Assembly: GCF_001660485.1 (NCBI RefSeq)
Contig: NZ_CP013979.1
Location: 3,348,001 to 3,412,000, forward strand
Direction: 5' to 3'
DNA length: 64,000 nt
Source of the DNA: Agromyces aureus
GTDB lineage: Bacteria; Actinomycetota; Actinomycetes; Actinomycetales; Microbacteriaceae
Positions 1-64,000 of this stretch are shown here, in pieces. Numbering within the stretch: position 1 is the first letter of the stretch; every line of letters begins with the position of its first letter. The translations under genes and the position numbers were made by a program. The notes beneath the pieces are model-generated. The model saw only the letters and a list, made by a program, of their open reading frames with translations. It did not search any database and had not been told where the DNA came from.

Positions 1-945
1 GCTGTACTCGTCGACCCACGCATCGCGTTCGGCCTCATCTTCGATGTGGACGAGGTCGAGGCTGCCTCGAATAAGGTTGTCGTTGTCCTTCCAGTACGGT
101 GCGGGCGACCAGTACTCGACATCGGCGCCCTCGATCCCGGACTCCTCGATGAGTTCCTTGAGGTCGTCCATCTGACCCTCGTACCGTTCGACGATGTTCT
201 TGCCATCGGGCGTGACGCCGCGAAGATAGAGCCCCATTGCGAGCCGCACGTACCGGAAGCCGGTGAGCATCTCGTCGTAGAGGCGCTGGCGCTCGGAGGG
301 GATGAGGTCCCCGGGCACGTAGGCAGGGCTGTCGTCGGGAAGCCCGTTGTTCCCCGAGCCGATGCTGTCGCTCTGGATCTCGACGCCGATGCCGAGGATC
401 TTCTGCTTCTCGATGTCCGGGCGAATCGTGTAGTCGAGCAGCCCGATGGGCGCACCGAGCTTGATCGCGTCGGCGACGACGACGGCGCCCGCCTTGTTCG
501 TCAGCTCGACGTATCCGGCCGTTCCCGCCGTGAAGGAATGGTCGCCGAGGTGGATCCACTGTCCACCGACCGCGGGCGTCGCGTCGATCGAGTACCCGAC
601 GTCTCCGAGCTCGTCGTGCACCTTGATGGGGATGTCCCAGGCGCGATCGTTGCCGCCGTCGGGAAGCCAGTAGTACACGCCGTACACACCCGGGTCGACG
701 ACGTCCGGAGTCCATCGAATCGTCGCGGTCGCCGTGGCGGCCTTGGGGGTCGTCGCGTAGTTGGCGCCGAAGTAGTTCTTCTTGAACGTCGACGTCGTCC
801 AGGACCCCGTGGTCGTGGCGTGAGCGTTGTCGACGATGATCTCGGTCGCGGCGGCTTCGGCTGGGCTCGGGGACGACGCCAGCCCCAGTGTCCCGGTAAC
901 TATCAGCGCCGCTGCGAGCGGTATCGCAAGGATTCGAGTCTTCAT
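1..945 (-). CDS. Secreted glycoside hydrolase with golvesin-like domain (3' end cut by window edge)
   Basis: The frame starts at ATG 945 behind AAGGAG (5-nt spacing) and is still open at base 1, so only the first 315 residues are visible. Residues 1-30 form a Sec signal peptide with a hydrophobic core and an AEA-type cleavage site. Residues about 33-165 resemble the golvesin/xanthan-lyase-type beta-sandwich domain (ends TNKAG, VVADAIKLG), usually an accessory carbohydrate-binding module. From about residue 170 a catalytic part begins, with GIGVEIQSDSIGSG, a VRLAMG strand and WSPAPYWK near residue 290; this last motif recalls the WSPPAWMK loop of GH30-type clan A enzymes. Visible and solid: export signal and two domains. 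Inferred: extracellular polysaccharide hydrolase, exact GH family unknown because the catalytic acids lie outside the window. Its promoter carries a palindrome, so sugar-responsive repression is plausible. Confidence 0.7.
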   Translation of the reverse strand, partial: MKTRILAIPLAAALIVTGTLGLASSPSPAEAAATEIIVDNAHATTTGSWTTSTFKKNYFGANYATTPKAATATATIRWTPDVVDPGVYGVYYWLPDGGNDRAWDIPIKVHDELGDVGYSIDATPAVGGQWIHLGDHSFTAGTAGYVELTNKAGAVVVADAIKLGAPIGLLDYTIRPDIEKQKILGIGVEIQSDSIGSGNNGLPDDSPAYVPGDLIPSERQRLYDEMLTGFRYVRLAMGLYLRGVTPDGKNIVERYEGQMDDLKELIEESGIEGADVEYWSPAPYWKDNDNLIRGSLDLVHIEDEAERDAWVDEYS

Positions 946-966
946 TGACACTCCTTCGTAGATCGG

Positions 967-1006
967 ATATCGGTTAACGTATATCGGATTGAGACCGCAC
1001 TGTAAA
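967..1006 (-). promoter_or_regulatory. Promoter with imperfect palindromic operator for the glycosidase
   Basis: On the minus strand TTTACA (1001-1006) and TATACG (978-983) stand 17 bp apart. An 18-bp imperfect palindrome centred on GTTAAC (967-984) covers the -10 box, the usual place for a repressor. The 10-mer CGTATATCGG (978-987) recurs at 2106-2115 upstream of the lactonase gene. Confidence 0.45.
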
Positions 1007-1030
1007 GACGCGAGGCCGCTCGCCGCCCGT

Positions 1031-2077
1031 CTAGGCCGTATGCAGAAGGCAGGTCGGAGCAGGCGTGGAGATCACGTCCACGACCGACTGGGGGATGCCA
1101 TCGCGGCCGAGCGCGATCGCAGCGATCGAGTCCGAAGCCTGGTCGGCGACGAGGAGCGTACGCTCGTCCCCGGTCAATTCCATGTCCCGCGGATGCCGAC
1201 CTCCGGTCTTGAGGCTCGCGACGGGTTCCAGCCGTGCAGCCGTAGCGTCGAGATGCAGCGCATGGACTCCATCGACGTCGCGATCGGCGACGAGGACCAT
1301 GCCGGCACGGGTCACGCGCACGGCGGAGAGGCCGAACCGTGGCGGCGCATCGGACCCCACGTGCGTCCATGCCATCTCCATACCTTCATGGAGATCGACG
1401 ATGCTGAGCGAGCGATCGAGCTCGTTCGCGACGATCGCGAGGCGACCGGCGACGACCAGGTGGCGCGGGCCGGCGCCGGCGTGCAGCGCGATATCGGAAC
1501 GCCGATCATGCTCGAGGTCCCACGGCCGTTCCGGATCGAAGGAGACGGAGCGGATACGGTCCGCGCCGAGATCCGGGACGAGGAGCCGCCTCCGCGCGTC
1601 GTCGTGGACGACCTGATGCGGATGCGGCTGCACCTGGCGAAGCGGATGAACCGACCCGCCCGTCAACGTGAGCACCGTCGACCCCTGCAGCGCCGACGCC
1701 GCTCGGAACGCCGCCACGGTTCCCCCGTGGTAGTTCGCGACGTACAGGGCGCCTGCCTCCTCGGAGTAGGCGAGGTGGCACGGAGCGGCGGCGCCGGTCG
1801 AAATCGGCTCGGACCGAGCCTGGAGATCTTCGACCCCGGCCCAGGTCGAGACGAGCCCCTCCGGGAGCTCGTGGACGACCGCGATCACGGCATCGCCGGT
1901 GTCGGCGCCGGCCCGGGCGCGGGCGAGGAACGTCGGGTTCGCGCCGACGTCGATCGGCTCGCCGAGCGTCATCCGCTGATCACTCAGAACGAGGCGGCGA
2001 ATCCCGGCAGCCGGCGAGCCGATTCGACCGAGCGTCGACGCCCCCACCCAGAAGGTCGAGTCCGGGTGCGATCCCAT
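1031..2077 (-). CDS. Lactonase-family seven-bladed beta-propeller protein
   Basis: This 348-residue protein looks like the Pgl/YbhE-type lactonase family (6-phosphogluconolactonase fold): repeated blade strands with Asp-Gly turns, the signature segments NPTFLA, CHLAYSEE and LYVANYHGG, a QPHPHQV motif and GPRHLVV, all in the order usual for the family. There is no signal peptide, so it is probably cytoplasmic. Known enzymes of this fold hydrolyse 6-phosphogluconolactone or act on related sugar lactones; the true substrate here is not shown by the sequence. It lies 86 bp upstream of the secreted glycosidase on the same strand, suggesting joint use in sugar catabolism. ATG 2077 was chosen because TAAGAT lies exactly 6 nt before it, the leaderless arrangement seen at many genes here. 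Confidence 0.75.
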   Translation of the reverse strand: MGSHPDSTFWVGASTLGRIGSPAAGIRRLVLSDQRMTLGEPIDVGANPTFLARARAGADTGDAVIAVVHELPEGLVSTWAGVEDLQARSEPISTGAAAPCHLAYSEEAGALYVANYHGGTVAAFRAASALQGSTVLTLTGGSVHPLRQVQPHPHQVVHDDARRRLLVPDLGADRIRSVSFDPERPWDLEHDRRSDIALHAGAGPRHLVVAGRLAIVANELDRSLSIVDLHEGMEMAWTHVGSDAPPRFGLSAVRVTRAGMVLVADRDVDGVHALHLDATAARLEPVASLKTGGRHPRDMELTGDERTLLVADQASDSIAAIALGRDGIPQSVVDVISTPAPTCLLHTA

Positions 2078-2083
2078 GCTCCC

Positions 2084-2115
2084 ATCTTAGGCAGATTTCG
2101 CATTTCGTATATCGG
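2084..2115 (-). promoter_or_regulatory. Leaderless -10 box and shared operator-like 10-mer of lactonase gene
   Basis: TAAGAT (2084-2089) is 6 nt upstream of ATG 2077, so transcription should begin at or next to the start codon. The 10-mer CGTATATCGG at 2106-2115 is identical to part of the glycosidase operator and sits where a -35 box would be. Confidence 0.45.
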
Positions 2116-2121
2116 CCGGCC

Positions 2122-2641
2122 TCAGGCGATCAGTTCGCCGCGCACCAGCTGCGTCAGGCCGTGGCGGGACTCGACGCCGGTCTTCGCATAGATGTTGGAG
2201 AGGTGGTAGCTCACCGTGCTTCGACTCAAGTACAACTGCTTCGCGATCTGCGCGTAGCTGTATCCCGAGACGAGGAGCGTGGCGACGTCCTTCTCCCTCG
2301 CCGTGAGGACGCTCAGCTCATCAGGCACCGGTTGCGCAGGGACGATGTCCGCCTTCTGGGCGTCGGTACGGTCGCGGTACGGCGTGGCCCTCAGTGCCGC
2401 GTAGGCATCTCGTGCCGCAGCCGAAGACCGTGACGCCGCCTCGACGTTGCCGAGCGCGCTCGCGACTCGCCGAGTGCGACTGTCGGATTTCGAAGCCCTC
2501 GGCCCGCACCATCAGCTCTCGAAGGAGGGAGCTCTTGCCGGCGCCGGCCGGCCCGGTCACCGTCAGCAGGGTCGGGATTCCCTCTCGGGAGCTCGCCAGC
2601 ATTCGATCGATGAGCTGGATCTGATCGTCTCGCCACCTCAC
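2122..2641 (-). pseudogene. Broken LuxR/LAL-type transcriptional regulator (internal deletion and frameshift)
   Basis: Two halves of a large ATP-binding LuxR regulator lie in different frames. The 5' half, from GTG 2641, encodes a typical LAL amino terminus, including IQLIDRMLASSREG and the Walker A box GPAGAGKSS, then loses sense after about 45 residues. The 3' half, open from about 2510 and ending at 2122, encodes an alanine-rich helical stretch and a complete LuxR helix-turn-helix (LTAREKDVATLL, then YAQIAKQLYLSRSTVSYHLSNIY). Intact LAL regulators are about 850-950 residues; here only about 170 codons separate the ends, so most of the ATPase and sensor region is gone. A separate small HTH protein from GTG 2328 (68 aa) cannot be excluded. 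It may once have controlled the neighbouring sugar genes. Confidence 0.6.
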
Positions 2642-2812
2642 GGAATCGCGTCCTCAGTGCTTCCCTGATAGAGCGTTCCGATTCTACGGAGGGCAGACTG
2701 ATCCATGGAGGCTTTCTCCCGAGGAAACGATTCACGTCGCGCTAGGATCTCCGCACACGTACCGTCGCGTCATGCGAGTGAGCGTGACGGATGACCGGAA
2801 GGTGAGACGCTC

Positions 2813-3367
2813 ATGTCAGAACCTCGAACCAGTGCTGCCGCCTCAGGTGGCGGCGATCAGGCAGGCCGGCCCAAGCCTTTGAACCGGGGAGCCGCAGGCT
2901 ACTTCGTGCTCGTCATCCTGCAGACCGTGGCGCTCCCCGTCATCTCCGGAATCATCCAACTCACGTCCGTCGGTGGCGACCCCATCCTGGTGTTCGGCAC
3001 GTGGTGGGTGTTCTGGGGAGTCGGCACGCGGCTCCTTGTCGCGGGCATCGCACAGGTATCGGGCAAGGGCCCAACGGCCGCGATCCTCGGATCGAGCACG
3101 CCGAGCGTGCAGGAGCAACAACTCACCCGCGAACTCGGCATGGCAAACCTGTGCATGGGATTCGCGGGGCTGCTCGCGCTCATTCCCGGTTGGGCGCTCC
3201 CAGCCGGCATCGCGGGTGGCCTCTACTTGCTCATCGCCGGGATCATGCATGTCCCGAAGAAGTCCAAGAACGCTCGAGAGACACTCGCGACCTGGACCGA
3301 TCTGATCGTCGGCCTCGCCGTGGTGGTGCTGGCGATCACCGTCCTGACCGGTGCACTCGCCGGCTAG
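2813..3367 (+). CDS. DUF6790-family membrane protein
   Basis: This 184-residue protein has a polar amino terminus (1-25) and about four hydrophobic segments (near 28-48, 58-76, 102-135 and 157-180). The pattern GTWWVFWGVGTRLLVAGIAQV, a conserved ELGMANLCMG motif and a final helix match what I know of DUF6790, a family of small integral membrane proteins of unknown function. ATG 2813 is preceded by GGAAGGTGAG at a good distance; a TAGGAT box at 2743-2748 could be its -10. The gene stands alone between the broken regulator and tRNA-Thr. No function can be assigned. Confidence 0.65.
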   Translation: MSEPRTSAAASGGGDQAGRPKPLNRGAAGYFVLVILQTVALPVISGIIQLTSVGGDPILVFGTWWVFWGVGTRLLVAGIAQVSGKGPTAAILGSSTPSVQEQQLTRELGMANLCMGFAGLLALIPGWALPAGIAGGLYLLIAGIMHVPKKSKNARETLATWTDLIVGLAVVVLAITVLTGALAG

Positions 3368-3648
3368 CTGTAGCTCCCCGGGACGTCCTCTTCAGTCACG
3401 AGAGCGTCGTCGGCGCGGTAGCGCGCACCATGCGTGCCGAAATCGAGACGTGTACCGCGGCTCGCGTCCGACCCGGATGCCGATCGGACCTCGACGTCGC
3501 ATCGCGGATCGTAGACCGAACCCCGCCGAGCTGACTCGAACGCGAGTCGGTCAAAACCGCGCTCACGCGAACAGCGTCGAAGAGTCGCCGAACACATGAA
3601 TCTCTGTTCCCTCCACGAGGGGCGAGATCCGCGGTCTGATCCGTAAAA

Positions 3649-3724
3649 TGGAGCCGCCTGTGGGAATCGAACCCACGACCTTCTCATTACGAGTGAGATG
3701 CTCTGCCGACTGAGCTAAGGCGGC
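3649..3724 (-). tRNA. tRNA-Thr (anticodon CGU)
   Basis: On the minus strand the gene folds as a full cloverleaf: acceptor stem GCCGCCT/AGGCGGC, D arm GCTC/GAGC, anticodon stem TCTCA/TGAGA with loop CTCGTAA (anticodon CGT), and T arm GTGGG-TTCGATT-CCCAC. Discriminator base U (3652) is followed by an encoded CCA (3649-3651). Body length without CCA is 73 nt. It reads ACG threonine codons. Confidence 0.97.
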
Positions 3725-3801
3725 GTGCATGACCGGTGCTTTCAGCACAGATCGGCACGAGAGTCAATGTTAGCGGATGTCTGAGACTCCGTTGACCACT
3801 C

Positions 3802-5361
3802 TCAGCAGGTGGTGCCGTCGGAGGGCACGGTTCCGTCGATGAAGTACCGCTCGACGGCACCGGCGATGCAGTCGTTGGACTTGTTGTAGGCCGTGTGCCC
3901 TTCGCCCTCGTAGGTCACGAGCACGCCGCTGTCGAGCTGGTCGGCGAGCGAGACCGCCCAGGCGTAGGGCGTGGCCGGGTCGTTCGTCGTGCCGATGACG
4001 ACGATCGGCGCGGCGCCTTCTGCGGCGATCGGCGCCCGCTCGACGTTCGACGGGAACGGCCACGAGATGCAGCCCAGGTCGCCGTATCCGAAGTACGGGC
4101 CGATCACGGGGGCGGCTGCGGCGATCTCGGCGGCCTTCTCGCGCATGACGGCGACGTCGGACTGGTACGTGTAGTCGAGGCAGTTGATCGCGAGGAACGA
4201 CTCGGTCGAGTTGTCGTTGTAGGTGCCGTCGGCGTTGCGCCCGTAGTACGCGTCGGCGAACTGCAGCGCCGCATCGGCGTCGCCGAGCATGACCGCGTCG
4301 AGCATCTGGCTGAGATAGGGCCACGAGTCCGCACTGTAGAGCGGGTACACGATGGCCGTCACGAGCGTGTCGGCGCCGACCTCGCGTCCGTCGCTGCCCC
4401 GCATGGGGCTGGCATCGACCGAGGCCAGGAGCCGGCTGATCTCGTTCATCGCGGCGTCGACGCTGCCCGAGAACGGACAGTCGCCGCCTGCGAGGCAGTC
4501 GGCGAGGTAGGCGCGCAGCGCCGACTCGAACCCGACGGCCTGCTCGCGCGAGACATCCTCCTCCTGCGCGGCGGGGTCGACCGCGCCGTCGAGCACGAGT
4601 CGGCCGACCTTGTCGGGGAACAGCCCGGCGTAGGTGGCGCCGAGGAAGGTCCCGTACGAGTAGCCGAGGTAGTTCAGCTGGTCGTCGCCGAGCGCGGCGC
4701 GGAGCATGTCGAGGTCGCGGGCCGCGCTCTTCGTGTCGATCTCGCCGAGCAGGGCGCCCGTGTTCTCGCCGCACGCCGCACCGAAGTCGGCCTTGACCTT
4801 GCCGACGTTCTGGATCCACTCGTCGCTGCCACGTTCGCCGGGCACGATGTCGAAGAGGAAGGAGTCCATCTGGGCGGGGTCGTAGCAGGCGACGGCCGAC
4901 GAGCGTCCGACGCCGCGGGGGTCGAAGCCGATCACGTCGAAGTTCTGCTGCAGCGGCTCGCCGACGGCGTAGTCGAGCGAGTCCTTGACGAAGTCGTAGC
5001 CGGAGCCGCCAGGGCCGCCGGGGTTCACGAGCAGCGAGCCGATGCGCTCGCCCGTGGCCCTGTGCCGCACGAGCGCGAGCTCCACCTCGCCGTCGGCGGG
5101 CGACTCCCAGTCGAGCGGCGCCTTGGCCGTGGCGCAGTCGAACGCGCCGCCGCAGTTCTCCCACGCCAGCACCTGGCCGTAGAACGGCTGCAGGTCGGCC
5201 GCGACGTCTTCGCCGGTCGGCGTCGACTCCGAGGTCTGCGGCTTCAGGAACGACGGCACGCATCCCGTCATCACGAGCAGCGCCACGAGGGCTCCGGCGA
5301 CCGCCGCGATGCGGCCAGCTCGGCGGCGCGGGCGCCGCATCGGGTCGGATGTCACGGTCAT
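3802..5361 (-). CDS. Alpha/beta-hydrolase lipoprotein, tripeptidyl-aminopeptidase-like
   Basis: The 519-residue product begins with an Arg-rich region, a hydrophobic stretch and a lipobox-like LVMTGC with Cys34 as the likely lipidated residue, so it should be an extracellular lipoprotein. It has the oxyanion region NPGGPGGSG, FDPRGVGRS, the nucleophile elbow GYSYG and a C-terminal TAP-like part ending with the Asp/His segment NDPATP and GEGHTAYN. This is the architecture of the Streptomyces tripeptidyl aminopeptidase (SlpD/E, CaeA-like) group; peptide or ester hydrolysis is inferred. ATG 5361 overlaps the holB stop as ATGA, so it is translationally coupled and is the last gene of topA-tmk-holB. 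A longer in-frame reading upstream is only the antisense-like continuation through holB. Confidence 0.88.
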   Translation of the reverse strand: MTVTSDPMRRPRRRAGRIAAVAGALVALLVMTGCVPSFLKPQTSESTPTGEDVAADLQPFYGQVLAWENCGGAFDCATAKAPLDWESPADGEVELALVRHRATGERIGSLLVNPGGPGGSGYDFVKDSLDYAVGEPLQQNFDVIGFDPRGVGRSSAVACYDPAQMDSFLFDIVPGERGSDEWIQNVGKVKADFGAACGENTGALLGEIDTKSAARDLDMLRAALGDDQLNYLGYSYGTFLGATYAGLFPDKVGRLVLDGAVDPAAQEEDVSREQAVGFESALRAYLADCLAGGDCPFSGSVDAAMNEISRLLASVDASPMRGSDGREVGADTLVTAIVYPLYSADSWPYLSQMLDAVMLGDADAALQFADAYYGRNADGTYNDNSTESFLAINCLDYTYQSDVAVMREKAAEIAAAAPVIGPYFGYGDLGCISWPFPSNVERAPIAAEGAAPIVVIGTTNDPATPYAWAVSLADQLDSGVLVTYEGEGHTAYNKSNDCIAGAVERYFIDGTVPSDGTTC

Positions 5362-6581
5362 GCAGCCCCTCGTTCGGAATCGGGTCGGCGGATGGCGGAG
5401 ACGAGCATCGCCTCGAGCGCGAGCGCGGGGGCGACGTTGCCCTCGATGCGTTCGCGCGCCTCCTGGATGGCGTCGAGCGTCGCGAGCGTGCGCATCGGGG
5501 CGACGGATGCCGCGGCCCGGCGCAGCTCGTCGACGAGCTCGCGGTTGACGAGCTCGACCTCGGCCCCGAGCTGCAGCAGCAGCACGTCGCGGTAGAGCGA
5601 GGTGAGGTCGACGAGGATCCGGTCGATGCCGTCGCGCAGGCTGCGCGTCGCCCGCCGCTTCTGGTCGTCTTCGAGCGCCTTGATCTGCGGCCTGAGCGCG
5701 GCCGGCACAGCCTGCCCGGGTGCGATGCCGAGCGAGTGCAGCGCGTGCTCGCGCTCCTCGGCGTCGCGGAGCTCGGTGATCGCCTTGGCGTCGTCGCCCG
5801 CGATCGCGAGGAACCGCGCGGCCGTCGAGACCGCGGTCGCGGCGGAGCGCACCTGCAGCGCGAGCCGCAGCGTCTCCTCGCGGCGACGGCGAGCATCCTC
5901 GCTCGTGGCGAGACGGTGCGCCATGCCGATGTGACTCTGCGCCTCGCGGGCGGAGCGTTCGGCGAGCACCGGGTCGACGCCGTCGCGACGCTCGAGGAGC
6001 GCCGCGACATCCGCGATGCTGGGCATGAGCAGCCGCACCGAACGCACGCGCGAGCGGATCGTGGGGATGAGGTCGGCCTCGCTGGGGGCGCAAAGGATCC
6101 AGACGGTGCGCTCGGGCGGCTCCTCGAGCTCCTTCAGCAGGAAGTTCGAGGTCTGCTCGGTCATGCGGTCGGCGTCTTCGACGATGATCACGCGGTGACG
6201 GCCGATCGACGGCGCGTAGTGCGAGCGCTTGACGATGTCGCGCACGTCGTCGCGCTTGATGATGACGCCCTCGGTCGCGAGCACGTGCAGGTCGGGGTGG
6301 CTGCGCGCCTCGACCTGGATGCGGGTCGGCTCGTCGCCGTCGGGGTCGCCGGAGATGAGCGCCACGGCGAACGCGTACGCGAGGTTCGAACGCCCCGATC
6401 CCGGCGGGCCGGTGATGAGCCACGAGTGCGTCATCTGCTGCGATGCCTTCGGGGCCTTCGGGGCCTGCGAGCCCTGCGAGCCCTGCGAGCTCGTCGATGA
6501 GCGAGCTCCGGATGCCTCGGCAGCACCCCGGAAGACGGCGATCGCCTGCTCCTGGCCGGTCAACTCGCTCCACACGCTCAC
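5358..6581 (-). CDS. holB: DNA polymerase III subunit delta'
   Basis: The 407-residue protein is the clamp-loader delta' subunit of the replicative polymerase. It shows the AAA+ fold: P-loop GPPGSGRS (residues 58-65, Arg replacing the usual Lys, common in delta'), the sensor-type VIIVEDADRMT, SNFLLKELEEPPERT and SRVRSVRL. The family zinc-finger is not obvious, as in other actinobacterial delta' proteins. Residues 29-48 are a Ser/Gln/Ala/Pro/Lys low-complexity insert made by a 9-bp repeat. GTG 6581 follows TAGCGT by 6 nt, suggesting a leaderless start independent of tmk, whose stop lies 80 nt upstream. Confidence 0.93.
   Translation of the reverse strand: MSVWSELTGQEQAIAVFRGAAEASGARSSTSSQGSQGSQAPKAPKASQQMTHSWLITGPPGSGRSNLAYAFAVALISGDPDGDEPTRIQVEARSHPDLHVLATEGVIIKRDDVRDIVKRSHYAPSIGRHRVIIVEDADRMTEQTSNFLLKELEEPPERTVWILCAPSEADLIPTIRSRVRSVRLLMPSIADVAALLERRDGVDPVLAERSAREAQSHIGMAHRLATSEDARRRREETLRLALQVRSAATAVSTAARFLAIAGDDAKAITELRDAEEREHALHSLGIAPGQAVPAALRPQIKALEDDQKRRATRSLRDGIDRILVDLTSLYRDVLLLQLGAEVELVNRELVDELRRAAASVAPMRTLATLDAIQEARERIEGNVAPALALEAMLVSAIRRPDSERGAA
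6445..6489 (-). repeat. Five 9-bp tandem units inside holB
   Basis: Five consecutive 9-bp units, two of GCCTTCGGG and three of (G/C)CCTGCGAG as read on the plus strand, encode SQG-SQG-SQA-PKA-PKA in HolB. Whole-codon units keep the frame if the copy number changes. Confidence 0.85.
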
Positions 6582-6587
6582 GGAGTC

Positions 6588-6593
6588 ACGCTA
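6588..6593 (-). promoter_or_regulatory. Leaderless -10 box of holB
   Basis: TAGCGT ends 6 nt before the GTG start of holB, as at many other first genes in the window. It lies in the 80-nt tmk-holB gap. Confidence 0.5.
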
Positions 6594-6661
6594 CCTTCCA
6601 CGGGCGACATCCGCCCACCCGCGCAAGGCCCCGGCAGACGGTCCGTGCTCGAGCACGGGGA

Positions 6662-7282
6662 TCAGACGAGGCTCGAGACCCGCGCGCGGATGAGCGCCTG
6701 GATCTCGTCGACCGGCGCCGACGCGTCGAGCACGAGGAACCGGTCGGGCTCGCGGTCCGCGAGGGCGAGGAAGGCCGCACGTACGCGATCGTGGAACTCG
6801 GATGCCTCGGCCTCGAGCCGGTCGTACCGGGTGCGCGCGCGATCGAGTCGCGCCCTGGCCGAGGCCGCATCGAGGTCGAGCAGCACGGTGAGGTCGGGCT
6901 GCAGGCCGTCGGTCGCCCACTCGGAGAGACCGCGAACGGCCTCCGGATCGAGCACGCGCCCGGCACCCTGGTAGGCGACCGACGAGTCGATGTAGCGGTC
7001 CTGGATCACGACGTCGCCGCGTTCGAGCGCCGGGCGCACGAGCGTGGCGACGTGGTGCGCACGGTCGGCCGCGTAGAGCAGCGCCTCCGCACGCGGCGCG
7101 ATGTCTCCACGGTGGTGGAGCACGATCTCGCGCACCTCGACGCCGACGTCGGTGCCGCCCGGCTCGCGCGTACGCACGACCTGGCGGCCCTGCTCGCCGA
7201 GCCAGGCGGCGAGCAGCTCCGACTGCGTGGTCTTGCCGGTGCCGTCGCCGCCTTCGAGGGTGATGAAGACGCCGCGGGTCAC
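6662..7282 (-). CDS. tmk: Thymidylate kinase
   Basis: The 206-residue enzyme phosphorylates dTMP to dTDP. The P-loop GGDGTGKTT sits at residues 11-19, the DRY-type motif QDRYIDSSVAYQG is present, and TREPGGT (dTMP-binding loop, Arg for the phosphate) is intact. Length is normal for the family. GTG 7282 overlaps the topA stop (GTGA), so translation is coupled to topA; holB follows 80 nt downstream. The topA-tmk-holB order is usual in actinobacteria. Confidence 0.96.
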   Translation of the reverse strand: MTRGVFITLEGGDGTGKTTQSELLAAWLGEQGRQVVRTREPGGTDVGVEVREIVLHHRGDIAPRAEALLYAADRAHHVATLVRPALERGDVVIQDRYIDSSVAYQGAGRVLDPEAVRGLSEWATDGLQPDLTVLLDLDAASARARLDRARTRYDRLEAEASEFHDRVRAAFLALADREPDRFLVLDASAPVDEIQALIRARVSSLV

Positions 7283-10176
7283 GCCTCGTCCGGCTTCGTC
7301 GCGGTCTTGCGGACTGCGGGCTTCCGGGCAGCCGTGGTATTCGCCGCCGTCGTCTTCGCCGCCGTGGTCGTCTTCTTGGCCGCCGCGCTCGTCTTCGCCG
7401 CGGGCTTCGCGGCGGGCTTCTTCGCCGCGGGCTTCTTGGCCGCGGGCGCCTTCTTCGCCCGGGGCGCGGCCGGCCCCTTGTCGCGCTTGATCTGCAGCAG
7501 CTCGACGGCGCGTTCGAAGGTGATCTCCTCGACCGTCTCGGCGCGCGGGATCGTGGCGTTCGTCGTGCCGTCGGTGACGTACGGGCCGAAGCGGCCGTCC
7601 TTGACCTTGATCGGCTTGCCGCTCACCGGGTCTTCGGCGAACTCCTTGAGCGCGCTCGATGCGCGGCGCGCGCCGTACTTCGGCTGCGCGAGCAGTTCGA
7701 GCGCACCGGGGAGGTCGATGTCGAAGATCGCGTCCTCGCTGGGAAGGGTGCGGGTCTCGGCGCCCTTCTTCAGGTACGGGCCGTAGCGGCCGTTCTGCGC
7801 GGTGATCTCGTCGCCCGACTCGGGGTCGAGTCCGACGGTGCGCGGCAGGTCGAGCAGCTTGAGCGCGGTGTCGAGGTCGACCTCCTCGATCTGCATGCTC
7901 TTGAACAGCGATGCAGTGCGGGGCTTGACCGCGACGGGCTTCTTGGCCCCGCGCTTGGGCTTCGGGGCCTCGACGACCTCGCCGGTCTTCGGGTCGACGG
8001 ATGCCGCGGCATCCGTCTCGGGCTCGGGCTCGAGTTCGGTCACGTACGGGCCGAACCGGCCGTCCTTGACGACGACCTGCTTGCCGTTCTCGGGGTTCGC
8101 GCCGAGCTCGCGGTCGGTCTGCACGGGCGCGTCGATGAGCTCGCGCGCCTTGGCGGGCGTGAGCTCGTCGGGAGCGAGGTCCTGCGGCAGGTTCACGCGT
8201 CGCGGCGTCGCATCGGGACCGGCCTCGGGATCGACGGTCTCGAGGTAGGGGCCGTAGCGGCCGATGCGCAGCGTCACGCCGTCGCTGATCGGAATCGAGT
8301 TGATCTCGCGCGCATCGATGTCGCCGAGGTTGTCGACGACCTGGCGGAGGCCCCGGTGCGTCTCGTTGCCGAAGTAGAAGCCGTTGAGCCAGTCGACGCG
8401 GTCGGCCTCGCCCGCAGCGATGCGGTCGAGGTCGTCCTCCATCTCGGCGGTGAAGTCGAACTGCACGAGGTCGCCGAAGTGCTCCTCGAGCAGGCGCACG
8501 ACCGAGAAGGCGATCCAGCTCGGCACGAGGGCCTGGCCGCGCTGGGTGACGTACCCGCGGTCGAGGATCGTGGAGATGATCGAGGCGAACGTCGAGGGGC
8601 GGCCGATGCCGAGCTCCTCGAGCCGCTTCACGAGGCTGGCCTCCGTGTAACGGGGCAGCGGCGAGGTCTCGTGGCCCTTGGCCTCGAGCTCCTCGAGGGT
8701 GATCTCCTGACCCTCCTTCAGCGGCGGGAGCTTCGCCTCGCCCGACGCGTCGTCGGCGTTGCGGTCCTCGTCGCGGCTCTCTTCATAGGCCGCACGGAAG
8801 CCCGGGAAGGTGATGACCGTGCCGCTCGCGGTGAACTCGGCGATCGTGCCGCCGATCGCGGCGGTCGCGCCCTCGGGCGTCGCGGCGTCTGCGGCGGTCG
8901 GTCCGACCTCGATGGTCACGGTGGCCGTCTGGCCCTTGGCGTCGGCCATCTGCGAGGCGACCGTGCGCTTCCAGATGAGGTCGTACAGGTCGAACTCGCG
9001 TCCGCGGAGCGAACCCTTGAGCGACGGCGGGGTCCGGAACTCCTCGCCCGAGGGGCGGATCGCCTCGTGCGCCTCCTGCGCGTTCTTCGACTTGCCCGTG
9101 TACGTGCGGGGGGCGTCGGGCACTGAGTCGGCGCCGTACAGGGCGGTCGCCTGTGCACGGGCGGCGTCGATCGCCTGCTTCGAGAGCGAGACCGAGTCGG
9201 TTCGCATATAGGTGATGTAGCCATTCTCGTACAGCGACTGCGCGACGCGCATGGTGTCCTTCGCCGAGAGGCGCAGCTTGCGGCCGGCCTCCTGCTGCAG
9301 CGTCGACGTCGTGAACGGCGCCGACGGGCGGCGGGTCCACGGCTTCTGCTCGAGCTTCGAGACGACGCGGCGCACGCCGGGGGCCTTCAGCGCCTCGACG
9401 AGGGCACGGGCGGTGGCCTCGTCGAGCACGGCGGCCTTCGACTTCAGCTTGCCGAGGTCGTCGAAGTCGCGACCGACCGCGATGCGGTCGCCGCCGAGGC
9501 GCACGAGCTTCGCATCGAACGCCGAACCGGATGTCGCGGGCGCGAAGCGCCCCAAGAGGTCCCAGTACTCGGCCGAGACGAACGCGAGCCGCTCACGCTC
9601 GCGCTCGACGACGAGACGCGTCGCGGCGGACTGCACGCGGCCGGCCGAGAGACCGGGGCCGACCTTGCGCCACAGCACGGGCGAGACCTCGTAGCCGTAG
9701 AGGCGGTCGAGGATGCGCCGGGTCTCCTGGGCGTCGACGAGCGCGGTGTCGAGCTCGCGGGTGTTGTCCTTCGCCTTCTGGATCGCGTCCTTGGTGATCT
9801 CGTGGAAGACCATGCGCCGAACGGGGATCTTGGGCTTGAGCTCCTGCAGCAGGTGCCACGCGATGGCCTCGCCCTCGCGGTCCTCATCGGTTGCGAGCAG
9901 GAGTTCGTCGGCGTTCTTGAGGGCGCGCTTGAGTTCGGCGACCGTCTTCTTCTTCGAGTCGGACACCACGTAGTAGGGCTCGAAGCCGTTGTCGACGTCG
10001 ACCGAGAACTTGCCGAGGCCGCCCTTCTTGAGCTCGGGCGGAAGGTTCTTCGGCTCGATGAGGTCGCGGATGTGACCGACCGACGAGAGCACCTCGTACC
10101 CGTCGCCCAGATACTGGGCGATCGACTTCATCTTGGTCGGCGACTCGACGATGACCAGTTTCTTCGCGCCTGACAC
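7279..10176 (-). CDS. topA: DNA topoisomerase I
   Basis: This 965-residue type IA topoisomerase relaxes negative supercoils. The Toprim domain (residues about 5-125) contains VESPTK and DEDREGEAIAWH; the catalytic tyrosine is Tyr323 in YITYMRTDS. Four topo-C-type repeats with the pattern GRYGPY/DGRFGPYV follow, instead of Cys4 zinc ribbons, as in actinobacteria. The last 70 residues are a Lys/Ala/Thr/Pro-rich basic tail (repeats of AAKKP and AKTT), known in mycobacterial TopA to bind DNA and aid processivity. The start is GTG 10176, because AAGAGGAG stands 4 nt before it and the family begins with KKLVIVESPTK; longer in-frame upstream codons have no ribosome site. Confidence 0.96.
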   Translation of the reverse strand: MSGAKKLVIVESPTKMKSIAQYLGDGYEVLSSVGHIRDLIEPKNLPPELKKGGLGKFSVDVDNGFEPYYVVSDSKKKTVAELKRALKNADELLLATDEDREGEAIAWHLLQELKPKIPVRRMVFHEITKDAIQKAKDNTRELDTALVDAQETRRILDRLYGYEVSPVLWRKVGPGLSAGRVQSAATRLVVERERERLAFVSAEYWDLLGRFAPATSGSAFDAKLVRLGGDRIAVGRDFDDLGKLKSKAAVLDEATARALVEALKAPGVRRVVSKLEQKPWTRRPSAPFTTSTLQQEAGRKLRLSAKDTMRVAQSLYENGYITYMRTDSVSLSKQAIDAARAQATALYGADSVPDAPRTYTGKSKNAQEAHEAIRPSGEEFRTPPSLKGSLRGREFDLYDLIWKRTVASQMADAKGQTATVTIEVGPTAADAATPEGATAAIGGTIAEFTASGTVITFPGFRAAYEESRDEDRNADDASGEAKLPPLKEGQEITLEELEAKGHETSPLPRYTEASLVKRLEELGIGRPSTFASIISTILDRGYVTQRGQALVPSWIAFSVVRLLEEHFGDLVQFDFTAEMEDDLDRIAAGEADRVDWLNGFYFGNETHRGLRQVVDNLGDIDAREINSIPISDGVTLRIGRYGPYLETVDPEAGPDATPRRVNLPQDLAPDELTPAKARELIDAPVQTDRELGANPENGKQVVVKDGRFGPYVTELEPEPETDAAASVDPKTGEVVEAPKPKRGAKKPVAVKPRTASLFKSMQIEEVDLDTALKLLDLPRTVGLDPESGDEITAQNGRYGPYLKKGAETRTLPSEDAIFDIDLPGALELLAQPKYGARRASSALKEFAEDPVSGKPIKVKDGRFGPYVTDGTTNATIPRAETVEEITFERAVELLQIKRDKGPAAPRAKKAPAAKKPAAKKPAAKPAAKTSAAAKKTTTAAKTTAANTTAARKPAVRKTATKPDEA

Positions 10177-10384
10177 CAGACTCCTCTTATATGTTCCGTG
10201 ATGGAGATCGCACGCGGACCCGCGCCCCCGAGCGGTGTGCCGCCGAACGGCTTCGATCGCCGCCCGACAAGCCACACCATACACACACCGGCAGGGAGCG
10301 CACCGAATTCTCCCCCGCACGATCCGACTCGGGATGCCGCGTGGCAGCCCTTGCGATCCTGCGGCACGAGAGGAGAATCGAAGC

Positions 10385-10621
10385 ATGGAAACCTCTACCA
10401 CGAGCTCGTACACCGCGAAACTGATCGACGGTCCGCTCGAGGGCAAGACGGTAGCGACCGCCTTCCTCGAGACGGGCGAACCACGCCCTCGACTCGAGTT
10501 GAGCGGAGAGCACGGCAAGCGGTACGTCTACGGCCGCGCGGCCGGCCTGGAGTTCTCGTCGGAGAACGACGACCGGCCGTCGGCGGTCGAGTACCGCTTC
10601 CTCGAGACCGTCTTCGATTGA
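10385..10621 (+). CDS. Small conserved-looking protein of unknown function (78 aa)
   Basis: ATG 10385 follows AGGAG by about 10 nt and opens a 78-residue frame. The protein is acidic and predicted all-beta: LIDGPLEGKTVATAF, then two strands around LELSGEHGKRYVYGRAAG and a final VEYRFLETVFD. It has no signal peptide, membrane segment or cysteine. I do not recognise a family. It is expressed as a single gene between divergent topA and a strong hairpin at 10656-10688. Codon third positions are strongly G/C like real genes nearby, which supports coding. A start further upstream at 10235 would add a low-complexity stretch without a ribosome site. Confidence 0.6.
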   Translation: METSTTSSYTAKLIDGPLEGKTVATAFLETGEPRPRLELSGEHGKRYVYGRAAGLEFSSENDDRPSAVEYRFLETVFD

Positions 10622-10655
10622 TCGACGGACCGTTCCCGACTCGTCCTCGGGGGCG

Positions 10656-10688
10656 GTCCCCGCGGCGCGCACCGCCCGCCGCGGGGAC
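10656..10688 (+). terminator. Hairpin after the 78-aa gene
   Basis: An 11-bp perfect stem (GTCCCCGCGGC with its complement) closes an 11-nt loop, starting 35 nt after the stop. There is no T-run, as is common for actinobacterial terminators. Confidence 0.55.
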
Positions 10689-10700
10689 GACCGTCGGGCG

Positions 10701-10706
10701 TAGGCT
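10701..10706 (+). promoter_or_regulatory. Leaderless -10 box of VOC gene
   Basis: TAGGCT ends 6 nt before ATG 10713; no Shine-Dalgarno sequence is present. Confidence 0.5.
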
Positions 10707-10712
10707 CGCGCC

Positions 10713-11153
10713 ATGAGCGTTCTGCGCCTGGACAACATCGCCATCGTGGTCGCCGATCTCGACGCCGCGATCGCGTTCTTCGCCGAACTCGGCCTCGAGT
10801 TCGAGGATCGCGCTCGAATCGAGGGCGCCTGGGCCGATCGCACGGTCGGACTCGACGGCGTGCGGAGCGAGATCGCGATGATGCGAACGCCCGACGGGCG
10901 CAGTCGGCTCGAACTGACGCAGTATCACCACCCCGCGGCATCCGCCCCGGAACCCGCGATCCCGCCGTCGAACACGCTGGGACTGCACCGTCTCATGTTC
11001 GCCGTCGACGACCTCGACGACACGGTCGCGCGCCTCCGGCCGCACGGCGCCGAGGTGCTCGACGAGATCGTGGACTACGAGGATGTCTACCGGCTCTGCT
11101 ACCTGCGCGGGCCGGGCGGCATCATCGTCGCCCTCGCCGAGCAGGTCGGCTGA
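10713..11153 (+). CDS. VOC-superfamily (glyoxalase/dioxygenase-like) protein
   Basis: The 146-residue protein has the paired beta-alpha-beta-beta-beta modules of the vicinal oxygen chelate fold: LRLDNIAIVVADLDAAIAFFAELGLEF, ending SRLELTQYHHP, then a second module LGLHRLMFAVDDLDDTVARLRPHGAEVLDE ending YLRGPGGIIVALAEQ. Possible metal ligands are His/Glu at the strand ends (the final position of the second module is Ala rather than Glu), so a lyase or binding role cannot be chosen. It is probably cytoplasmic. It reads from a leaderless promoter and converges on the end of the Tad operon 25 bp away. Substrate unknown. Confidence 0.85.
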   Translation: MSVLRLDNIAIVVADLDAAIAFFAELGLEFEDRARIEGAWADRTVGLDGVRSEIAMMRTPDGRSRLELTQYHHPAASAPEPAIPPSNTLGLHRLMFAVDDLDDTVARLRPHGAEVLDEIVDYEDVYRLCYLRGPGGIIVALAEQVG

Positions 11154-11178
11154 CCCGACAGGCGCATCGCACCCCGCG

Positions 11179-11532
11179 TCACGGGCTGCCCGGCGGCCCG
11201 GCGCGCGCGGTCGCCTCGGCGTCCAGCCCGGGGATCCGGCCCGGCACCACGACGGTGACCGTGCTCACGGCCGCGGTGTCGACCGCGCACGAGACGAGTC
11301 GCGCGCCGTTGCGCTGCGCCATCCGGTCGGCGACCTCGCACGGCAGCCCGGAAATAGCCCCGGTCGCCGCATCTGCTGCGGCGAGCGCGGCCGCGTCGGC
11401 CGTCGCCGCCGCACGTCGGGCGTCGACATACCCCGCGACGACGCCGAGCGTGAGCGTCGTGAGCAGCACGATCGCCGCGATGAGGCCGACCGACACGATG
11501 GAGGCGGCACCGAGCTCGTCCGCTCGCCGCAT
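11179..11532 (-). CDS. TadE-like secretion-associated protein (Rv3654c type)
   Basis: This 117-residue protein begins with a short polar head, then one long hydrophobic helix (residues about 9-35, ASIVSVGLIAAIVLLTTLTLG) followed by an Ala-rich helical stretch DARRAAATADAAALAAADAA and a small extracytoplasmic domain with two cysteines. That is the plan of the minor pseudopilin-like proteins at the end of actinobacterial Tad loci (Rv3654c). ATG 11532 shares a base with the TadE stop (TGATG), so it is coupled to the preceding gene. It is the last gene of the Tad operon; role in pilus assembly or initiation is inferred from family and context. Confidence 0.82.
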   Translation of the reverse strand: MRRADELGAASIVSVGLIAAIVLLTTLTLGVVAGYVDARRAAATADAAALAAADAATGAISGLPCEVADRMAQRNGARLVSCAVDTAAVSTVTVVVPGRIPGLDAEATARAGPPGSP

Positions 11533-11840
11533 CACCGACCGCCCGACATGGCGCACGCCTCGCTCGTCAGGGTGATCGGCGCGAGCAGCCCTCCTCCCGA
11601 CGCCTGCAGCGTCACGCACGTGAACGTGCCGTCGTCGGCATGGGCGAGTTCGGCACCCCCGGCGATCCGGGACACGATGCCGGACGCGACGCCGACGCTC
11701 TCGCCCCGCCCGAGCGCGCGTGCGGCGGCGGCCGCGGCATCCGTGAGCCGCACCTGCACGGTCACGAGGTGCACCGATGCGAGGCAGATCGCGAGCACGA
11801 GCATGATCGCGGGCAGCGCGACGGCGAACTCCGCCGTCAC
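11532..11840 (-). CDS. tadE: TadE-family minor pilin
   Basis: The product (102 aa from GTG 11840) starts VTAEFAVALPAIMLVLAICLA, the N-terminal hydrophobic helix with Glu4 typical of TadE/pseudopilins, followed by a small domain with two Cys. GTG 11840 was chosen since GAGGAG lies 10 nt upstream and homologues begin at this point; ATG 11876 in frame would overlap the DUF4244 gene by 20 nt. The protein is thought to be processed and built into, or required for, the Flp-type pilus. It is coupled at its end to the following TadE-like gene. Confidence 0.82.
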   Translation of the reverse strand: MTAEFAVALPAIMLVLAICLASVHLVTVQVRLTDAAAAAARALGRGESVGVASGIVSRIAGGAELAHADDGTFTCVTLQASGGGLLAPITLTSEACAMSGGR

Positions 11841-11856
11841 GCTGCCCCGCTCCTCG

Positions 11857-12123
11857 TCAGCCGACCGTGAGGGCATTCCGCACGAGATCGGTGAGGATGC
11901 CGCGCACCTCGTCGCCGCGCAGGATGATGACGAGCAGCCCCGCGAAGCCGACGGCGGCCATCGTGGCGACGGCGTACTCGGCGGTCGCGGCACCTCCCTC
12001 GCCCGAGAGGGCGACGGCGAGTCGTCGGAGTACGCGGCGAGGCGCGGAGGGCCGGGACGGCGGCGCATCCGCCCCGATATCGCGAGCGGTGTCGTCGAGA
12101 GGGACGGCGGTGGAGACGGGCAT
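11857..12123 (-). CDS. DUF4244 protein, probable Flp-type major pilin
   Basis: The 88-residue product has a basic cytoplasmic leader (about 50 residues, ending RRLAVALSGEGGA), then TAEYAVATMAAVGFAGLLVIIL, a hydrophobic helix with the Glu-Tyr pair of Flp prepilins. DUF4244 proteins stand in the pilin position of actinobacterial Tad loci. ATG 12123 follows AAGGAACC. The prepilin peptidase needed for cleavage is not in this window. Small size, leader and place directly after the TadC-like gene make it the best candidate for the major pilus subunit; this is inference from context. Confidence 0.78.
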   Translation of the reverse strand: MPVSTAVPLDDTARDIGADAPPSRPSAPRRVLRRLAVALSGEGGAATAEYAVATMAAVGFAGLLVIILRGDEVRGILTDLVRNALTVG

Positions 12124-12181
12124 GGGTGGTTCCTTCCGTTGGGGCCGGGAATCCGGCGTCTGGCGGCACGACTGAGCGGGA

Positions 12182-13246
12182 TCACGCGGCACCGCCGAGG
12201 GTGCCCGTGACCACCGAGATGAGGAGGGGCGCGACCCCGAGCAGCACGAACGCGGGCAGCACGCAGAGTCCGAGCGGGAGCATGAGGCGCACGCCGAGTG
12301 CCGCCCCGCGGGTCGCGGCATCGGTGCGCGCGATGCGCCGGCCGCGATGCGCCTCGGCACGCAGGAGTTCGACGAGTGGGGCGCCGGCCCGCTCGGCGAG
12401 GCGCACGATCTCGTCGAGGCGAGCGGATGCCGCGGCACGGCGCCGGCCGTCATCGGCGACTCCGTGGCCGGCGAGCCCGTGCTCGGCGAGCGCGGCGGCG
12501 ACCACCGCCCGCGCGCGCTCGACCGAGGCCCCGCCGGCCATGCCGATCGCGAGGAGCTCGAGTTCGAGTCCGGCACCCTCGTCGAAATCGGCCGCACGAG
12601 CGGCCAGCGCACGGCTCCAACGGAACGCGATCCAGAGGAACCCGAGCCCGAGCGCGAGGCACGCGATGCCGATCGGGTTGCCGAACAGCACGCCCGCCGT
12701 ATCGAAGCCGAGCACCGAACCGAACCCGAGTGCCACGAGCGGCAGGGCGAGCACCAGACGAGCGCTGGCGGCCGGCCCGGCGAGCGAGGTGCGCACCTCG
12801 CGCCGCACCTGCGCCTCGTCGCGCATCGCGCCGGCGAGGTCGCGCAGGCTCGTGGTGAGCGGCGCACCCGACTCGCTCGCGACCTGCCACGCGGCACCGA
12901 GCACCGCCCATCCGGCGGCCTCTGGTCGAACGACGACTCCGCCGCCCGACGCGGTGGTCGGAGCGGCGACGGTTGCGATGGCCGTCGCGACGGGCTCACC
13001 TCGCCCGCCGGCATCTGCGGCGGCGACGAGCACCGGATCGGCTTCGCCGGCTTCCGACAGGTGCCTCCAGGCCGTCGGTGCCGGGACGCCGGCCGAGAGC
13101 AGCACGGCGAGCCGCTCGACGACGCCGGCGACGTGATCGACGCCGGCCGCGGCATCCGGTGCTTTGCGGAGCATCGGCACGCGCGAGCGCACGAACGCGA
13201 TGGCGCGGCCGATCATGCCGGGGCCGGCCGTGCTGGAGCCGATCAT
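12182..13246 (-). CDS. Type II secretion F-domain protein (TadB/TadC-like inner-membrane platform)
   Basis: The 354-residue protein carries the GspF-type pattern: VERLAVLLSAGVPAPTAWRHL near residue 45, a first domain ending in two hydrophobic helices (around 170-215), then a second set of helices with LAIGMAGGASVERARAVV and a C-terminal membrane pair (PLGLCVLPAFVLLGVAPLLISVV). Many actinobacteria have separate TadB and TadC genes of 190-280 residues; here one protein of this length seems to do both jobs. It would anchor the pilus machine in the membrane and couple to the TadA ATPase, whose stop codon overlaps this ATG. Confidence 0.86.
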   Translation of the reverse strand: MIGSSTAGPGMIGRAIAFVRSRVPMLRKAPDAAAGVDHVAGVVERLAVLLSAGVPAPTAWRHLSEAGEADPVLVAAADAGGRGEPVATAIATVAAPTTASGGGVVVRPEAAGWAVLGAAWQVASESGAPLTTSLRDLAGAMRDEAQVRREVRTSLAGPAASARLVLALPLVALGFGSVLGFDTAGVLFGNPIGIACLALGLGFLWIAFRWSRALAARAADFDEGAGLELELLAIGMAGGASVERARAVVAAALAEHGLAGHGVADDGRRRAAASARLDEIVRLAERAGAPLVELLRAEAHRGRRIARTDAATRGAALGVRLMLPLGLCVLPAFVLLGVAPLLISVVTGTLGGAA

Positions 13247-14400
13247 GCCGGAGCCCCGACGGGCACCACCGAGAGCGCACCGTCGGTGAGTCTCAGCTCA
13301 CCGATGCCGGCGACGCGGCGCCGCCCGTCGACGCGTTCGAGATGCACCACGAGGTCGAACGCACTCGAAGCCTGCCGCGCGACGACCTCGGCTGAGAGCC
13401 CGGCCGTCGAGCCGAGGGCCTCGAGCCGCGCGACGACGTCATCGAGCGAGTTCGCGTGCAGCGTTCCGGCTCCGCCGTCGTGGCCGGTGTTCAGCGCCGA
13501 GAGCAGTTCGCGCAGCTCGGGGCCACGGCACTCGCCGACCACGAGCCGGTCGGGGCGCATGCGCAGAGCCTCGCGCAGGAGCGCGTCGAGCCCGATGCGG
13601 CCGGAGCCCTCGATGTTCGGCTGCCTGGCCTCGAGCGAGACCACGTGCGGGTGCACGACCTGCAGCTCGGCGACGTCTTCGATCACGACGATGCGGTCGG
13701 CGGCGGGCGCCTCGGCGAGCAGCGCGGAGAGGAGCGTGGTCTTGCCCGCGCCGCCGGCGCCCGTGATGAGCAGGTTCTTGCGCGCGCGCACGGCCTCGCG
13801 GAGCGTGCGTTCGTGGTCGCCCGCGATCATGCCCGTGCGAGCGAGCCCCTCGAGGCGCAACCCGGCTGCCCTCGGGATGCGGATCGAGAGCAGCGTGCCC
13901 GTGGTCGACACGGGCGGCAGCACGGCATGAACCCGGATGCCGCGGCCGAGCCGCACATCGACGGCGGGCGTCGCCTCGTCGATGTGCCGACCGCCGCGTG
14001 CGATGAGCCGCACGGCGAGCGCGCGCACCTCGGCCTCGTCGGCCTGCCAGGTCGGGTCGTGTTCGGGGCCGGCACCACGGTCGACCCAGAGTCCGGCCGA
14101 CCCGTTGACGAAGAGGTCCGTGACGTCAGCGATCGCGTAGCCGGCGAGCGGCCCGAGAGCCTCGAGGTCGTGGGTGATCGGCGGCAGAGAGATCGCCGGC
14201 ACAGAGGTCGGCATCGGCATCGGCATGACCGGAGCGCCGGTCGACGGCAGCGTCGGGCGGCCGACGGCGTCGGGGCGCTCACCGGATTCCGGCAGCGGCG
14301 GCAGGGGCCGCAGCGGCGCGAACGGCTGCAACGGCGGCAACAGCGCTGGCGGACGCGACGGCTCCCACGACGGGGTGGCGACGAACGGTGCGACGGGCAT
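13243..14400 (-). CDS. tadA: Tad pilus assembly ATPase TadA/CpaF
   Basis: The 385-residue secretion ATPase starts with a Pro-rich segment (residues 5-60), followed by an N-terminal domain (ITHDLEALGPL, then TDLFVNGSAGLWVDRG) and a RecA-like core: Walker A GAGGAGKTT, Asp box VIEDVAEL, Walker B-like RPDRLVVGECRG and the His box TGHDGGAGTLHANS. It powers pilin polymerisation from the cytoplasm. ATG 14400 is preferred: TAGCGT stands 7 nt before it, and longer readings run into the 6C RNA terminator region. The septum-site (TadZ-like) gene often placed before tadA is missing. It heads the operon tadA-tadBC-DUF4244-tadE-tadE-like. Confidence 0.92.
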   Translation of the reverse strand: MPVAPFVATPSWEPSRPPALLPPLQPFAPLRPLPPLPESGERPDAVGRPTLPSTGAPVMPMPMPTSVPAISLPPITHDLEALGPLAGYAIADVTDLFVNGSAGLWVDRGAGPEHDPTWQADEAEVRALAVRLIARGGRHIDEATPAVDVRLGRGIRVHAVLPPVSTTGTLLSIRIPRAAGLRLEGLARTGMIAGDHERTLREAVRARKNLLITGAGGAGKTTLLSALLAEAPAADRIVVIEDVAELQVVHPHVVSLEARQPNIEGSGRIGLDALLREALRMRPDRLVVGECRGPELRELLSALNTGHDGGAGTLHANSLDDVVARLEALGSTAGLSAEVVARQASSAFDLVVHLERVDGRRRVAGIGELRLTDGALSVVPVGAPA

Positions 14401-14407
14401 GACGCCG

Positions 14408-14413
14408 ACGCTA
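14408..14413 (-). promoter_or_regulatory. Leaderless -10 box of tadA
   Basis: TAGCGT lies 7 nt before ATG 14400 and downstream of the 6C RNA terminator hairpin, so tadA seems to have its own promoter. Confidence 0.5.
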
Positions 14414-14464
14414 CGATCCTCGGCGGCTCCGGCGGCATCCGCTCGACGGCAGATATGGAAAGAG

Positions 14465-14490
14465 CCTCCCCCACACCGTTGTGGAGGAGG
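14465..14490 (-). terminator. Hairpin ending the 6C RNA unit
   Basis: On the minus strand CCTCC-t-CCACA pairs with TGTGG-g-GGAGG around a 4-nt loop and is followed by CTCTTTCC. It separates the small RNA from the tadA promoter. Confidence 0.5.
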
Positions 14491-14522
14491 ACTCGATCGT
14501 GCAGTGCCACTCGCGAGCGGCA

Positions 14523-14633
14523 CCCCTTAACGAAAGGGGGCGGCACCCATTGGGGGGAACAGGTGCCGCCTCGGCAGCACAAGGATTGGGGGGAATCACG
14601 AGTGCTGCAGGCCACGAAAACGAAGTTCGGGCG
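14523..14633 (-). ncRNA. 6C small RNA
   Basis: Read on the minus strand, two hairpins each show CCCCCC in the loop within identical ATT/TTCCCCCCAAT contexts. The first stem is GCAGCAC/GTGCTGC (14602-14608 with 14574-14580) with the C6 run at 14588-14593. The second is a 9-bp stem (14562-14570 with 14539-14547) with C6 at 14552-14557. A third short stem CCCCTT/AAGGGG (14534-14539 with 14523-14528) follows. This two-hairpin, two-C6 layout defines the actinobacterial 6C RNA (B11 in mycobacteria), a regulator that can base-pair its C-rich loops with G-rich leaders. In Mycobacterium tuberculosis this RNA also lies upstream of the Tad-type locus. The 5' end is predicted from the promoter; the 3' end could extend to the hairpin at 14465. 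Confidence 0.88.
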
Positions 14634-14639
14634 GTACTC

Positions 14640-14667
14640 AGCATAGGGCCTGCGAATGCATTCGCAA
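14640..14667 (-). promoter_or_regulatory. 6C RNA promoter with perfect 16-bp palindrome
   Basis: TTGCGA (14662-14667) and TATGCT (14640-14645) are spaced 16 bp apart and would start RNA near 14633. The perfect palindrome TGCGAATGCATTCGCA (14651-14666) covers the -35 box and spacer, the expected place for a repressor. Confidence 0.6.
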
Positions 14668-14863
14668 GTACTTTTGTCCTCATTTGTGCGGACACACAGA
14701 TTTCTCTGCGCAAAGGCACAGTAACGCTCGGTTCCCTACAAGCCAAGACCCATCGACGCACATCGTCATGCGTGAGTCGTGGGTCCCCCACGCGGCGGGT
14801 AGGGTGCTCTTGGGGCAGGCGACCCACCGATGATCCATATCGCGAAGGAGCGACTGAAGAACC

Positions 14864-16819
<1,956 letters not shown>

Positions 16820-16830
16820 GCGTCGACCAC

Positions 16831-16880
16831 GAACGACGGATGCCGCGGCGGGAGCGATCCCGCCGCGGCATCCGTCGTTC
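16831..16880 (+). terminator. 23-bp perfect hairpin after acs
   Basis: A 23-bp uninterrupted stem (16831-16853 with 16858-16880) closes a GCGA tetraloop 11 nt past the acs stop. Each arm contains the GGATGCCGCGG oligomer abundant in this genome. No T-run follows. It probably also helps stop transcripts from the convergent glycerophosphodiesterase gene. Confidence 0.75.
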
Positions 16881-16946
16881 CGGTGATGGGCCGACACCAT
16901 CGTGGCTCGCGCGATCCGGACCCCGCGGCGTCGCCCCGCGCGACGA

Positions 16947-18023
16947 TCAGCCCTGCGCGAGCTCCGAGCGGATCTCGATCCCGAGATCGGGCTGGTCGAC
17001 GAAGACGCCGTCGACCCCTGTCGCGAGCACGGCCCCGAACGCACCCTGCCAGTCGCCCCAGGCGGACTTGCCCTTGCCACGGCGGAACCGCGCAAGAAGG
17101 AACCGGTTCTCGGGCCGGAGCGTCCACGTGAACACCGTGAGCCCCGCGGCGTGGGCCGCGTCGACGAGGGCGGCCCCGCACAGTGGCGCTCCTTCGAGCG
17201 AGCCGCCGCCACGCGCCGCCGGTGCACCTCGCGCGGCTCCGGCATCCGCATCGAGGAGTCTCGGCACCCCGACGCTGACGCCGTCGAATCGGCCCACGAG
17301 CGACCGCAGGCCCGGATCCGTCACGAAGGAGTCGTACGAGGGAGCCGACGCGCCGTGGGTCTGCACGAGGTCGGCCGGCGACCCGGACCCCTCGATGAGC
17401 AGCACCTTCTCTCCCCGAACGCCGCGCGCGGCGAGGTCGTCGAGCACCGTCGGTTCGAAGGACTCCGAGATGAGCCGATCACGACCGTCGCCCCAGCCCG
17501 CGGCGTCGAGTTCGGCGTCGAAGAGCTCGTCGAGCGGCAGTCCGATGCCCGCGAAGTACGACGCGTGCTTGAACTCGGCGACCATGCGCAGCAGTCGGCC
17601 GCGCTCCTCGGCGGCGCGGTCGATGATGCCGAAGAGGTCGCGCAACCGGATCACCGGGTAACGCCCGTCGAAGCTCGCACTCGCCGGGCGCAGGGTTCCG
17701 AGGCGCTCGGTGGCGCGGAGGGTCGACAGTTCGGCCCAGGTGAAGTCCTCGGTGAACCAGCCGGTGAGCGCCGTGCCGTCGATCTCGCGCGTCGTTCGGC
17801 GACCGGCGAACTCGGGGTGCCGCGCGACATCCGTCGTCCCGGAGATCTCGTTCTCGTGGCGCAGCACGAGCACGCCGTCGCGCGTGGCCACCAGGTCGGG
17901 CTCGACCGCATCGGCGCCGAGCGCGAAGGCCAGTTCGTAGGCCGAACGCGTGTGCTCCGGCCGGTATCCGGGTGCGCCGCGATGACCGATGACGAGTGGA
18001 TGCTGCGTCGGGAGGGGCGACAT
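16947..18023 (-). CDS. Glycerophosphodiester phosphodiesterase
   Basis: The 358-residue protein hydrolyses glycerophosphodiesters to glycerol-3-phosphate and an alcohol. It shows the GDPD TIM-barrel signatures: VIGHRGAPGYRPEHT (catalytic His), GADAVEPDLVATRDGVLVLRHE (metal-binding Glu and Asp, second His), MVAEFK for the next metal ligand, and a C-terminal TVFTWTLRPEN and GVDGVFVDQPD. There is no signal peptide, so cytoplasmic. ATG 18023 is supported by TACGCT 7 nt upstream. Product glycerol-3-phosphate would feed GlpD, encoded 6.5 kb away. It diverges from the Bax-inhibitor-like gene. Confidence 0.92.
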   Translation of the reverse strand: MSPLPTQHPLVIGHRGAPGYRPEHTRSAYELAFALGADAVEPDLVATRDGVLVLRHENEISGTTDVARHPEFAGRRTTREIDGTALTGWFTEDFTWAELSTLRATERLGTLRPASASFDGRYPVIRLRDLFGIIDRAAEERGRLLRMVAEFKHASYFAGIGLPLDELFDAELDAAGWGDGRDRLISESFEPTVLDDLAARGVRGEKVLLIEGSGSPADLVQTHGASAPSYDSFVTDPGLRSLVGRFDGVSVGVPRLLDADAGAARGAPAARGGGSLEGAPLCGAALVDAAHAAGLTVFTWTLRPENRFLLARFRRGKGKSAWGDWQGAFGAVLATGVDGVFVDQPDLGIEIRSELAQG

Positions 18024-18030
18024 GCGCTTC

Positions 18031-18036
18031 AGCGTA
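18031..18036 (-). promoter_or_regulatory. Leaderless -10 box of glycerophosphodiesterase gene
   Basis: TACGCT ends 7 nt before ATG 18023, without a Shine-Dalgarno sequence. Confidence 0.45.
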
Positions 18037-18180
18037 ACCGTCGCTCCCTGCGCTGTCGGCGGAAATCCGCGTGAACTCTCGGCTTCGTCACGGAATTCTC
18101 CGGTTAGATTGGTACTTGCACCGGATTCAGCATCCGACCCTTCCCCCGCACCGACGACAGCCGAAAGCAGAGGAACATCC

Positions 18181-18987
18181 ATGGCTCTCGACAATCCCGC
18201 CTTCTCGCGGAATTCCGCCTTCTCTTCCAAGCAGGGAGCCGTGGCCGTCGCCCAAGACATGTCCGCGCAGGAGCTCCAGGCGAGGTTCGACCAGCCTGCG
18301 ACGCTGCCCGACCGCGAGGTCATGACCGTCGAGAACACGATCTCGAAGACGGTCGGCGCCTTCGCGGTGCTGCTCGTGGGCGCGGCGATCGGCTGGGTCC
18401 TCACGCCGACGATGCCGGCGCTGTTCTGGATCGCCTCGATCATCGGCTTCGTACTCGCACTGGTCAACATCTTCAAGAAGGAGCCGTCGCCGGCGCTCAT
18501 CCTCGCGTACGCGGGCGCCCAGGGCATCTTCATCGGCGGCATCTCGCAGATCTACGAGGGCATGTACTCCGGCATCGTCGCGCAGGCCGTCATCGGCACG
18601 CTCGTCGTCTTCGGCGTGACGCTCGCGCTCTTCGCAAGCGGCAAGATCCGCGCCTCGAAGCGCGCCACGAAGGTCTTCCTCATCGCGATGGTCGGCTACC
18701 TGGTGTTCTCGGTCATCAACATGATCCTCATGTGGACCGGCGTCAACAACGACCCGTGGGGCCTCCGCGGCGCCGAGATCGCCGGCATCCCCCTCGGACT
18801 CGTCATCGGCGTGCTCGTGATCATCATGGCGGCCTACTCGCTCGTGCTCGACTTCGACCTGATCCAGCAGGGTGTCCGCAACCGGGCCCCCAAGAAGTAC
18901 GGCTGGACCGGAGCCTTCGGCATCATGGTCACCGTCATCTGGCTCTACCTCGAGATCCTGCGCTTCATCGCCATCGCGCGCGACTAG
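18181..18987 (+). CDS. Bax inhibitor-1/YccA-like membrane protein
   Basis: This 268-residue integral membrane protein has a polar amino terminus of about 55 residues (FSRNSAFSS, then MSAQELQARFDQP), then seven hydrophobic helices: near 60-76, 80-97, 107-125, 128-146, 159-178, 198-217 and 236-255. The segment TVENTISKTVGAF, GGISQIYEG and the final DFDLIQQGVRNRAPKKYGWTGAFG match the actinobacterial YccA/UPF0005 group. Its function in bacteria is unsettled (ion leak or membrane stress). ATG 18181 is preceded by AGAGGAAC. It is monocistronic and ends in a strong UUCG-loop hairpin. Confidence 0.9.
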   Translation: MALDNPAFSRNSAFSSKQGAVAVAQDMSAQELQARFDQPATLPDREVMTVENTISKTVGAFAVLLVGAAIGWVLTPTMPALFWIASIIGFVLALVNIFKKEPSPALILAYAGAQGIFIGGISQIYEGMYSGIVAQAVIGTLVVFGVTLALFASGKIRASKRATKVFLIAMVGYLVFSVINMILMWTGVNNDPWGLRGAEIAGIPLGLVIGVLVIIMAAYSLVLDFDLIQQGVRNRAPKKYGWTGAFGIMVTVIWLYLEILRFIAIARD

Positions 18988-19005
18988 CTGTCGATCCGCT
19001 CGATC

Positions 19006-19035
19006 GAACGGGGTCGCCTTCGGGCGGCCCCGTTC
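19006..19035 (+). terminator. Terminator of the Bax-inhibitor-1-like gene
   Basis: A 13-bp stem with one G-U pair (19006-19018 with 19023-19035) closes a TTCG tetraloop 18 nt after the stop codon. Confidence 0.75.
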
Positions 19036-19181
19036 GTCGTTCCCGGGCCGACCGTCGAACGTGCAGAGGGTCGAACATGCAGACGGCCCAACATGCCCGG
19101 GGCCCCGCATCGACCTGCGAGGGGCGGATGCCGCGGCCACGCGACATCCGCCCCTCCACGCTCTTCGAGGGCGGCGGCCCG

Positions 19182-20126
19182 TCAGAACCCGAGCGAGGCG
19201 AGCGACCCGCGGATCGCGTCGGCCGACCTCTCGAGCAGTGTCGCCTCCTCGTCGGACATCGGCGCCTCGGCGATGGGGAACGCCCCCTCGCCGCCCACGA
19301 TGCTCGGCAGCGACAGGGCGATGCCGTCGAGGCCGCGGATTCCGCTCAGCACCGTGCTGACGGGCAGCACGGCCCGTTCGTCGTTCACGATCGCCTCGAC
19401 GATGCGCGCCCCCGCGAGGCCGATGGCGTAGTTCGTCGCGCCCTTGCCCTTGATCACGGTATAGGCGGCGTTGCGCACCTCGTCGGTGATCTGCTCGAGC
19501 TCGGCCGGCGTGAAGGGTTCGCCGCCGCGCCAGTCGAGGATCGGCACGGGCCCGATGCCCGCCTGCGACCACAGGGCGAACTCCGTATCGCCGTGCTCGC
19601 CGACGATCGCGGCGTGCACGCTCGAGGTCGAGACGCCGGCCCGCTTCGCGAGCAGCCAGCGCAGTCGTGAGGTGTCGAGCACGGTACCCGACCCGAAGAT
19701 GCGGTTCGCGGGCAGCCCCGAGATGCGCTGCGCGGCGACCGTCATGACGTCGACGGGGTTCGTGACGAGCACGTAGATCGCATCGGGTGCGCGCTCGAGC
19801 AGGTTCGGCAGCAGGTTCTCGAGGATGCGCACGTTGGTGCCCGCGAGGTCGAGCCGGGTCTGACCGGGCTGCTGCTTGGCCCCCGCCGTGATGACCACGA
19901 CGTGCGACCCCTCGACGACGGCGAGGTCGGCTCCCCCGCTGACGCTCGCGCCCGTGAACTGCGTGCCGTGCGCGAGGTCGAGCACCTCGGCCTCGACCTT
20001 CTCGCGGGCGATGTCGTAGAGCGCGACCTCGCTCGCGGCTCCCCTGATGAGCGTGGCGTAGGCGAGGCTCGTGCCCACGCTTCCGGCTCCGACGACGGTG
20101 ACCTTGGCATTCTCGACGACATTCAC
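19182..20126 (-). CDS. ldh: L-lactate dehydrogenase
   Basis: The 314-residue NAD-dependent enzyme interconverts pyruvate and L-lactate. It has the Rossmann motif VVGAGSVGTS, the specificity loop AGAKQQPGQTRLDL (Gln at the position that is Arg in malate dehydrogenases, plus the substrate Arg), NPVDVMT and the catalytic IVGEHGDTE His. GTG 20126 was chosen because family members begin about eight residues before VVGAGS and AGGATG precedes it; ATG 20135 in frame is an alternative, but its AGG directly abuts the codon. It is a single gene between guaA and the convergent Bax-inhibitor-like gene. Confidence 0.95.
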   Translation of the reverse strand: MNVVENAKVTVVGAGSVGTSLAYATLIRGAASEVALYDIAREKVEAEVLDLAHGTQFTGASVSGGADLAVVEGSHVVVITAGAKQQPGQTRLDLAGTNVRILENLLPNLLERAPDAIYVLVTNPVDVMTVAAQRISGLPANRIFGSGTVLDTSRLRWLLAKRAGVSTSSVHAAIVGEHGDTEFALWSQAGIGPVPILDWRGGEPFTPAELEQITDEVRNAAYTVIKGKGATNYAIGLAGARIVEAIVNDERAVLPVSTVLSGIRGLDGIALSLPSIVGGEGAFPIAEAPMSDEEATLLERSADAIRGSLASLGF

Positions 20127-20191
20127 CCTGCCCATCCTGCCGTGACGGGCGCCGGATGTCAGGAGCACGCACCGGAATGCCCGGTGAACGA

Positions 20192-20219
20192 CGAACGGCC
20201 GCCCGAGGGCGACCGTTCG
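20192..20219 (-). terminator. Hairpin between guaA and ldh
   Basis: CGAACGG and CCGTTCG pair around an inner GCCC/GGGC stem with one 2-nt internal mismatch, 19 nt after the guaA stop. Confidence 0.5.
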
Positions 20220-20237
20220 CTTCGCATCAGGGCGCGA

Positions 20238-21818
20238 TCACTCCCACTCGATGGTTCCCGGGGGCTTCGACGTCACGTCGAGCACGACGCGGTTGACGTC
20301 GGCGACCTCGTTGGTGATGCGGTTCGAGATGCGCGCGAGCACGTCGTACGGGAGGCGCGTCCAGTCGGCCGTCATGGCGTCTTCGGACGAGACCGGGCGC
20401 AGCACGATCGGGTGGCCGTAGGTGCGTCCGTCGCCCTGCACGCCCACCGACCGCACGTCGGCGAGGAGCACGACGGGGCACTGCCAGATGTCCTGGTCGA
20501 GACCGGCCGCAGTCAGCTCCGCGCGCGCGATGGCATCGGCCTGGCGGAGCAGATCGAGACGATCACGGGTGACCTCGCCCACGATGCGAATTCCGAGGCC
20601 GGGCCCCGGAAACGGCTGACGCCCGACGATCTCTTCGGGCAGGCCGAGCTCGCGGCCGATGGCGCGCACCTCGTCCTTGAAGAGCGTGCGCAGCGGTTCG
20701 ACGAGCTCGAACTGCAGGTCTTCGGGCAGGCCGCCCACGTTGTGGTGGCTCTTGATGTTCGCCGTGCCCGTGCCGCCGCCCGACTCGACGACGTCGGGGT
20801 AGAGCGTGCCCTGCACGAGGAACTTGATCGGCTGGCCGTCGGCGGCGGCTTCGGCGACGAGGTCCCGCTCGGCCTGTTCGAAGGCGCGGATGAACTCGCG
20901 GCCGATGATCTTGCGCTTCTCCTCGGGGTCGGTCACACCCGCGAGCGCGTCGAGGAACGTGTCGACCGCGTCGATCGTGACCAGCCGAACGCCGGTCGCC
21001 GCGACGTAGTCGTTCTGCACCTGCTCGCGCTCGCCCTGGCGGAGGAGCCCGTGGTCGACGAACACCGCGGTCAGCTGGTCGCCGACGGCCTCCTGCACGA
21101 GCGCGGTGGAGACCGCGGAGTCGACGCCGCCCGACAGCGCGGAGATGACGCGGGCCGAGCCGACCTGCTCGCGGATGCGCGCGACCTGCTCGGCGATGAC
21201 GTTGCCCGAGTTCCAGTCGGCGGGAATGCCTGCGGCGCGGTGCAGGAAGTTCTCGATGACGCCCTGACCGTACTCGGAGTGCTTGACCTCGGGGTGCCAC
21301 TGCACGCCGTAGAAGCCCTGCTCGTCGTTCGCGAACGCGGCGACCGGCGTGGTCGCGGTCGAGGCGAGCACCTCGAAGCCCGCCGGGGCGACCGCGACGG
21401 AGTCGCCGTGGCTCATCCACGTGATCTGGTGCTCGGGCTGGCCGCCGAGCAGCTGGTTGTCGTCGGTGCGCAGCGTGGTCTCGGTCGAGCCGTACTCGCG
21501 GTGGCCGGTGTGCGCGACCTCGCCGCCGAGCTGCTGGGCCATGACCTGGAAGCCGTAGCAGATGCCGAGCGTCGGCACGCCGAGCCGCAGGATGCCCTCG
21601 TCGAGCGACGGGGCGCCCTCTTCATAGACCGACGACGGGCCGCCCGAGAGCACGATGCCGATCGGGTTGCGCGCACGCACCTCGTCGGCCGTGATCGTGT
21701 GCGGCACGATCTCGGAGTAGACGGATGCCTCGCGCACGCGTCGTGCGATCAGCTGCGCGTACTGCGCGCCGAAGTCGACGACGAGGACTGGGCGCTGCTC
21801 GGTGGGCTGGTCGGTCAC
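20238..21818 (-). CDS. guaA: GMP synthase (glutamine-hydrolysing)
   Basis: The 526-residue bifunctional enzyme turns XMP into GMP. The class I glutaminase domain (1-200) has the Cys nucleophile in LGICYGFQ and the His-Glu pair in [12 protein letters not shown]. The ATP pyrophosphatase domain has the PP-loop [12 protein letters not shown], and the C-terminal dimerisation domain ends with the GTIEWE motif that binds XMP. GTG 21818 overlaps the stop of the upstream DUF3817 gene (GTGA), so both are translated together, as in many actinobacteria. It works with guaB (30.8 kb) and guaB3 (26.4 kb) in purine metabolism. Confidence 0.97.
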
Positions 21819-22309
21819 GGCTGGGCCTCCACGGGGTCGGCGTCGGATGCGGGAACAGGCTGCGCTGCGGCTTCACGGGCCTCGCGCGAGTCGAGGTACC
21901 CGGTCACCTCGCGGGCGATGCGCACCTCGAGGAAGAACGAGAGGAAGGGGATGATGCCGCCGAGCGCGATGAGCACGAACCGCGTGAACGGCCAGCGCAT
22001 GAGGCTCCAGAGGCGGAAGTCGCTGAACAGGTAGAGGACGTAGAACCAGCCGTGGGCGATGAGGATGCCCGTGGAGAGGTTCACGCCCTCGCCCGTGGAG
22101 ACGAGCCCTGCGGGCGTCTCGACGACGGGCGCCAGGGTGAGGAAGCCGGCCGGACCGAATCCGAAGAGCTCGTAGTGGAACACGTACTTCAGGAGCATCT
22201 CGGCGCAGAGCAGCAACAGCATCACGCCGGTGATGACCGACGTGACCTTGTAGAGCTTCAGCGCCCCGCGAATGCGCGGCAGATCGGCGGATTTCGGCTC
22301 GAGGGGCAT
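21815..22309 (-). CDS. DUF3817-family membrane protein
   Basis: The 164-residue protein has a short charged start, then hydrophobic helices near 22-42, 80-98 and 108-127, with the DUF3817 features [44 protein letters not shown] and [19 protein letters not shown]. The family is membrane-bound and often encoded next to guaA in actinobacteria; function unknown. ATG 22309 is 6 nt after TAGACT, a leaderless start, and its end overlaps guaA. The promoter shares a 14-mer (22314-22327) with the one before SURF1. Confidence 0.85.
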
Positions 22310-22315
22310 GCGCCC

Positions 22316-22321
22316 AGTCTA
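22316..22321 (-). promoter_or_regulatory. Leaderless -10 box of DUF3817-guaA
   Basis: TAGACT ends 6 nt before ATG 22309. It is part of CCAGTCTACTTCGC (plus-strand reading), repeated at 24454-24467. Confidence 0.55.
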
Positions 22322-22390
22322 CTTCGCCTCGACAGCGGCGTCGTCCGCCGCATGGGCGGCCGCCGGGAGGGGCGGCGGCACCACCCGAGG

Positions 22391-22984
22391 TCAGGCGGCT
22401 CGAGGCGCCAGCCCCGAGAGCAGCCGCCCGAGGACCTCGATCACGGCGTCGACCTCCGCCGCGGCATCCGCTGCTCCGGCATTCGCGATGGCAGCCTCGT
22501 TCAACGCGCCGGAGATCATGGTCGCGAGCGTTCCGAGTCGTTCGTCACGGATGGCCCCGGCCGCGGCGAGCTCGGCCACGCCCTCGTCGAGCAGGCGGAC
22601 GCTCGTGTCGAGATCGCCCTCGCGCCACTCCCCCCAGCCGAGCACCGCCGGGCCGTCGATCAGCAGGATCCGTCGCACCCGCGGGGCGAGGCTCGCCTCG
22701 AGGAAGGCCCGGCAGCCGGCGAGGAACGCGACGAGCGGGTCGGCGTCGACGGATGCCGCGTGCTCGACGCGCTCGGCGACCCCCCGTTGCGCGTGCTCGA
22801 CGACCGCACGGAAGAGCCCCTCCTTGCTGCCGAAGTGGTGGTAGATCGCGCCCCGGGTGAGGCCCGCCTCGGCCACGACGTCTTCGAGCGCGACGCCCGC
22901 GTAGCCGCCGTCGGCGAACCGGCGCCCGGCGATCTCGATGATCGCGGCGCGCGTGCGCGCCCGCTGCTCGGCCTTGGTCGCCAT
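22391..22984 (-). CDS. TetR-family transcriptional repressor
   Basis: The 197-residue protein opens with a TetR DNA-binding domain: RTRAAIIEIAGRRFADGGYAGVALEDVVAEAGLTRGAIYHHFGSKEGLF (helices 1-3, about residues 10-58). The ligand domain (60-197) is all helical with the ILLIDGPAVLGW pattern of the YcdC/AcrR-type C-terminal domain. ATG 22984 is preceded by CGGAG. It diverges from a VOC-family gene, and the gap contains a TetR-like palindrome, so it probably represses both itself and that neighbour in response to a small molecule that is not identifiable here. Confidence 0.92.
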   Translation of the reverse strand: MATKAEQRARTRAAIIEIAGRRFADGGYAGVALEDVVAEAGLTRGAIYHHFGSKEGLFRAVVEHAQRGVAERVEHAASVDADPLVAFLAGCRAFLEASLAPRVRRILLIDGPAVLGWGEWREGDLDTSVRLLDEGVAELAAAGAIRDERLGTLATMISGALNEAAIANAGAADAAAEVDAVIEVLGRLLSGLAPRAA

Positions 22985-23021
22985 GGTGCTCCGTTCGCGC
23001 CCCGTCAGGGCCATCCAGGAC

Positions 23022-23070
23022 TTGACATGCACACTGTACGGGAAACACAATACATACACACTGTACGTAT
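23022..23070. promoter_or_regulatory. TetR operator region with two CACACTGTACG copies
   Basis: The core CACACTGTACG occurs at 23030-23040 and 23057-23067. The second copy is the centre of a near-palindrome (ATACATACA-cac-TGTACGTAT, 23050-23070). The first lies just after TTGACA (23022-23027), a -35 box reading towards the VOC gene. Confidence 0.6.
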
Positions 23071-23131
23071 CTATATCGGTCGGTACGTCCGCGTCGGCGA
23101 CGCGTTCCGCCGACGCACCGAAGGAGTCGTC

Positions 23132-23539
23132 GTGAACCTCTATCCCGTGCTCCAGACGGCGGATGTCGCTGCGAGCGCCCGCTTCTACCGCGTGCACTTC
23201 GGCTTCGCGCCGACCTTCGAAGCCGACTGGTACGTGAGCCTGCGGCATCCGCTCGCGCCGCACGCCGAGATCGCGCTCCTCGACAGCGAGCACCCCTCGA
23301 TCCCCGACGGCTACCGGGAGCGCGCCCGCGGCACGCTCGTGAACATCGAGGTCGACGACGTCGATGCGCTCGCCACCCGCCTCGACGCCGCGGGCGTGCC
23401 GGTCGTGCAGGCACTGCGGAGCGAGGCCTTCGGACAGCGGCACGTGATCGTGCGCGATCCCGGGGGCGTGCTGGTCGACGTCATCACCGAGATCCCGCCC
23501 TCGGCGGAGTACGTCGCCGCCTTCGCGCCGAACGAGTGA
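23132..23539 (+). CDS. VOC-family (glyoxalase/bleomycin-resistance-like) protein
   Basis: The 135-residue protein has two VOC modules: NLYPVLQTADVAASARFYRVHFGFAPTFEADWYVSLRH and TLVNIEVDDVDALATRLDAAGVPVV ending RHVIVRDPGGVLVDVITE, a final Glu at the usual metal-ligand place. GTG 23132 has AAGGAG with 5-nt spacing. It is transcribed away from the TetR gene through a shared operator, the classic layout of a repressor and its detoxifying or binding target. Substrate is unknown. Confidence 0.88.
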   Translation: MNLYPVLQTADVAASARFYRVHFGFAPTFEADWYVSLRHPLAPHAEIALLDSEHPSIPDGYRERARGTLVNIEVDDVDALATRLDAAGVPVVQALRSEAFGQRHVIVRDPGGVLVDVITEIPPSAEYVAAFAPNE

Positions 23540-23579
23540 CCGGCATCGGCCTCGCCGCGTGTCGGGAGCCGGTCAAGCG

Positions 23580-24401
23580 TCAGGGCGCAGCCGGCTCGTC
23601 GACCGCAGCGGCGGCCGCTTCGGCCTCGGCGGCGGACTCCTCGGCCTCCTCCGCCTCGCGCTCGACCGCGTCGCGCACGAGGCGGTACCAGAGGTACACC
23701 GCGAAGCCGGCGAACACGACCCACTCGACGGCGTAGAAGACGTTCAGCCAGTTGAGCTCGAACGTGTGCTCGGGCGGTGGTGAGACGATCGCCTCGAGGC
23801 CGGGCGCGGCATCCGTCGTCGTGATGTAGCCGAAGTACACGGGGCGGTCGTCGTAGTCGACCCACACGTTGATGAGCTGCGCCACGGCGACCGTGGTCAT
23901 GGCGAACGGGTCGCCGTCCTCGTCGGGGGCGACGGGCGCCTCGCTCGGCAGGAAGCGCCCGACGACCTGCGTCTCGGCGCTGTCGGCCTGTGCGACGGAG
24001 ATGTCGAACGCATCCGCGGCGGACTGCGCTGCCTCGCGGTCGGCCGCCCAGCCGAGGGCCACGGGCAGGCCGCCGGCCGCGGCATCCGTCACCTCGAGGT
24101 GCGCGACCACCCAGTAGCCCGCGGCCCCGTCGTTGAGCCGACCCTCGACGAGCACGGTGTCACCGGGCACGAACGTGCCGTGCACCTCGACACGCTGGGC
24201 CGTGGCGATCTGCTTGGTCGCCATGTCGGGCTCCACCAGGTCGCCGAGCGGCAGCACCTCTTCAGTGGGTCGCTCGATGGTCTCCGACTGCTCGACGGCG
24301 CGCTCGATCTGCCACTGGCCGAGCAGCGCGAACCCCGCGGCGACGGCGAGCGCGAAGAGGAGCGCGAGCACCCACCGGGGGCGCAGCATCATCTGCAGCA
24401 T
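23580..24401 (-). CDS. SURF1-family cytochrome oxidase biogenesis protein
   Basis: The 273-residue protein has one membrane helix near residues 9-28 (PRWVLALLFALAVAAGFALLGQWQIERA, containing the SURF1 Trp-Gln-Arg feature) and a second near 222-245, with an extracytoplasmic domain between: LVEGRLNDGAAGYWVVAHLEV, LPVALGWAADRE. This is the two-helix SURF1 plan; the family helps assemble haem a3 cytochrome c oxidase. The Ala/Glu-rich C-terminal 35 residues are a lineage addition. ATG 24401 overlaps, as TGATG, the stop of a 15-codon leader ORF, so initiation is probably coupled to it. It converges on the VOC gene 40 bp away. Confidence 0.88.
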   Translation of the reverse strand: MLQMMLRPRWVLALLFALAVAAGFALLGQWQIERAVEQSETIERPTEEVLPLGDLVEPDMATKQIATAQRVEVHGTFVPGDTVLVEGRLNDGAAGYWVVAHLEVTDAAAGGLPVALGWAADREAAQSAADAFDISVAQADSAETQVVGRFLPSEAPVAPDEDGDPFAMTTVAVAQLINVWVDYDDRPVYFGYITTTDAAPGLEAIVSPPPEHTFELNWLNVFYAVEWVVFAGFAVYLWYRLVRDAVEREAEEAEESAAEAEAAAAAVDEPAAP

Positions 24402-24448
24402 CAGACCCCGATGCCTCGCGCGTGGACGGCGGACAGGGCTTCGGGCAT
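24401..24448 (-). CDS. 15-codon leader ORF upstream of SURF1
   Basis: ATG 24448 lies 7 nt after TAGACT, making it the likely first base region of the transcript, and it opens a frame of 15 codons (MPEALSAVHARGIGV) whose TGA overlaps the SURF1 ATG by one base. SURF1 itself has only GGGG as a weak ribosome site. The layout implies a leaderless leader peptide with reinitiation on SURF1. The peptide has no hydrophobic core and is not a Cys or aromatic attenuation leader. It could be chance, but the spacing matches twelve other genes in the window. Confidence 0.55.
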   Translation of the reverse strand: MPEALSAVHARGIGV

Positions 24449-24455
24449 GCCGACC

Positions 24456-24461
24456 AGTCTA
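24456..24461 (-). promoter_or_regulatory. Leaderless -10 box before the SURF1 leader ORF
   Basis: TAGACT ends 7 nt before ATG 24448, with GTGACG 16 bp upstream as a weak -35 box. Confidence 0.5.
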
Positions 24462-24500
24462 CTTCGCGCTCCCTGAGCGTCACGTCGGCGCCGTGGGCGC

Positions 24501-24542
24501 GACCTCTGGTGCGGCGCCCTCCACGGCGCCGCACCAGAGGTC
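24501..24542 (-). terminator. 18-bp perfect hairpin at the end of glpD
   Basis: GACCTCTGGTGCGGCGCC pairs perfectly with its complement across a 6-nt loop (24519-24524). The 5' arm, as transcribed, includes two bases of the glpD stop codon, so the stem can form only as the ribosome leaves. Confidence 0.75.
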
Positions 24543-26328
24543 AGTCGACCTTGACGATGTCGGGCGCCTCGAGCCGCACGCGATCGGCGGACTCGTCGTC
24601 GGGCTGGAGTTGCGATTCGCGCTCGGCGACGACGCGCTCGAGGTAGCGCTCGACCTCGAGTTGCTCGCGCTCGGCGTCCCAGCCGAGCACGCCGGCCATG
24701 AGTCGCGCCGCGACCGGAGCCGCGGAGACGCCACGGTCCCACGCCTCGATCGAGATGCGGGTTCGGCGCGCGAGCACGTCGTCGAGATGCAGCGCGCCCT
24801 CGTGGGAGGCCGCGTACACGACCTCGGCCGCGAGGTAGTCGTCGGCGCCGGGCAGGGGCTCGCCGAGCGAGGCATCCGCCCTGATGAGGTCGAGCAGCTC
24901 GTCGGTCATCGTGCCGTACCGGTTGAGCAGGTGCTCGATGCGCACCTTGTGCACGTCGAACGCCCTGGCGATCTTGGCGCGCTTGTTCCACGCGGCCTGG
25001 TAGCCCTCGGCGCCGAGCAGCGCGATGTCCTGCGTCGTGGACTTGGGCACGCGGCCGTCGAGCGCATCGGCGGCCGCGTCGATCGCGTCTTTCGCCATGA
25101 TGCGGTACGTCGTCCACTTGCCGCCGGCGACGACCACGAGCCCCGGCACCGTGTGCGCGACGATGTGCTCGCGCGACAGCTTCGACGTCTGGTCGCTCTC
25201 GCCCGCGAGCAGCGGACGCAGGCCGGCGAACACACCCTCGACGTCTTCGCGCGTGAGCGGAATGGCGAGCAGCGCGTTCACGTGCTCGAGCAGGTAGTCG
25301 ATGTCGGCGGCCGTCGCCGCGGGGTGCGCCTTGTCGAGGTTCCAGTCGGTGTCGGTCGTGCCGATGAGCCAGTGACGGCCCCACGGGATGATGAACAGCA
25401 CGCTCTTCTCGGTGCGGAAGATCATGCCCATCGCCGACTGGATGCGGTCGCGCGGCACCACGAGATGGATGCCCTTCGACGCACGCACCTTGAACGTGCC
25501 CCGCTCGCCGACCATGCGCTGCGTGTCATCGGTCCAGACACCGGTCGCGTTCACGACCTGCTTGGCGCGGATCTCGAAGTGCTCGTCGGACTGCAGGTCG
25601 TGCGCCTTCACGCCGACGACGCGTTCGCCGACCTTGATGAAGCCCTCGACCTTGACCCGCGAAGCGACGTGCGCGCCGTACGACGAGGCGGTGCGGGCGA
25701 GCGAGGCCACGTAGCGGGCGTCGTCGACCTGCGCGTCGTAGTAGGTCAGGCCGCCGATGAGCGCGTCGTTCGAGAGGGACGGAATCGCCCGCATGACCTG
25801 GCGCTTCGAGAGGTGGCGGTGGTGCGGAACCCCGGGGGGCCGACCGCCCGTGTAGCTGAAGACGTCGTAGAGCAGCATGCCTGCGCCGATGTAGAGGCGT
25901 TCGAAGAACCGCTTCTTCAGGGGGTAGAGGAACCGCACCGGCTTCACGAGGTGCGGCGCGATGCGCTGCAGCAGGAGTCCGCGTTCGATGAGCGCCTCGC
26001 GCACGAGCCTGAAGTCGAGCTGCTCGAGATAGCGGATGCCGCCGTGCACGAGTTTCGACGAGCGGCTCGACGTTCCCGATGCCCAGTCGCGAGCTTCGAG
26101 CAGGCCGGTCGAGAGCCCTCGCGTCACGGCGTCGAGCGCGGCACCCGTGCCGACGATGCCGCCGCCGACCACGAGGATGTCGAGTTCCTTCTCCTTGAGC
26201 CGCGCGATCGCCGCAGTGCGCTCCTCGGGACCGAGCTTCGTCGAGCGGGCGACGGATGTCAGGGCATCCGCTCCTGCACCCGACGTCGTCGTCGATCCGG
26301 ACTTCTGTGTCGCCATCGTCGTCCCCAT
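24541..26328 (-). CDS. glpD: Glycerol-3-phosphate dehydrogenase/oxidase (FAD-dependent)
   Basis: The 595-residue flavoprotein oxidises glycerol-3-phosphate to dihydroxyacetone phosphate at the membrane. It shows the FAD Rossmann motif LVVGGGIVGTGAALDA, SSRSSKLVHGGIRYLEQ, the second signature GGKWTTYRIMAKDA and a C-terminal GlpD cap domain. ATG 26328 is the longest start; ATG 26316 (MATQKSG) is an alternative with GGGGACG before it. It probably uses G3P released by the glycerophosphodiesterase at 17 kb and from glycerol; no glpK or glpF is nearby. It is a single gene that ends in a strong hairpin. Confidence 0.95.
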   Translation of the reverse strand: MGTTMATQKSGSTTTSGAGADALTSVARSTKLGPEERTAAIARLKEKELDILVVGGGIVGTGAALDAVTRGLSTGLLEARDWASGTSSRSSKLVHGGIRYLEQLDFRLVREALIERGLLLQRIAPHLVKPVRFLYPLKKRFFERLYIGAGMLLYDVFSYTGGRPPGVPHHRHLSKRQVMRAIPSLSNDALIGGLTYYDAQVDDARYVASLARTASSYGAHVASRVKVEGFIKVGERVVGVKAHDLQSDEHFEIRAKQVVNATGVWTDDTQRMVGERGTFKVRASKGIHLVVPRDRIQSAMGMIFRTEKSVLFIIPWGRHWLIGTTDTDWNLDKAHPAATAADIDYLLEHVNALLAIPLTREDVEGVFAGLRPLLAGESDQTSKLSREHIVAHTVPGLVVVAGGKWTTYRIMAKDAIDAAADALDGRVPKSTTQDIALLGAEGYQAAWNKRAKIARAFDVHKVRIEHLLNRYGTMTDELLDLIRADASLGEPLPGADDYLAAEVVYAASHEGALHLDDVLARRTRISIEAWDRGVSAAPVAARLMAGVLGWDAEREQLEVERYLERVVAERESQLQPDDESADRVRLEAPDIVKVD

Positions 26329-26414
26329 CCCTGCGATCGCAGACGGCGACCGCGTGATCCGAGATCAACGCTACCCGAGCGAAGGCCGGATCAGGAGGGG
26401 GCGGGTGGTCGAGT

Positions 26415-27539
26415 TCAGACCGACTGGTACGGCGCGACGACGACTTCGACGCGCTGGAACTCCTTGAGGTCGGAGTAGCCCGTCGTCGCCATCGAACGGC
26501 GCAGGGCGCCGACGAGGTTCGCGCTGCCGTCGGCGGCCGGAGCGGGCCCGTAGAGCACCTGCTCGAGCTCGCCGATCTGGCCGACGTGCACGCGGCGGCC
26601 GCGGGGCAGCTTCGAGTGGTGCGCCTCGGCGCCCCAGTGGTAGCCGCCGCCGGGGGCATCGGTCGCACGCGCGAGCGCGGCGCCGAGCATGACGGCGTCG
26701 GCGCCGCACGCGATGGCCTTCACGATGTCGCCCGAGGTGCCCAGACCGCCGTCGGCGATGACGTGCACGTAACGGCCGCCGGACTCGTCGAGGTAGTCGC
26801 GGCGCGCGCCCGCGACATCCGCCACCGCCGTGGCCATGGGCGCGTGGATGCCGAGCGTCGCGCGCGTGGTCGACGCCGCGCCGCCGCCGAAGCCGACGAG
26901 CACACCCGCCGCGCCCGTGCGCATGAGGTGGAGCGCGGCCGTGTAGGTCGACGCCCCGCCCACGACGACGGGCACGTCGAGCTCGTAGATGAACTTCTTG
27001 AGGTTGAGCGGCTCGACGTTCTTCGACACGTGCTCGGCCGAGACCGTGGTGCCGCGGATCACGAAGAGGTCGACGCCCGCGGCGACCACGGTCTCGTAGA
27101 GCTCCTGCGTGCGCTGCGGCGACAGTGCGCCCGCGACCGTGACGCCGGAGGCGCGGATCTCGGCGAGCCGCGCAGTGACGAGCTCGGGCTTGATCGGCTC
27201 GGAGTACAGCTCCTGCATGCGCTGCGTCGCCGCCTCGGGCGCGAGGTTGCGGATCTCGGCGAGCACGGGCTCGGGGTCCTCGTACCTGGTCCAGAGGCCC
27301 TCGAGGTCGAGCACGCCGAGGCCGCCGAGCTGGCCCATCATGATCGCGGTCTGCGGCGACACGACGGAGTCCATCGGGGCCGCGAGGAACGGGATGTCGA
27401 ACTGGTACGCATCGATCGACCAGGTGGTCGAGACGTCTTCGGGATCGCGGGTGCGCCGGCTCGGCACGATGGCGATGTCGTCGAATGCGTAGACACGACG
27501 GCCCCGCTTGGAACGGCCGATCTCGATCTCCTGAGTCAC
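26415..27539 (-). CDS. guaB3: GuaB3-family IMP dehydrogenase-related protein
   Basis: The 374-residue TIM-barrel protein belongs to the GuaB3 branch (EIGRSKRGRRVYAFDDIAIVPSRRTRDPEDV), which lacks CBS domains. The IMPDH active-site loop GPGSICTTR is represented by GGGAASTTR, with Ser in place of the catalytic Cys. The IMP-phosphate binding VIADGGLGTSGDIVKA and the region GYHWGAEA are kept. Some GuaB3 proteins act as GMP reductases; activity here is inferred at best. GTG 27539 is preferred over ATG 27542, since TAGGCT then lies exactly 6 nt before the start. It is separate from guaB, 3.2 kb away. Confidence 0.88.
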   Translation of the reverse strand: MTQEIEIGRSKRGRRVYAFDDIAIVPSRRTRDPEDVSTTWSIDAYQFDIPFLAAPMDSVVSPQTAIMMGQLGGLGVLDLEGLWTRYEDPEPVLAEIRNLAPEAATQRMQELYSEPIKPELVTARLAEIRASGVTVAGALSPQRTQELYETVVAAGVDLFVIRGTTVSAEHVSKNVEPLNLKKFIYELDVPVVVGGASTYTAALHLMRTGAAGVLVGFGGGAASTTRATLGIHAPMATAVADVAGARRDYLDESGGRYVHVIADGGLGTSGDIVKAIACGADAVMLGAALARATDAPGGGYHWGAEAHHSKLPRGRRVHVGQIGELEQVLYGPAPAADGSANLVGALRRSMATTGYSDLKEFQRVEVVVAPYQSV

Positions 27540-27545
27540 CATGAC

Positions 27546-27551
27546 AGCCTA
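27546..27551 (-). promoter_or_regulatory. Leaderless -10 box of guaB3
   Basis: TAGGCT is 6 nt before GTG 27539 and only 3 nt before ATG 27542, which decides the start in favour of GTG. Confidence 0.5.
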
Positions 27552-27619
27552 CCGAACGGATGCCGCGGGCCGAACGGATGCCGCGGGCGGGCGCCCGCTC
27601 GCACGCGCCCTCCGACCGC

Positions 27620-29344
27620 TCACCGCACCCGCTCGACCCGCCCCTCGTCCCACACGGGGGCATCGGTCTCCTCGACGCGCCCGTCGGAGCGGAACACGAC
27701 GAACCGGTCGAAGCTGCGCGTGAACCAGCGGTCGTGGGTGACCGCGAGCACGGTGCCGTCGAAGCGCGAGAGCGCATCCTCGAGGGCTTCGGCCGAGACG
27801 AGGTCGAGGTTGTCGGTCGGTTCGTCGAGCAGCAGCAGCGTCGCCCCCGAGAGCTCGAGCAGCAGGATCTGCAGCCGCGCCTGCTGCCCGCCCGAGAGTT
27901 CGTCGAAGCGCTGCTGCGCGGCGCCGGCGAGGCCGTACCGGTCGAGCGCCGAGCTCGCCGCCTCGCGCGCCATGCCGTCGCGGTTCGCGTCGCCGCGGTG
28001 CAGGATGTCGAGCAGCGTGCGCCCGCGGAACTCGGGGTGCTGGTGGTTCTGCGCGAACCACCCGGGCACGACCCTGGCGCCGAGCACGGCGCGCCCCTCG
28101 TGCGGCACGCGCGCGAGGGTCTCGCCAACGCTCGTGACGTGCCCGAGGGTGCGATCGGGCTCGGTGCCGCCGCCTGCGAGCAGCCGCAGGAAGTGCGACT
28201 TGCCCGAGCCGTTCGAGCCGAGCACCGCGACGCGGTCGCCGTACCAGACCTCGAGGTCGAAGGGCTGCATGAGTCCGCTGAGCTCGAGCCGTTCGCACAC
28301 CACCGAGCGCTTGCCGGTGCGCGAGCCGCGCAACCGCATCGACACCGCGTGAGCCGGTGGCCGCTCCTCGGGCGGACCGGCGTCCTCGAACCGCTTGAGC
28401 CGCGTGATCGCCGCCTGGTACCGCGAGGCCATGCCGTCGTTGTAGGTCGCCTTGACCTTGAGCGTGTTCACGAGCGTCTTCAACGCGAGGTGCTGCTCGT
28501 CCCATCGACGGCGCAGCTCGTCGAGGCGTTCGAAGCGCTCCTCGCGCGCGGCGTGATACCCGCTGAAGTTGCCGCCGTGCACCCAGGCCGTGCTGCCGGC
28601 CGCACCCGCCTCGAGCGTCACGATGCGGTCGGCCGCCCTCGCCAGCAGCTCGCGGTCGTGCGAGACGAGGAGCACGGTCTTCGGCGTCGCCCGCAGGGCC
28701 GACTCGAGCCAGCGCTTGCCGGGCACGTCGAGCGAGTTGTCGGGCTCGTCGAGCAGCAGCACCTGCTCCGGCCCGCGCAGCAGCGCCTCGAGCGCGAGAC
28801 GCTTCTGCTCGCCGCCCGAGAGCGTCGACAGCTCCCGCCAGCGAGCCCGTTCGAACGGCACCCCGAGCGCGGCCGCCGTGCAGTGGTCCCAGACGACCTC
28901 CTGCTCGTACCCGCCGGCCTCGGCGTATTCGGCGAGCGCGGTCGCGTACCGCATCTGGTTCGCCGTGTCGTCCGTCTCGATGAGCGCGTTCTCGGATGCC
29001 TCGAGCTCGCGTGCCGCGGCACGGATGCGGGTCGGCGCGACCGACACGAGCAGACCCGAAACCGTCGTCGGCGGTTTCGCCGCGGCATCCGTCGACGCCT
29101 CGACCTCGGTGGGCTGCCTGCCGACGAACTGGTCCATGACGCCCAGGCCGCCGTCGACCTGCACGCTGCCCTCGTCGGGTCGCAGGTCGCCGCGGATGAT
29201 ACGCAGCAGCGTCGACTTGCCCGCGCCGTTCGCACCGATCAGCGCGGTCGTGCGCCCGTCGACGACGCGGAAGGCAAGGTCGGCGAGCAGCGGCCTGCCG
29301 TCGGGCAGTGAGAAGGAGACGCCGTTGACGTCGATGAAACCCAT
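27620..29344 (-). CDS. ABC-F family ATPase
   Basis: The 574-residue soluble protein has two ABC ATPase modules and no membrane helices. Module 1 has Walker A GANGAGKST, signature LSGGEQKRLALEALL and Walker B LLLDEPDNSLDV; module 2 has GSNGSGKSH, LSGGQQARLQIL and LLLLDEPTDNLDL. The charged linker between them (AREERFERLDELRRRWDEQ) is the P-site tRNA interaction motif region of ABC-F proteins, which act on ribosomes as translation or antibiotic-protection factors. Which subfamily is unclear. ATG 29344 is chosen by homology (GFIDVNGVSFSLPDG); its ribosome site is weak. It diverges from the aminotransferase gene. Confidence 0.92.
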   Translation of the reverse strand: MGFIDVNGVSFSLPDGRPLLADLAFRVVDGRTTALIGANGAGKSTLLRIIRGDLRPDEGSVQVDGGLGVMDQFVGRQPTEVEASTDAAAKPPTTVSGLLVSVAPTRIRAAARELEASENALIETDDTANQMRYATALAEYAEAGGYEQEVVWDHCTAAALGVPFERARWRELSTLSGGEQKRLALEALLRGPEQVLLLDEPDNSLDVPGKRWLESALRATPKTVLLVSHDRELLARAADRIVTLEAGAAGSTAWVHGGNFSGYHAAREERFERLDELRRRWDEQHLALKTLVNTLKVKATYNDGMASRYQAAITRLKRFEDAGPPEERPPAHAVSMRLRGSRTGKRSVVCERLELSGLMQPFDLEVWYGDRVAVLGSNGSGKSHFLRLLAGGGTEPDRTLGHVTSVGETLARVPHEGRAVLGARVVPGWFAQNHQHPEFRGRTLLDILHRGDANRDGMAREAASSALDRYGLAGAAQQRFDELSGGQQARLQILLLELSGATLLLLDEPTDNLDLVSAEALEDALSRFDGTVLAVTHDRWFTRSFDRFVVFRSDGRVEETDAPVWDEGRVERVR

Positions 29345-29489
29345 GGGGTGATCCGTTCCGATTCGCGACGCGCGTGGTTGTCGCACGCGTCGCGGCGCCG
29401 AGGCAGCCGATCAGGATACATGGCACGTGCGAAGGCCGCGAGTCCGGCCTACGGGTGCCGTCCGGCCGCGGATGCAGCATGCTGGAGGC

Positions 29490-30650
29490 ATGCACGGCTT
29501 GCATCGCATCGAAGCGGACCCCATCGACCTGCTGCGTACGCGCACGAGCGCGAAGTGGCGCTCGTACGACCCCGAGGTGCTGCCGCTGCCCGTGGCCGAG
29601 ATGGACTACCCCCTCGCCGAGCCCATCGCCGCGGCGCTGCACCGGGCGATCGACCGCTCGGACACCGGGTACAACGCGGGGCCCGAGGCCGTGGCGCACG
29701 CCTTCGCCGGGTTCGCGGCGACCCGCTTCGGCTGGGAGGTCGACCCCGCGCGCGTGACCTGCACCGCCGACGTGTCGATGGGCCTCGTCGAGGTGCTCCG
29801 GCGCGTCATCTCACCGGGCGACCGCGTGGTCGTGACCTCGCCGATCTACCCGCCGTTCTTCGACCTCGTCACCGAGGCCGGCGGCGTCGTCGAGGAGATC
29901 CCGCTGCTCGGCGGCATCCGCGACGGGTGGTCGCTCGACCTGCTCGCCATCGAGGCCGCCTTCGCCTCCGGCGTTCGCGCGATGCTGCTCTGCAACCCGC
30001 ACAACCCGACCGGGTGGGTGCCCGCGCGCGACGACCTCGCACCGCTCGCCGACCTCGCCGCCGCCTTCGACGCGACGATCGTGAGCGACGAGGTGCACGG
30101 CCCGCTCGCGCAGCCAGGCTCCCCCTACACGCCCTTCCTCACGGTGTCGGATGCCGCGCGCGAACATGGCGTGGCCGTCACCGCCGCGACCAAGGCGTTC
30201 AACATCGCCGGGCTCAAGGCCGCACTCATCATCACGGCGAGCGAGCGCGGCGACCGGCTGCGCGACGCCTTGCCCTACGAGGTGTCCTGGCGCATGAGCC
30301 AGTTCGGCTCGATCGCCACGGTCGCCGCGTTCACCGACGGTGGGCCGTGGCTCGACGGCGTGCTCGGCAGCCTCGACGACAACCGACGCCTGCTCGCCGA
30401 CCTGCTCGCCGAGGAGCTGCCCGGCGTCGGCTATCGGATGCCGGATGCCACCTACCTCGCGTGGCTCGACCTCGCGGCGCTCGGCTGGGGCGACGACCCC
30501 GCGGCGACCGCCCTCGAGCGCGCGAAGGTCGCCCTGATGAGCGGGCCGACGTTCGGCGCCGAGGTCGGACGCGGCCACGCGCGCCTGAACTTCGCGTGCT
30601 CGCCCGAGGTGCTCGGCGAGGCGATCACGCGCCTCGCCGACGCAACGTGA
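29490..30650 (+). CDS. MalY/PatB-type PLP-dependent aminotransferase (cystathionine beta-lyase-like)
   Basis: The 386-residue class I/II fold enzyme has RTSAKWRSYDPEVLPLPVAEMDYPLAEPI at the amino terminus, VTSPIYPPFF, CNPHNPTGWV, IVSDEVHGPL and the PLP lysine in ATKAFNIAGLKAA, ending with the substrate-carboxylate region VGRGHARLNFAC. This is the MalY/PatB branch, whose members cleave C-S bonds in cystathionine or transaminate. ATG 29490 has CATGCT exactly 6 nt upstream, suggesting the leaderless mode with a variant -10; a TTG at 29499 behind GGAGG is an alternative. Single gene, convergent with guaB. Confidence 0.9.
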   Translation: MHGLHRIEADPIDLLRTRTSAKWRSYDPEVLPLPVAEMDYPLAEPIAAALHRAIDRSDTGYNAGPEAVAHAFAGFAATRFGWEVDPARVTCTADVSMGLVEVLRRVISPGDRVVVTSPIYPPFFDLVTEAGGVVEEIPLLGGIRDGWSLDLLAIEAAFASGVRAMLLCNPHNPTGWVPARDDLAPLADLAAAFDATIVSDEVHGPLAQPGSPYTPFLTVSDAAREHGVAVTAATKAFNIAGLKAALIITASERGDRLRDALPYEVSWRMSQFGSIATVAAFTDGGPWLDGVLGSLDDNRRLLADLLAEELPGVGYRMPDATYLAWLDLAALGWGDDPAATALERAKVALMSGPTFGAEVGRGHARLNFACSPEVLGEAITRLADAT

Positions 30651-30780
30651 GCGTTGGGCCGTGGACGTCACGTCACGAGGCCGACCGCGGTACGCGTCGC
30701 AACGCTGGCGCGTCGCGATCGCTGCGGCTGCCGCCTTTCTGACGGAAGCGCGTCACGGCTCCGCCGCGCCGCGCTGACCG

Positions 30781-32611
<1,831 letters not shown>

Positions 32612-33937
32612 GTGAGATCCCCATCCCCTGCCGTCGCGTACCCACCCGGTCGCATGATTCGGCTGTTCGGCGCCATCCTCGCCGTCACAGCGGCCATGCT
32701 CGGCGTCTTCGCATTGTCCGCATCACCGGCCATGGCCGCCGAAGGCGATCCGTATCGCATCAGCGGCAACGTCCAACTCGACGGTGAACCCCTCGAAGGC
32801 GTCAAGCTCGTGATCGACGGCCCGGGGGGTGAACAAGAGGTCGAGACCGACGCGAACGGCCAGTGGAAGGTGAGCGTCCCCGAGAAGGACGACTACACCG
32901 TCACGCTCGACGAGGACACGCTGCCCGAGGGCATCGCGGTCGTCGACCCCGAAAGCGACACCCCGAACGAGAAGGACGTCACCGTCGGCGCCGGCGGGCG
33001 CGTGACCGTGAACTTCTTCATCGGCGAGGGCGAGCGCAACGTCACCAGCATCTTGGACCAGTTCATCCAGCGCTTCGTGCAGGGCATCAACTTCGGCCTG
33101 ATGCTCGCACTGGCGGCCGTCGGCCTGTCGCTCGTGTTCGGCACGACCGGCATCTCGAACTTCGCGCACGGCGAGATGGTCACGTTCGGCGCGGTCGCGG
33201 CATCCTTCCTCGTGAGCGCCGGATCGATGGCGTTGCCGCTCTGGATCGGGCTCCCGCTCGCCGTCGTGGTGAGCGCGGGTCTCGGGCTCCTGCTCGACGT
33301 GATCCTGTGGCGACCATTGCGGCGCAAGCGCGTCGGCGTGGTGCAGCTCATGATCGTGAGCATCGGCCTCTCGCTCGCGATGCGCTACACCTTCCAGTTC
33401 TTCATCGGCGGCGGCACGACCCAGCTGCCGTACGCGACGGCCCCGAAGATGTCGTTCGGACCGATCCAGCTGAGCGGCATCGACATCGCCTCGATCGCGA
33501 TCTCGATCCTGGTGATCGTCGGCTTCGCGATCTGGCTCACGCGTTCGCGTCTCGGCAAGGCCACCCGAGCGATCAGCGACAACCCGTCGCTCGCCTCGGC
33601 CTCGGGCATCGACGTCGACCACGTCGTGCGCGTCGTGTGGATCATCGCGGGCGCGCTCGCGGGCCTCGCCGGCATCCTGTACGCGTACTACCGCCCCGGC
33701 ATCAAGTGGGACATGGGTGCGCAGGTCCTGCTGCTCATGTTCGCCGCGGTCACCCTCGGCGGTCTCGGCACGGCCTACGGCGCCCTCATCGGTTCGCTCA
33801 TCGTGGGCGTGATCGTCGAGGTCTCGGGTCTCTGGATCCCCGACGACCTCAAGTACGCGGGTGCCCTCGTCATCCTCATCGTCATTTTGCTGTTCCGGCC
33901 ACAGGGCATCCTGGGCCGACGAGAGAGAATCGGTTAG
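32612..33937 (+). CDS. livH: Branched-chain amino-acid ABC transporter permease LivH with extracellular N-terminal domain
   Basis: The 441-residue protein starts at GTG 32612, 4 nt after GGAGG. Residues 1-43 look like a Sec signal peptide (IRLFGAILAVTAAMLGVFALSASPAMAA), residues about 45-140 a carboxypeptidase-regulatory/CNA-B-like beta-sandwich (YRISGNVQLDGEPLEGVKLVID, then TDANGQWKVSVPEKDDYTVTLDE), and residues 150-441 a standard LivH permease (GLMLALAAVGLSLVFGTTGISNFAHGEM, TRAISDNPSLASASGIDV for the ATPase-coupling loop, and GGLGTAYGALIGSL). Ordinary LivH is about 290-310 residues without the outer domain. First gene of livHMGF; translocates branched-chain or related amino acids. Confidence 0.92.
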   Translation: MRSPSPAVAYPPGRMIRLFGAILAVTAAMLGVFALSASPAMAAEGDPYRISGNVQLDGEPLEGVKLVIDGPGGEQEVETDANGQWKVSVPEKDDYTVTLDEDTLPEGIAVVDPESDTPNEKDVTVGAGGRVTVNFFIGEGERNVTSILDQFIQRFVQGINFGLMLALAAVGLSLVFGTTGISNFAHGEMVTFGAVAASFLVSAGSMALPLWIGLPLAVVVSAGLGLLLDVILWRPLRRKRVGVVQLMIVSIGLSLAMRYTFQFFIGGGTTQLPYATAPKMSFGPIQLSGIDIASIAISILVIVGFAIWLTRSRLGKATRAISDNPSLASASGIDVDHVVRVVWIIAGALAGLAGILYAYYRPGIKWDMGAQVLLLMFAAVTLGGLGTAYGALIGSLIVGVIVEVSGLWIPDDLKYAGALVILIVILLFRPQGILGRRERIG

Positions 33938-33946
33938 GCGCGCATC

Positions 33947-34927
33947 ATGGACTGGATTCAGATCTTCTCCAATACGGCATCGTCGATCCTCAGCCCGGCG
34001 ACGATCGGCTACGCGCTGGCCGCCCTCGGCCTGGCCGTACACTTCGGCTACGCGGGCCTGCTCAACATGGGCATCGCGGGCTTCATGGCCATCGGCGCAT
34101 ACGGCTACGCGATCTCGATTCTGTCGTTCGACCTGCCGTGGTGGCTCGCCGCCATCATCGGCCTCACGGCGGCCTCGATCTTCGCCCTCGTCCTCGGCGT
34201 CCCGACCCTGCGGCTCCGAGGCGATTACCTCGCAATCGTGACGATCGCGGCCGCCGAAGTCGTCAGGCTCCTGTTCCTGACGACCGCATTCGACGAGTTC
34301 ACCGGCTCCGCCGACGGACTCAGCGGCTACCACGCGAGCTTCCGCGCCTCGAACCCCATCCCCGAAGGCACGTACGGCTTCGGCCCGTGGGTCTACAACG
34401 CGAACGACTGGTGGGTCCGCATCCTCGGCCTCATCACCCTCGCGATCGCCGTGCTCGTGGTCTGGTCGCTCATGCGCAGCCCGTGGGGCCGCGTGCTCAA
34501 GGGCATCCGCGAAGACGAGGACGCCGTGCGCGCCCTCGGCAAGAACGCGTTCGCGTACAAGCTGCAGGCGCTCGTGCTCGGTGGCGTGATCGCCGCGGCC
34601 GGCGGCATCATCTACGCGCTGCCCTCGGCGGTCAGCCCCGGCGTCTACGTGACCTCGCTCACGTTCTTCGTCTGGACGGCCCTGCTGCTCGGCGGCGCGG
34701 CGACGGTGTTCGGGCCGCTGCTCGGCTCGCTCATCTTCTGGGTGCTGCAGACGTTCCTCAGCAACTTCCTGCCCGCGCTCGTCTCGGCCGGCGTGCTGCC
34801 GTTCATGTCGCAGATCCAAGCGGGCACGCTGCGCTTCATCCTGGTCGGTGTGGCGCTCATGCTGCTCGTGATCTTCATGCCGCAGGGCATCCTCGGCAAC
34901 AAGAAGGAGCTGACCTTTGTCAAGTGA
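33947..34927 (+). CDS. livM: Branched-chain amino-acid ABC transporter permease LivM
   Basis: The 326-residue membrane protein pairs with LivH as the second permease. It has about eight helices, LAVHFGYAGLLNMGIAGFMAIGAYGYA near the amino terminus, and the coupling-loop motif GRVLKGIREDEDAVRALGKNAF. ATG 33947 lies 9 nt after the livH stop; the ribosome site is weak, so coupling with livH is likely. It ends inside the livG start, an 11-nt overlap. Confidence 0.94.
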   Translation: MDWIQIFSNTASSILSPATIGYALAALGLAVHFGYAGLLNMGIAGFMAIGAYGYAISILSFDLPWWLAAIIGLTAASIFALVLGVPTLRLRGDYLAIVTIAAAEVVRLLFLTTAFDEFTGSADGLSGYHASFRASNPIPEGTYGFGPWVYNANDWWVRILGLITLAIAVLVVWSLMRSPWGRVLKGIREDEDAVRALGKNAFAYKLQALVLGGVIAAAGGIIYALPSAVSPGVYVTSLTFFVWTALLLGGAATVFGPLLGSLIFWVLQTFLSNFLPALVSAGVLPFMSQIQAGTLRFILVGVALMLLVIFMPQGILGNKKELTFVK

Positions 34928-35978
34928 GATTCCGGCTCCCACGGAGCCCACGACGACGGATGCCGCGGCCGACACCTCGACCGCATCGGCACCGGTCGCC
35001 CGCCCCAAGACGACTGGTCTGCACGTCGGCGATGCCAAGCCCGGCGTCGCCAAGGTCGACCCGATCATCGTCGCAGACGGCGTGCGTCGCCAGTTCGGGG
35101 GCCTCACGGCCGTCGACGTCGAGCACCTCGAGATCCCCCGTGGCGCGATCACGGCGCTCATCGGGCCGAACGGTGCGGGCAAGACCACGCTGTTCAACCT
35201 GCTGACCGGGTTCGACAAGCCCAACGAGGGCTCGTGGACCTTCGACGGCCGTTCGCTCTCGGGCGTACCGGCCTTCAAGGTCGCCCGCATGGGCCAGGTG
35301 CGCACGTTCCAGCTCACCAAGGCGCTCGGCCTGCTCACCGTGCTCGACAACATGAAGCTCGGTGCGAAGGGCCAGCGCGGCGAACGCTTCTGGCAGAGCC
35401 TGGTCCCCGCCGCCTGGCGAGGGCAGGACACCCAGATCGAGAAGCGCGCCATGGGGCTGCTGGCGAAGTTCAAGCTCGACGCCAAGGCGGGCGACTTCGC
35501 TGCCAGCCTGTCGGGCGGCCAGCGCAAGCTGCTCGAGATGGCTCGCGCGCTCATGAGCGAGCCCAAGCTCGTCATGCTCGACGAGCCGATGGCCGGCGTC
35601 AACCCGGCGCTCACGCAGTCGCTCCTCGACCACATCCTCGACCTGAAGGACGAGGGCATGACCGTGCTCTTCGTCGAGCACGACATGCACATGGTCCGCC
35701 ACATCGCGGACTGGGTGGTCGTCATGGCCGAGGGCCGCGTGGTCGCCGAGGGCGACCCGTACTCCGTCATGCAGGACCCCGCCGTCATCGACGCCTACCT
35801 CGGCGCGCACCAGGAACTCGACCTCGGTGTCGTGACCGGTCGCGTCACGGCCGAGGAGGCCGACCCGACGACGGATGCCTCGGCATCTACCGCCGTCGAC
35901 GCGGCCGAGCTCGCAAGCGCGGGCACGGCTGAGGCAGAGGCCGAATTCGCCGGCGACAACAAGGAGAAGGACCAGTGA
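34917..35978 (+). CDS. livG: Branched-chain amino-acid ABC transporter ATP-binding protein LivG
   Basis: The 353-residue ATPase has Walker A GPNGAGKTT, the Q-loop region RTFQLTKAL, signature SLSGGQRKLLEMARAL, Walker B LVMLDEPMAGVNP and the H-loop LFVEHDMHMV. It carries an unusual N-terminal tail of about 55 residues rich in Ala/Thr/Pro, and a C-terminal acidic Ala/Glu tail of about 50 residues; LivG is usually 255-285 residues. TTG 34917 is the start because AAGGAG lies 7 nt before it, within the end of livM. Its stop overlaps the GTG of livF. Confidence 0.93.
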   Translation: MSSEIPAPTEPTTTDAAADTSTASAPVARPKTTGLHVGDAKPGVAKVDPIIVADGVRRQFGGLTAVDVEHLEIPRGAITALIGPNGAGKTTLFNLLTGFDKPNEGSWTFDGRSLSGVPAFKVARMGQVRTFQLTKALGLLTVLDNMKLGAKGQRGERFWQSLVPAAWRGQDTQIEKRAMGLLAKFKLDAKAGDFAASLSGGQRKLLEMARALMSEPKLVMLDEPMAGVNPALTQSLLDHILDLKDEGMTVLFVEHDMHMVRHIADWVVVMAEGRVVAEGDPYSVMQDPAVIDAYLGAHQELDLGVVTGRVTAEEADPTTDASASTAVDAAELASAGTAEAEAEFAGDNKEKDQ

Positions 35979-36715
35979 GCAACGCGACTGCGACCACCAC
36001 GCCCGTCGTCTTCGTCGACGACGTGCACGCCGGCTACCTGCCGGGCGTCAACATCCTGAACGGATGCTCCCTCGTCGCCGAGCAGGGCGAACTCATCGGC
36101 ATCATCGGCCCGAACGGCGCCGGCAAGTCGACGCTGCTGAAGGCGATCTTCGGTCAGGTCAACGTCCGACAGGGCACGGTCTCGCTTCAGGGCGAGGACA
36201 TCACCGGCCTCAAGGCGAACAAGCTCGTGGCACGCGGCGTGGGGTTCATCCCCCAGACCAACAACGTGTTCCCGAGTCTGACCATCGAAGAGAACCTGCA
36301 GATGGGGCTGTTCCAGAACCCCGGCATCTACAAGGAGCGCCTCGAGTTCGTCACGGGGATCTTCTCGGAGCTGGGCAAGCGCCTCAAGCAGCGCGCCGGC
36401 TCGCTCTCGGGCGGTGAGCGGCAGATGGTCGCCATGAGCCGCGCGCTCATGATGGACCCGAAGGTGCTGCTGCTCGACGAGCCCTCGGCCGGCCTGTCGC
36501 CCGTGCGTCAGGACGAGGCGTTCATCCGCGTCTCCGAGATCAACAAGGCGGGCGTGACCTGCATCATGGTCGAGCAGAACGCCAGGCGCTGCCTGCAGAT
36601 CTGCGACCGCGGCTATGTGCTCGACCAGGGCCGCGACGCCTACACGGGCACCGGGCGCGAACTGCTGAACGATCCGAAGGTCACCGAGCTGTACCTCGGC
36701 ACGCTCGGCACCTGA
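35975..36715 (+). CDS. livF: Branched-chain amino-acid ABC transporter ATP-binding protein LivF
   Basis: The 246-residue ATPase completes the LivGF pair: Walker A GPNGAGKST, VGFIPQTNNVFPSLTIEENLQMG, signature SLSGGERQMVAMSRAL, Walker B VLLLDEPSAGLSP and H-loop-like MVEQNARRCLQI. Gln in place of the switch His is normal in LivF. GTG 35975 overlaps the livG stop (GTGA). It ends the operon, followed by a GCAA-loop hairpin. Confidence 0.95.
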   Translation: MSNATATTTPVVFVDDVHAGYLPGVNILNGCSLVAEQGELIGIIGPNGAGKSTLLKAIFGQVNVRQGTVSLQGEDITGLKANKLVARGVGFIPQTNNVFPSLTIEENLQMGLFQNPGIYKERLEFVTGIFSELGKRLKQRAGSLSGGERQMVAMSRALMMDPKVLLLDEPSAGLSPVRQDEAFIRVSEINKAGVTCIMVEQNARRCLQICDRGYVLDQGRDAYTGTGRELLNDPKVTELYLGTLGT

Positions 36716-36739
36716 CCGGCGCCGACAGCACCACGAACA

Positions 36740-36771
36740 GGGCGGGTCCTCGCGCAAGCGAGGGCCCGCCC
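36740..36771 (+). terminator. Terminator of livHMGF
   Basis: A 14-bp stem with one G-U pair (36740-36753 with 36758-36771) closes a GCAA tetraloop 24 nt after the livF stop. Confidence 0.8.
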
Positions 36772-37256
36772 TTCGGCGTTCGGCGGCGACCGGAGGCATG
36801 ACCTCCGGCGTTGTCGGTGAGCGGATGCTCGGCCTTGTCCGGACCGAACCGGACCCAGCCGTGGCACACCCGTGGTCCTCCGTTGCGGCGGGCCCATGGG
36901 GGGCCCGGGGAACTGATCTGCGTCGCGCCCGGGCGCGCGACCGCCCACCCGCGCGATATCTGGGCCGCACCGCACCAAGATCTGCGCACCGAGAGGCCCC
37001 GTCCTGTCGGATGGGAGCGAAGGTTGCCCCATTGGCTGACACCTCGCGAACCGCCTGCGGCGCGCCGCAGCATCAGGCCGTGCGCACCCGGTCGTGCCGA
37101 GGCGCCGCGGCCCGCGTCCGCGCGGAGGGCGACCCTGTGGGCGGCGCACACGCAGCGCGGTGAGCGCTCGCGCACGCGGCAAGGCCTGCCACCCGCAATC
37201 CGAGAGCGGGAGCACACGCGCGCGGGCGCACAGACCCGTGTTTCGGGCACGCAGAA
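36772..37256. other. 485-bp gene-free region between livF and livK terminators
   Basis: Open frames on both strands here have no recognisable family, no ribosome sites and irregular composition, so I call none. Several compact hairpins occur near the left side: CCGGAGG/CCTCCGG (36790-36808), GTCCGG/CCGGAC (about 36837-36854) and GGGCCC/GGGCCC near 36892-36908. No known RNA class was recognised. Confidence 0.4.
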
Positions 37257-37282
37257 GGGCCCCGGTCCGAAGACCGGGGCCC
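37257..37282 (-). terminator. Terminator of livK
   Basis: An 11-bp perfect stem (GGGCCCCGGTC with its complement) closes a 4-nt loop 35 nt downstream of the livK stop on the minus strand. Confidence 0.75.
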
Positions 37283-37316
37283 CTCCGCTGACTACTGCGT
37301 TCGGACTACTCGGGAA

Positions 37317-38603
37317 TCAACCCTCGTAGGCGACGTAGTTGTTGTCCTCGCCGTACTGGTAGATGCCGATCGACGCCTCGGTCGGGTCGCCGACCTCGTC
37401 GAACGTGATCGGGCCGGAGATGCCGTCGTAGTCGGCCGTGCCGCCACCGACGATGATGTCAGCGCACTCGGCGTAGGTCGAGCACTTCTCGCCGTCACCC
37501 GAACCACCCGAGACCTCCTGCAGCTTCGCAGCGATGTCGGCCGAGTCGGTCGAGTTCGCGGCGAGCGCTGCGAGCGCCAGCAGGACGGTCGCGTCGAAGG
37601 ACTCGGCAGCGTAGCTGTAGTCCTCGAGCGGGGGCGTGCCTTCTTCTTCGAGGAAGGCGTCGAGCTCACCGGTGAACGCCGAGATCGAGTCGATCGTCAG
37701 GCCCGGCAGCGTGCCCTTGGCACCCGTGAGGGAACCGGCGGGGAACGCGTCGGCGAAGTTCTTCAGGTTGCCGTCGACGAAGTAGAGCTTGTCGGCCGGG
37801 AATGCCCCGAAGAGGCTGGGGAGGATGGTCGAGACCTCGTCGAACGTCACCAGTGCGATGGCGTCGGGGTCGGCCGCGAGGACCTCGCTGATCTGGGCGT
37901 CGAACGTCGTGTCACCCGTGTTGTACGTGGGTGCTGCGACGACCTCGCCACCGGCTGCCTCGAAGGCCTCGGTGACGTACTTCGCCAGGCCGGTGCCGTA
38001 CGAGTCGTTCAGCACGATCAGGCCGAGCGTCTGGTTGCCGTCTTCGGCGATCAGGTTGCCGAGGACTTCGCCCTGGAGCACGTCGGACGGAGCCGTACGG
38101 AAGTACAGGCCGTTGTCGTCGTACGTGGTGAACGCGTCGGACGTGTTGGCCGGCGAGAACTGGATGACGCCCGCACCAACGACCTGGTCGATGAACTGGA
38201 GCGAGGTGCCCGACGAGGCCGCGCCGATGATGGCCGAGACGTCTTCGCCGAGGAGGCGGGGGATCTCGGTCTCGTAGGCCTTGTTGTCGGTGTCGCCGGA
38301 GTCGCCATAGACGACGTCGAGGCTGAGCCCGGTGTCGGCGGTGGCGGCGTTGATCTGCGACGTCGCGTAGGCGACACCGGCCTCTTCGGGCGGGCCGAGG
38401 AATGCGAGGTTACCGGTCTGCGGCAGAGCCGTACCGATGGTGAGGGCCAGCTCGTCGCGCTGGCCCGAGCTGTCGCCCGATCCGGAATCGGTCTCGCCGC
38501 TCGCGCAGGCGGAGAGGAGAAGGGCGCTCGTCGCGGCGACCGCGACACCTGCCCAGACCTTGCCGCGCGAACGAGCGGGTCGGGACGTGCCGAATACGCT
38601 CAT
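37317..38603 (-). CDS. livK: Branched-chain amino-acid ABC transporter substrate-binding lipoprotein
   Basis: The 428-residue protein is an extracellular lipoprotein: an Arg-rich start, hydrophobic core and lipobox LLLSAC with Cys at about residue 33, then a Gly/Ser-rich linker. The type 1 periplasmic-binding fold follows: LTIGTALPQTGNLAFLGPPEEAGVAYA, DVSAIIGAASSGTS, VIQFSPANTSDAFT, GLIVLNDSYGTGLAKY. It should deliver leucine, isoleucine, valine or related amino acids to LivHMGF, but it lies on the opposite strand facing the end of that operon and has its own promoter. AAGGAG precedes ATG 38603 by about 6 nt. Confidence 0.94.
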   Translation of the reverse strand: MSVFGTSRPARSRGKVWAGVAVAATSALLLSACASGETDSGSGDSSGQRDELALTIGTALPQTGNLAFLGPPEEAGVAYATSQINAATADTGLSLDVVYGDSGDTDNKAYETEIPRLLGEDVSAIIGAASSGTSLQFIDQVVGAGVIQFSPANTSDAFTTYDDNGLYFRTAPSDVLQGEVLGNLIAEDGNQTLGLIVLNDSYGTGLAKYVTEAFEAAGGEVVAAPTYNTGDTTFDAQISEVLAADPDAIALVTFDEVSTILPSLFGAFPADKLYFVDGNLKNFADAFPAGSLTGAKGTLPGLTIDSISAFTGELDAFLEEEGTPPLEDYSYAAESFDATVLLALAALAANSTDSADIAAKLQEVSGGSGDGEKCSTYAECADIIVGGGTADYDGISGPITFDEVGDPTEASIGIYQYGEDNNYVAYEG

Positions 38604-38666
38604 GTTGCTCCTTGGGACTGAAGGAAATGTGGTTCACACCGGCGGGCTGAGGCTCGCCGTTCTGTC

Positions 38667-38694
38667 ACAGTATTCGGCGAGCGGCCCTGTGCAA
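38667..38694 (-). promoter_or_regulatory. Candidate livK promoter
   Basis: TTGCAC (38689-38694) and TACTGT (38667-38672) stand 16 bp apart on the minus strand, about 64 nt before ATG 38603. I saw nothing else in the remainder of the livK-rarD gap (38604-38887). Confidence 0.4.
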
Positions 38695-38887
38695 AGTAAT
38701 CCCGGTCACAACCCGATAACACTGTCTGAAGTGTTACCTCACCGTCACATTCCGTCCGTTCCAAGGCCTTTTCACGCACGATTCCACCGTTCACGCACAC
38801 TCCGACCACCCCGATTCGGGGGTGGATGGAGCGGAGGGATGACGCACGGTGACGGCCCGCTCGACGCTGCGCCGCGGCATCCGTCGC

Positions 38888-39859
38888 TCAGGTGAGGTCG
38901 GCGACCTGCCGCCGGGCCGCTCGCGCACCACGGACCAGGTCGAACGTGAGCACGATGAGCGCGACCCAGACGAGACCGAAGCCGACCCACCGCTCGGGCG
39001 GCATCGGCTCCTGCAGCACAACGACCCCGACGAGGAACTGGATGAACGGCGCGAAGTACTGGATGAATCCCATGTAGATGAGCGGCAGGCGCCGTGCCGC
39101 AGCCGCGAACAGGAGCAGCGGCACGGCCGTGATCGCGCCGGCGCAGAGGAGCAGCACCGTGTGCCACGTTCCGTACGCCCCGAGCGACAGGCCCGACGTC
39201 GAGCCGACCACGACGAGGATGACCACGGCGATCGGCGTGAGCCACGCCGTCTCGAGCGTCAGGCCCGACACCGCATCGACCTTCGGCCCGACGCGCTTCT
39301 TGATGAGCCCGTACGTTCCGAACGAGAACGCCAGCACGAGCGCGATCCACGGCGGTTGGCCGTACCCGATGGCGAGCACGACGACCGCGACGATGGAGAT
39401 GCCGACCGCGACCCACTGCGTGGCGTTCAGGCGCTCACGCAGCACCAGGACGCCGAGGAACACCGTCACGATCGGATTGATGAAGTACCCGAGTGCCGCC
39501 TCGACGACCTGCCCCGAGACCGTCGCGTAGACGTACGTCTGCCAGTTGACGTAGATGAGCGCGCCCGCGAGGCCCATGGTGAGGACGATGCGGCGATCGC
39601 GGAGGAGCACGAAGAACGGGCGCCATGCACGCGTCACGGCGAGCAGGAGCGCGCAGAACACGAGGGAGAGCACGACGCGCCATCCGACGATCTCGAACGG
39701 CCCGGACGGCGCGAGCGCGATGAAGTAGATCGGCAGGAAGCCCCACAGCACGTATGAGCTGATCGCGAAGGCCAGGCCCTGCCGGCTGACCCCGCCGGTC
39801 TTCGAGGCCGTTGCGGCGATCGTCGGGCCGGTGCTCGTGGGGTCGGTGCTGGAGGTCAC
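38888..39859 (-). CDS. rarD: EamA-family permease RarD
   Basis: The 323-residue transporter has ten hydrophobic helices in two EamA repeats. RarD features include FAISSYVLWGFLPIYFIAL, EIVGWRVVLSLVFC, INWQTYVYA-type VNWQTYVYATVSGQVVEAALGYFINPIVTVFLGVLVLRERL and FIQYFAPFIQFLVGV. RarD proteins are drug/metabolite exporters linked to chloramphenicol sensitivity in other bacteria; the substrate here is unknown. GTG 39859 is 6 nt after TACGGT, so the transcript should be leaderless. Single gene. Confidence 0.92.
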   Translation of the reverse strand: MTSSTDPTSTGPTIAATASKTGGVSRQGLAFAISSYVLWGFLPIYFIALAPSGPFEIVGWRVVLSLVFCALLLAVTRAWRPFFVLLRDRRIVLTMGLAGALIYVNWQTYVYATVSGQVVEAALGYFINPIVTVFLGVLVLRERLNATQWVAVGISIVAVVVLAIGYGQPPWIALVLAFSFGTYGLIKKRVGPKVDAVSGLTLETAWLTPIAVVILVVVGSTSGLSLGAYGTWHTVLLLCAGAITAVPLLLFAAAARRLPLIYMGFIQYFAPFIQFLVGVVVLQEPMPPERWVGFGLVWVALIVLTFDLVRGARAARRQVADLT

Positions 39860-39865
39860 CGGTCA

Positions 39866-39871
39866 ACCGTA
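39866..39871 (-). promoter_or_regulatory. Leaderless -10 box of rarD
   Basis: TACGGT ends 6 nt before GTG 39859. Confidence 0.5.
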
Positions 39872-40017
39872 CGCCCGGGCTTCGACGCCGCGGTGCGGCG
39901 GGGCTGCCGTCCTTCGACGAGATCCGGTCTCGGAGGGGAGGAGCACTGCCGACCAGCCATGGCTCGACGGCTCGGGCACGCGAGCCGAGCCCGGACGTGA
40001 CGACGCCCGGACACGAC

Positions 40018-40049
40018 GAGGCCCGGACGCCATTCGGCATCCGGGCCTC
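40018..40049 (-). terminator. Terminator of groES
   Basis: GAGGCCCGGA (40018-40027) pairs with TCCGGGCCTC (40040-40049), with an inner GCC/GGC pair, starting 17 nt after the groES stop. Confidence 0.75.
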
Positions 40050-40065
40050 GGAAGTGCGGGTCGAC

Positions 40066-40362
40066 TCAGCGGACGACGACCGCGAGCACGTCGCGAGCCG
40101 ACAGGACGAGGAAGTCCTCGCCTGCGAACTTGACCTCGGTGCCGCCGTACTTCGAGTAGATCACCTTGTCGCCGACGGCCACGTCGAGCGGAACACGGTT
40201 GCCGTTGTCATCGATGCGACCGGGGCCCACGGCCACGACCTCGCCCTCCTGGGGCTTCTCCTTGGCGGTGTCGGGGATGACCAGACCGGATGCGGTGGTC
40301 TGCTCTGCCTCGACCTGCTTGATGACGATGCGATCCTCGAGCGGCTTGATGGAAACCGACAC
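40066..40362 (-). CDS. groES: Co-chaperonin GroES
   Basis: The 98-residue protein is the lid of the GroEL chaperonin. It shows [43 protein letters not shown] with the mobile loop, [18 protein letters not shown] and a final [15 protein letters not shown] 40362 follows AAGGGG. groEL is not next to it; the next gene downstream is rarD, behind a terminator. Two CIRCE-type HrcA operators lie directly upstream, so heat-shock control by HrcA is expected. Confidence 0.97.
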
Positions 40363-40407
40363 GGTTCACCCCTTCTGTAGATGAGAAACTGTCTCGATGA
40401 AGACTGG

Positions 40408-40434
40408 TTAGCAGCCTCAGAGCGAGAGTGCTAA
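40408..40434. promoter_or_regulatory. CIRCE operator 1 (one degenerate arm)
   Basis: TTAGCAGCC-N9-GAGTGCTAA. The right arm is the exact HrcA consensus; the left arm keeps TTAGCA. It starts 46 bp upstream of groES. Confidence 0.8.
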
Positions 40435-40452
40435 ATCGAGTCTAGGCGCGAT

Positions 40453-40479
40453 TTGGCACTCGTGCAACGTGAGTGCCAA
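40453..40479. promoter_or_regulatory. CIRCE-like operator 2 (perfect inverted repeat)
   Basis: TTGGCACTC-N9-GAGTGCCAA, perfectly symmetrical, differing from the HrcA consensus by one base per arm. Its right arm occupies the expected -35 position of the divergent methyltransferase promoter. Confidence 0.8.
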
Positions 40480-40497
40480 CCCTGTCGGGCAGGGTGC

Positions 40498-40503
40498 TAG
40501 CGT
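40498..40503 (+). promoter_or_regulatory. Leaderless -10 box of THUMP-like methyltransferase gene
   Basis: TAGCGT ends 6 nt before GTG 40510. Confidence 0.5.
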
Positions 40504-40509
40504 GGCCGG

Positions 40510-41715
40510 GTGGACCGCGCCGAGCTCGTCGAACTGCTCTCTCCCGAGGGGCTGCGGCTGCTCGACTCGCTGCCCGAGTGGCAGGCGAAGACCGACATCG
40601 TCGCCGCCGTCTCCGACCTGCGCCGTCAGGGGCACTCCCCCTCCCTCGTGGCCGCCGTGCTGACGCAGTCGAGGCTGCGCGCCAAGGCGCGCGCGAAGTT
40701 CGGCGAGTTCTCGACGCGCATGCTCTTCACCGAGGCGGGCCTCGAGCAGGCCACGCGCCTGCGGGTCGCCGCGCTGCACGCCGGGCGCTTCGCGCGCGCC
40801 GGCATCCGCCACGTGGCCGACCTGGGCTGCGGCATCGGCGGCGACTCGCTCGCCCTCGCGGCCGTCGACCTCGAGGTCACCGCCGCCGAGGCCGACGAGG
40901 TCACCGCCACGATCGCCGCCTTCAACCTCGCGCCGTTCGAGCAGGCGCGCGTGCTGCACACCACCGCCGAAGAGGTCCACCTCGGCGGCATCGGCGGCGC
41001 CTGGCTCGACCCCGCCCGTCGGGTCACGAGCGGCGGGCGCACACGCAGGCTCTCGGATGCCGCGGACTACACGCCGAGCCTCGACTTCGCGTTCGGGCTG
41101 GCCGACCGCCTGGCCGTCGGCGTGAAGCTCGGCCCCGGCACGGACCGCGGCGTGATCCCGGTCGACGCCGAGGCGCAGTGGATCTCGGTCGGCGGCGACG
41201 TCGTCGAACTCGGCGTCTGGTTCGGCGCCGTCGCCCGGCCCGGCGTCCGCCGTGCCGCACTCGTCGTCGGCGAGCAGGGCGCCGACGAGCTCACCGCCTC
41301 GGCCGACAGCGAGGACGCGCCCGTCGGCCCGCTCGGCGACTATCTCTACGAACCCGACGGCGCGGTCATCCGCGCCAGACTCATCGGCGACCTCGCCAGG
41401 GCGCACGGCGCGTGGATGCTCTCCGACGGCATCGCCTACCTCACCGGCGACACGGCCTTCCAGTCGCCGTTCGCGCAGGGGTTCCGCGTGATCGAGCGCC
41501 TGCCCGCAGACGAACGCCAGCTGCGTCAGGCCCTGCGCGCCCGCGGCATCGGCACGCTCGAGATCAAGAAGCGCGGCATCGACATCGACCCCGCCGTGCT
41601 CCGCACGAAGCTCAAGCTGCAGGGCGCGGCATCCGGGACCCTCGTGATGACCCGCGAAGAGGGCCGGCACGTCGCGCTGCTCGTCGAACGACTGCCGCGC
41701 GACGCCGCTCACTGA
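40510..41715 (+). CDS. SAM-dependent methyltransferase with THUMP-like C-terminal domain
   Basis: The 401-residue protein has an N-terminal helical region (residues 1-95), a class I methyltransferase motif I VADLGCGIGGDSLALA near residue 105, AAEADEVTATIAAFN (motif II-like), a catalytic-region AWLDPARR, and a C-terminal THUMP-like domain with ARGIGTLEIKKRGIDIDPAVLRTKLKLQG. The family is thought to act on RNA or a related substrate; the target is unknown. GTG 40510 is fixed by TAGCGT 6 nt before it. The promoter lies in the groES control region, 30 bp from a CIRCE-like site, so HrcA may affect it too. Confidence 0.85.
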   Translation: MDRAELVELLSPEGLRLLDSLPEWQAKTDIVAAVSDLRRQGHSPSLVAAVLTQSRLRAKARAKFGEFSTRMLFTEAGLEQATRLRVAALHAGRFARAGIRHVADLGCGIGGDSLALAAVDLEVTAAEADEVTATIAAFNLAPFEQARVLHTTAEEVHLGGIGGAWLDPARRVTSGGRTRRLSDAADYTPSLDFAFGLADRLAVGVKLGPGTDRGVIPVDAEAQWISVGGDVVELGVWFGAVARPGVRRAALVVGEQGADELTASADSEDAPVGPLGDYLYEPDGAVIRARLIGDLARAHGAWMLSDGIAYLTGDTAFQSPFAQGFRVIERLPADERQLRQALRARGIGTLEIKKRGIDIDPAVLRTKLKLQGAASGTLVMTREEGRHVALLVERLPRDAAH

Positions 41716-41725
41716 ACAGCGGCGC

Positions 41726-42256
41726 TCAGATCTGCAGCGTGCCGAACACGATCGCGTAGTAGCCGATCCACACGGCAGAGAACACGAGGCCGCCGACCCC
41801 CGTGCCGATGGCGACGAACGCGAGCGTTCGCCCGGTCTCCTCACGGCGCAGGCCCAGCACGCCGAAGATGATCGCCGCGATCGAGAGCGGCAGCATCCAG
41901 CCGACGAAGAGCGAGGCGGCTGCGCCGATGATGCCGAGCACGGCGCCGACCCAGCTGTAGACCCGGCGCTGCGTCTCCTCTTCTTCGACCTCGTCGGATG
42001 CCTCGGCGTACGCCTCGGGTCGGTGCACGATGAGCAGCTGGCCGGTCGGCACGGTGCGCAGTTCCCCCGTGTCGAGCGGCATGTCCCATTTTCGCGATGC
42101 GACGGCCATCGGCACGGGTGCCCCCTCGGACGACGGAGCTGCGGCGCGGAGCTCCGACTCGTCGATCGGCCGCGCGGGCACGTCGGCCCCGGACGCCGCT
42201 CGCGGGGCATCCGGAACCGAACGTGGCCGCAGCGGTTCGTCTGGGGGCAGGGTCAT
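41726..42256 (-). CDS. DUF4190-like membrane protein 3
   Basis: The 176-residue protein has a long polar, Pro/Glu-rich cytoplasmic region (1-95) followed by two hydrophobic segments around residues 100-135 and 147-172, with VYSWVGAVLGIIGAAASLFVGWMLPLSIAAIIFGVLGLRREETGRTLAFVAIGTGVGGLVFSAVWIGYY (the usual DUF4190 double helix pattern, here less canonical). ATG 42256 lies 4 nt after the stop of the preceding DUF4190 gene, forming an operon of three. Function unknown; it ends 10 bp from the convergent methyltransferase gene. Confidence 0.7.
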   Translation of the reverse strand: MTLPPDEPLRPRSVPDAPRAASGADVPARPIDESELRAAAPSSEGAPVPMAVASRKWDMPLDTGELRTVPTGQLLIVHRPEAYAEASDEVEEEETQRRVYSWVGAVLGIIGAAASLFVGWMLPLSIAAIIFGVLGLRREETGRTLAFVAIGTGVGGLVFSAVWIGYYAIVFGTLQI

Positions 42257-42260
42257 GCGA

Positions 42261-42878
42261 TCAGTAGTAGTACGAGCTCGACGAGCCGAAGACCAGCGCC
42301 CAGAACAGCAGGGAGATCAGGCCGATCGCGACGCCCACGAACCCGAGGATCATGCCGGTGAGCCACATGCCCTTCGCCGCGGGCTCGCGCTTGCGGCCGA
42401 TGAAGCCGAGCACGACCGCCGCCGCGGGGATGAAGAGCTGCATGACACCGCCCACGAAGGGGATGAACACGACGAAGAAGCCCACGAGGCCGACGATGCC
42501 CGCGATGAGCGAGATCAGGCTGTAGACGGGCGTCGGCTTGGCGGGCCCGGCAGGCGCGTACGGCGAGCCGGCCGCAGCGACCGGAGCTCCGTACGCGGCG
42601 GGCGGTGCGGGCGGCGGCACCGGCGCGCCGTAGGCCGGCGCGGCGGGAGGCTGCGTCCCGTAGAGCTGCGGCGCCTCCGCGGCCGGCGGAACCGGCGCCG
42701 AGTACGCGGGCGGCTCGGGCGCTGCGGGCGGCTCGGGCGCGGCGGGCGGCTCGGGCGCTGCGGGCGGCTCGGGCGCTGCCGGCGGCTCGGGTGCGCTCGG
42801 GACCTCGGGAGCCGCCGGTAAGTCGGGAATCGAGGCCGAGGGTTCGGTGCCGTCGGCGGGAGTCTTCGGATCGCTCAT
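42261..42878 (-). CDS. DUF4190-like membrane protein 2 with Pro/Ala/Glu repeats
   Basis: The 205-residue protein has an N-terminal half made of PEPPAA repeats (five six-residue units, residues about 25-60) and a Pro/Ala/Tyr-rich stretch, then a DUF4190 double-helix domain (SLISLIAGIVGLVGFFVVFIPFVGGVMQLFIPAAAVVLGFIGRKR and GMWLTGMILGFVGVAIGLISLLFWALVFG) ending with SSSSYYY. The disordered half probably faces the cytoplasm. ATG 42878 follows GGAAGG. Its repeats come from an 18-bp DNA repeat near 42715-42790. Function unknown. Confidence 0.78.
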   Translation of the reverse strand: MSDPKTPADGTEPSASIPDLPAAPEVPSAPEPPAAPEPPAAPEPPAAPEPPAAPEPPAYSAPVPPAAEAPQLYGTQPPAAPAYGAPVPPPAPPAAYGAPVAAAGSPYAPAGPAKPTPVYSLISLIAGIVGLVGFFVVFIPFVGGVMQLFIPAAAVVLGFIGRKREPAAKGMWLTGMILGFVGVAIGLISLLFWALVFGSSSSYYY

Positions 42879-42906
42879 GAGTCGGCCTTCCGTGATGAGA
42901 GGTGGA

Positions 42907-43377
42907 TCAGTACGAGTAGGTGCTGCCGCCGTACGAGGCCGCGATCGCGAAGAGGACGATGAACACGATCGTGAGGATGATCGAGAGCACGAGGCCGATG
43001 TAGCCGATCACCAGACCGGCGACGGCCATGCCGCGGCCCTGCTCGCCGGTCTTCTTGATCTGGCTGATGCCGATGTGGCCGCAGACGATGCCGACCAGGA
43101 AGCCGATGCCCGTGAAGAAGCCCACGAGCGACGCGACGAGCGACACGATCGCCAGCACGTTGGTCTTGGCGGGGGTCGGAGCGCCGTAGGCGGGCGCCGA
43201 CGCATCGTAGGCCGGTGCCGTCGTGCCGTAGGCCGGCACGGACGGTGCAGGCGGCGCTGCCGGGGGCGTCGAGTAGACGGGCGGCGCCGGCGGTGCGGGC
43301 GGCACGGGTGCGGCCGGCGCGGTGGGGATGTCGGGCGTGTCGCCCGACGGGCTGCTGGGAACGTTGGGGTCGGTCAC
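42907..43377 (-). CDS. DUF4190 membrane protein 1
   Basis: The 156-residue protein starts at GTG 43377, 6 nt after GAGGAG. Residues 1-75 are Pro/Ala/Tyr-rich and disordered; residues 80-145 form a textbook DUF4190 domain (AIVSLVASLVGFFTGIGFLVGIVCGHIGISQIKKTGEQGRGMAVAGLVIGYIGLVLSIILTIVFIVLF), with the small GHIGISQIKKT loop. It ends in a Ser/Tyr-rich GGSTYSY tail. It is the first of three similar neighbours downstream of tsaD. Such proteins are common in actinobacteria and unassigned. Confidence 0.85.
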   Translation of the reverse strand: MTDPNVPSSPSGDTPDIPTAPAAPVPPAPPAPPVYSTPPAAPPAPSVPAYGTTAPAYDASAPAYGAPTPAKTNVLAIVSLVASLVGFFTGIGFLVGIVCGHIGISQIKKTGEQGRGMAVAGLVIGYIGLVLSIILTIVFIVLFAIAASYGGSTYSY

Positions 43378-43511
43378 GGTCGTCTCCTCGATGCTGTACC
43401 GAACGCGATGAGCGCACCGCGTCGGTTCGAATGCGTGCAGGAGCGGCATCCACCCCCGTTCGCCACTTTAGCGCGGCAGCCCTACCCGGCACACCTCCCA
43501 CGCAGGGCGGG

Positions 43512-44567
43512 TCAGGCGACCTGCACCTCGGTGGCCGGCAGCGTCGAGTCCGCGCCGAACGACAGCCCGGACGGCTCGTGCCCGGCCATGATGAGCTGGG
43601 CGCCGAGCGCCGCGATCATGGCGCCGTTGTCGGTGCAGAGCGACAGCGGCGGAACGCGCAGCGCCACGCCCGCGGCATCCGCCCGCTCCTGCGCGAGCTC
43701 GCGGAGCCGCGCGTTCGCGACCACCCCGCCACCGAGCAGCAGGCGCGGCACGCCGAGGTCGGTGCACGCGGCGATGGCCTTGGTCACGAGCACGTCGGCG
43801 ACGGCCTCTCGGAAGCTCGCCGCGACATCCGCGATCGGAACGGGCTCGCCGGCCGCCTCGCGCTGCTCGACCCAGCGGGCGACCGCGGTCTTCAGGCCCG
43901 AGAAGCTGAAGTCGTAGCGGTGGGCCGCCTGGTCCTTCGGCTGCGTGAGGCCACGCGGGAAGCGGATCGCCCTCGGATCGCCGCCGATCGCGGCCCGGTC
44001 GATCTCGGGCCCGCCGGGGTAGGGCAGTCCGAGCACGCGCGCGACCTTGTCGAACGCCTCGCCTGCCGCGTCGTCGATGGTCTCGCCGAGCAGTTCGACG
44101 TCGGAGACGAGATCGCGCACGACGAGCAGCGACGTGTGCCCTCCGGAGACGAGCAGCGCGATGGTCGGCGTCTCGAGCGGCGCATCGGCGTCGAGGAGGT
44201 CGGCGCCGACATGGCCGACCAGGTGGTTCACGGCGTAGATGGGCTTCTCGATCGCGAGCGCGAGCGCCTTGGCCGCGCCGACGCCGACCATGAGCGCTCC
44301 CGCTAGCCCGGGCCCGCTCGTGACGGCGACCGCGTCGAGATCGTCGAGCGAGACTCCGGATGCCGCGAGCGCGGCGTCGATCGACGGCCCGAGCGCTTCG
44401 AGGTGAGCGCGGGCCGCAACCTCGGGCACGACGCCGCCGTAGCGCGCGTGCTCGTCCATCGACGAGGCGATGACGTTCGCCAGCAGCTCGGTGCCGCGGA
44501 CGATGCCGACGCCGGTCTCGTCGCACGAGGTCTCGATGCCGAGCACGAGGGGCGCCTCGCGGTTCAT
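43512..44567 (-). CDS. tsaD: tRNA N6-adenosine threonylcarbamoyltransferase TsaD
   Basis: The 351-residue protein transfers threonylcarbamoyl to A37 of ANN-decoding tRNAs with TsaB and TsaE. It shows the ASKHA fold ([16 protein letters not shown]), the metal-binding [21 protein letters not shown], and the C-terminal [12 protein letters not shown] and CTDNGAMIA. Length is standard. ATG 44567 overlaps the rimI stop, closing the tsaE-tsaB-rimI-tsaD set. Confidence 0.97.
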
Positions 44568-45109
44568 CGCGCGCCTCCGGAGGTCGAGGCGCCCGGCCGC
44601 GTCGCACTGCCGTGCACGGGCTGCGCCGGCTGGGCCACGGCCTCGGGCACGTCGAGCCGCATGCTGACGGCGTCGACGTCGTCGGGCTGGTAGTAGCCGC
44701 GTCTGATGCCGATCTCGACGAAGCCGAGCGAATCGTAGAGCGCCTTCGCGATGGGGTTGTCGGCGCGCACCTCGAGGAAGATCCGTGACACGTGCCGGCG
44801 ACGCGCGTGCGTGATCAGCGCGTGCATGAGCCCGCGGCCGAGTCCGATGCCGCGCGTGAACGGGGCGACCGCGATCGTCTGCACGTCGGCGTCACCGGTG
44901 CCCGCCGGTGCGTAGAGGCCCGCGTACCCCATGAGCCGGCGCTCGGGCTCGGCCTCCTCGTCGACCGCCACGAGGTAGTAGCCGTGCTCGCTCGCGAGCT
45001 CGGATCGCATCAGCTCCTCCGACCAGGCGTCGGTCACGAACGTCTCGCGCTCGAGCCCCATGATCGCCTCGACGTCGGCGATCTTCGCCCGCCGCATGAG
45101 CACGCTCAT
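44564..45109 (-). CDS. rimI: Ribosomal-protein-alanine N-acetyltransferase RimI
   Basis: The 181-residue GNAT enzyme acetylates protein N termini such as S18. It contains the core [36 protein letters not shown] acetyl-CoA loop (DVQTIAV, then RGIGLGRG), [30 protein letters not shown] and an added C-terminal tail of about 28 residues rich in Pro/Gly. ATG 45109 overlaps the tsaB stop and the end overlaps tsaD. The rimI place between tsaB and tsaD is conserved in many bacteria. Confidence 0.94.
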
Positions 45110-45726
45110 CGCAGCACCTTCTTGCCGGCCGAGGGGGTCACGTCGGGCGCACGGAGGTACAGCGGCGCATCCCCGGTGAGCGGCAGTCGACCCGCCGCGA
45201 ACGCGAACTCGGCGATCATGCCGATGCCGCCAGCGGACACGAGCGTGGCATCGAAGCGCGTGCCAGGGCGCTCCGGCACCGCGTCGCGCGGCACGAGCAC
45301 CGGACCGTGCACGCGGATCGGCAGGCCGTCGGCGTCGATGCCGTCGTAGTCGGAGACCGCGAACTCGCGGCGGCGCGCGTCGGTCACGACCTGCATCGGG
45401 CCGGATCCGCCGTCGCGGTACCACGTGAACGCGACGGCGTCGTGGCTCACCACCGGGACGAACGGCTTGCGGATGCCGAGGGCGAACGCGTGCGCCGCGG
45501 CGATGCCGACCCGAAGCCCCGTGAACGGCCCCGGGCCCATGCCCGCGGCCACGCCGGACAGACGGGCGGGCGGGATGTGCGCGGACTCGAGCGCCTCGCG
45601 GACGAGTTCGCCGACGACCTCGGCGTGACGCATGGTGTCGGCCGTGCCGACCTCGGCGATCACGCCGGCATCGTGGTCGACCACGGCGACGCTCGTGCCC
45701 GTCGAGGTGTCGATCGCGAGCAGCAT
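45106..45726 (-). CDS. tsaB: tRNA threonylcarbamoyladenosine biosynthesis protein TsaB
   Basis: The 206-residue ASKHA-fold scaffold of the t6A machinery begins LLAIDTSTGTSVAVVDH and includes the family signature GVAAGMGPGPFTGLRVGIAAAHAFALG, then VVSHDAVAF. It binds TsaD and TsaE. ATG 45726 is 9 nt after the tsaE stop and also 6 nt after TAGGGT, so an internal leaderless promoter within the operon is possible. Its stop overlaps rimI. Confidence 0.94.
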   Translation of the reverse strand: MLLAIDTSTGTSVAVVDHDAGVIAEVGTADTMRHAEVVGELVREALESAHIPPARLSGVAAGMGPGPFTGLRVGIAAAHAFALGIRKPFVPVVSHDAVAFTWYRDGGSGPMQVVTDARRREFAVSDYDGIDADGLPIRVHGPVLVPRDAVPERPGTRFDATLVSAGGIGMIAEFAFAAGRLPLTGDAPLYLRAPDVTPSAGKKVLR

Positions 45727-45732
45727 GCCTCA

Positions 45733-45738
45733 ACCCTA
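45733..45738 (-). promoter_or_regulatory. Possible internal leaderless -10 box of tsaB
   Basis: TAGGGT ends 6 nt before ATG 45726 and overlaps the tsaE stop codon; since the genes are in one operon this may be a secondary promoter or chance. Confidence 0.35.
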
Positions 45739-46299
45739 CCGAGCGTCGGCGTACGCGGTGCCCGCCCAACGGGGTCCGAACCCGCGCAGCGTGATCACGC
45801 GCGGCTCGTCGGCACCGAGGAACTCGGCATCGGTGGGGTCGACCGGGCCAGCCGTCTGCCCCGCCTGCTCCGTCTGCCCCGTCGCATCCGTCGCGCCGCC
45901 CTCGATCGCGGCGGCTCCCTGCGGTCGCTCGATCTCGACCTCGAGCCACGACTCGCTCACGTCGTCGAGGAGCCCCGCGCCCCACTCGACCACGACCACC
46001 GAGCGCGCGAAGTCGAGGTCGAGGTCCTCGACGAGTTCGGCGCTGCCGAGACGGTAGGCGTCGACGTGCACGAGCGGTGCGCCGCCGACGAGGCTCGGGT
46101 GCGTCCGGGCGAGCACGAACGTCGGCGACTGCACGGGTCCGCGCACACCGAGTCCGGCACCGAGGCCGCGCGTGAGCGTGGTCTTGCCCGCCCCGAGCGG
46201 GCCGGTGAGGATGAGCAGGTCGCCCGCGGCGAGCCGGGAACCGAGGTCGCGGCCGAACTCCTCCATGGCCGCGGCATCCGCGATCTCTGCACGGATCAT
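45736..46299 (-). CDS. tsaE: tRNA threonylcarbamoyladenosine biosynthesis ATPase TsaE
   Basis: The 187-residue P-loop protein has Walker A GPLGAGKTT (residues 33-41), VQSPTFVLARTHPS (switch I) and LVHVDAYRL and VVVEWGAGL (switch II and Walker B). It is longer than most TsaE (about 150) because of a Gly/Thr/Gln-rich insert near residues 130-162 (TGQTEQAGQTAG). It drives the catalytic cycle of TsaBD. ATG 46299 overlaps the alr stop. Confidence 0.94.
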   Translation of the reverse strand: MIRAEIADAAAMEEFGRDLGSRLAAGDLLILTGPLGAGKTTLTRGLGAGLGVRGPVQSPTFVLARTHPSLVGGAPLVHVDAYRLGSAELVEDLDLDFARSVVVVEWGAGLLDDVSESWLEVEIERPQGAAAIEGGATDATGQTEQAGQTAGPVDPTDAEFLGADEPRVITLRGFGPRWAGTAYADAR

Positions 46300-47498
46300 G
46301 CGGCGCCGTCATAGCTGCGGGGCACGCGGTGCCCGATGCGCGTGACGATCTCGTAGCCGATCGTGTCGGCGGCCTCGGCCCAGTCGTCGGCCGACGGCGC
46401 GCCGGTCGCGGGGTCGCCGAAGAGCACGACCTCGTCGCCCACCGCGACCTCGTCGTCGCCGACGTCGACGACGAACTGGTCCATGGCGATGCGCCCCACG
46501 ACCGGTCGACGACGACCGGCGAGCAGCACCTCGGCCCGGCTCGACGCGTGACGCGGGATGCCGTCGGCGTACCCGAGCGGGACGAGCGCGAGCGTCGTGC
46601 GGCGTTCGGCGCGCCACGTGTGGCTGTACGAGACGCCGACGCCCGGCTCGACGCGTCGAACGGCGGCCACGCACGCGCGCAGCGTCATGACGGGTCGGAG
46701 CCCAAGGTCGGCGGCGGTCGTGCCGTCGCCGTACGGCGGGATGCCGTACGTGCCGATGCCGAGGCGCACGAGGTCGAAGCGCGAGGCCGGCAGGCGCACC
46801 GCGGCGGCGGTCGACGCGAAGTGGCGCACCTCGGGGTCGAGGCCGGCAGCGGATGCCGCGGCGAGCGCCTCCTCGAACGCCGCGAGCTGTGCCCGGTCGG
46901 CGTCGTCGTCGGTGTTGGCGAGGTGACTGAAGATGCCGCGCACGCGGATACGGCCCTGATCTTCGAGCATTGCCGCGAACGCGACCGCCTCGACCCACTC
47001 CTCCGGCGGCACGCCGTTCCGGCTGAGGCCGGTGTCGATCTTCAGGTGCACGGCGGCCCGCGCGCCGGCGGGATCCGCGGCGCCGGCGGGATCGGCCTTC
47101 GCACCGGAAGAGGTCGCCGACGTCCCGACCTGCGCCGCGGCATCCGACACGCGCCTCAGCTGGTCGATCGACGAGACGCCCAGGTCGACGTCGCGGGCGA
47201 TCGCCTCGGCGAAGGGCGCGTCGGGGCCGTGGAGCCAGGCGAGCACGGGGGCCGTGATGCCCGCATCGCGGAGCTCGAACGCCTCGTCGAGGTCGGCGAC
47301 GCCCAACCAGGCCGCGCCACCGTCGAGGGCCGCCAGAGCCACTGGGACCGCGCCGTGGCCGTAGGCGTTCGCCTTCACGACGGCCATGACGGCAGCCGGG
47401 GCGACCCGCGCGGCGAGCGTCTCGACGTTCGCGCGCACGGCGTCGAGGTCGACGACGGCCTCGCGGAAGGGCGTGGTCGGCCCGGTCTGCGGGCTCAT
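46296..47498 (-). CDS. alr: Alanine racemase
   Basis: The 400-residue PLP enzyme makes D-alanine for peptidoglycan. It has the PLP lysine in VMAVVKANAYGHGAV, the fold-III barrel segments LKIDTGLSRNGV and GIYSHLAN-like RGIFSHLANTDD, the catalytic tyrosine in GVSYSHTWRAE, and the C-terminal VGRIAMDQFVVDVGD. A short Ala/Gly/Ser insert lies near residues 112-128. ATG 47498 overlaps the acpS stop and the end overlaps tsaE, so the wall and t6A genes are translated as one chain. Confidence 0.96.
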   Translation of the reverse strand: MSPQTGPTTPFREAVVDLDAVRANVETLAARVAPAAVMAVVKANAYGHGAVPVALAALDGGAAWLGVADLDEAFELRDAGITAPVLAWLHGPDAPFAEAIARDVDLGVSSIDQLRRVSDAAAQVGTSATSSGAKADPAGAADPAGARAAVHLKIDTGLSRNGVPPEEWVEAVAFAAMLEDQGRIRVRGIFSHLANTDDDADRAQLAAFEEALAAASAAGLDPEVRHFASTAAAVRLPASRFDLVRLGIGTYGIPPYGDGTTAADLGLRPVMTLRACVAAVRRVEPGVGVSYSHTWRAERRTTLALVPLGYADGIPRHASSRAEVLLAGRRRPVVGRIAMDQFVVDVGDDEVAVGDEVVLFGDPATGAPSADDWAEAADTIGYEIVTRIGHRVPRSYDGAA

Positions 47499-47860
47499 GC
47501 CATCGCCCCGCTCGATTCGAGGATCACGAAGGCGCTGGCGATGCCCGCGTCGTGGCTCATCGAGAGGTGCACGCGATCGATGCCGAGCGCACGCATGTGA
47601 TCGGCGAGGCCGCCGCTGAGCTCGAAGTCGGGGTTGCCGTCGGCGTCCTGCACGACCGTCATCTCGTGCCAGCGCACGACGGCGTGGCCGCCGAGCGCCT
47701 TGATGAGCGACTCCTTGGCCGCGAACCGTGCGGCCAAGGATCGGGCGGGGCGTCCGCGTTCGCTCTCAGCGAACAGGCGATCGACGAGCGCCGGCGTGCG
47801 GGCGATCGATCGCTCGAACCGCGCGATGTCGACCACGTCGATGCCGATGCCCGCGATCAC
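47495..47860 (-). CDS. acpS: Holo-[acyl-carrier-protein] synthase
   Basis: The 121-residue enzyme moves phosphopantetheine from CoA onto acyl carrier protein. It has the Mg-binding VIAGIGIDVVDIARFE and ARFAAKESLIKALGG motifs and the final LSMSHDAGIASAFVILE. GTG 47860 lies 19 nt after glmS; it overlaps alr at its end. Confidence 0.95.
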   Translation of the reverse strand: MIAGIGIDVVDIARFERSIARTPALVDRLFAESERGRPARSLAARFAAKESLIKALGGHAVVRWHEMTVVQDADGNPDFELSGGLADHMRALGIDRVHLSMSHDAGIASAFVILESSGAMA

Positions 47861-47879
47861 GCGGACGCCCCGAACCGGG

Positions 47880-49730
47880 TCACTCCACCGTCACCGACTT
47901 CGCGAGGTTGCGCGGCTGGTCGACGTCGAGGCCCTTGGCCTGCGACAGCTCCATCGCGAACACCTGGAGCGGCACCACGGCGAGCAGCGGCTCGAAGAGC
48001 GGCGCGGCGAGCGGGATGCGGATGACCTCGTCGGCGTACGGCAGCACCGCGGCATCGCCCTCCTCGGCGATCGCGATGACGCGAGCACCGCGAGCGCGGA
48101 TCTCCTGGATGTTCGAGACGACCTTCGGGTGGAGGTTCGCCGACCCGCGCGGGCTCGGCACGACCACGAAGACCGGCTGGCCGGGCTCGATGAGGGCGAT
48201 CGGGCCGTGCTTCAACTCGCCGGCCGCGAATCCCTCGGCGTGGATGTAGGCGAGCTCCTTGAGCTTCAGCGCACCCTCCATCGCGATCGGGAACCCGACG
48301 TGGCGACCGAGGAACAGCACCGAGCGCGTGTCCGCCATCCAGTGGGCGAGCTCGGCGACGCGTTCGGACTGGCCGAGCACGGTCTCGATCTTCGCCGGGA
48401 TCGCCTGCAGCTCGGCGAGCGCGTCGGCCAGCGCCTCGGGCGCCAGCGTGCCGCGCACGCGCGCGAGGTGCAGGCCGAAGAGGTAAAGGGCCGTGATCTG
48501 CGCCACGAACGCCTTCGTCGACGCGACCGCGACCTCGGGACCCGCGTGCGTGTAGACGACCGCGTCGGACTCGCGCGGGATCGTCGCACCCTGCGTGTTG
48601 CAGATCGAGATCGTGCGCGCACCCTGCTCGCGGGCGTACTTCACGGCCATCAGCGTGTCCATCGTCTCGCCGGACTGGCTGATCGAGAGCACGAGCGTGC
48701 CGTCGTCGATCACCGGCTCTCGGTAGCGGAACTCGTGACTGAGCTCGACCTCGACGGGCACGCGCGCCCACTGCTCGATCGCGTACTTCGCCACCTGGCC
48801 GGCGTACGACGCCGTGCCGCACGCCACGACCGTGATGCGACGGACACCGCGCAGCTCGTCGTCGCCGAACGACTCGAGCTCGGGGATGTGCACCTCGCCG
48901 TCGACGATGCGACCGCGGATCGTGTTGGCGACCGCGTCGGGCTGCTCGGCGACCTCCTTGCGCATGAACGAGGACCACCCGCCCTTCTCGGCGGCCGACG
49001 CGTCCCACGCGACCTCGAACGGCTCCACCTCGACGGGCGAGCCGTCGAAGTCGGTGACCGCGACCTCGTCGGCCGTGATCGCCACGATCTGGTCCTGGCC
49101 GATCGCCACGGCGCGCTTCGTGTACTCGACGAAGGCCGCGACATCCGACCCGAAGAAGTTCTCGCCCTCGCCGAGCCCGATCACGAGCGGCGAGTTGCGG
49201 CGGGCGCCGACCACGAGACCCGGGGCGTCGCGGTGCACGGCGAGCAGCGTGAATGCGCCCTCGAGGCGGTTCACGACCTGCTGGAACGCCTGGCGGAGGT
49301 CGCCCGTGCGGCGCACCTCGCGGCCGAGGAGCACGGCGGCCACCTCGGTGTCGGTCTCGGACTCGAACGCGAAGCCCTCGTCGACGAGCTCCTGCTTGAG
49401 CTCCGCGAAGTTCTCGATGATGCCGTTGTGGATCAGCGCGAGCCGCCCCTCGTCGCCGAGGTGCGGGTGCGCGTTGCGATCGGTCGGGCCGCCGTGGGTC
49501 GCCCACCGCGTGTGGCCGATGCCCGTGCGACCCACATGGAGCGGGTGCGCCTGGAGCTCGTCGGCGAGCACCTGGAGCTTGCCCGCCTTCTTTGCTGTCT
49601 CGATCGCGCCGTCGTCATCGACGATGGCCACTCCCGCCGAATCGTAACCGCGATATTCGAGGCGCTTCAGGCCTCCCATGAGCACGTCGACGCTGCTGCG
49701 CTGCCCGACGTAACCGACAATTCCACACAT
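47880..49730 (-). CDS. glmS: Glutamine-fructose-6-phosphate aminotransferase
   Basis: The 616-residue enzyme makes glucosamine-6-phosphate for UDP-GlcNAc. Cys2 (MCGIVGYVG) is the glutaminase nucleophile after Met removal; GHTRWATHG and NGIIENF belong to the same domain. The isomerase part has two SIS domains (ACGTASYAGQVAKY, SISQSGETMDTLMAVKYARE) and ends KSVTVE as all GlmS do. ATG 49730 is 7 nt after TAGAAT, so leaderless initiation is likely. No glmS ribozyme is present, as expected for this phylum. First gene of the glmS-acpS-alr-tsaEB-rimI-tsaD operon. Confidence 0.97.
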   Translation of the reverse strand: MCGIVGYVGQRSSVDVLMGGLKRLEYRGYDSAGVAIVDDDGAIETAKKAGKLQVLADELQAHPLHVGRTGIGHTRWATHGGPTDRNAHPHLGDEGRLALIHNGIIENFAELKQELVDEGFAFESETDTEVAAVLLGREVRRTGDLRQAFQQVVNRLEGAFTLLAVHRDAPGLVVGARRNSPLVIGLGEGENFFGSDVAAFVEYTKRAVAIGQDQIVAITADEVAVTDFDGSPVEVEPFEVAWDASAAEKGGWSSFMRKEVAEQPDAVANTIRGRIVDGEVHIPELESFGDDELRGVRRITVVACGTASYAGQVAKYAIEQWARVPVEVELSHEFRYREPVIDDGTLVLSISQSGETMDTLMAVKYAREQGARTISICNTQGATIPRESDAVVYTHAGPEVAVASTKAFVAQITALYLFGLHLARVRGTLAPEALADALAELQAIPAKIETVLGQSERVAELAHWMADTRSVLFLGRHVGFPIAMEGALKLKELAYIHAEGFAAGELKHGPIALIEPGQPVFVVVPSPRGSANLHPKVVSNIQEIRARGARVIAIAEEGDAAVLPYADEVIRIPLAAPLFEPLLAVVPLQVFAMELSQAKGLDVDQPRNLAKSVTVE

Positions 49731-49737
49731 GGGGTCG

Positions 49738-49743
49738 ATTCTA
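49738..49743 (-). promoter_or_regulatory. Leaderless -10 box of glmS operon
   Basis: TAGAAT ends 7 nt before ATG 49730; the gap to the divergent coaA promoter is 108 bp. Confidence 0.55.
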
Positions 49744-49846
49744 CGTCGCGCGGCTGCGCACCCCGCCTCGCCTCCTTCGACCACGGATGCCGCAGCCCGG
49801 CGCGGTGGGAACGCGCGGGTCAGCGGCCGCGGCACCACGCGCGGCC

Positions 49847-49860
49847 GACAGTAGACTGTC
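49847..49860 (+). promoter_or_regulatory. Leaderless coaA promoter with palindrome over the -10
   Basis: TAGACT (49852-49857) ends 6 nt before GTG 49864. It lies inside the inverted repeat GACAGT-ag-ACTGTC (49847-49860). Confidence 0.5.
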
Positions 49861-49863
49861 GAG

Positions 49864-50820
49864 GTGCCGGACCCGCAGACCTCGTCGACTCCGATCGCGC
49901 AGATCTCCCCGTTCATGGAGCTCCCCCGCGCCGACTGGTCGGCACTCGCTCCATCGGTGCCGGCCCCGCTCAGCGAGACCGAGATCGTGCAGCTGCGCGG
50001 CCTCGGCGAACCGCTCGACATGAATGAGCTCGCCGAGGTCTACCTGCCGCTCAGCCGCCTGCTGAACCTGTACGTGGGCGGCACGAAGGCCCTGCGCAAC
50101 GCGACGGGCGAGTTCCTGCGGGAGCGCGTGGAGTCCACGCCGTTCGTCATCGGCGTGGCCGGGTCGGTCGCGGTGGGCAAGTCGACCATCGCGCGCGTGC
50201 TGCGCGAGCTCCTCGCGCGCTGGGAGCACACGCCCCGCGTCGAGCTCATCACGACCGACGGCTTCCTCTTCCCGAACGCCGAGCTCGAGCGGCGCGGGCT
50301 CATGGGGCGCAAGGGCTTCCCCGAGTCCTACGACCGACGCGCCCTGCTGCGGTTCGTCAGCGAAGTCAAGGCGGGCGCCCCCGAGGTGCGCGCGCCGTTC
50401 TACTCGCACCTCGCCTACGACATCGTGCCCGACGCGCAGATCACCGTGCGCCGCCCCGACGTGCTCATCGTCGAGGGCCTGAACGTGCTGCAGCCGCCGG
50501 GCCCCGGCCATCGGCTCGCGGTGAGCGACCTCTTCGACTTCTCGATCTACGTCGATGCCCGCACGAGCGACATCGCCCGTTGGTACGAGGAGCGCTTCCT
50601 GAAGCTCCAGCGCGGCGCGTTCACCAACCCGCGCTCGTACTTCCACCGCTACGCGAGTCTCACCGAGGAGCAGGCGCGCGCCCGCGCCGGCGAGATCTGG
50701 CGCAGCATCAACGAGCCGAACCTGCTGCAGAACGTGCGTCCCACCCGCTCACGGGCGTCGCTGGTGCTTCGCAAGAGCGCCGATCACACCGTGTCGACCG
50801 TGCTGCTCCGCAAGCTCTGA
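49864..50820 (+). CDS. coaA: Pantothenate kinase type I
   Basis: The 318-residue enzyme starts CoA synthesis by phosphorylating pantothenate. It shows the P-loop GSVAVGKST (residues 100-108), [40 protein letters not shown] and the C-terminal [12 protein letters not shown]. Length and motifs are those of prokaryotic type I PanK. GTG 49864 is set by the leaderless -10 box. Single gene, diverging from glmS and converging on glmM. Confidence 0.96.
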
Positions 50821-50888
50821 CGCGCTGGGGGCCGTACGGCACGCGGCGGTGAACGCGGCGGTTCCGCCTGCGCTGCGGCCCGATACGA

Positions 50889-50948
50889 CGAACGGATGCC
50901 GCGGCGACCCGCACCGTCACCGGTGGGGCCGCACCCGACATCCGTTCG
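50889..50948. terminator. Inverted repeat between convergent coaA and glmM
   Basis: CGAACGGATG (50889-50898) pairs with CATCCGTTCG (50939-50948) across 40 nt with internal pairing possible. Its place between two converging genes suggests a bidirectional terminator. Confidence 0.5.
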
Positions 50949-50958
50949 ACCGTGCGGT

Positions 50959-52326
50959 TCAGGCGTCGAGCGCGAGCTGCGCCTTGACGACCTCTGCAAG
51001 GGTCGCGGCATGGCGCTCGGCATCGTCCTGGCTGCGCGCCTCGACCATGACGCGCACCATCGGCTCGGTGCCCGACGGGCGCAGCAGCACGCGCCCGGTG
51101 TCGCCCAGTTCCGCCTCGACCTCGGCGACCGAGGCCGCGATGGTCTCGTCGCCGGCGAGCGCGTGGTGGTCGACGCCGCGGACGTTGACGAGCACCTGGG
51201 GGTAGACGGTCATGACGGAGGCGAGCTCGGCGAGCGACTTGCCGGTGCGGGCCATCTCGGCCACGAGGTGCAGGCCGGTGAGCACGCCGTCGCCGGTCGT
51301 CGCGAACTCGCTCATGATGACGTGCCCCGACTGCTCGCCGCCCAGCGCCAGCTTCTCGGCCGCGAGGGCCTCGAGCACGTACCGGTCGCCCACCTTGGTC
51401 TCGACGACGCGGATGCCGCGATCGGCCATGGCCCGGCGCAGGCCGAGGTTCGACATCACGGTCACGACGAGGGTGTCGTCGGTGAGCGCACCGCGCTCGT
51501 GCATGGCCACGGCGAGGATCGCCATGATCATGTCGCCGTCGATGACGTTGCCGTCGGCGTCGACCGCGAGGCAGCGGTCGGCGTCGCCGTCGTGCGCGAT
51601 GCCGAGGTCGGCGCCGTGCTCGAGCACGGCGGCCGCGAGGTGATCGAGGTGCGTCGACCCGACGCCGTCGTTGATGTTCATGCCGTCGGGGTCGGCCCCG
51701 ATCACGGTGACCTTCGCGCCGGCGTCGCGGAACGTCTCGGGCGAGACGCCCGCGGCAGCGCCGTGCGCGCAGTCGAGCACGACGTGGATGCCGTCGAGCC
51801 GGTTCGGCAGCGTGCCGAGCAGGTGCACGACGTAGCGGTCCTCGGCGTCGGCGAACCGGCGGATGCGGCCGACGCCGCCGCCGATCGGGGCGAGCTTCTG
51901 TCGACCGAGGTAGGACTCGATGCGGTCCTCGACCTCGTCGGGAAGCTTCGTGCCGCCGTACGAGAAGAACTTGATGCCGTTGTCGGGCGCGGGATTGTGC
52001 GACGCCGAGATCATGACGCCGAAATCGGCGCCGATCGAGTCGATGAGGAAGGCCGTGGCGGGAGTCGGGATGACCCCGGCGTCGAGGACGTCGACACCGG
52101 AGCTCGCGAGGCCGGCCGAGACGGCGGCGGTGAGGAATTCACCGGAGACGCGCGGATCGCGCGCCACCACGGCGACGGGTCGTCGACCCGCCGCGCGGAG
52201 TTCATCGGCGTGCCTGCCCTGCGTGAGCACGGCGGCAGCCGCCTGAGCGAGGCCCAGGGCCAGGTCAGCCGTGAGTTCACGGTTGGCCAGGCCCCGGACC
52301 CCGTCAGTTCCGAAGAGCCGAGGCAT
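50959..52326 (-). CDS. glmM: Phosphoglucosamine mutase
   Basis: The 455-residue enzyme converts glucosamine-6-phosphate to the 1-phosphate, the step after GlmS. It has FGTDGVRG at the amino terminus, the phosphoserine loop [13 protein letters not shown] (Ser109), the Mg loop [22 protein letters not shown] and the phosphate-binding [17 protein letters not shown] 52326 lies 21 nt after rpsI. The rplM-rpsI-glmM order is typical for actinobacteria and many Firmicutes. Confidence 0.97.
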
Positions 52327-52347
52327 TCGGAGTTCCGGAGCGCTGGA

Positions 52348-52833
52348 TCAGCGCTTCGAGAACTGGGGAGCCTTGCGGGCCTTCTTGAGACCGGCCTTCT
52401 TGCGCTCGATGACGCGAGCGTCACGGGTCAGGAAGCCGGCCTTCTTCAGCGCCGGGCGGTTGTTCTCACGGTCGATCTCGTTGAGTGCACGAGCGATCGC
52501 GAGGCGCAGTGCGCCTGCCTGGCCCGAGGGGCCGCCGCCGGTGATCTTGCCGATCACGTCGTACGAGCCGGTGAGCTCGAGCACGGTGAACGGGTCGGTG
52601 ATGAGCTGCTGGTGCAGCTTGTTCGGGAAGTACGCGGCGAACTCACGGCCGTTGACCGTGATGTTGCCGGCGCCCGGAACGACGCGCACGCGCGCGATGG
52701 CCTGCTTGCGGCGGCCGACGGCTGCGCCGGACACGTTGAGCACGGCACGGGGGGTGGTGGGAGCCGCCGCGGGGGCGCTCTCGGTGGTGTAGCTCTCCGG
52801 AGCCGCGTCGAGCTGGTCTGCGATCTTCGCCAT
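52348..52833 (-). CDS. rpsI: 30S ribosomal protein S9
   Basis: The 161-residue protein has the S9 core from [28 protein letters not shown] to [18 protein letters not shown], whose last Lys-Arg reaches the P-site tRNA. The first 30 residues are an Ala/Pro/Thr-rich extension found in actinobacterial S9 (others are about 130 residues). ATG 52833 is 41 nt after rplM and is followed by glmM. Confidence 0.97.
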
Positions 52834-52874
52834 GGTGGTGTGAATCCTTTTCGAGAACGTCGAGGGTGCCGGAA

Positions 52875-53321
52875 TTACTGGGCGACCTGGGTGAGGGTGT
52901 ACGGCGTGGGCTGCTGCGCCGCGTGCGGGTGCTCCGCGCCTGCGTACACCTTCAGCTTCTTCAGCTGGGCACGACCGAGCGAGTTCTTGGGGAGCATGCC
53001 GCGGATCGCCTTCTCGACGGCGCGGACGGGGTTCTTCTCGAGGAGCTCGGCGTAACCGATGGCCTTGAGGCCGCCCGGGTAGCCCGAGTGGCGGTAGGCC
53101 TTCTTCTGGAGGAGCTTCTGGCCGGTGAGGGCCACCTTCTCGGCATTGACGATGATGACGAAGTCACCGGTGTCCATGTGGTTGGCGAAGGTCGGCTTGT
53201 GCTTGCCGCGCAGCAGGGCTGCGGTGTGGCTCGCGAGACGGCCGAGAACGATGTCGGTGGCGTCGATGATGACCCAGTCGCGCTGGATCTCGTTCGCCTT
53301 GGGGGTGTAGGTGCGCGTCAC
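52875..53321 (-). CDS. rplM: 50S ribosomal protein L13
   Basis: The 148-residue protein is complete: [29 protein letters not shown], then RGKHKPTF and the C-terminal [41 protein letters not shown] 53321 gives the normal L13 amino terminus; the ribosome site is weak. It precedes rpsI and follows truA by 135 nt, so a promoter in that gap is likely, though no clear box was found. Confidence 0.97.
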
Positions 53322-53456
53322 TATCGTGCTGCTTTCTGATCGAGTGAGGGGTTCGTGAATCCCACTCCGTGGGTGTTCGACCGCGATGCGGACGAGCCGC
53401 CCGGTGGAGGGCTCAACTTCGGGTGCCGGCGCAGATGGCGGCACCAAAGAAACAGC

Positions 53457-54395
53457 CTAGCCGATGACCCCGTCCACGTGCAATTCGCGGCGGGCCCTGG
53501 TCAGCATCGCACGGGCCTCGAGCTCGTCGTCGGCGGGGTAGCCGACCTCGGTGAGCACGAGCCCCTTGGCGGGCATCACCTTGAATGCATTCGTGCGCTC
53601 CGTCGCACGCAGCAGGGCCAGAGGGTCGGATGCATCGAGCCGCCCCTCCCCCACGGCGACGCACGCGCCGACGAGCGCCCGCACCATCGAGTGGCAGAAC
53701 GCGTCCGCCTGCAGCGAGGCGACGAGCACGCCGTCGGACCGCCGTTCCCATCCGAAGTGCTGGAGGGTGCGGATCGTCGTGGCCCCCGCGCGGGGCTTGC
53801 AGAACGAGGCGAAGTCGTGGAGGCCGAGCAGCGAGCCCGCGGCGGCGTTCATCGCCTCGACGTCGAGCGTTCGGGGGTACGCGACCGTCGCGCGCCTGGC
53901 GAGCGGGTCGCGCAGCGCGGCCAGGTCCGCCACGCAGTACTCGTAGCGGCGCCACATCGCCGAGAACCGCGCGTCGAAGCCCGCCGGAGCGATGTCGGCG
54001 GCCGTGATGACCACGTCGGCGTCGGCCCCGAGGATGCCCGTCAGCCGGCGCGCGAGCACGGCCGCCGGCCCGGTCCGCTCTCCGTCATGACCACGGCGCG
54101 GCCGCACCACGGTCGAGAGCGCCCGCTCCGGCACGTCGAGATGGGCGACCTGGCCGCGCGCATGGACGCCGGCGTCGGTTCGCCCCGCGACCGTGAGGCG
54201 CGGCACGGCGCCGGTGCGCCGGAAGAGCGTCCCGAGCGCCTCCTCGATGACACCCTGCACCGTGCGCTGTGTCGGCTGCCGGCTCCACCCGTTGAACTCG
54301 GTTCCGTCGTAGGCGATGCCGAGCCGGATACGGACGACGGATGCCTCGGCCGCGGTATCCGCGACCGCAACCGTCTGCTCGCCGACCGCACCCAT
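53457..54395 (-). CDS. truA: tRNA pseudouridine synthase A
   Basis: The 312-residue enzyme makes pseudouridine at tRNA positions 38-40. It has RLGIAYDGTEFNGWSRQPTQRTVQGVIEEAL, the catalytic Asp in AGRTDAGVHARGQVAHLD, RYEYCVADLAALRDPLARR and the C-terminal FKVMPAKGLVLTEVGYP. A 20-residue insertion (RPRRGHDGERTG) follows the catalytic domain start. ATG 54395 lies 7 nt after TAGGCT, showing an own leaderless promoter beyond the rplQ terminator. Confidence 0.94.
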   Translation of the reverse strand: MGAVGEQTVAVADTAAEASVVRIRLGIAYDGTEFNGWSRQPTQRTVQGVIEEALGTLFRRTGAVPRLTVAGRTDAGVHARGQVAHLDVPERALSTVVRPRRGHDGERTGPAAVLARRLTGILGADADVVITAADIAPAGFDARFSAMWRRYEYCVADLAALRDPLARRATVAYPRTLDVEAMNAAAGSLLGLHDFASFCKPRAGATTIRTLQHFGWERRSDGVLVASLQADAFCHSMVRALVGACVAVGEGRLDASDPLALLRATERTNAFKVMPAKGLVLTEVGYPADDELEARAMLTRARRELHVDGVIG

Positions 54396-54402
54396 GGCGA
54401 CA

Positions 54403-54408
54403 AGCCTA
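54403..54408 (-). promoter_or_regulatory. Leaderless -10 box of truA
   Basis: TAGGCT ends 7 nt before ATG 54395 and lies after the rplQ terminator. Confidence 0.5.
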
Positions 54409-54469
54409 GAACGAGCCGCATGCTGCTCCGCGCCACCGACGACCGGTTGCGCCCTGCACTGGGGACGCC

Positions 54470-54502
54470 GAAAGGCCCCGGCGCACAGCACCGGGGCCTT
54501 TC
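54470..54502 (-). terminator. Terminator of the infA-rplQ operon
   Basis: A 12-bp perfect stem GAAAGGCCCCGG/CCGGGGCCTTTC closes a 9-nt loop, starting 15 nt after the rplQ stop. Confidence 0.8.
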
Positions 54503-54517
54503 GAACAGCAGCGTCGA

Positions 54518-55036
54518 CTACTTGGCGTCGGCGGACTCCTCGGCGGGAGCCTCGTCGGCGACCTCAGCGGTCTCCTCGACCTCGGCGACCTCGACGGTCT
54601 CCTCGGCCTCGGCGACGGGCGCCTCTTCGGCGACCGGCGCGGCGGCGGCGGGCTTGGCGGCGCGCACCTTCGGGGTCACGGGCTCGAGGACGAGCTCGAT
54701 GACCGCCATGGGCGCGTTGTCGCCCTTGCGGTTGCCGATCTTCGTGATGCGGGTGTAGCCGCCCTCACGGTCGGCGACCTGCGGAGCGATGATCGTGAAC
54801 AGCTCGTGGACGACAGCCTTGTCGCCGATCACGGCGAGCACGCGACGACGCGCGTGCAGGTCGCCGCGCTTGGCGAACGTGATGAGACGCTCGGCGAGCG
54901 GACGAAGGCGCTTCGCCTTGGTCTCGGTCGTGGTGATCGACTTGTGCGTGTAGAGCGCAGCAGCCAGGTTGGCGAGCATGAGCCGCTCGTGCGAGGGTCC
55001 GCCTCCGAGGCGGGGGCCCTTGGTGGGCTTCGGCAT
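54518..55036 (-). CDS. rplQ: 50S ribosomal protein L17
   Basis: The 172-residue protein carries the L17 core ([75 protein letters not shown]) in residues 1-120, and an acidic Glu/Ala/Val tail of about 45 residues ([21 protein letters not shown]) common in actinobacterial L17. It follows rpoA by 51 nt and ends the operon. Confidence 0.96.
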
Positions 55037-55087
55037 GGTTCGTTATCTCCAGTAGTGGGGGTCAGTGCGGCGGGCGCGAAGGAAGGA

Positions 55088-56074
55088 TTAGTTCTCTTCT
55101 TCGAAGCCCGTGTAGAAGTGGGCCCCGTCGAATCCGGGGACGGAGTCCTTCAGCGAAAGACCCATCTCGGTGAGCTTGTCCTTGACCTCATCCACCGACT
55201 TCTGACCGAAGTTGCGGATGTTCATGAGCTGCGACTCCGAGAGGGCGACGAGCTCGGACACGGTGTTGATGCCCTCGCGCTTGAGGCAGTTGTAGCTGCG
55301 CACCGAAAGGTCGAGGTCTTCGATCGGGATCGAGAGCTCGCTCGAGAGCACGGCGTCGACCGGCGCCGGGCCGATCTCGATGCCCTCGGCGGCCACGTTC
55401 AGCTCGCGAGCGAGACCGAACAGCTCCGTGAGGGTGCGGCCCGCCGACGCGATGGCGTCACGCGGGCTGATGGCGGGCTTCGACTCGACGTCGACCACGA
55501 GGCGGTCGAAGTCGGTGCGCTCGCCGGCACGGGTGGCCTCGACGCGGTAGGTGACCTTCAGGACCGGCGAGTAGATCGAGTCGACCGGGATCTGGCCGGC
55601 CTCGGAGTACTCGTTGCGGTTCTGGCTGGCCGAGACGTAGCCGCGGCCGCGCTCGATCGTCAGCTCCAGCTCGAACTTCGCCGACTCGTTGAGCGTGGCG
55701 ATGACGAGCTCGGGGTTGTGCACCTCGACGCCGGCCGGAGCGGAGATGTCCGCAGCGGTGACCTCGCCCGCACCCTGCTTGCGCAGGTATGCCGTGATGG
55801 GCTCGTCGTGCTCGCTCGAGACGACCAGGTTCTTGATGTTCAGGATGATCTCGGTGACGTCCTCACGCACACCGGGAACGGTCGAGAACTCGTGCAGCAC
55901 GCCGTCGATGCGGATGCTGGTGACGGCCGCACCGGGGATGGACGAGAGGAGCGTACGCCGGAGCGAGTTGCCCAGGGTGTAACCGAAGCCCGGCTCGAGG
56001 GGCTCGATCACGAAACGCGAACGGAACTCCGAGATGTTCTCTTCGGTGAGCGTCGGACGCTGTGCGATCAGCAC
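55088..56074 (-). CDS. rpoA: DNA-directed RNA polymerase subunit alpha
   Basis: The 328-residue subunit nucleates RNA polymerase assembly and contacts activators. The N-terminal domain shows [43 protein letters not shown]; the C-terminal domain (from about 250) has [47 protein letters not shown] 56074 follows AAAGGAA. It is separated from rpsK by 175 bp where rpsD stands in many other bacteria; a hairpin is there instead. Confidence 0.98.
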
Positions 56075-56175
56075 TGTGGATTCCTTTCGGCAGGGTGTCC
56101 GCTATATGACACCTGCGAGTTCGAGGATCTTGAGTTGTGAGAGTGCGTGTCGCCGGTCGAGCAGGCCCTTCGGGA

Positions 56176-56216
56176 CCGGATCGAGGCCCGCGGGATGCCG
56201 CGAGCCCTCGATCCGG
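56176..56216 (-). other. Hairpin in the rpsK-rpoA gap
   Basis: CCGGATCGAGG (56176-56186) pairs with CCTCGATCCGG (56206-56216), 11 bp, with further GC pairing inside. A second bulged stem lies at 56091-56116 just before rpoA. They could tune read-through or rpoA translation. Confidence 0.5.
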
Positions 56217-56249
56217 GCGCGGGCGCCCTACTCGACCGACGAGGAGTGC

Positions 56250-56648
56250 TTAGACGCGGCGACGCTTGGGCGGGCGGCAGCCGTTGTGAGCCTGGGGCGT
56301 CACGTCGTTGATGCTGCCGACCTCGAGGCCTGCGGCCTGGAGCGAGCGGATCGCGGTCTCGCGGCCCGAACCCGGACCCTTGACGAAGACGTCGACCTTC
56401 TTCATGCCGTGCTCCTGCGCCTGGCGGGCGGCCGACTCTGCGGCGAGCTGCGCGGCGAACGGGGTCGACTTGCGCGAACCCTTGAAGCCGACGCCACCGG
56501 AGGAGGCCCAGCTGATCACGGCACCGGAGGTGTCGGTGATCGAGACGATCGTGTTGTTGAACGTCGACTTGATGTGGGCCTGGCCCACGGCGATGTTCTT
56601 CTTTTCCTTCTTGCGCGGCTTGCGAGTAGCCGCCTTGGATGCTGCCAT
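56250..56648 (-). CDS. rpsK: 30S ribosomal protein S11
   Basis: The 132-residue protein has the S11 features [75 protein letters not shown] and the C-terminal [18 protein letters not shown]. It lies 32 nt after rpsM and begins with a Lys/Ala/Arg-rich head. Confidence 0.98.
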
Positions 56649-56680
56649 GTGTGAAATCTCCTAGATCTGGCGACGAGCGG

Positions 56681-57061
56681 TTACTTGCGGCCGGGCTTCT
56701 TCTTGCCGGCGACGGTGCGCTTCGGGCCCTTGCGGGTACGAGCGTTGGTCTTGGTGCGCTGACCGCGGACCGGGAGACCACGACGGTGGCGGATGCCCTC
56801 GTACGAACCGATCTCGACCTTGCGGCGGATGTCGGCGGCGACCTCGCGGCGAAGGTCACCCTCAACCTTGTAGTTGCCCTCGATGTAGTCGCGCAGGGCG
56901 ACCAGCTGGTCGTCGCTGAGGTCCTTGACGCGGATGTTCCCGTCGATACCGGTCTCCGCGAGCGTCTCCAGCGCGCGAGTGCGGCCGACGCCGTAGATGT
57001 AGGTGAGTGCGATCTCCACGCGCTTCTCGCGCGGGATGTCGACTCCTGCAAGACGTGCCAT
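56681..57061 (-). CDS. rpsM: 30S ribosomal protein S13
   Basis: The 126-residue protein shows [73 protein letters not shown] and a basic tail. It lies 172 nt after rpmJ, with a hairpin in the gap, and before rpsK. Confidence 0.98.
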
Positions 57062-57196
57062 GTTCGGCTTCTCCTGTTTTCGAAGTGGAGGTGTGGAGCA
57101 ACACCGGTGCCCGGGCCTCCGCCCCGAGGTGTCCCCGCGGCATCCGAGGATGTCGCGGTTCTGGTGTTGCCGATATGCAGTGTTCAGTTATGGGGA

Positions 57197-57221
57197 CGAA
57201 CCCTGCCGGAGCAGGGGTTCG
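57197..57221 (-). other. Hairpin between rpmJ and rpsM
   Basis: CGAACCCTGC pairs with GCAGGGGTTCG (one bulged G) across a CGGA loop. It may act as a partial terminator or processing site within the operon. Confidence 0.5.
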
Positions 57222-57233
57222 AAAGTCTTCTGA

Positions 57234-57347
57234 CTAGCCCTGGCGCTGCTTGTGGCGCGGGTTCTCGCAGATCACCATGACGTTGCCGTGGCGGCGGATG
57301 ACCTTGCACTTGTCGCAGATGGGCTTGACTGAGGGGTTGACCTTCAT
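57234..57347 (-). CDS. rpmJ: 50S ribosomal protein L36
   Basis: This 37-residue gene begins at ATG 57347 and reads [14 protein letters not shown], then [22 protein letters not shown]. The four zinc ligands Cys11, Cys14, Cys27 and His32 are intact, so it is the zinc-binding (C+) form. It lies between infA and rpsM, its usual place. Confidence 0.97.
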
Positions 57348-57415
57348 GAGTGTTTCCTTGGTTTCGCTGTCTTCGTGCCCGTGGGATGCCGCAGGCCGTT
57401 ACTTTCCAGCAAGCG

Positions 57416-57637
57416 TTACTTGTAGCGGTAGACGATGCGTCCGCGCGTCAGGTCGTAGGGGCTCAGCTCGACGATCACGCGGTCCTCGGGGAGGATTCGG
57501 ATGTAGTGCTGACGCATCTTGCCTGAGATGTGTGCGAGAACCTTGTGCCCGTTCGTGAGCTCAACCCGGAACATCGCGTTCGGGAGAGCCTCGATGACCG
57601 AGCCCTCGATCTCGATGACGCCGTCTTTCTTGGCCAT
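57416..57637 (-). CDS. infA: Translation initiation factor IF-1
   Basis: The 73-residue OB-fold protein is complete ([65 protein letters not shown]). It opens the infA-rpmJ-rpsM-rpsK-rpoA-rplQ operon. A GAGG just before ATG 57637 and a strong hairpin upstream (57700-57724) separate it from ptsI, so its promoter lies between 57638 and 57700. Confidence 0.98.
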
Positions 57638-57699
57638 AGCCTCACTATCGCTTGGAGTTTGGGATGCTGGTCGTGCGATGATGCTCGGTGTCGACCCGT

Positions 57700-57724
57700 C
57701 ATGCCCGACGAGACGTCGGGCATG
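57700..57724 (-). terminator. Terminator of ptsI
   Basis: CATGCCCGACG pairs perfectly with CGTCGGGCATG (11 bp) across an AGA loop, 73 nt after the ptsI stop and 63 nt before infA. Confidence 0.75.
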
Positions 57725-57796
57725 CCAAGGCGCACGTGCAGAGCACCAAGGGTCAACTTTACGACATCCCGGGCGATTAAGCGAACCGGGGCCGGA

Positions 57797-59458
57797 TCAC
57801 GCGCTCGGCGCCTCCACGGCGATCCGAACCGCCTGTCGGGCCTCGGCGGCACCCTCGGCGGCGAGGGCCGCACGGGCGAGGCGCTCGGCATCCGCACGGT
57901 CGTAGCCGAGCAGCGACGCACGGACATCGGCGATCGCCGACGGCGACATCGACAGCGAGGTCACGCCCAGCCCGACGAGCACGACCGCGAGGAGGGGGTC
58001 GGCGGCGGCCTCGCCGCACACCCCGACGGACTTGCCCGCCTTCGCGCCGGCGGCTCCGACCTCCCCGATCAGCCTGAGCACCGCCGGATGCCACGGATCC
58101 TGCAACCCCGCGACCGTTCCGAGCAGCCGGTCGGCGGCCATCGTGTACTGCGTGAGGTCGTTCGTGCCGATGGACGCGAACTCGGCGATCGCGAGCACCC
58201 GGTCCGCGATCAGCGCAGCCGCCGGCGTCTCGACCATCACGCCCGCCACCCGGATGCCGAGCTCGTGCGCGAGGTCGGCGAAGTAGCGCGTCTCCTCGAC
58301 CGTCGCGACCATCGGGGCCATGACCTGCAGCTCGGCCGAGGTCTCGGCCTCGGCCTGCGCCAGCGCCGTGAGCTGGTCCCGCAGCACCGGCTCGGCCGCG
58401 CGGAGTGCACGGATGCCGCGGAGCCCGAGCGCCGGGTTCGGCTCGGCATCGTCGTTCACGAAGGAGAGCGGCTTGTCGGCGCCGGCGTCGAGCACCCGCA
58501 CGACGACCTTGCGACCCGGGAACGCCTCGAGGAGACGGACGTACTCCGATCTCTGCTCGTCGACGGTCGGCGCGCGATCGGCATCGAGGAACAGGAACTC
58601 CGTGCGGAAGAGCCCGACGCCCTCCGCGCCGAGACGGACGGCCTCCGCTGCTCCATCGGCGGAACCGAGGTTCGCGAGCAACGGCACCGGCGTGCCGTCT
58701 GAGAGACGGCCTGGCTCGATGGGCGCGGCGGCGGTCGCCGCCCTCTCGGCGATGCGATGCTCGGCGTCGGTGAGCTCGTCGGGCGTCGGCGCCGCCACGA
58801 CGGTGTCGCGGCCCGCATCGACGATGACGCGATCACCGTCGGCGAGCGACCACGCGCTGGCCACGCCGACGACCGCGACGAGCGACTTCTCCCGCGCGAG
58901 GATCGCCGTGTGCGAGGTCGGCCCGCCGTCGACGGTCACGACCGCGCTGACCTGGGCGAGATCGAGGGTCGCGGTGTCGGCGGGTGAGAGGTCGCGGGCG
59001 ACCAGGACGAACGGATGTCCCGGCGACGGCACGCCGGGCGCCGGCACGCCGGCGAGGTGGGCACGCACGCGCTGCGAGACGTCGTCGAGATCCGCGGCCC
59101 GTTCGGCGAGGTAACCCCCCATGCCCGTGAGCAGGTCCCGGTACCCCGCGAACGCCTCGAAGACCGCGCGCTCCGCGGTGGCGCCGGCCATGACCCGGTT
59201 CTCGACCTCGGTGCCGAGCGAGGGGTCCGCGGCCATGAGGGCCTGCGCCTCGAGCACGTCCTTCGCGGTGCCTCCTGCGGTGGCGCCGCGCGCCGCGAGA
59301 TCGGCCGCGGTCGCCGCGAGCGCCTCCCTGCCCCTGACCCACTCATCCTGCGGTGAGCGGTCACTCGTCAGTTCGGACGGTTCGGGCAGTGGATCGGCCA
59401 TGCGGAGCACCGGGCCGATCGCGATGCCGGCCCCGACACCGGTTCCCCTGAGCTGCAT
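57797..59458 (-). CDS. ptsI: PTS enzyme I (phosphoenolpyruvate-protein phosphotransferase)
   Basis: The 553-residue enzyme passes phosphate from PEP to HPr. The phosphohistidine is in VDGGPTSHTAILAREK, the PEP-binding barrel has GLFRTEFLFLDADRAPT, FASIGTNDLTQYTMAADR, and the catalytic Cys is in SVGVCGEAAADP. Length is a little below the usual 570. ATG 59458 is preceded by GGGGAGG. It stands alone between map and infA, genes usually adjacent, with its own terminator. No HPr or EII gene is in the window. Confidence 0.95.
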   Translation of the reverse strand: MQLRGTGVGAGIAIGPVLRMADPLPEPSELTSDRSPQDEWVRGREALAATAADLAARGATAGGTAKDVLEAQALMAADPSLGTEVENRVMAGATAERAVFEAFAGYRDLLTGMGGYLAERAADLDDVSQRVRAHLAGVPAPGVPSPGHPFVLVARDLSPADTATLDLAQVSAVVTVDGGPTSHTAILAREKSLVAVVGVASAWSLADGDRVIVDAGRDTVVAAPTPDELTDAEHRIAERAATAAAPIEPGRLSDGTPVPLLANLGSADGAAEAVRLGAEGVGLFRTEFLFLDADRAPTVDEQRSEYVRLLEAFPGRKVVVRVLDAGADKPLSFVNDDAEPNPALGLRGIRALRAAEPVLRDQLTALAQAEAETSAELQVMAPMVATVEETRYFADLAHELGIRVAGVMVETPAAALIADRVLAIAEFASIGTNDLTQYTMAADRLLGTVAGLQDPWHPAVLRLIGEVGAAGAKAGKSVGVCGEAAADPLLAVVLVGLGVTSLSMSPSAIADVRASLLGYDRADAERLARAALAAEGAAEARQAVRIAVEAPSA

Positions 59459-59649
59459 GCGTCGCCCTCCCCATCGCGGTTCGACCTCGTCGCGAGCGTG
59501 TCCGCTCCCCCGCCTTCACCCTACCCAGCGGCGCGGCGGCGGAGACAGCCCCCGGCCGGCGAAGACGGACCCTTCGGTGCGGTCGGTGCTGCCGGTCTGC
59601 ACGGGCGATCGATCCCGACAGTGGTCCTGATCGAGTCCGGCGATTCCGG

Positions 59650-60477
59650 TCAGGCGATCGGCACCGGCGTGATGCCGTAGGGCGCGAGGCCCGCCGCGCC
59701 GCCGTCCTCGGCGGTCAGCACCCAGACGCCGCCGTCGTGCACGGCGATCGAGTGCTCCCAGTGGGCGGCGTCGGCGCCGTCCGACGTCGTCACGGTCCAT
59801 CCGTCGTCGCGGATGAACGTCTCGATCGAGCCGGCCACGATCATGGGTTCGATGGCCACCACGAGTCCGGGTCGCACGGCAGGGCCGCGACGATCGACGC
59901 GGTAGTTGAAGACCGGTGGCTCCTCGTGCATCGACCGACCGATGCCGTGGCCGACGAAGTCGGTCAGGATGCCGTACTCCCCGGCATCCTCGATGAACTC
60001 CTCGATGGCGTCGCCGACCTCATTGAGCCTGCGGGCGGTCGCGAGCGCCGCGATGCCGCGCCAGAGCGAGCCCTCGGTCACCTCGGCGAGCGTGGTGCGG
60101 GCAGCGACGAGCTCGGGTCTGGCGGGGTCGGGGATCACGACGCTGAATGCCGCGTCGCCGTTCCAGCCGTCGACCTCGGCTCCCCCGTCGACCGAGACGA
60201 TGTCTCCCGGGCGGAACGGCCGATCGGTCGGGATGCCGTGCACCACGTCGTCGTCGACCGAGACGCAGAGCGTGTGGCGGTAGCCGGGTTCGAGCTTGAA
60301 GTTCGAGCGACCGCCGAGCCCTTCGATGACTCGCTCCGCAGCGTTGTCGAGTTCGAGCCCGGTCGCACCCGGCGCGATCAGCCGACGCGCTTCGGCCAGC
60401 GCCGCTGCGGTGGCGGCGCCGGCCGGGCGCATCGCCCGCAGCTCAGCCGCGGACTTGTAGATCGAACGCCGGAACAC
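59650..60477 (-). CDS. map: Methionine aminopeptidase type I
   Basis: The 275-residue enzyme removes N-terminal Met from new proteins. All five metal ligands can be placed: Asp in SVDGGAEVDGWNGDAAFS (two), His in FVGHGIGRSMHEEP, and Glu in AIEPMI and WEHSIAV. The conserved HGIP of YRHTLCVSVDDDVVHGIPTDR is present. GTG 60477 lies 6 nt after the adk stop. It is the last gene of secY-adk-map; the 191 bp after it hold no gene. Confidence 0.97.
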   Translation of the reverse strand: MFRRSIYKSAAELRAMRPAGAATAAALAEARRLIAPGATGLELDNAAERVIEGLGGRSNFKLEPGYRHTLCVSVDDDVVHGIPTDRPFRPGDIVSVDGGAEVDGWNGDAAFSVVIPDPARPELVAARTTLAEVTEGSLWRGIAALATARRLNEVGDAIEEFIEDAGEYGILTDFVGHGIGRSMHEEPPVFNYRVDRRGPAVRPGLVVAIEPMIVAGSIETFIRDDGWTVTTSDGADAAHWEHSIAVHDGGVWVLTAEDGGAAGLAPYGITPVPIA

Positions 60478-60483
60478 GCCGGG

Positions 60484-61116
60484 TCAGGCAGCCGCGCCGT
60501 TGCCGCCGGAACCCTGGGCGATGAGGCCCCGGCTCGCGAGCGCGTCGAAGATCCGCTGCGTGACCTGATCGAGCGTGCCGACGCCGTCGATGGCCAGTAC
60601 CAGGTCCTGCGCGCGATAGACGTCGAGGATGGGTGCGGTCTCGCGCTCGTAGATGGCCAGCCGGTTCGCGATGACCTCTTCGGTGTCGTCGGTGCGCCCC
60701 TGCTTGACCGCGCGGTCGTGCAGCCTGGTGATGCTCTCCTCGCGGGGCACCTCGAGCTCGATCACGGCATCGAGGCCCTCACCGCGTCCGCCGAGGAACT
60801 CGGCGAGGTCGTCGACCTGGCCGCGGTTGCGCGGGTAGCCGTCGAGCAGGAAGCCGGCCGCGGCGTCAGGCTGGGCGAGGCGGTCGCGGACGAGTTCGCT
60901 CGTCAGGGCGTCGGGAACCAGGTCTCCGGCCTCGATGATGGCCTGCACACGTTTGCCGAGCTCCGTTCCGCCCGACACGTTCGCGCGGAAGATGTCGCCG
61001 GTCGCGACCTGCGGAACGCCGAACGCCTCTGCGACGAGGACGCCTTGAGTGCCCTTGCCCGAGCCCTGCGGGCCGACGATCAGGAAGCGTGCGGAACCAG
61101 TGGGGTTCGCCGTCAT
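60484..61116 (-). CDS. adk: Adenylate kinase
   Basis: The 210-residue enzyme interconverts AMP, ADP and ATP. The P-loop is GPQGSGKGT, with TGDIFRANV, GFLLDGYPRNRGQVD and a short LID (DRAVKQGRTDDTEEVIANRLAIYE) of the actinobacterial type without zinc. ATG 61116 overlaps the secY stop (ATGA). An earlier in-frame reading would run through secY in another frame and is not real. Confidence 0.97.
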   Translation of the reverse strand: MTANPTGSARFLIVGPQGSGKGTQGVLVAEAFGVPQVATGDIFRANVSGGTELGKRVQAIIEAGDLVPDALTSELVRDRLAQPDAAAGFLLDGYPRNRGQVDDLAEFLGGRGEGLDAVIELEVPREESITRLHDRAVKQGRTDDTEEVIANRLAIYERETAPILDVYRAQDLVLAIDGVGTLDQVTQRIFDALASRGLIAQGSGGNGAAA

Positions 61117-62432
61117 CGGAGGAGCCCTTCGTAGTGGCGCTGCTGCAGCTGCGCATCGATCTGCTTCACCGTTTCGAGGCCGACGCCGACGATGATGAGG
61201 ATCGACGCGCCGCCGAACGGGAAGTTCGCGTTGGCGCCGACGAGGCTCAGGGCGATGAGCGGGATGAGCGCGATGAGACCGAGGTACAGCGAACCGGGCA
61301 GCGTGATGCGCGTGAGCACGTAGTCGAGGTACTCGGCCGTGGGACGCCCGGCTCGGATGCCCGGGATGAAGCCGCCGTACTTCTTCATGTTCTCGGCCAC
61401 CTCGTCGGGGTTGAAGGTGATCGCGACGTAGAAGTACGTGAATCCGACGATGAGCAGGAAGTACAGGAGCATGTAGAGCGGGTGGTCGCCCTTGGTCAGG
61501 TAGTTCGTGATCCACACGACCCAGGCCTGTGGCTCATCGCCTGCAGCGGGCTGGTTGAACTGGGCGATGAGCGCGGGCAGGTACAGCAGCGACGAGGCGA
61601 AGATCACGGGGACGACGCCGGCCATGTTCACCTTGATCGGGATGTACGTGTTGTTGCCGCCGTACGTGCGGCGGCCGACCATGCGCTTCGCGTACTGCAC
61701 CGGGACGCGTCGCTGCGATTGCTCGACGAAGACGACCGCGACGACCACCAGGAGTCCGACCGCGAGCACGACGAAGAAGGTGTCGAGGCCGCGAGCCTGC
61801 GCGATCGACCAGAGCGAGCCGGGGAACGTCGAGGCGATCGACGTGAAGATGAGGAGCGACATGCCGTTGCCGATGCCGCGCTCGGTGATGAGCTCGCCCA
61901 TCCACATGATGAGGCCGGTACCGGCGGTCATCGTGATGACCATGAGCAGGATCGCGTACCAGGCGTCGTTCGTGATCAGCTGCGAGCACGACGGGTCGCC
62001 CGACGGGAACAGCGCGCCGGACCGAGCGACCGTGATCAGGGTGGTCGACTGCAGCACGCCGAGGGCGATCGTCAGGTAGCGGGTGTACTGCGTGAGCTTG
62101 CCCTGACCCGACTGGCCCTCCTTGTAGAGGGTCTCGAAGTGGGGGATGACCACGCGCAGGAGCTGCACGATGATCGACGCCGTGATGTACGGCATGATGC
62201 CCAGCGCGAAGATCGACAACTGGAGCAGCGCACCGCCCGAGAACAGGTTGACGAGCTCGTAGAGGCCCGTGGTGCTCTGGCTGGCCGCGAGGCAGGCCTG
62301 CACGTTGCCGAAATCCACGAACGGCGCCGGGATGAACGAGCCGAGTCGGAACAGGGCGACGATGCCCAGCGTGAACCCGAGCTTGCGGCGAAGATCCGGC
62401 GTGCGGAAGATCCGCCCGATGGCGTTGAACAC
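61113..62432 (-). CDS. secY: Preprotein translocase subunit SecY
   Basis: The 439-residue channel protein has ten membrane helices, the plug-region FIPAPFVDFGNV, GIMPYITASIIVQLLRVVIPHFETLYKEGQSGQGKLTQYTRY and the cytoplasmic loops GRRTYGGNNTYIPIKVNMAGVVPVIFASSLLY and GFIPGIRAGRPTAEYLDYVLTRITLPGSLY. It forms the Sec pore with SecE and SecG. A strong hairpin lies between it and rplO. Coupled to adk. Confidence 0.98.
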   Translation of the reverse strand: MFNAIGRIFRTPDLRRKLGFTLGIVALFRLGSFIPAPFVDFGNVQACLAASQSTTGLYELVNLFSGGALLQLSIFALGIMPYITASIIVQLLRVVIPHFETLYKEGQSGQGKLTQYTRYLTIALGVLQSTTLITVARSGALFPSGDPSCSQLITNDAWYAILLMVITMTAGTGLIMWMGELITERGIGNGMSLLIFTSIASTFPGSLWSIAQARGLDTFFVVLAVGLLVVVAVVFVEQSQRRVPVQYAKRMVGRRTYGGNNTYIPIKVNMAGVVPVIFASSLLYLPALIAQFNQPAAGDEPQAWVVWITNYLTKGDHPLYMLLYFLLIVGFTYFYVAITFNPDEVAENMKKYGGFIPGIRAGRPTAEYLDYVLTRITLPGSLYLGLIALIPLIALSLVGANANFPFGGASILIIVGVGLETVKQIDAQLQQRHYEGLLR

Positions 62433-62477
62433 TCGTCCTCCTGTTGCTCCGTCATGGAGTCAGTCCAAATATGGCTC

Positions 62478-62525
62478 GAGCCTGTCGAGACCCCCGTGAA
62501 TCATACGCGAGGTCCCGACAGGCTC
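62478..62525 (-). terminator. Hairpin between rplO and secY
   Basis: GAGCCTGTCG and CGACAGGCTC (10 bp) plus an inner GACC/GGTC stem, separated by a single mismatch, form a strong structure 24 nt after the rplO stop. It could reduce read-through into secY. Confidence 0.65.
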
Positions 62526-62548
62526 TGACCGGATGTGGTGCTTTGGTC

Positions 62549-63220
62549 CTACTTGACCGAGCCGCCGGCGGCGACGATCTTCTGCTCAGCCGAGCCGGAG
62601 ACCTTGTCGACGGCGACGTTGAGCTTGACCTGAAGGTCGCCGTTGCCGAGAACCTTCACGCGCTCGTTCTTGCGAACGGCGCCCTTCTCGACGAGGTCGG
62701 CGATGGTGACATCGCCGCCCTTCGGGTAGAGCTCGGCCAGCTTGTCCAGGTTCACGACCTGGTACTCCACGCGGAACGGGTTCTTGAAGCCGCGCAGCTT
62801 CGGCGCACGCATGTGGTACGGAAGCTGTCCACCCTCGAAACCGGGGCGGATGTTGTTGCGGGCCTTCGAGCCCTTGGTGCCGCGACCTGCCGTCTTGCCC
62901 TTGGAACCCTCACCGCGTCCGACGCGGGTCTTGTCCTTCTTGGCACCGGGAGCGGGACGAAGGTGGTGCACCTTCAGAACCTGCTCGCGCTTCTCGGCGA
63001 CGTCCGCCTTGGGGGCCGCCTTCTTGGCAGGAGCCTTCTTCGCGGGAGCCTTCTCGGCGGCCGCGTCGTCGGCCTTCGCAGCAGCGGCCTTGGCCGGTGC
63101 CTTCTTCGCGGCAGCAGCCTTGGGAGCTGCGGCCTTCTCAGCGGCGGGCTTGGCCGCAGCCTTCTTCGCGGGAGCCTTCTTGGGGGCTTCTGCGGTGGCG
63201 TCGATCTTCTCGTCAGCCAT
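62549..63220 (-). CDS. rplO: 50S ribosomal protein L15 with long Lys/Ala N-terminal extension
   Basis: The 223-residue protein has a normal L15 ([39 protein letters not shown] onwards, about 142 residues) behind an extra N-terminal 78 residues built of [23 protein letters not shown] repeats, like histone H1 or TopA tails. ATG 63220 is required, because rpmD ends there (one-base overlap) and no closer start codon with a ribosome site exists. The extension is basic and disordered. Confidence 0.95.
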
Positions 63221-63405
63221 TAGTCAATCTCCTCAACCTTCACGAGGTGCGCGACCGTGTTGACGTAGCCGCGGTTCTGCGGGTTGTCCTCACGCACGAC
63301 CGACTGGCCGATTCGCTTGAGTCCGAGGCTGCGCAGCGTGTCACGCTGGTACTGCTTCTCGCTCACCTTGGACTTGATCTGGGTCACCTTGAGCTGCTTG
63401 GCCAT
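63220..63405 (-). CDS. rpmD: 50S ribosomal protein L30
   Basis: The 61-residue protein reads [57 protein letters not shown], complete for L30. ATG 63405 shares one base with the rpsE stop (TGATG), and its end overlaps rplO. Confidence 0.97.
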
Positions 63406-64000
63406 CAGGCACCTGCCTTCGCTGCTGCGGCGGACTCTGCCGCCTGAGCCTCGGCACGCAGCAGACGGGCCGGTGCGACCTCGTCGTAGTCGAGACCACG
63501 ACGGGCGGCGACGGCGCGCGGCTCTTCGAGCTGCTTGAGCGCCTCGACCGTGGCGTGCACGATGTTGATCGTGTTCGACGACCCGAGCGACTTGCTCAGG
63601 ACGTCGTGGATGCCGGCGCACTCGAGCACGGCACGCACGGGACCACCGGCGATGACACCGGTACCGGGCGATGCCGGGCGAAGGAGCACGACGCCGGCCG
63701 CAGCCTCACCCTGGACGGGGTGGGGAATGGTCGCGCCGATGCGCGGGACGCGGAAGAAGTTCTTCTTCGCCTCCTCGACGCCCTTCGAGATCGCGGTCGG
63801 GACTTCGCGGGCCTTGCCGTAGCCGACACCCACGAGGCCGTTGCCGTCGCCCACGACGACGAGCGCCGTGAAGCTGAAGCGACGGCCGCCCTTGACGACC
63901 TTCGACACGCGGTTGATGGTCACGACGCGCTCGAGGAACTGGCTCTTCTCGGCGTCGCGGCCACCGCGGTCGCGGCCACCCTGGTTGCGGTCGCGACCGC
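63405..64000 (-). CDS. rpsE: 30S ribosomal protein S5 (5' end cut by window edge)
   Basis: The frame is open to base 64000, so the start lies outside. The visible part has a Gly/Arg/Asp-rich head ([12 protein letters not shown]), [52 protein letters not shown] and [41 protein letters not shown], all S5. The C-terminal Ala-rich tail is usual for this group. It leads into rpmD-rplO. Confidence 0.97.

Follow-up and report, generated by a model that had tools for sequence, protein, structure and literature searches.

The region between tadA and acs of Agromyces aureus encodes a 6C RNA, a further member of a known small-RNA family. Most probably, this is a free-standing small RNA of about 107 nt which acts in trans and ends at its second hairpin, and the adjoining Tad operon is transcribed independently, from a promoter of its own that is probably leaderless and activator-driven. 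The operator between 6C and Tad seems somewhat likelier than otherwise to be part of a regulon of Actinomycetes that joins Tad pili, DNA uptake and recombination. The locus was analysed within a window, i.e. the whole 64,000-nt stretch of contig NZ_CP013979.1 (positions 3,348,001 to 3,412,000, forward strand), to which all coordinates refer. Structure, homology, covariation, neighbourhood and promoter architecture were read from the sequence. The RNA was divided as follows:

14527..14633, minus strand: predicted 6C RNA of about 107 nt, both ends predicted (start placed 7 nt past the -10 element; the U stretch taken as the 3' end).
14611..14632, minus strand: 5' stem-loop, outside the Rfam model (pairs of alignment A2, folds of single loci).
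14574..14608, minus strand: hairpin 1, with a C6 loop at 14588-14593 (covariation).
14539..14570, minus strand: hairpin 2, with a C6 loop at 14552-14557, a likely terminator, followed by CCCCUUU (A2 pairing, C/U-rich tail of the family).

For assignment to the 6C family (RF01066), the window was searched with the Rfam covariance model, as the earlier note had proposed. All 75 model positions (1-75) were aligned at 14535-14611 with 38.7 bits (E 0.0012); the match was full length and its score did not reach the gathering cut-off of 47 bits, which is a rule of Rfam curation and no biological trait. A Rfam scan of the window at the gathering threshold returned tRNA only. Matches to RF01066 at E ≤1 were found in 98 of 150 family genomes; 5 of the 98 passed the cut-off and 93 failed, so that the cut-off misses most 6C members of the Microbacteriaceae-family set.

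A lineage model (R1, 102 positions) was built from the 29 sequences of alignment A2. R1 matched the window at 14527-14627 (80.8 bits) and was found in 119 of the 150 family genomes, with one match each, and in 41 of 41 genomes of a genus search, again with one match each save for a weak second match in G553. When 40 class-wide 6C loci were searched, 24 were matched at E ≤0.1 (22 at full length). The number 119 is a lower bound, because two genomes without R1 match (G049 and G119, of one genus) still carry a diverged 6C with TCCCCC loops; the loci L072 and L079 still adjoin tadA and acs.

Family counts were made on 88 loci: the best 90 of 114 places, minus a spurious second match in G126 (L073) and a second C-loop element in G031 (L075). 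The latter (near 4070-4145) bears two TTCCCCCCAA stretches and is distant from tadA and acs. Alignment A1 contained 83 of the 88 family loci, and five (L014, L044, L055, L060 and L088), identical over the 6C match, were left out. RNAalifold on A1 gave 24 pairs, and in 19 of them both partners were altered in one or more sequences. In A2, double changes were found in 17 of 32 pairs and 93.5% of cells were paired (28-55% for slid versions, 86.7% for shuffles). Homology, structure and these compensatory changes identify the locus as a 6C RNA, which bears out the identity given in the earlier note; the stems are conserved in relatives.

The 5' stem-loop had double changes in 7 of 7 pairs and 83.3% of cells paired in A2, counts which are favourable to this helix, since A2 was picked partly for regular 5' hairpins. 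Double changes were present in 7 of 8 outer pairs of hairpin 1, and 97.1% of cells were paired over the 13 pairs of hairpin 2 (both A2). A C/U-rich tail is found 3' of hairpin 2 in most relatives (A1), and hairpin 2 is the likely terminator of the 6C RNA. At the window locus the U stretch is UUU only and, with just three U, read-through into tad would be possible.

Published accounts were used for comparison with known systems. The B11 (6C) RNA of mycobacteria shares three stem-loops, two C-rich loops with the last in the terminator, and a place beside Rv3660c (ssd) (PMC12395582, PMC10470900). Unlike B11, the window locus has two loops of exactly C6 in UUCCCCCCAAU and acs as direct divergent neighbour, and in the family tadA, instead of ssd, is usually directly next. 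The 6C RNA of C. glutamicum, about 100 nt by northern blot, also has a 27-nt 5' extension past the Rfam model (PMC4046766); it contains C8 stretches (a GlxR link is reported for it), whereas the window locus has C6. The predicted 5' stem-loop fits known biology because of this extension and the three stem-loops of B11, and a conserved third helix of 6C lies outside the Rfam model. Scr3202 of Streptomyces (RF02833) shares the C-rich loops and its model gave a weak match at the same place (21.5 bits, E 0.84, under the cut-off of 52), but the 6C model fits better.

Among named relatives, the tadB protein came closest to that of Agromyces allii (83% identity), in keeping with the genus. The neighbouring genes were identified by Pfam:

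13243..14400, minus strand: tadA, with a T2SSE domain and a probable leaderless ATG at 14400 (Pfam, promoter position); the ORF as called begins at GTG 14523.
14864..16819, plus strand: acs, acetyl-CoA synthetase, divergent (Pfam).

The placement between tadA and acs described in the earlier note was therefore confirmed, as was its view that the neighbourhood has been kept across a long evolutionary distance. Of the 88 family loci (from the best 90 of 114 places), 80 had a tadA homologue 3' of 6C in the same orientation, 81 had a divergent acs on the 5' side and 74 had both neighbours; some misses are due to short flanks or contig ends. Under looser rules, tadA and acs were each found at 81 of the best 90 of 114 places. 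A 6C match was found in 196 of 394 class genomes, and forty class-wide loci were chosen from these by hand so as to be widely spread: tadA was 3' of 6C in 37/40 and acs 5' in 16/40, within flanks of ≤8 kb. The family usually has tadA directly past 6C, and class-wide the first gene can be ssd, as in L157 (TIGR03815, 272.7 bits); in L124, the ORF ahead of tadA looks like ssd. In L136 (near 7957), the tadA homologue is found 5' of 6C and in the opposite orientation, as though 6C or its neighbours were inverted.

Weinberg's 2007 description of the 6C motif reportedly noted placement near partitioning and pilus genes, and for that reason the conserved neighbourhood is not claimed as new; a literature search for 6C near such genes found no account of it. 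B11 of M. tuberculosis is located at Rv3660-Rv3661 (PMC12395582). The link between 6C and Tad appears to be one of common place, which does not imply common transcription.

Promoter elements of the Tad operon were predicted past the 6C terminator:

14480..14488, minus strand: tad promoter box 1, TCCTCCACA (promoter scan, congeners).
14453..14461, minus strand: degenerate box 2, TTTCCATAT, whose last 7 bases differ from TCCACAG at 2 positions (promoter scan).
14408..14413, minus strand: tadA -10 element TAGCGT, 39 nt past box 2 and 65 nt past box 1.
14465..14488, no strand assigned: hairpin or inverted repeat of box 1 and TGTGGGGGAGG (29/30 congeneric loci).

Congeneric loci were L163-L192, the 30 loci listed, from 30 of the 41 genus-search genomes. 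Box 1 (TCCTCCACA) was found in 28/30 of these listed loci and the box-1 hairpin, with a TGTGG-type arm, in 29/30; box 2 was matched better in L184 and L191. The motif YYVTCCACA was counted in the 200 nt past 6C. In the 40 class loci, there were 40 sites in 26 loci, a 45-fold enrichment over the rest of the loci (0.111/kb), with 39 on the 6C strand vs 1 on the other; in the family, there were 33 sites in 30 loci (12.6-fold), with 33 vs 0. The 200 nt ahead of 6C contained 0.12 and 0.29 sites/kb, and two altered control motifs showed no enrichment past 6C. The starts of neighbouring boxes were 16-20 or 26-31 nt apart in 17/19 pairs.

For scans, the tad promoter pattern was defined as box 1, box 2 at 25-30 nt, TANNNT 36-39 nt past box 2 and ATG/GTG 5-9 nt later. 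With ≤4 mismatches in the 14 box positions, the pattern was found in 46/88 family loci (from the best 90 of 114 places), 0/88 reversed zones and 9/500 random windows. A scan of both strands of the window (≤3 mismatches) gave a single hit: box 1, box 2, TAGCGT at 14408-14413 and ATG 14400. Among the listed congeneric loci, 21/30 fitted at ≤4 mismatches; their box 2 is degenerate for the most part. The tad -10 lay 85-368 nt past 6C in family loci. Class-wide, TANNNT was found 36-39 nt past a box in 0/30 box-bearing 6C zones, so at ssd/tad the exact promoter form is supported in the family only. The tad operon thus apparently has its own leaderless promoter past the 6C terminator, and the position of this promoter makes tadA a probable leaderless gene with a shorter frame than that beginning at 14523. 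Because tad has a separate promoter, 6C would lie beside the Tad operon without serving as its leader. Relative to the predicted tad start, the boxes are placed at roughly -50 and -80, positions fitting an activator. On this architecture, the tad boxes are probably bound by an activator.

DnaA has to be weighed here, because the tad-side boxes share TCCACA, the core of the DnaA box. The boxes past 6C would then be ordinary DnaA boxes, with DnaA controlling ssd/tad and the other box-bearing genes, a possible but doubtful reading. Some sites do read TTGTCCACA or TTATCCACA, and the box-bearing places include recA, ssb and a site on the oriC side; the tad-side boxes, however, differ in the flanking base from the dnaA-side sites of the same genomes, and they have a strict orientation (39 vs 1 and 33 vs 0) and a fixed distance to the -10 element. 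The base ahead of TCCACA in nine family genomes was A in 26/48 sites downstream of dnaA and C in 12/14 sites past 6C, and the counts in 21 class genomes were A 38, G 43, C 18, T 18 on the dnaA side vs A 5, G 29, C 3, T 1 past 6C, a rough comparison since the dnaA-side set was uncurated and included coding DNA. The different preceding base weakened plain DnaA boxes as a candidate, which nevertheless keep some probability.

Transcription, termination, action in trans and the activator are inferred. The TTGCGA/TATGCT promoter would drive minus-strand transcription of 6C, the transcript would fold into the 5' stem-loop and two C6-loop hairpins, and transcription would stop at hairpin 2, acting as terminator. 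By analogy with mycobacterial B11, the C6 loops would pair with G tracts close to the start codons of mRNAs encoded elsewhere and so reduce their translation, and action in trans through the C loops is the most likely mode. Either loop of M. abscessus B11 is reported to suffice on a G6 tract (PMC10470900), and M. marinum B11 has three stem-loops, of which the terminator loop acts on G tracts (PMC12395582). The Tad operon would be fired from its own promoter (boxes 14480-14488 and 14453-14461, -10 14408-14413, ATG 14400), and the tad activator would also act on DNA-uptake and recombination genes of related genera.

G-rich sites near start codons, which the earlier note had suggested scanning for, gave no signal. 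The ratio of G6 ahead of ATG to the reversed pattern was 2.15 in the 119 genomes with 6C vs 1.87 in the 31 without R1 match (p = 0.20), and GGGGGGAA ahead of ATG in three Agromyces genomes was found at 7 sites vs 7 controls. Genome-wide G-tract targets were set aside on these G6 and GGGGGGAA counts.

The 6C RNA could instead act in cis, as the leader of the tad operon, and govern read-through at hairpin 2. The Rfam type label of 6C is Cis-reg, ssd/tadA follows the RNA in the same orientation in 80/88 family loci (from the best 90 of 114 places) and 37/40 class loci, and the window locus has a weak U stretch. This is nevertheless improbable: a variable 85-368 nt and a separate promoter architecture lie between 6C and the tad -10, tadA is on the other side and strand in L136, and the homologue B11 is a 93-nt sRNA (PMC12395582). 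In the 15-300 nt past 6C, G6 tracts vs C6 tracts were found in 0 vs 1 of 40 class loci and 2 vs 2 of 87 family loci (from the best 90 of 114 places). The proposal that the C-rich loops control the pilus genes is, as put in the earlier note, unsupported, since tad has its own promoter past the terminator and G6 is no commoner than C6; action of 6C on tad in cis is made unlikely by the same two results. The class-wide persistence of 6C beside tad is unexplained by a purely trans role. Overall, the evidence favours 6C as a separate sRNA over a pilus-operon leader.

Upstream of the RNA, four elements were considered:

14662..14667, minus strand: 6C -35 element TTGCGA (sequence, congeners).
14640..14645, minus strand: 6C -10 element TATGCT, family form TACACT (sequence, family loci).
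14651..14666, no strand assigned: 16-bp palindrome TGCGAATGCATTCGCA, not conserved (congener comparison).
14676..14693, no strand assigned: GTCC-N10-GGAC inverted repeat, 5' of the -35 (genus conservation).

The promoter TTGCGA-N16-TATGCT and the perfect 16-bp palindrome over it are present as the earlier note had described them. The common family form of the promoter is TTGCG and GTACACT, and a TTGC...TANNNT promoter was kept in 30/30 listed congeneric loci. In the earlier note, a regulator binds the palindrome; seated over the -35, it would control 6C. The perfect palindrome does overlap the promoter in the window, its layout (TGCGA-N6-TCGCA) resembles a CRP-type site, and the copy in G142 is one mismatch off. 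Across the 30 listed congeneric loci, however, the arms had 0/8 mismatches in the window genome only, 1/8 in G142 and 3-6/8 in 28: the palindrome in the tadA-acs gap is intact in 1/30 and lost in 28/30, despite retention of the promoter in 30/30. Perfect palindromes of ≥16 bp numbered 8 in the window vs a mean of 4.6 in 30 simulations (first-order model), so the palindrome by itself is not beyond chance; the single further site resembling TGCGAATGCATTCGCA genome-wide had 2 mismatches, and the TTGCG half is accounted for by the -35. The palindrome was rejected as operator, for want of conservation in congeners and with a near-expected palindrome count, and such a regulator is very improbable.

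The inverted repeat GTCC-N10-GGAC had ≤2 of 18 mismatches in 29/30 listed congeneric loci. In the family, the exact form was present in 12/88 loci (from the best 90 of 114 places), whereas 50 shuffles averaged 0.5 and never exceeded 3, an excess which is not a probability because the loci are related; at ≤2 mismatches there was hardly any excess (65 vs 59). In the own genome the exact repeat stands once and versions with 3 mismatches twice, and no regulon of this repeat was seen there. The repeat could control 6C, acs or both, and may serve acs. A similar inverted repeat lies over the 6C -10 in other genera. The PafBC promoter motif is not known to resemble the 6C promoter. PafBC and 6C are named together in PMC6789036.

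The hairpins themselves were compared with chance expectation. The CCCCCC loops at 14588-14593 and 14552-14557, minus strand, both lie within the 11-mer TTCCCCCCAAT, in agreement with the shared 11-nt context that had been noted; TTCCCCCCAAT has 2 copies on the minus strand of the window and 0 on the plus strand (expected 0.0 per strand, 200 simulated windows). The fold of 14500-14640 reached -65 kcal/mol (z = -5.3) and 0/200 shuffles were equally stable, which places the two-hairpin structure far beyond chance. An origin as chance structures in GC-rich DNA, to which the Rfam score under the cut-off might point, deserves practically no credence and is ruled out by the covariation counts; many pairs carry double changes, and the orthologues are single-copy and occupy the same place.

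Beyond 6C, tandem boxes were searched in whole genomes. Tandem GTCCACAG-N(9-24)-TCCACAG sites were found in 25/30 class genomes (110 sites vs 10 for the reversed pattern, three of the 110 being one simple repeat in G264), and TCCACAG-N(8-24)-TCCACAG in 17/25 family genomes (88 vs 15 reversed), with 0 sites of the latter in the own genome and 0 in G142. Box spacing was near-constant per genome (33 nt in 6/7 sites of G177, 37-38 nt in 8/8 of G230). Downstream genes were assigned by Pfam scan at 80 of 93 sites from 12 genomes, the ORF being chosen by a fixed rule. In addition, NCBIfam was run on nine products of these sites and on the L157 Ssd, where the ComF-like, CpaB-like, SSB and YraN fragment scores were under the curated cut-offs.

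Four of the 80 sites were 6C/ssd sites. DNA-uptake, recombination or pilus-type genes followed 23 of the 76 non-6C sites: RecA (4), SSB (5), ribosomal S6 (2), ComM/YifB (5), YraN (2), ComF-like (2, one by phosphoribosyltransferase domain only), ComEA-like (1, HHH + SLBB), a CpaB-like SAF protein (1) and TadE (1). The ribosomal S6 gene is usually followed by ssb in an operon. Against the 23 found, 0.2 would be expected if such genes made up about 0.3% of the genome, a share that was estimated and not computed. The other 53/76 sites preceded other genes or ORFs without family (22), including housekeeping enzymes and probable miscalled frames. Genes recurring past tandem boxes (L321-L360, L391-L430) were DUF4192 (L349, L408) and restriction-like MTES_1575/DUF559 (L332, L418); DUF222 (L353) and a PD-(D/E)XK nuclease (L346) were also seen.

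TANNNT lay 36-39 nt past box 2 in 24/80 tandem sites, with just 5 such hexamers elsewhere in the 90 nt, and a start codon followed 5-8 nt later in 17/24 (random windows with such a pair anywhere: 0.9%). A tandem-box promoter type is well supported by these spacings and is not confined to DNA-uptake genes. The proposed regulon would be defined by two head-to-tail TCCACAG boxes at a genome-typical spacing with TAGNNT 36-39 nt on, often leaderless, ahead of ssd/tad, tadE, CpaB-like, comEA-like, comF-like, yraN/comM, ssb and recA genes. One activator would serve these promoters and 6C would be embedded in the layout class-wide; we consider this regulon rather more probable than not.

A literature search, which covered few subscription papers, found no description of the predicted Tad/DNA-uptake operator. 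The closest comparison is the competence of M. luteus, where a Flp/Tad pilus and com genes serve transformation (PMC4322843). Mutants of M. luteus map to the gene of a HTH_17 protein divergent from the RcpC/CpaB gene (PMC8467076), a locus with which the tandem boxes of the CpaB-like gene in G230 may be compared; a search for a helix-turn-helix gene divergent from the latter gave short, unconvincing frames only. In the passages available from the M. luteus papers, neither a common operator nor such a box motif is named (PMC8467076, PMC12849477, PMC4322843), and the competence regulon is called currently unknown in a 2026 paper (PMC12849477). A predicted operator common to Tad, com-type, recA and ssb genes makes the question of the M. 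luteus competence regulon directly testable.
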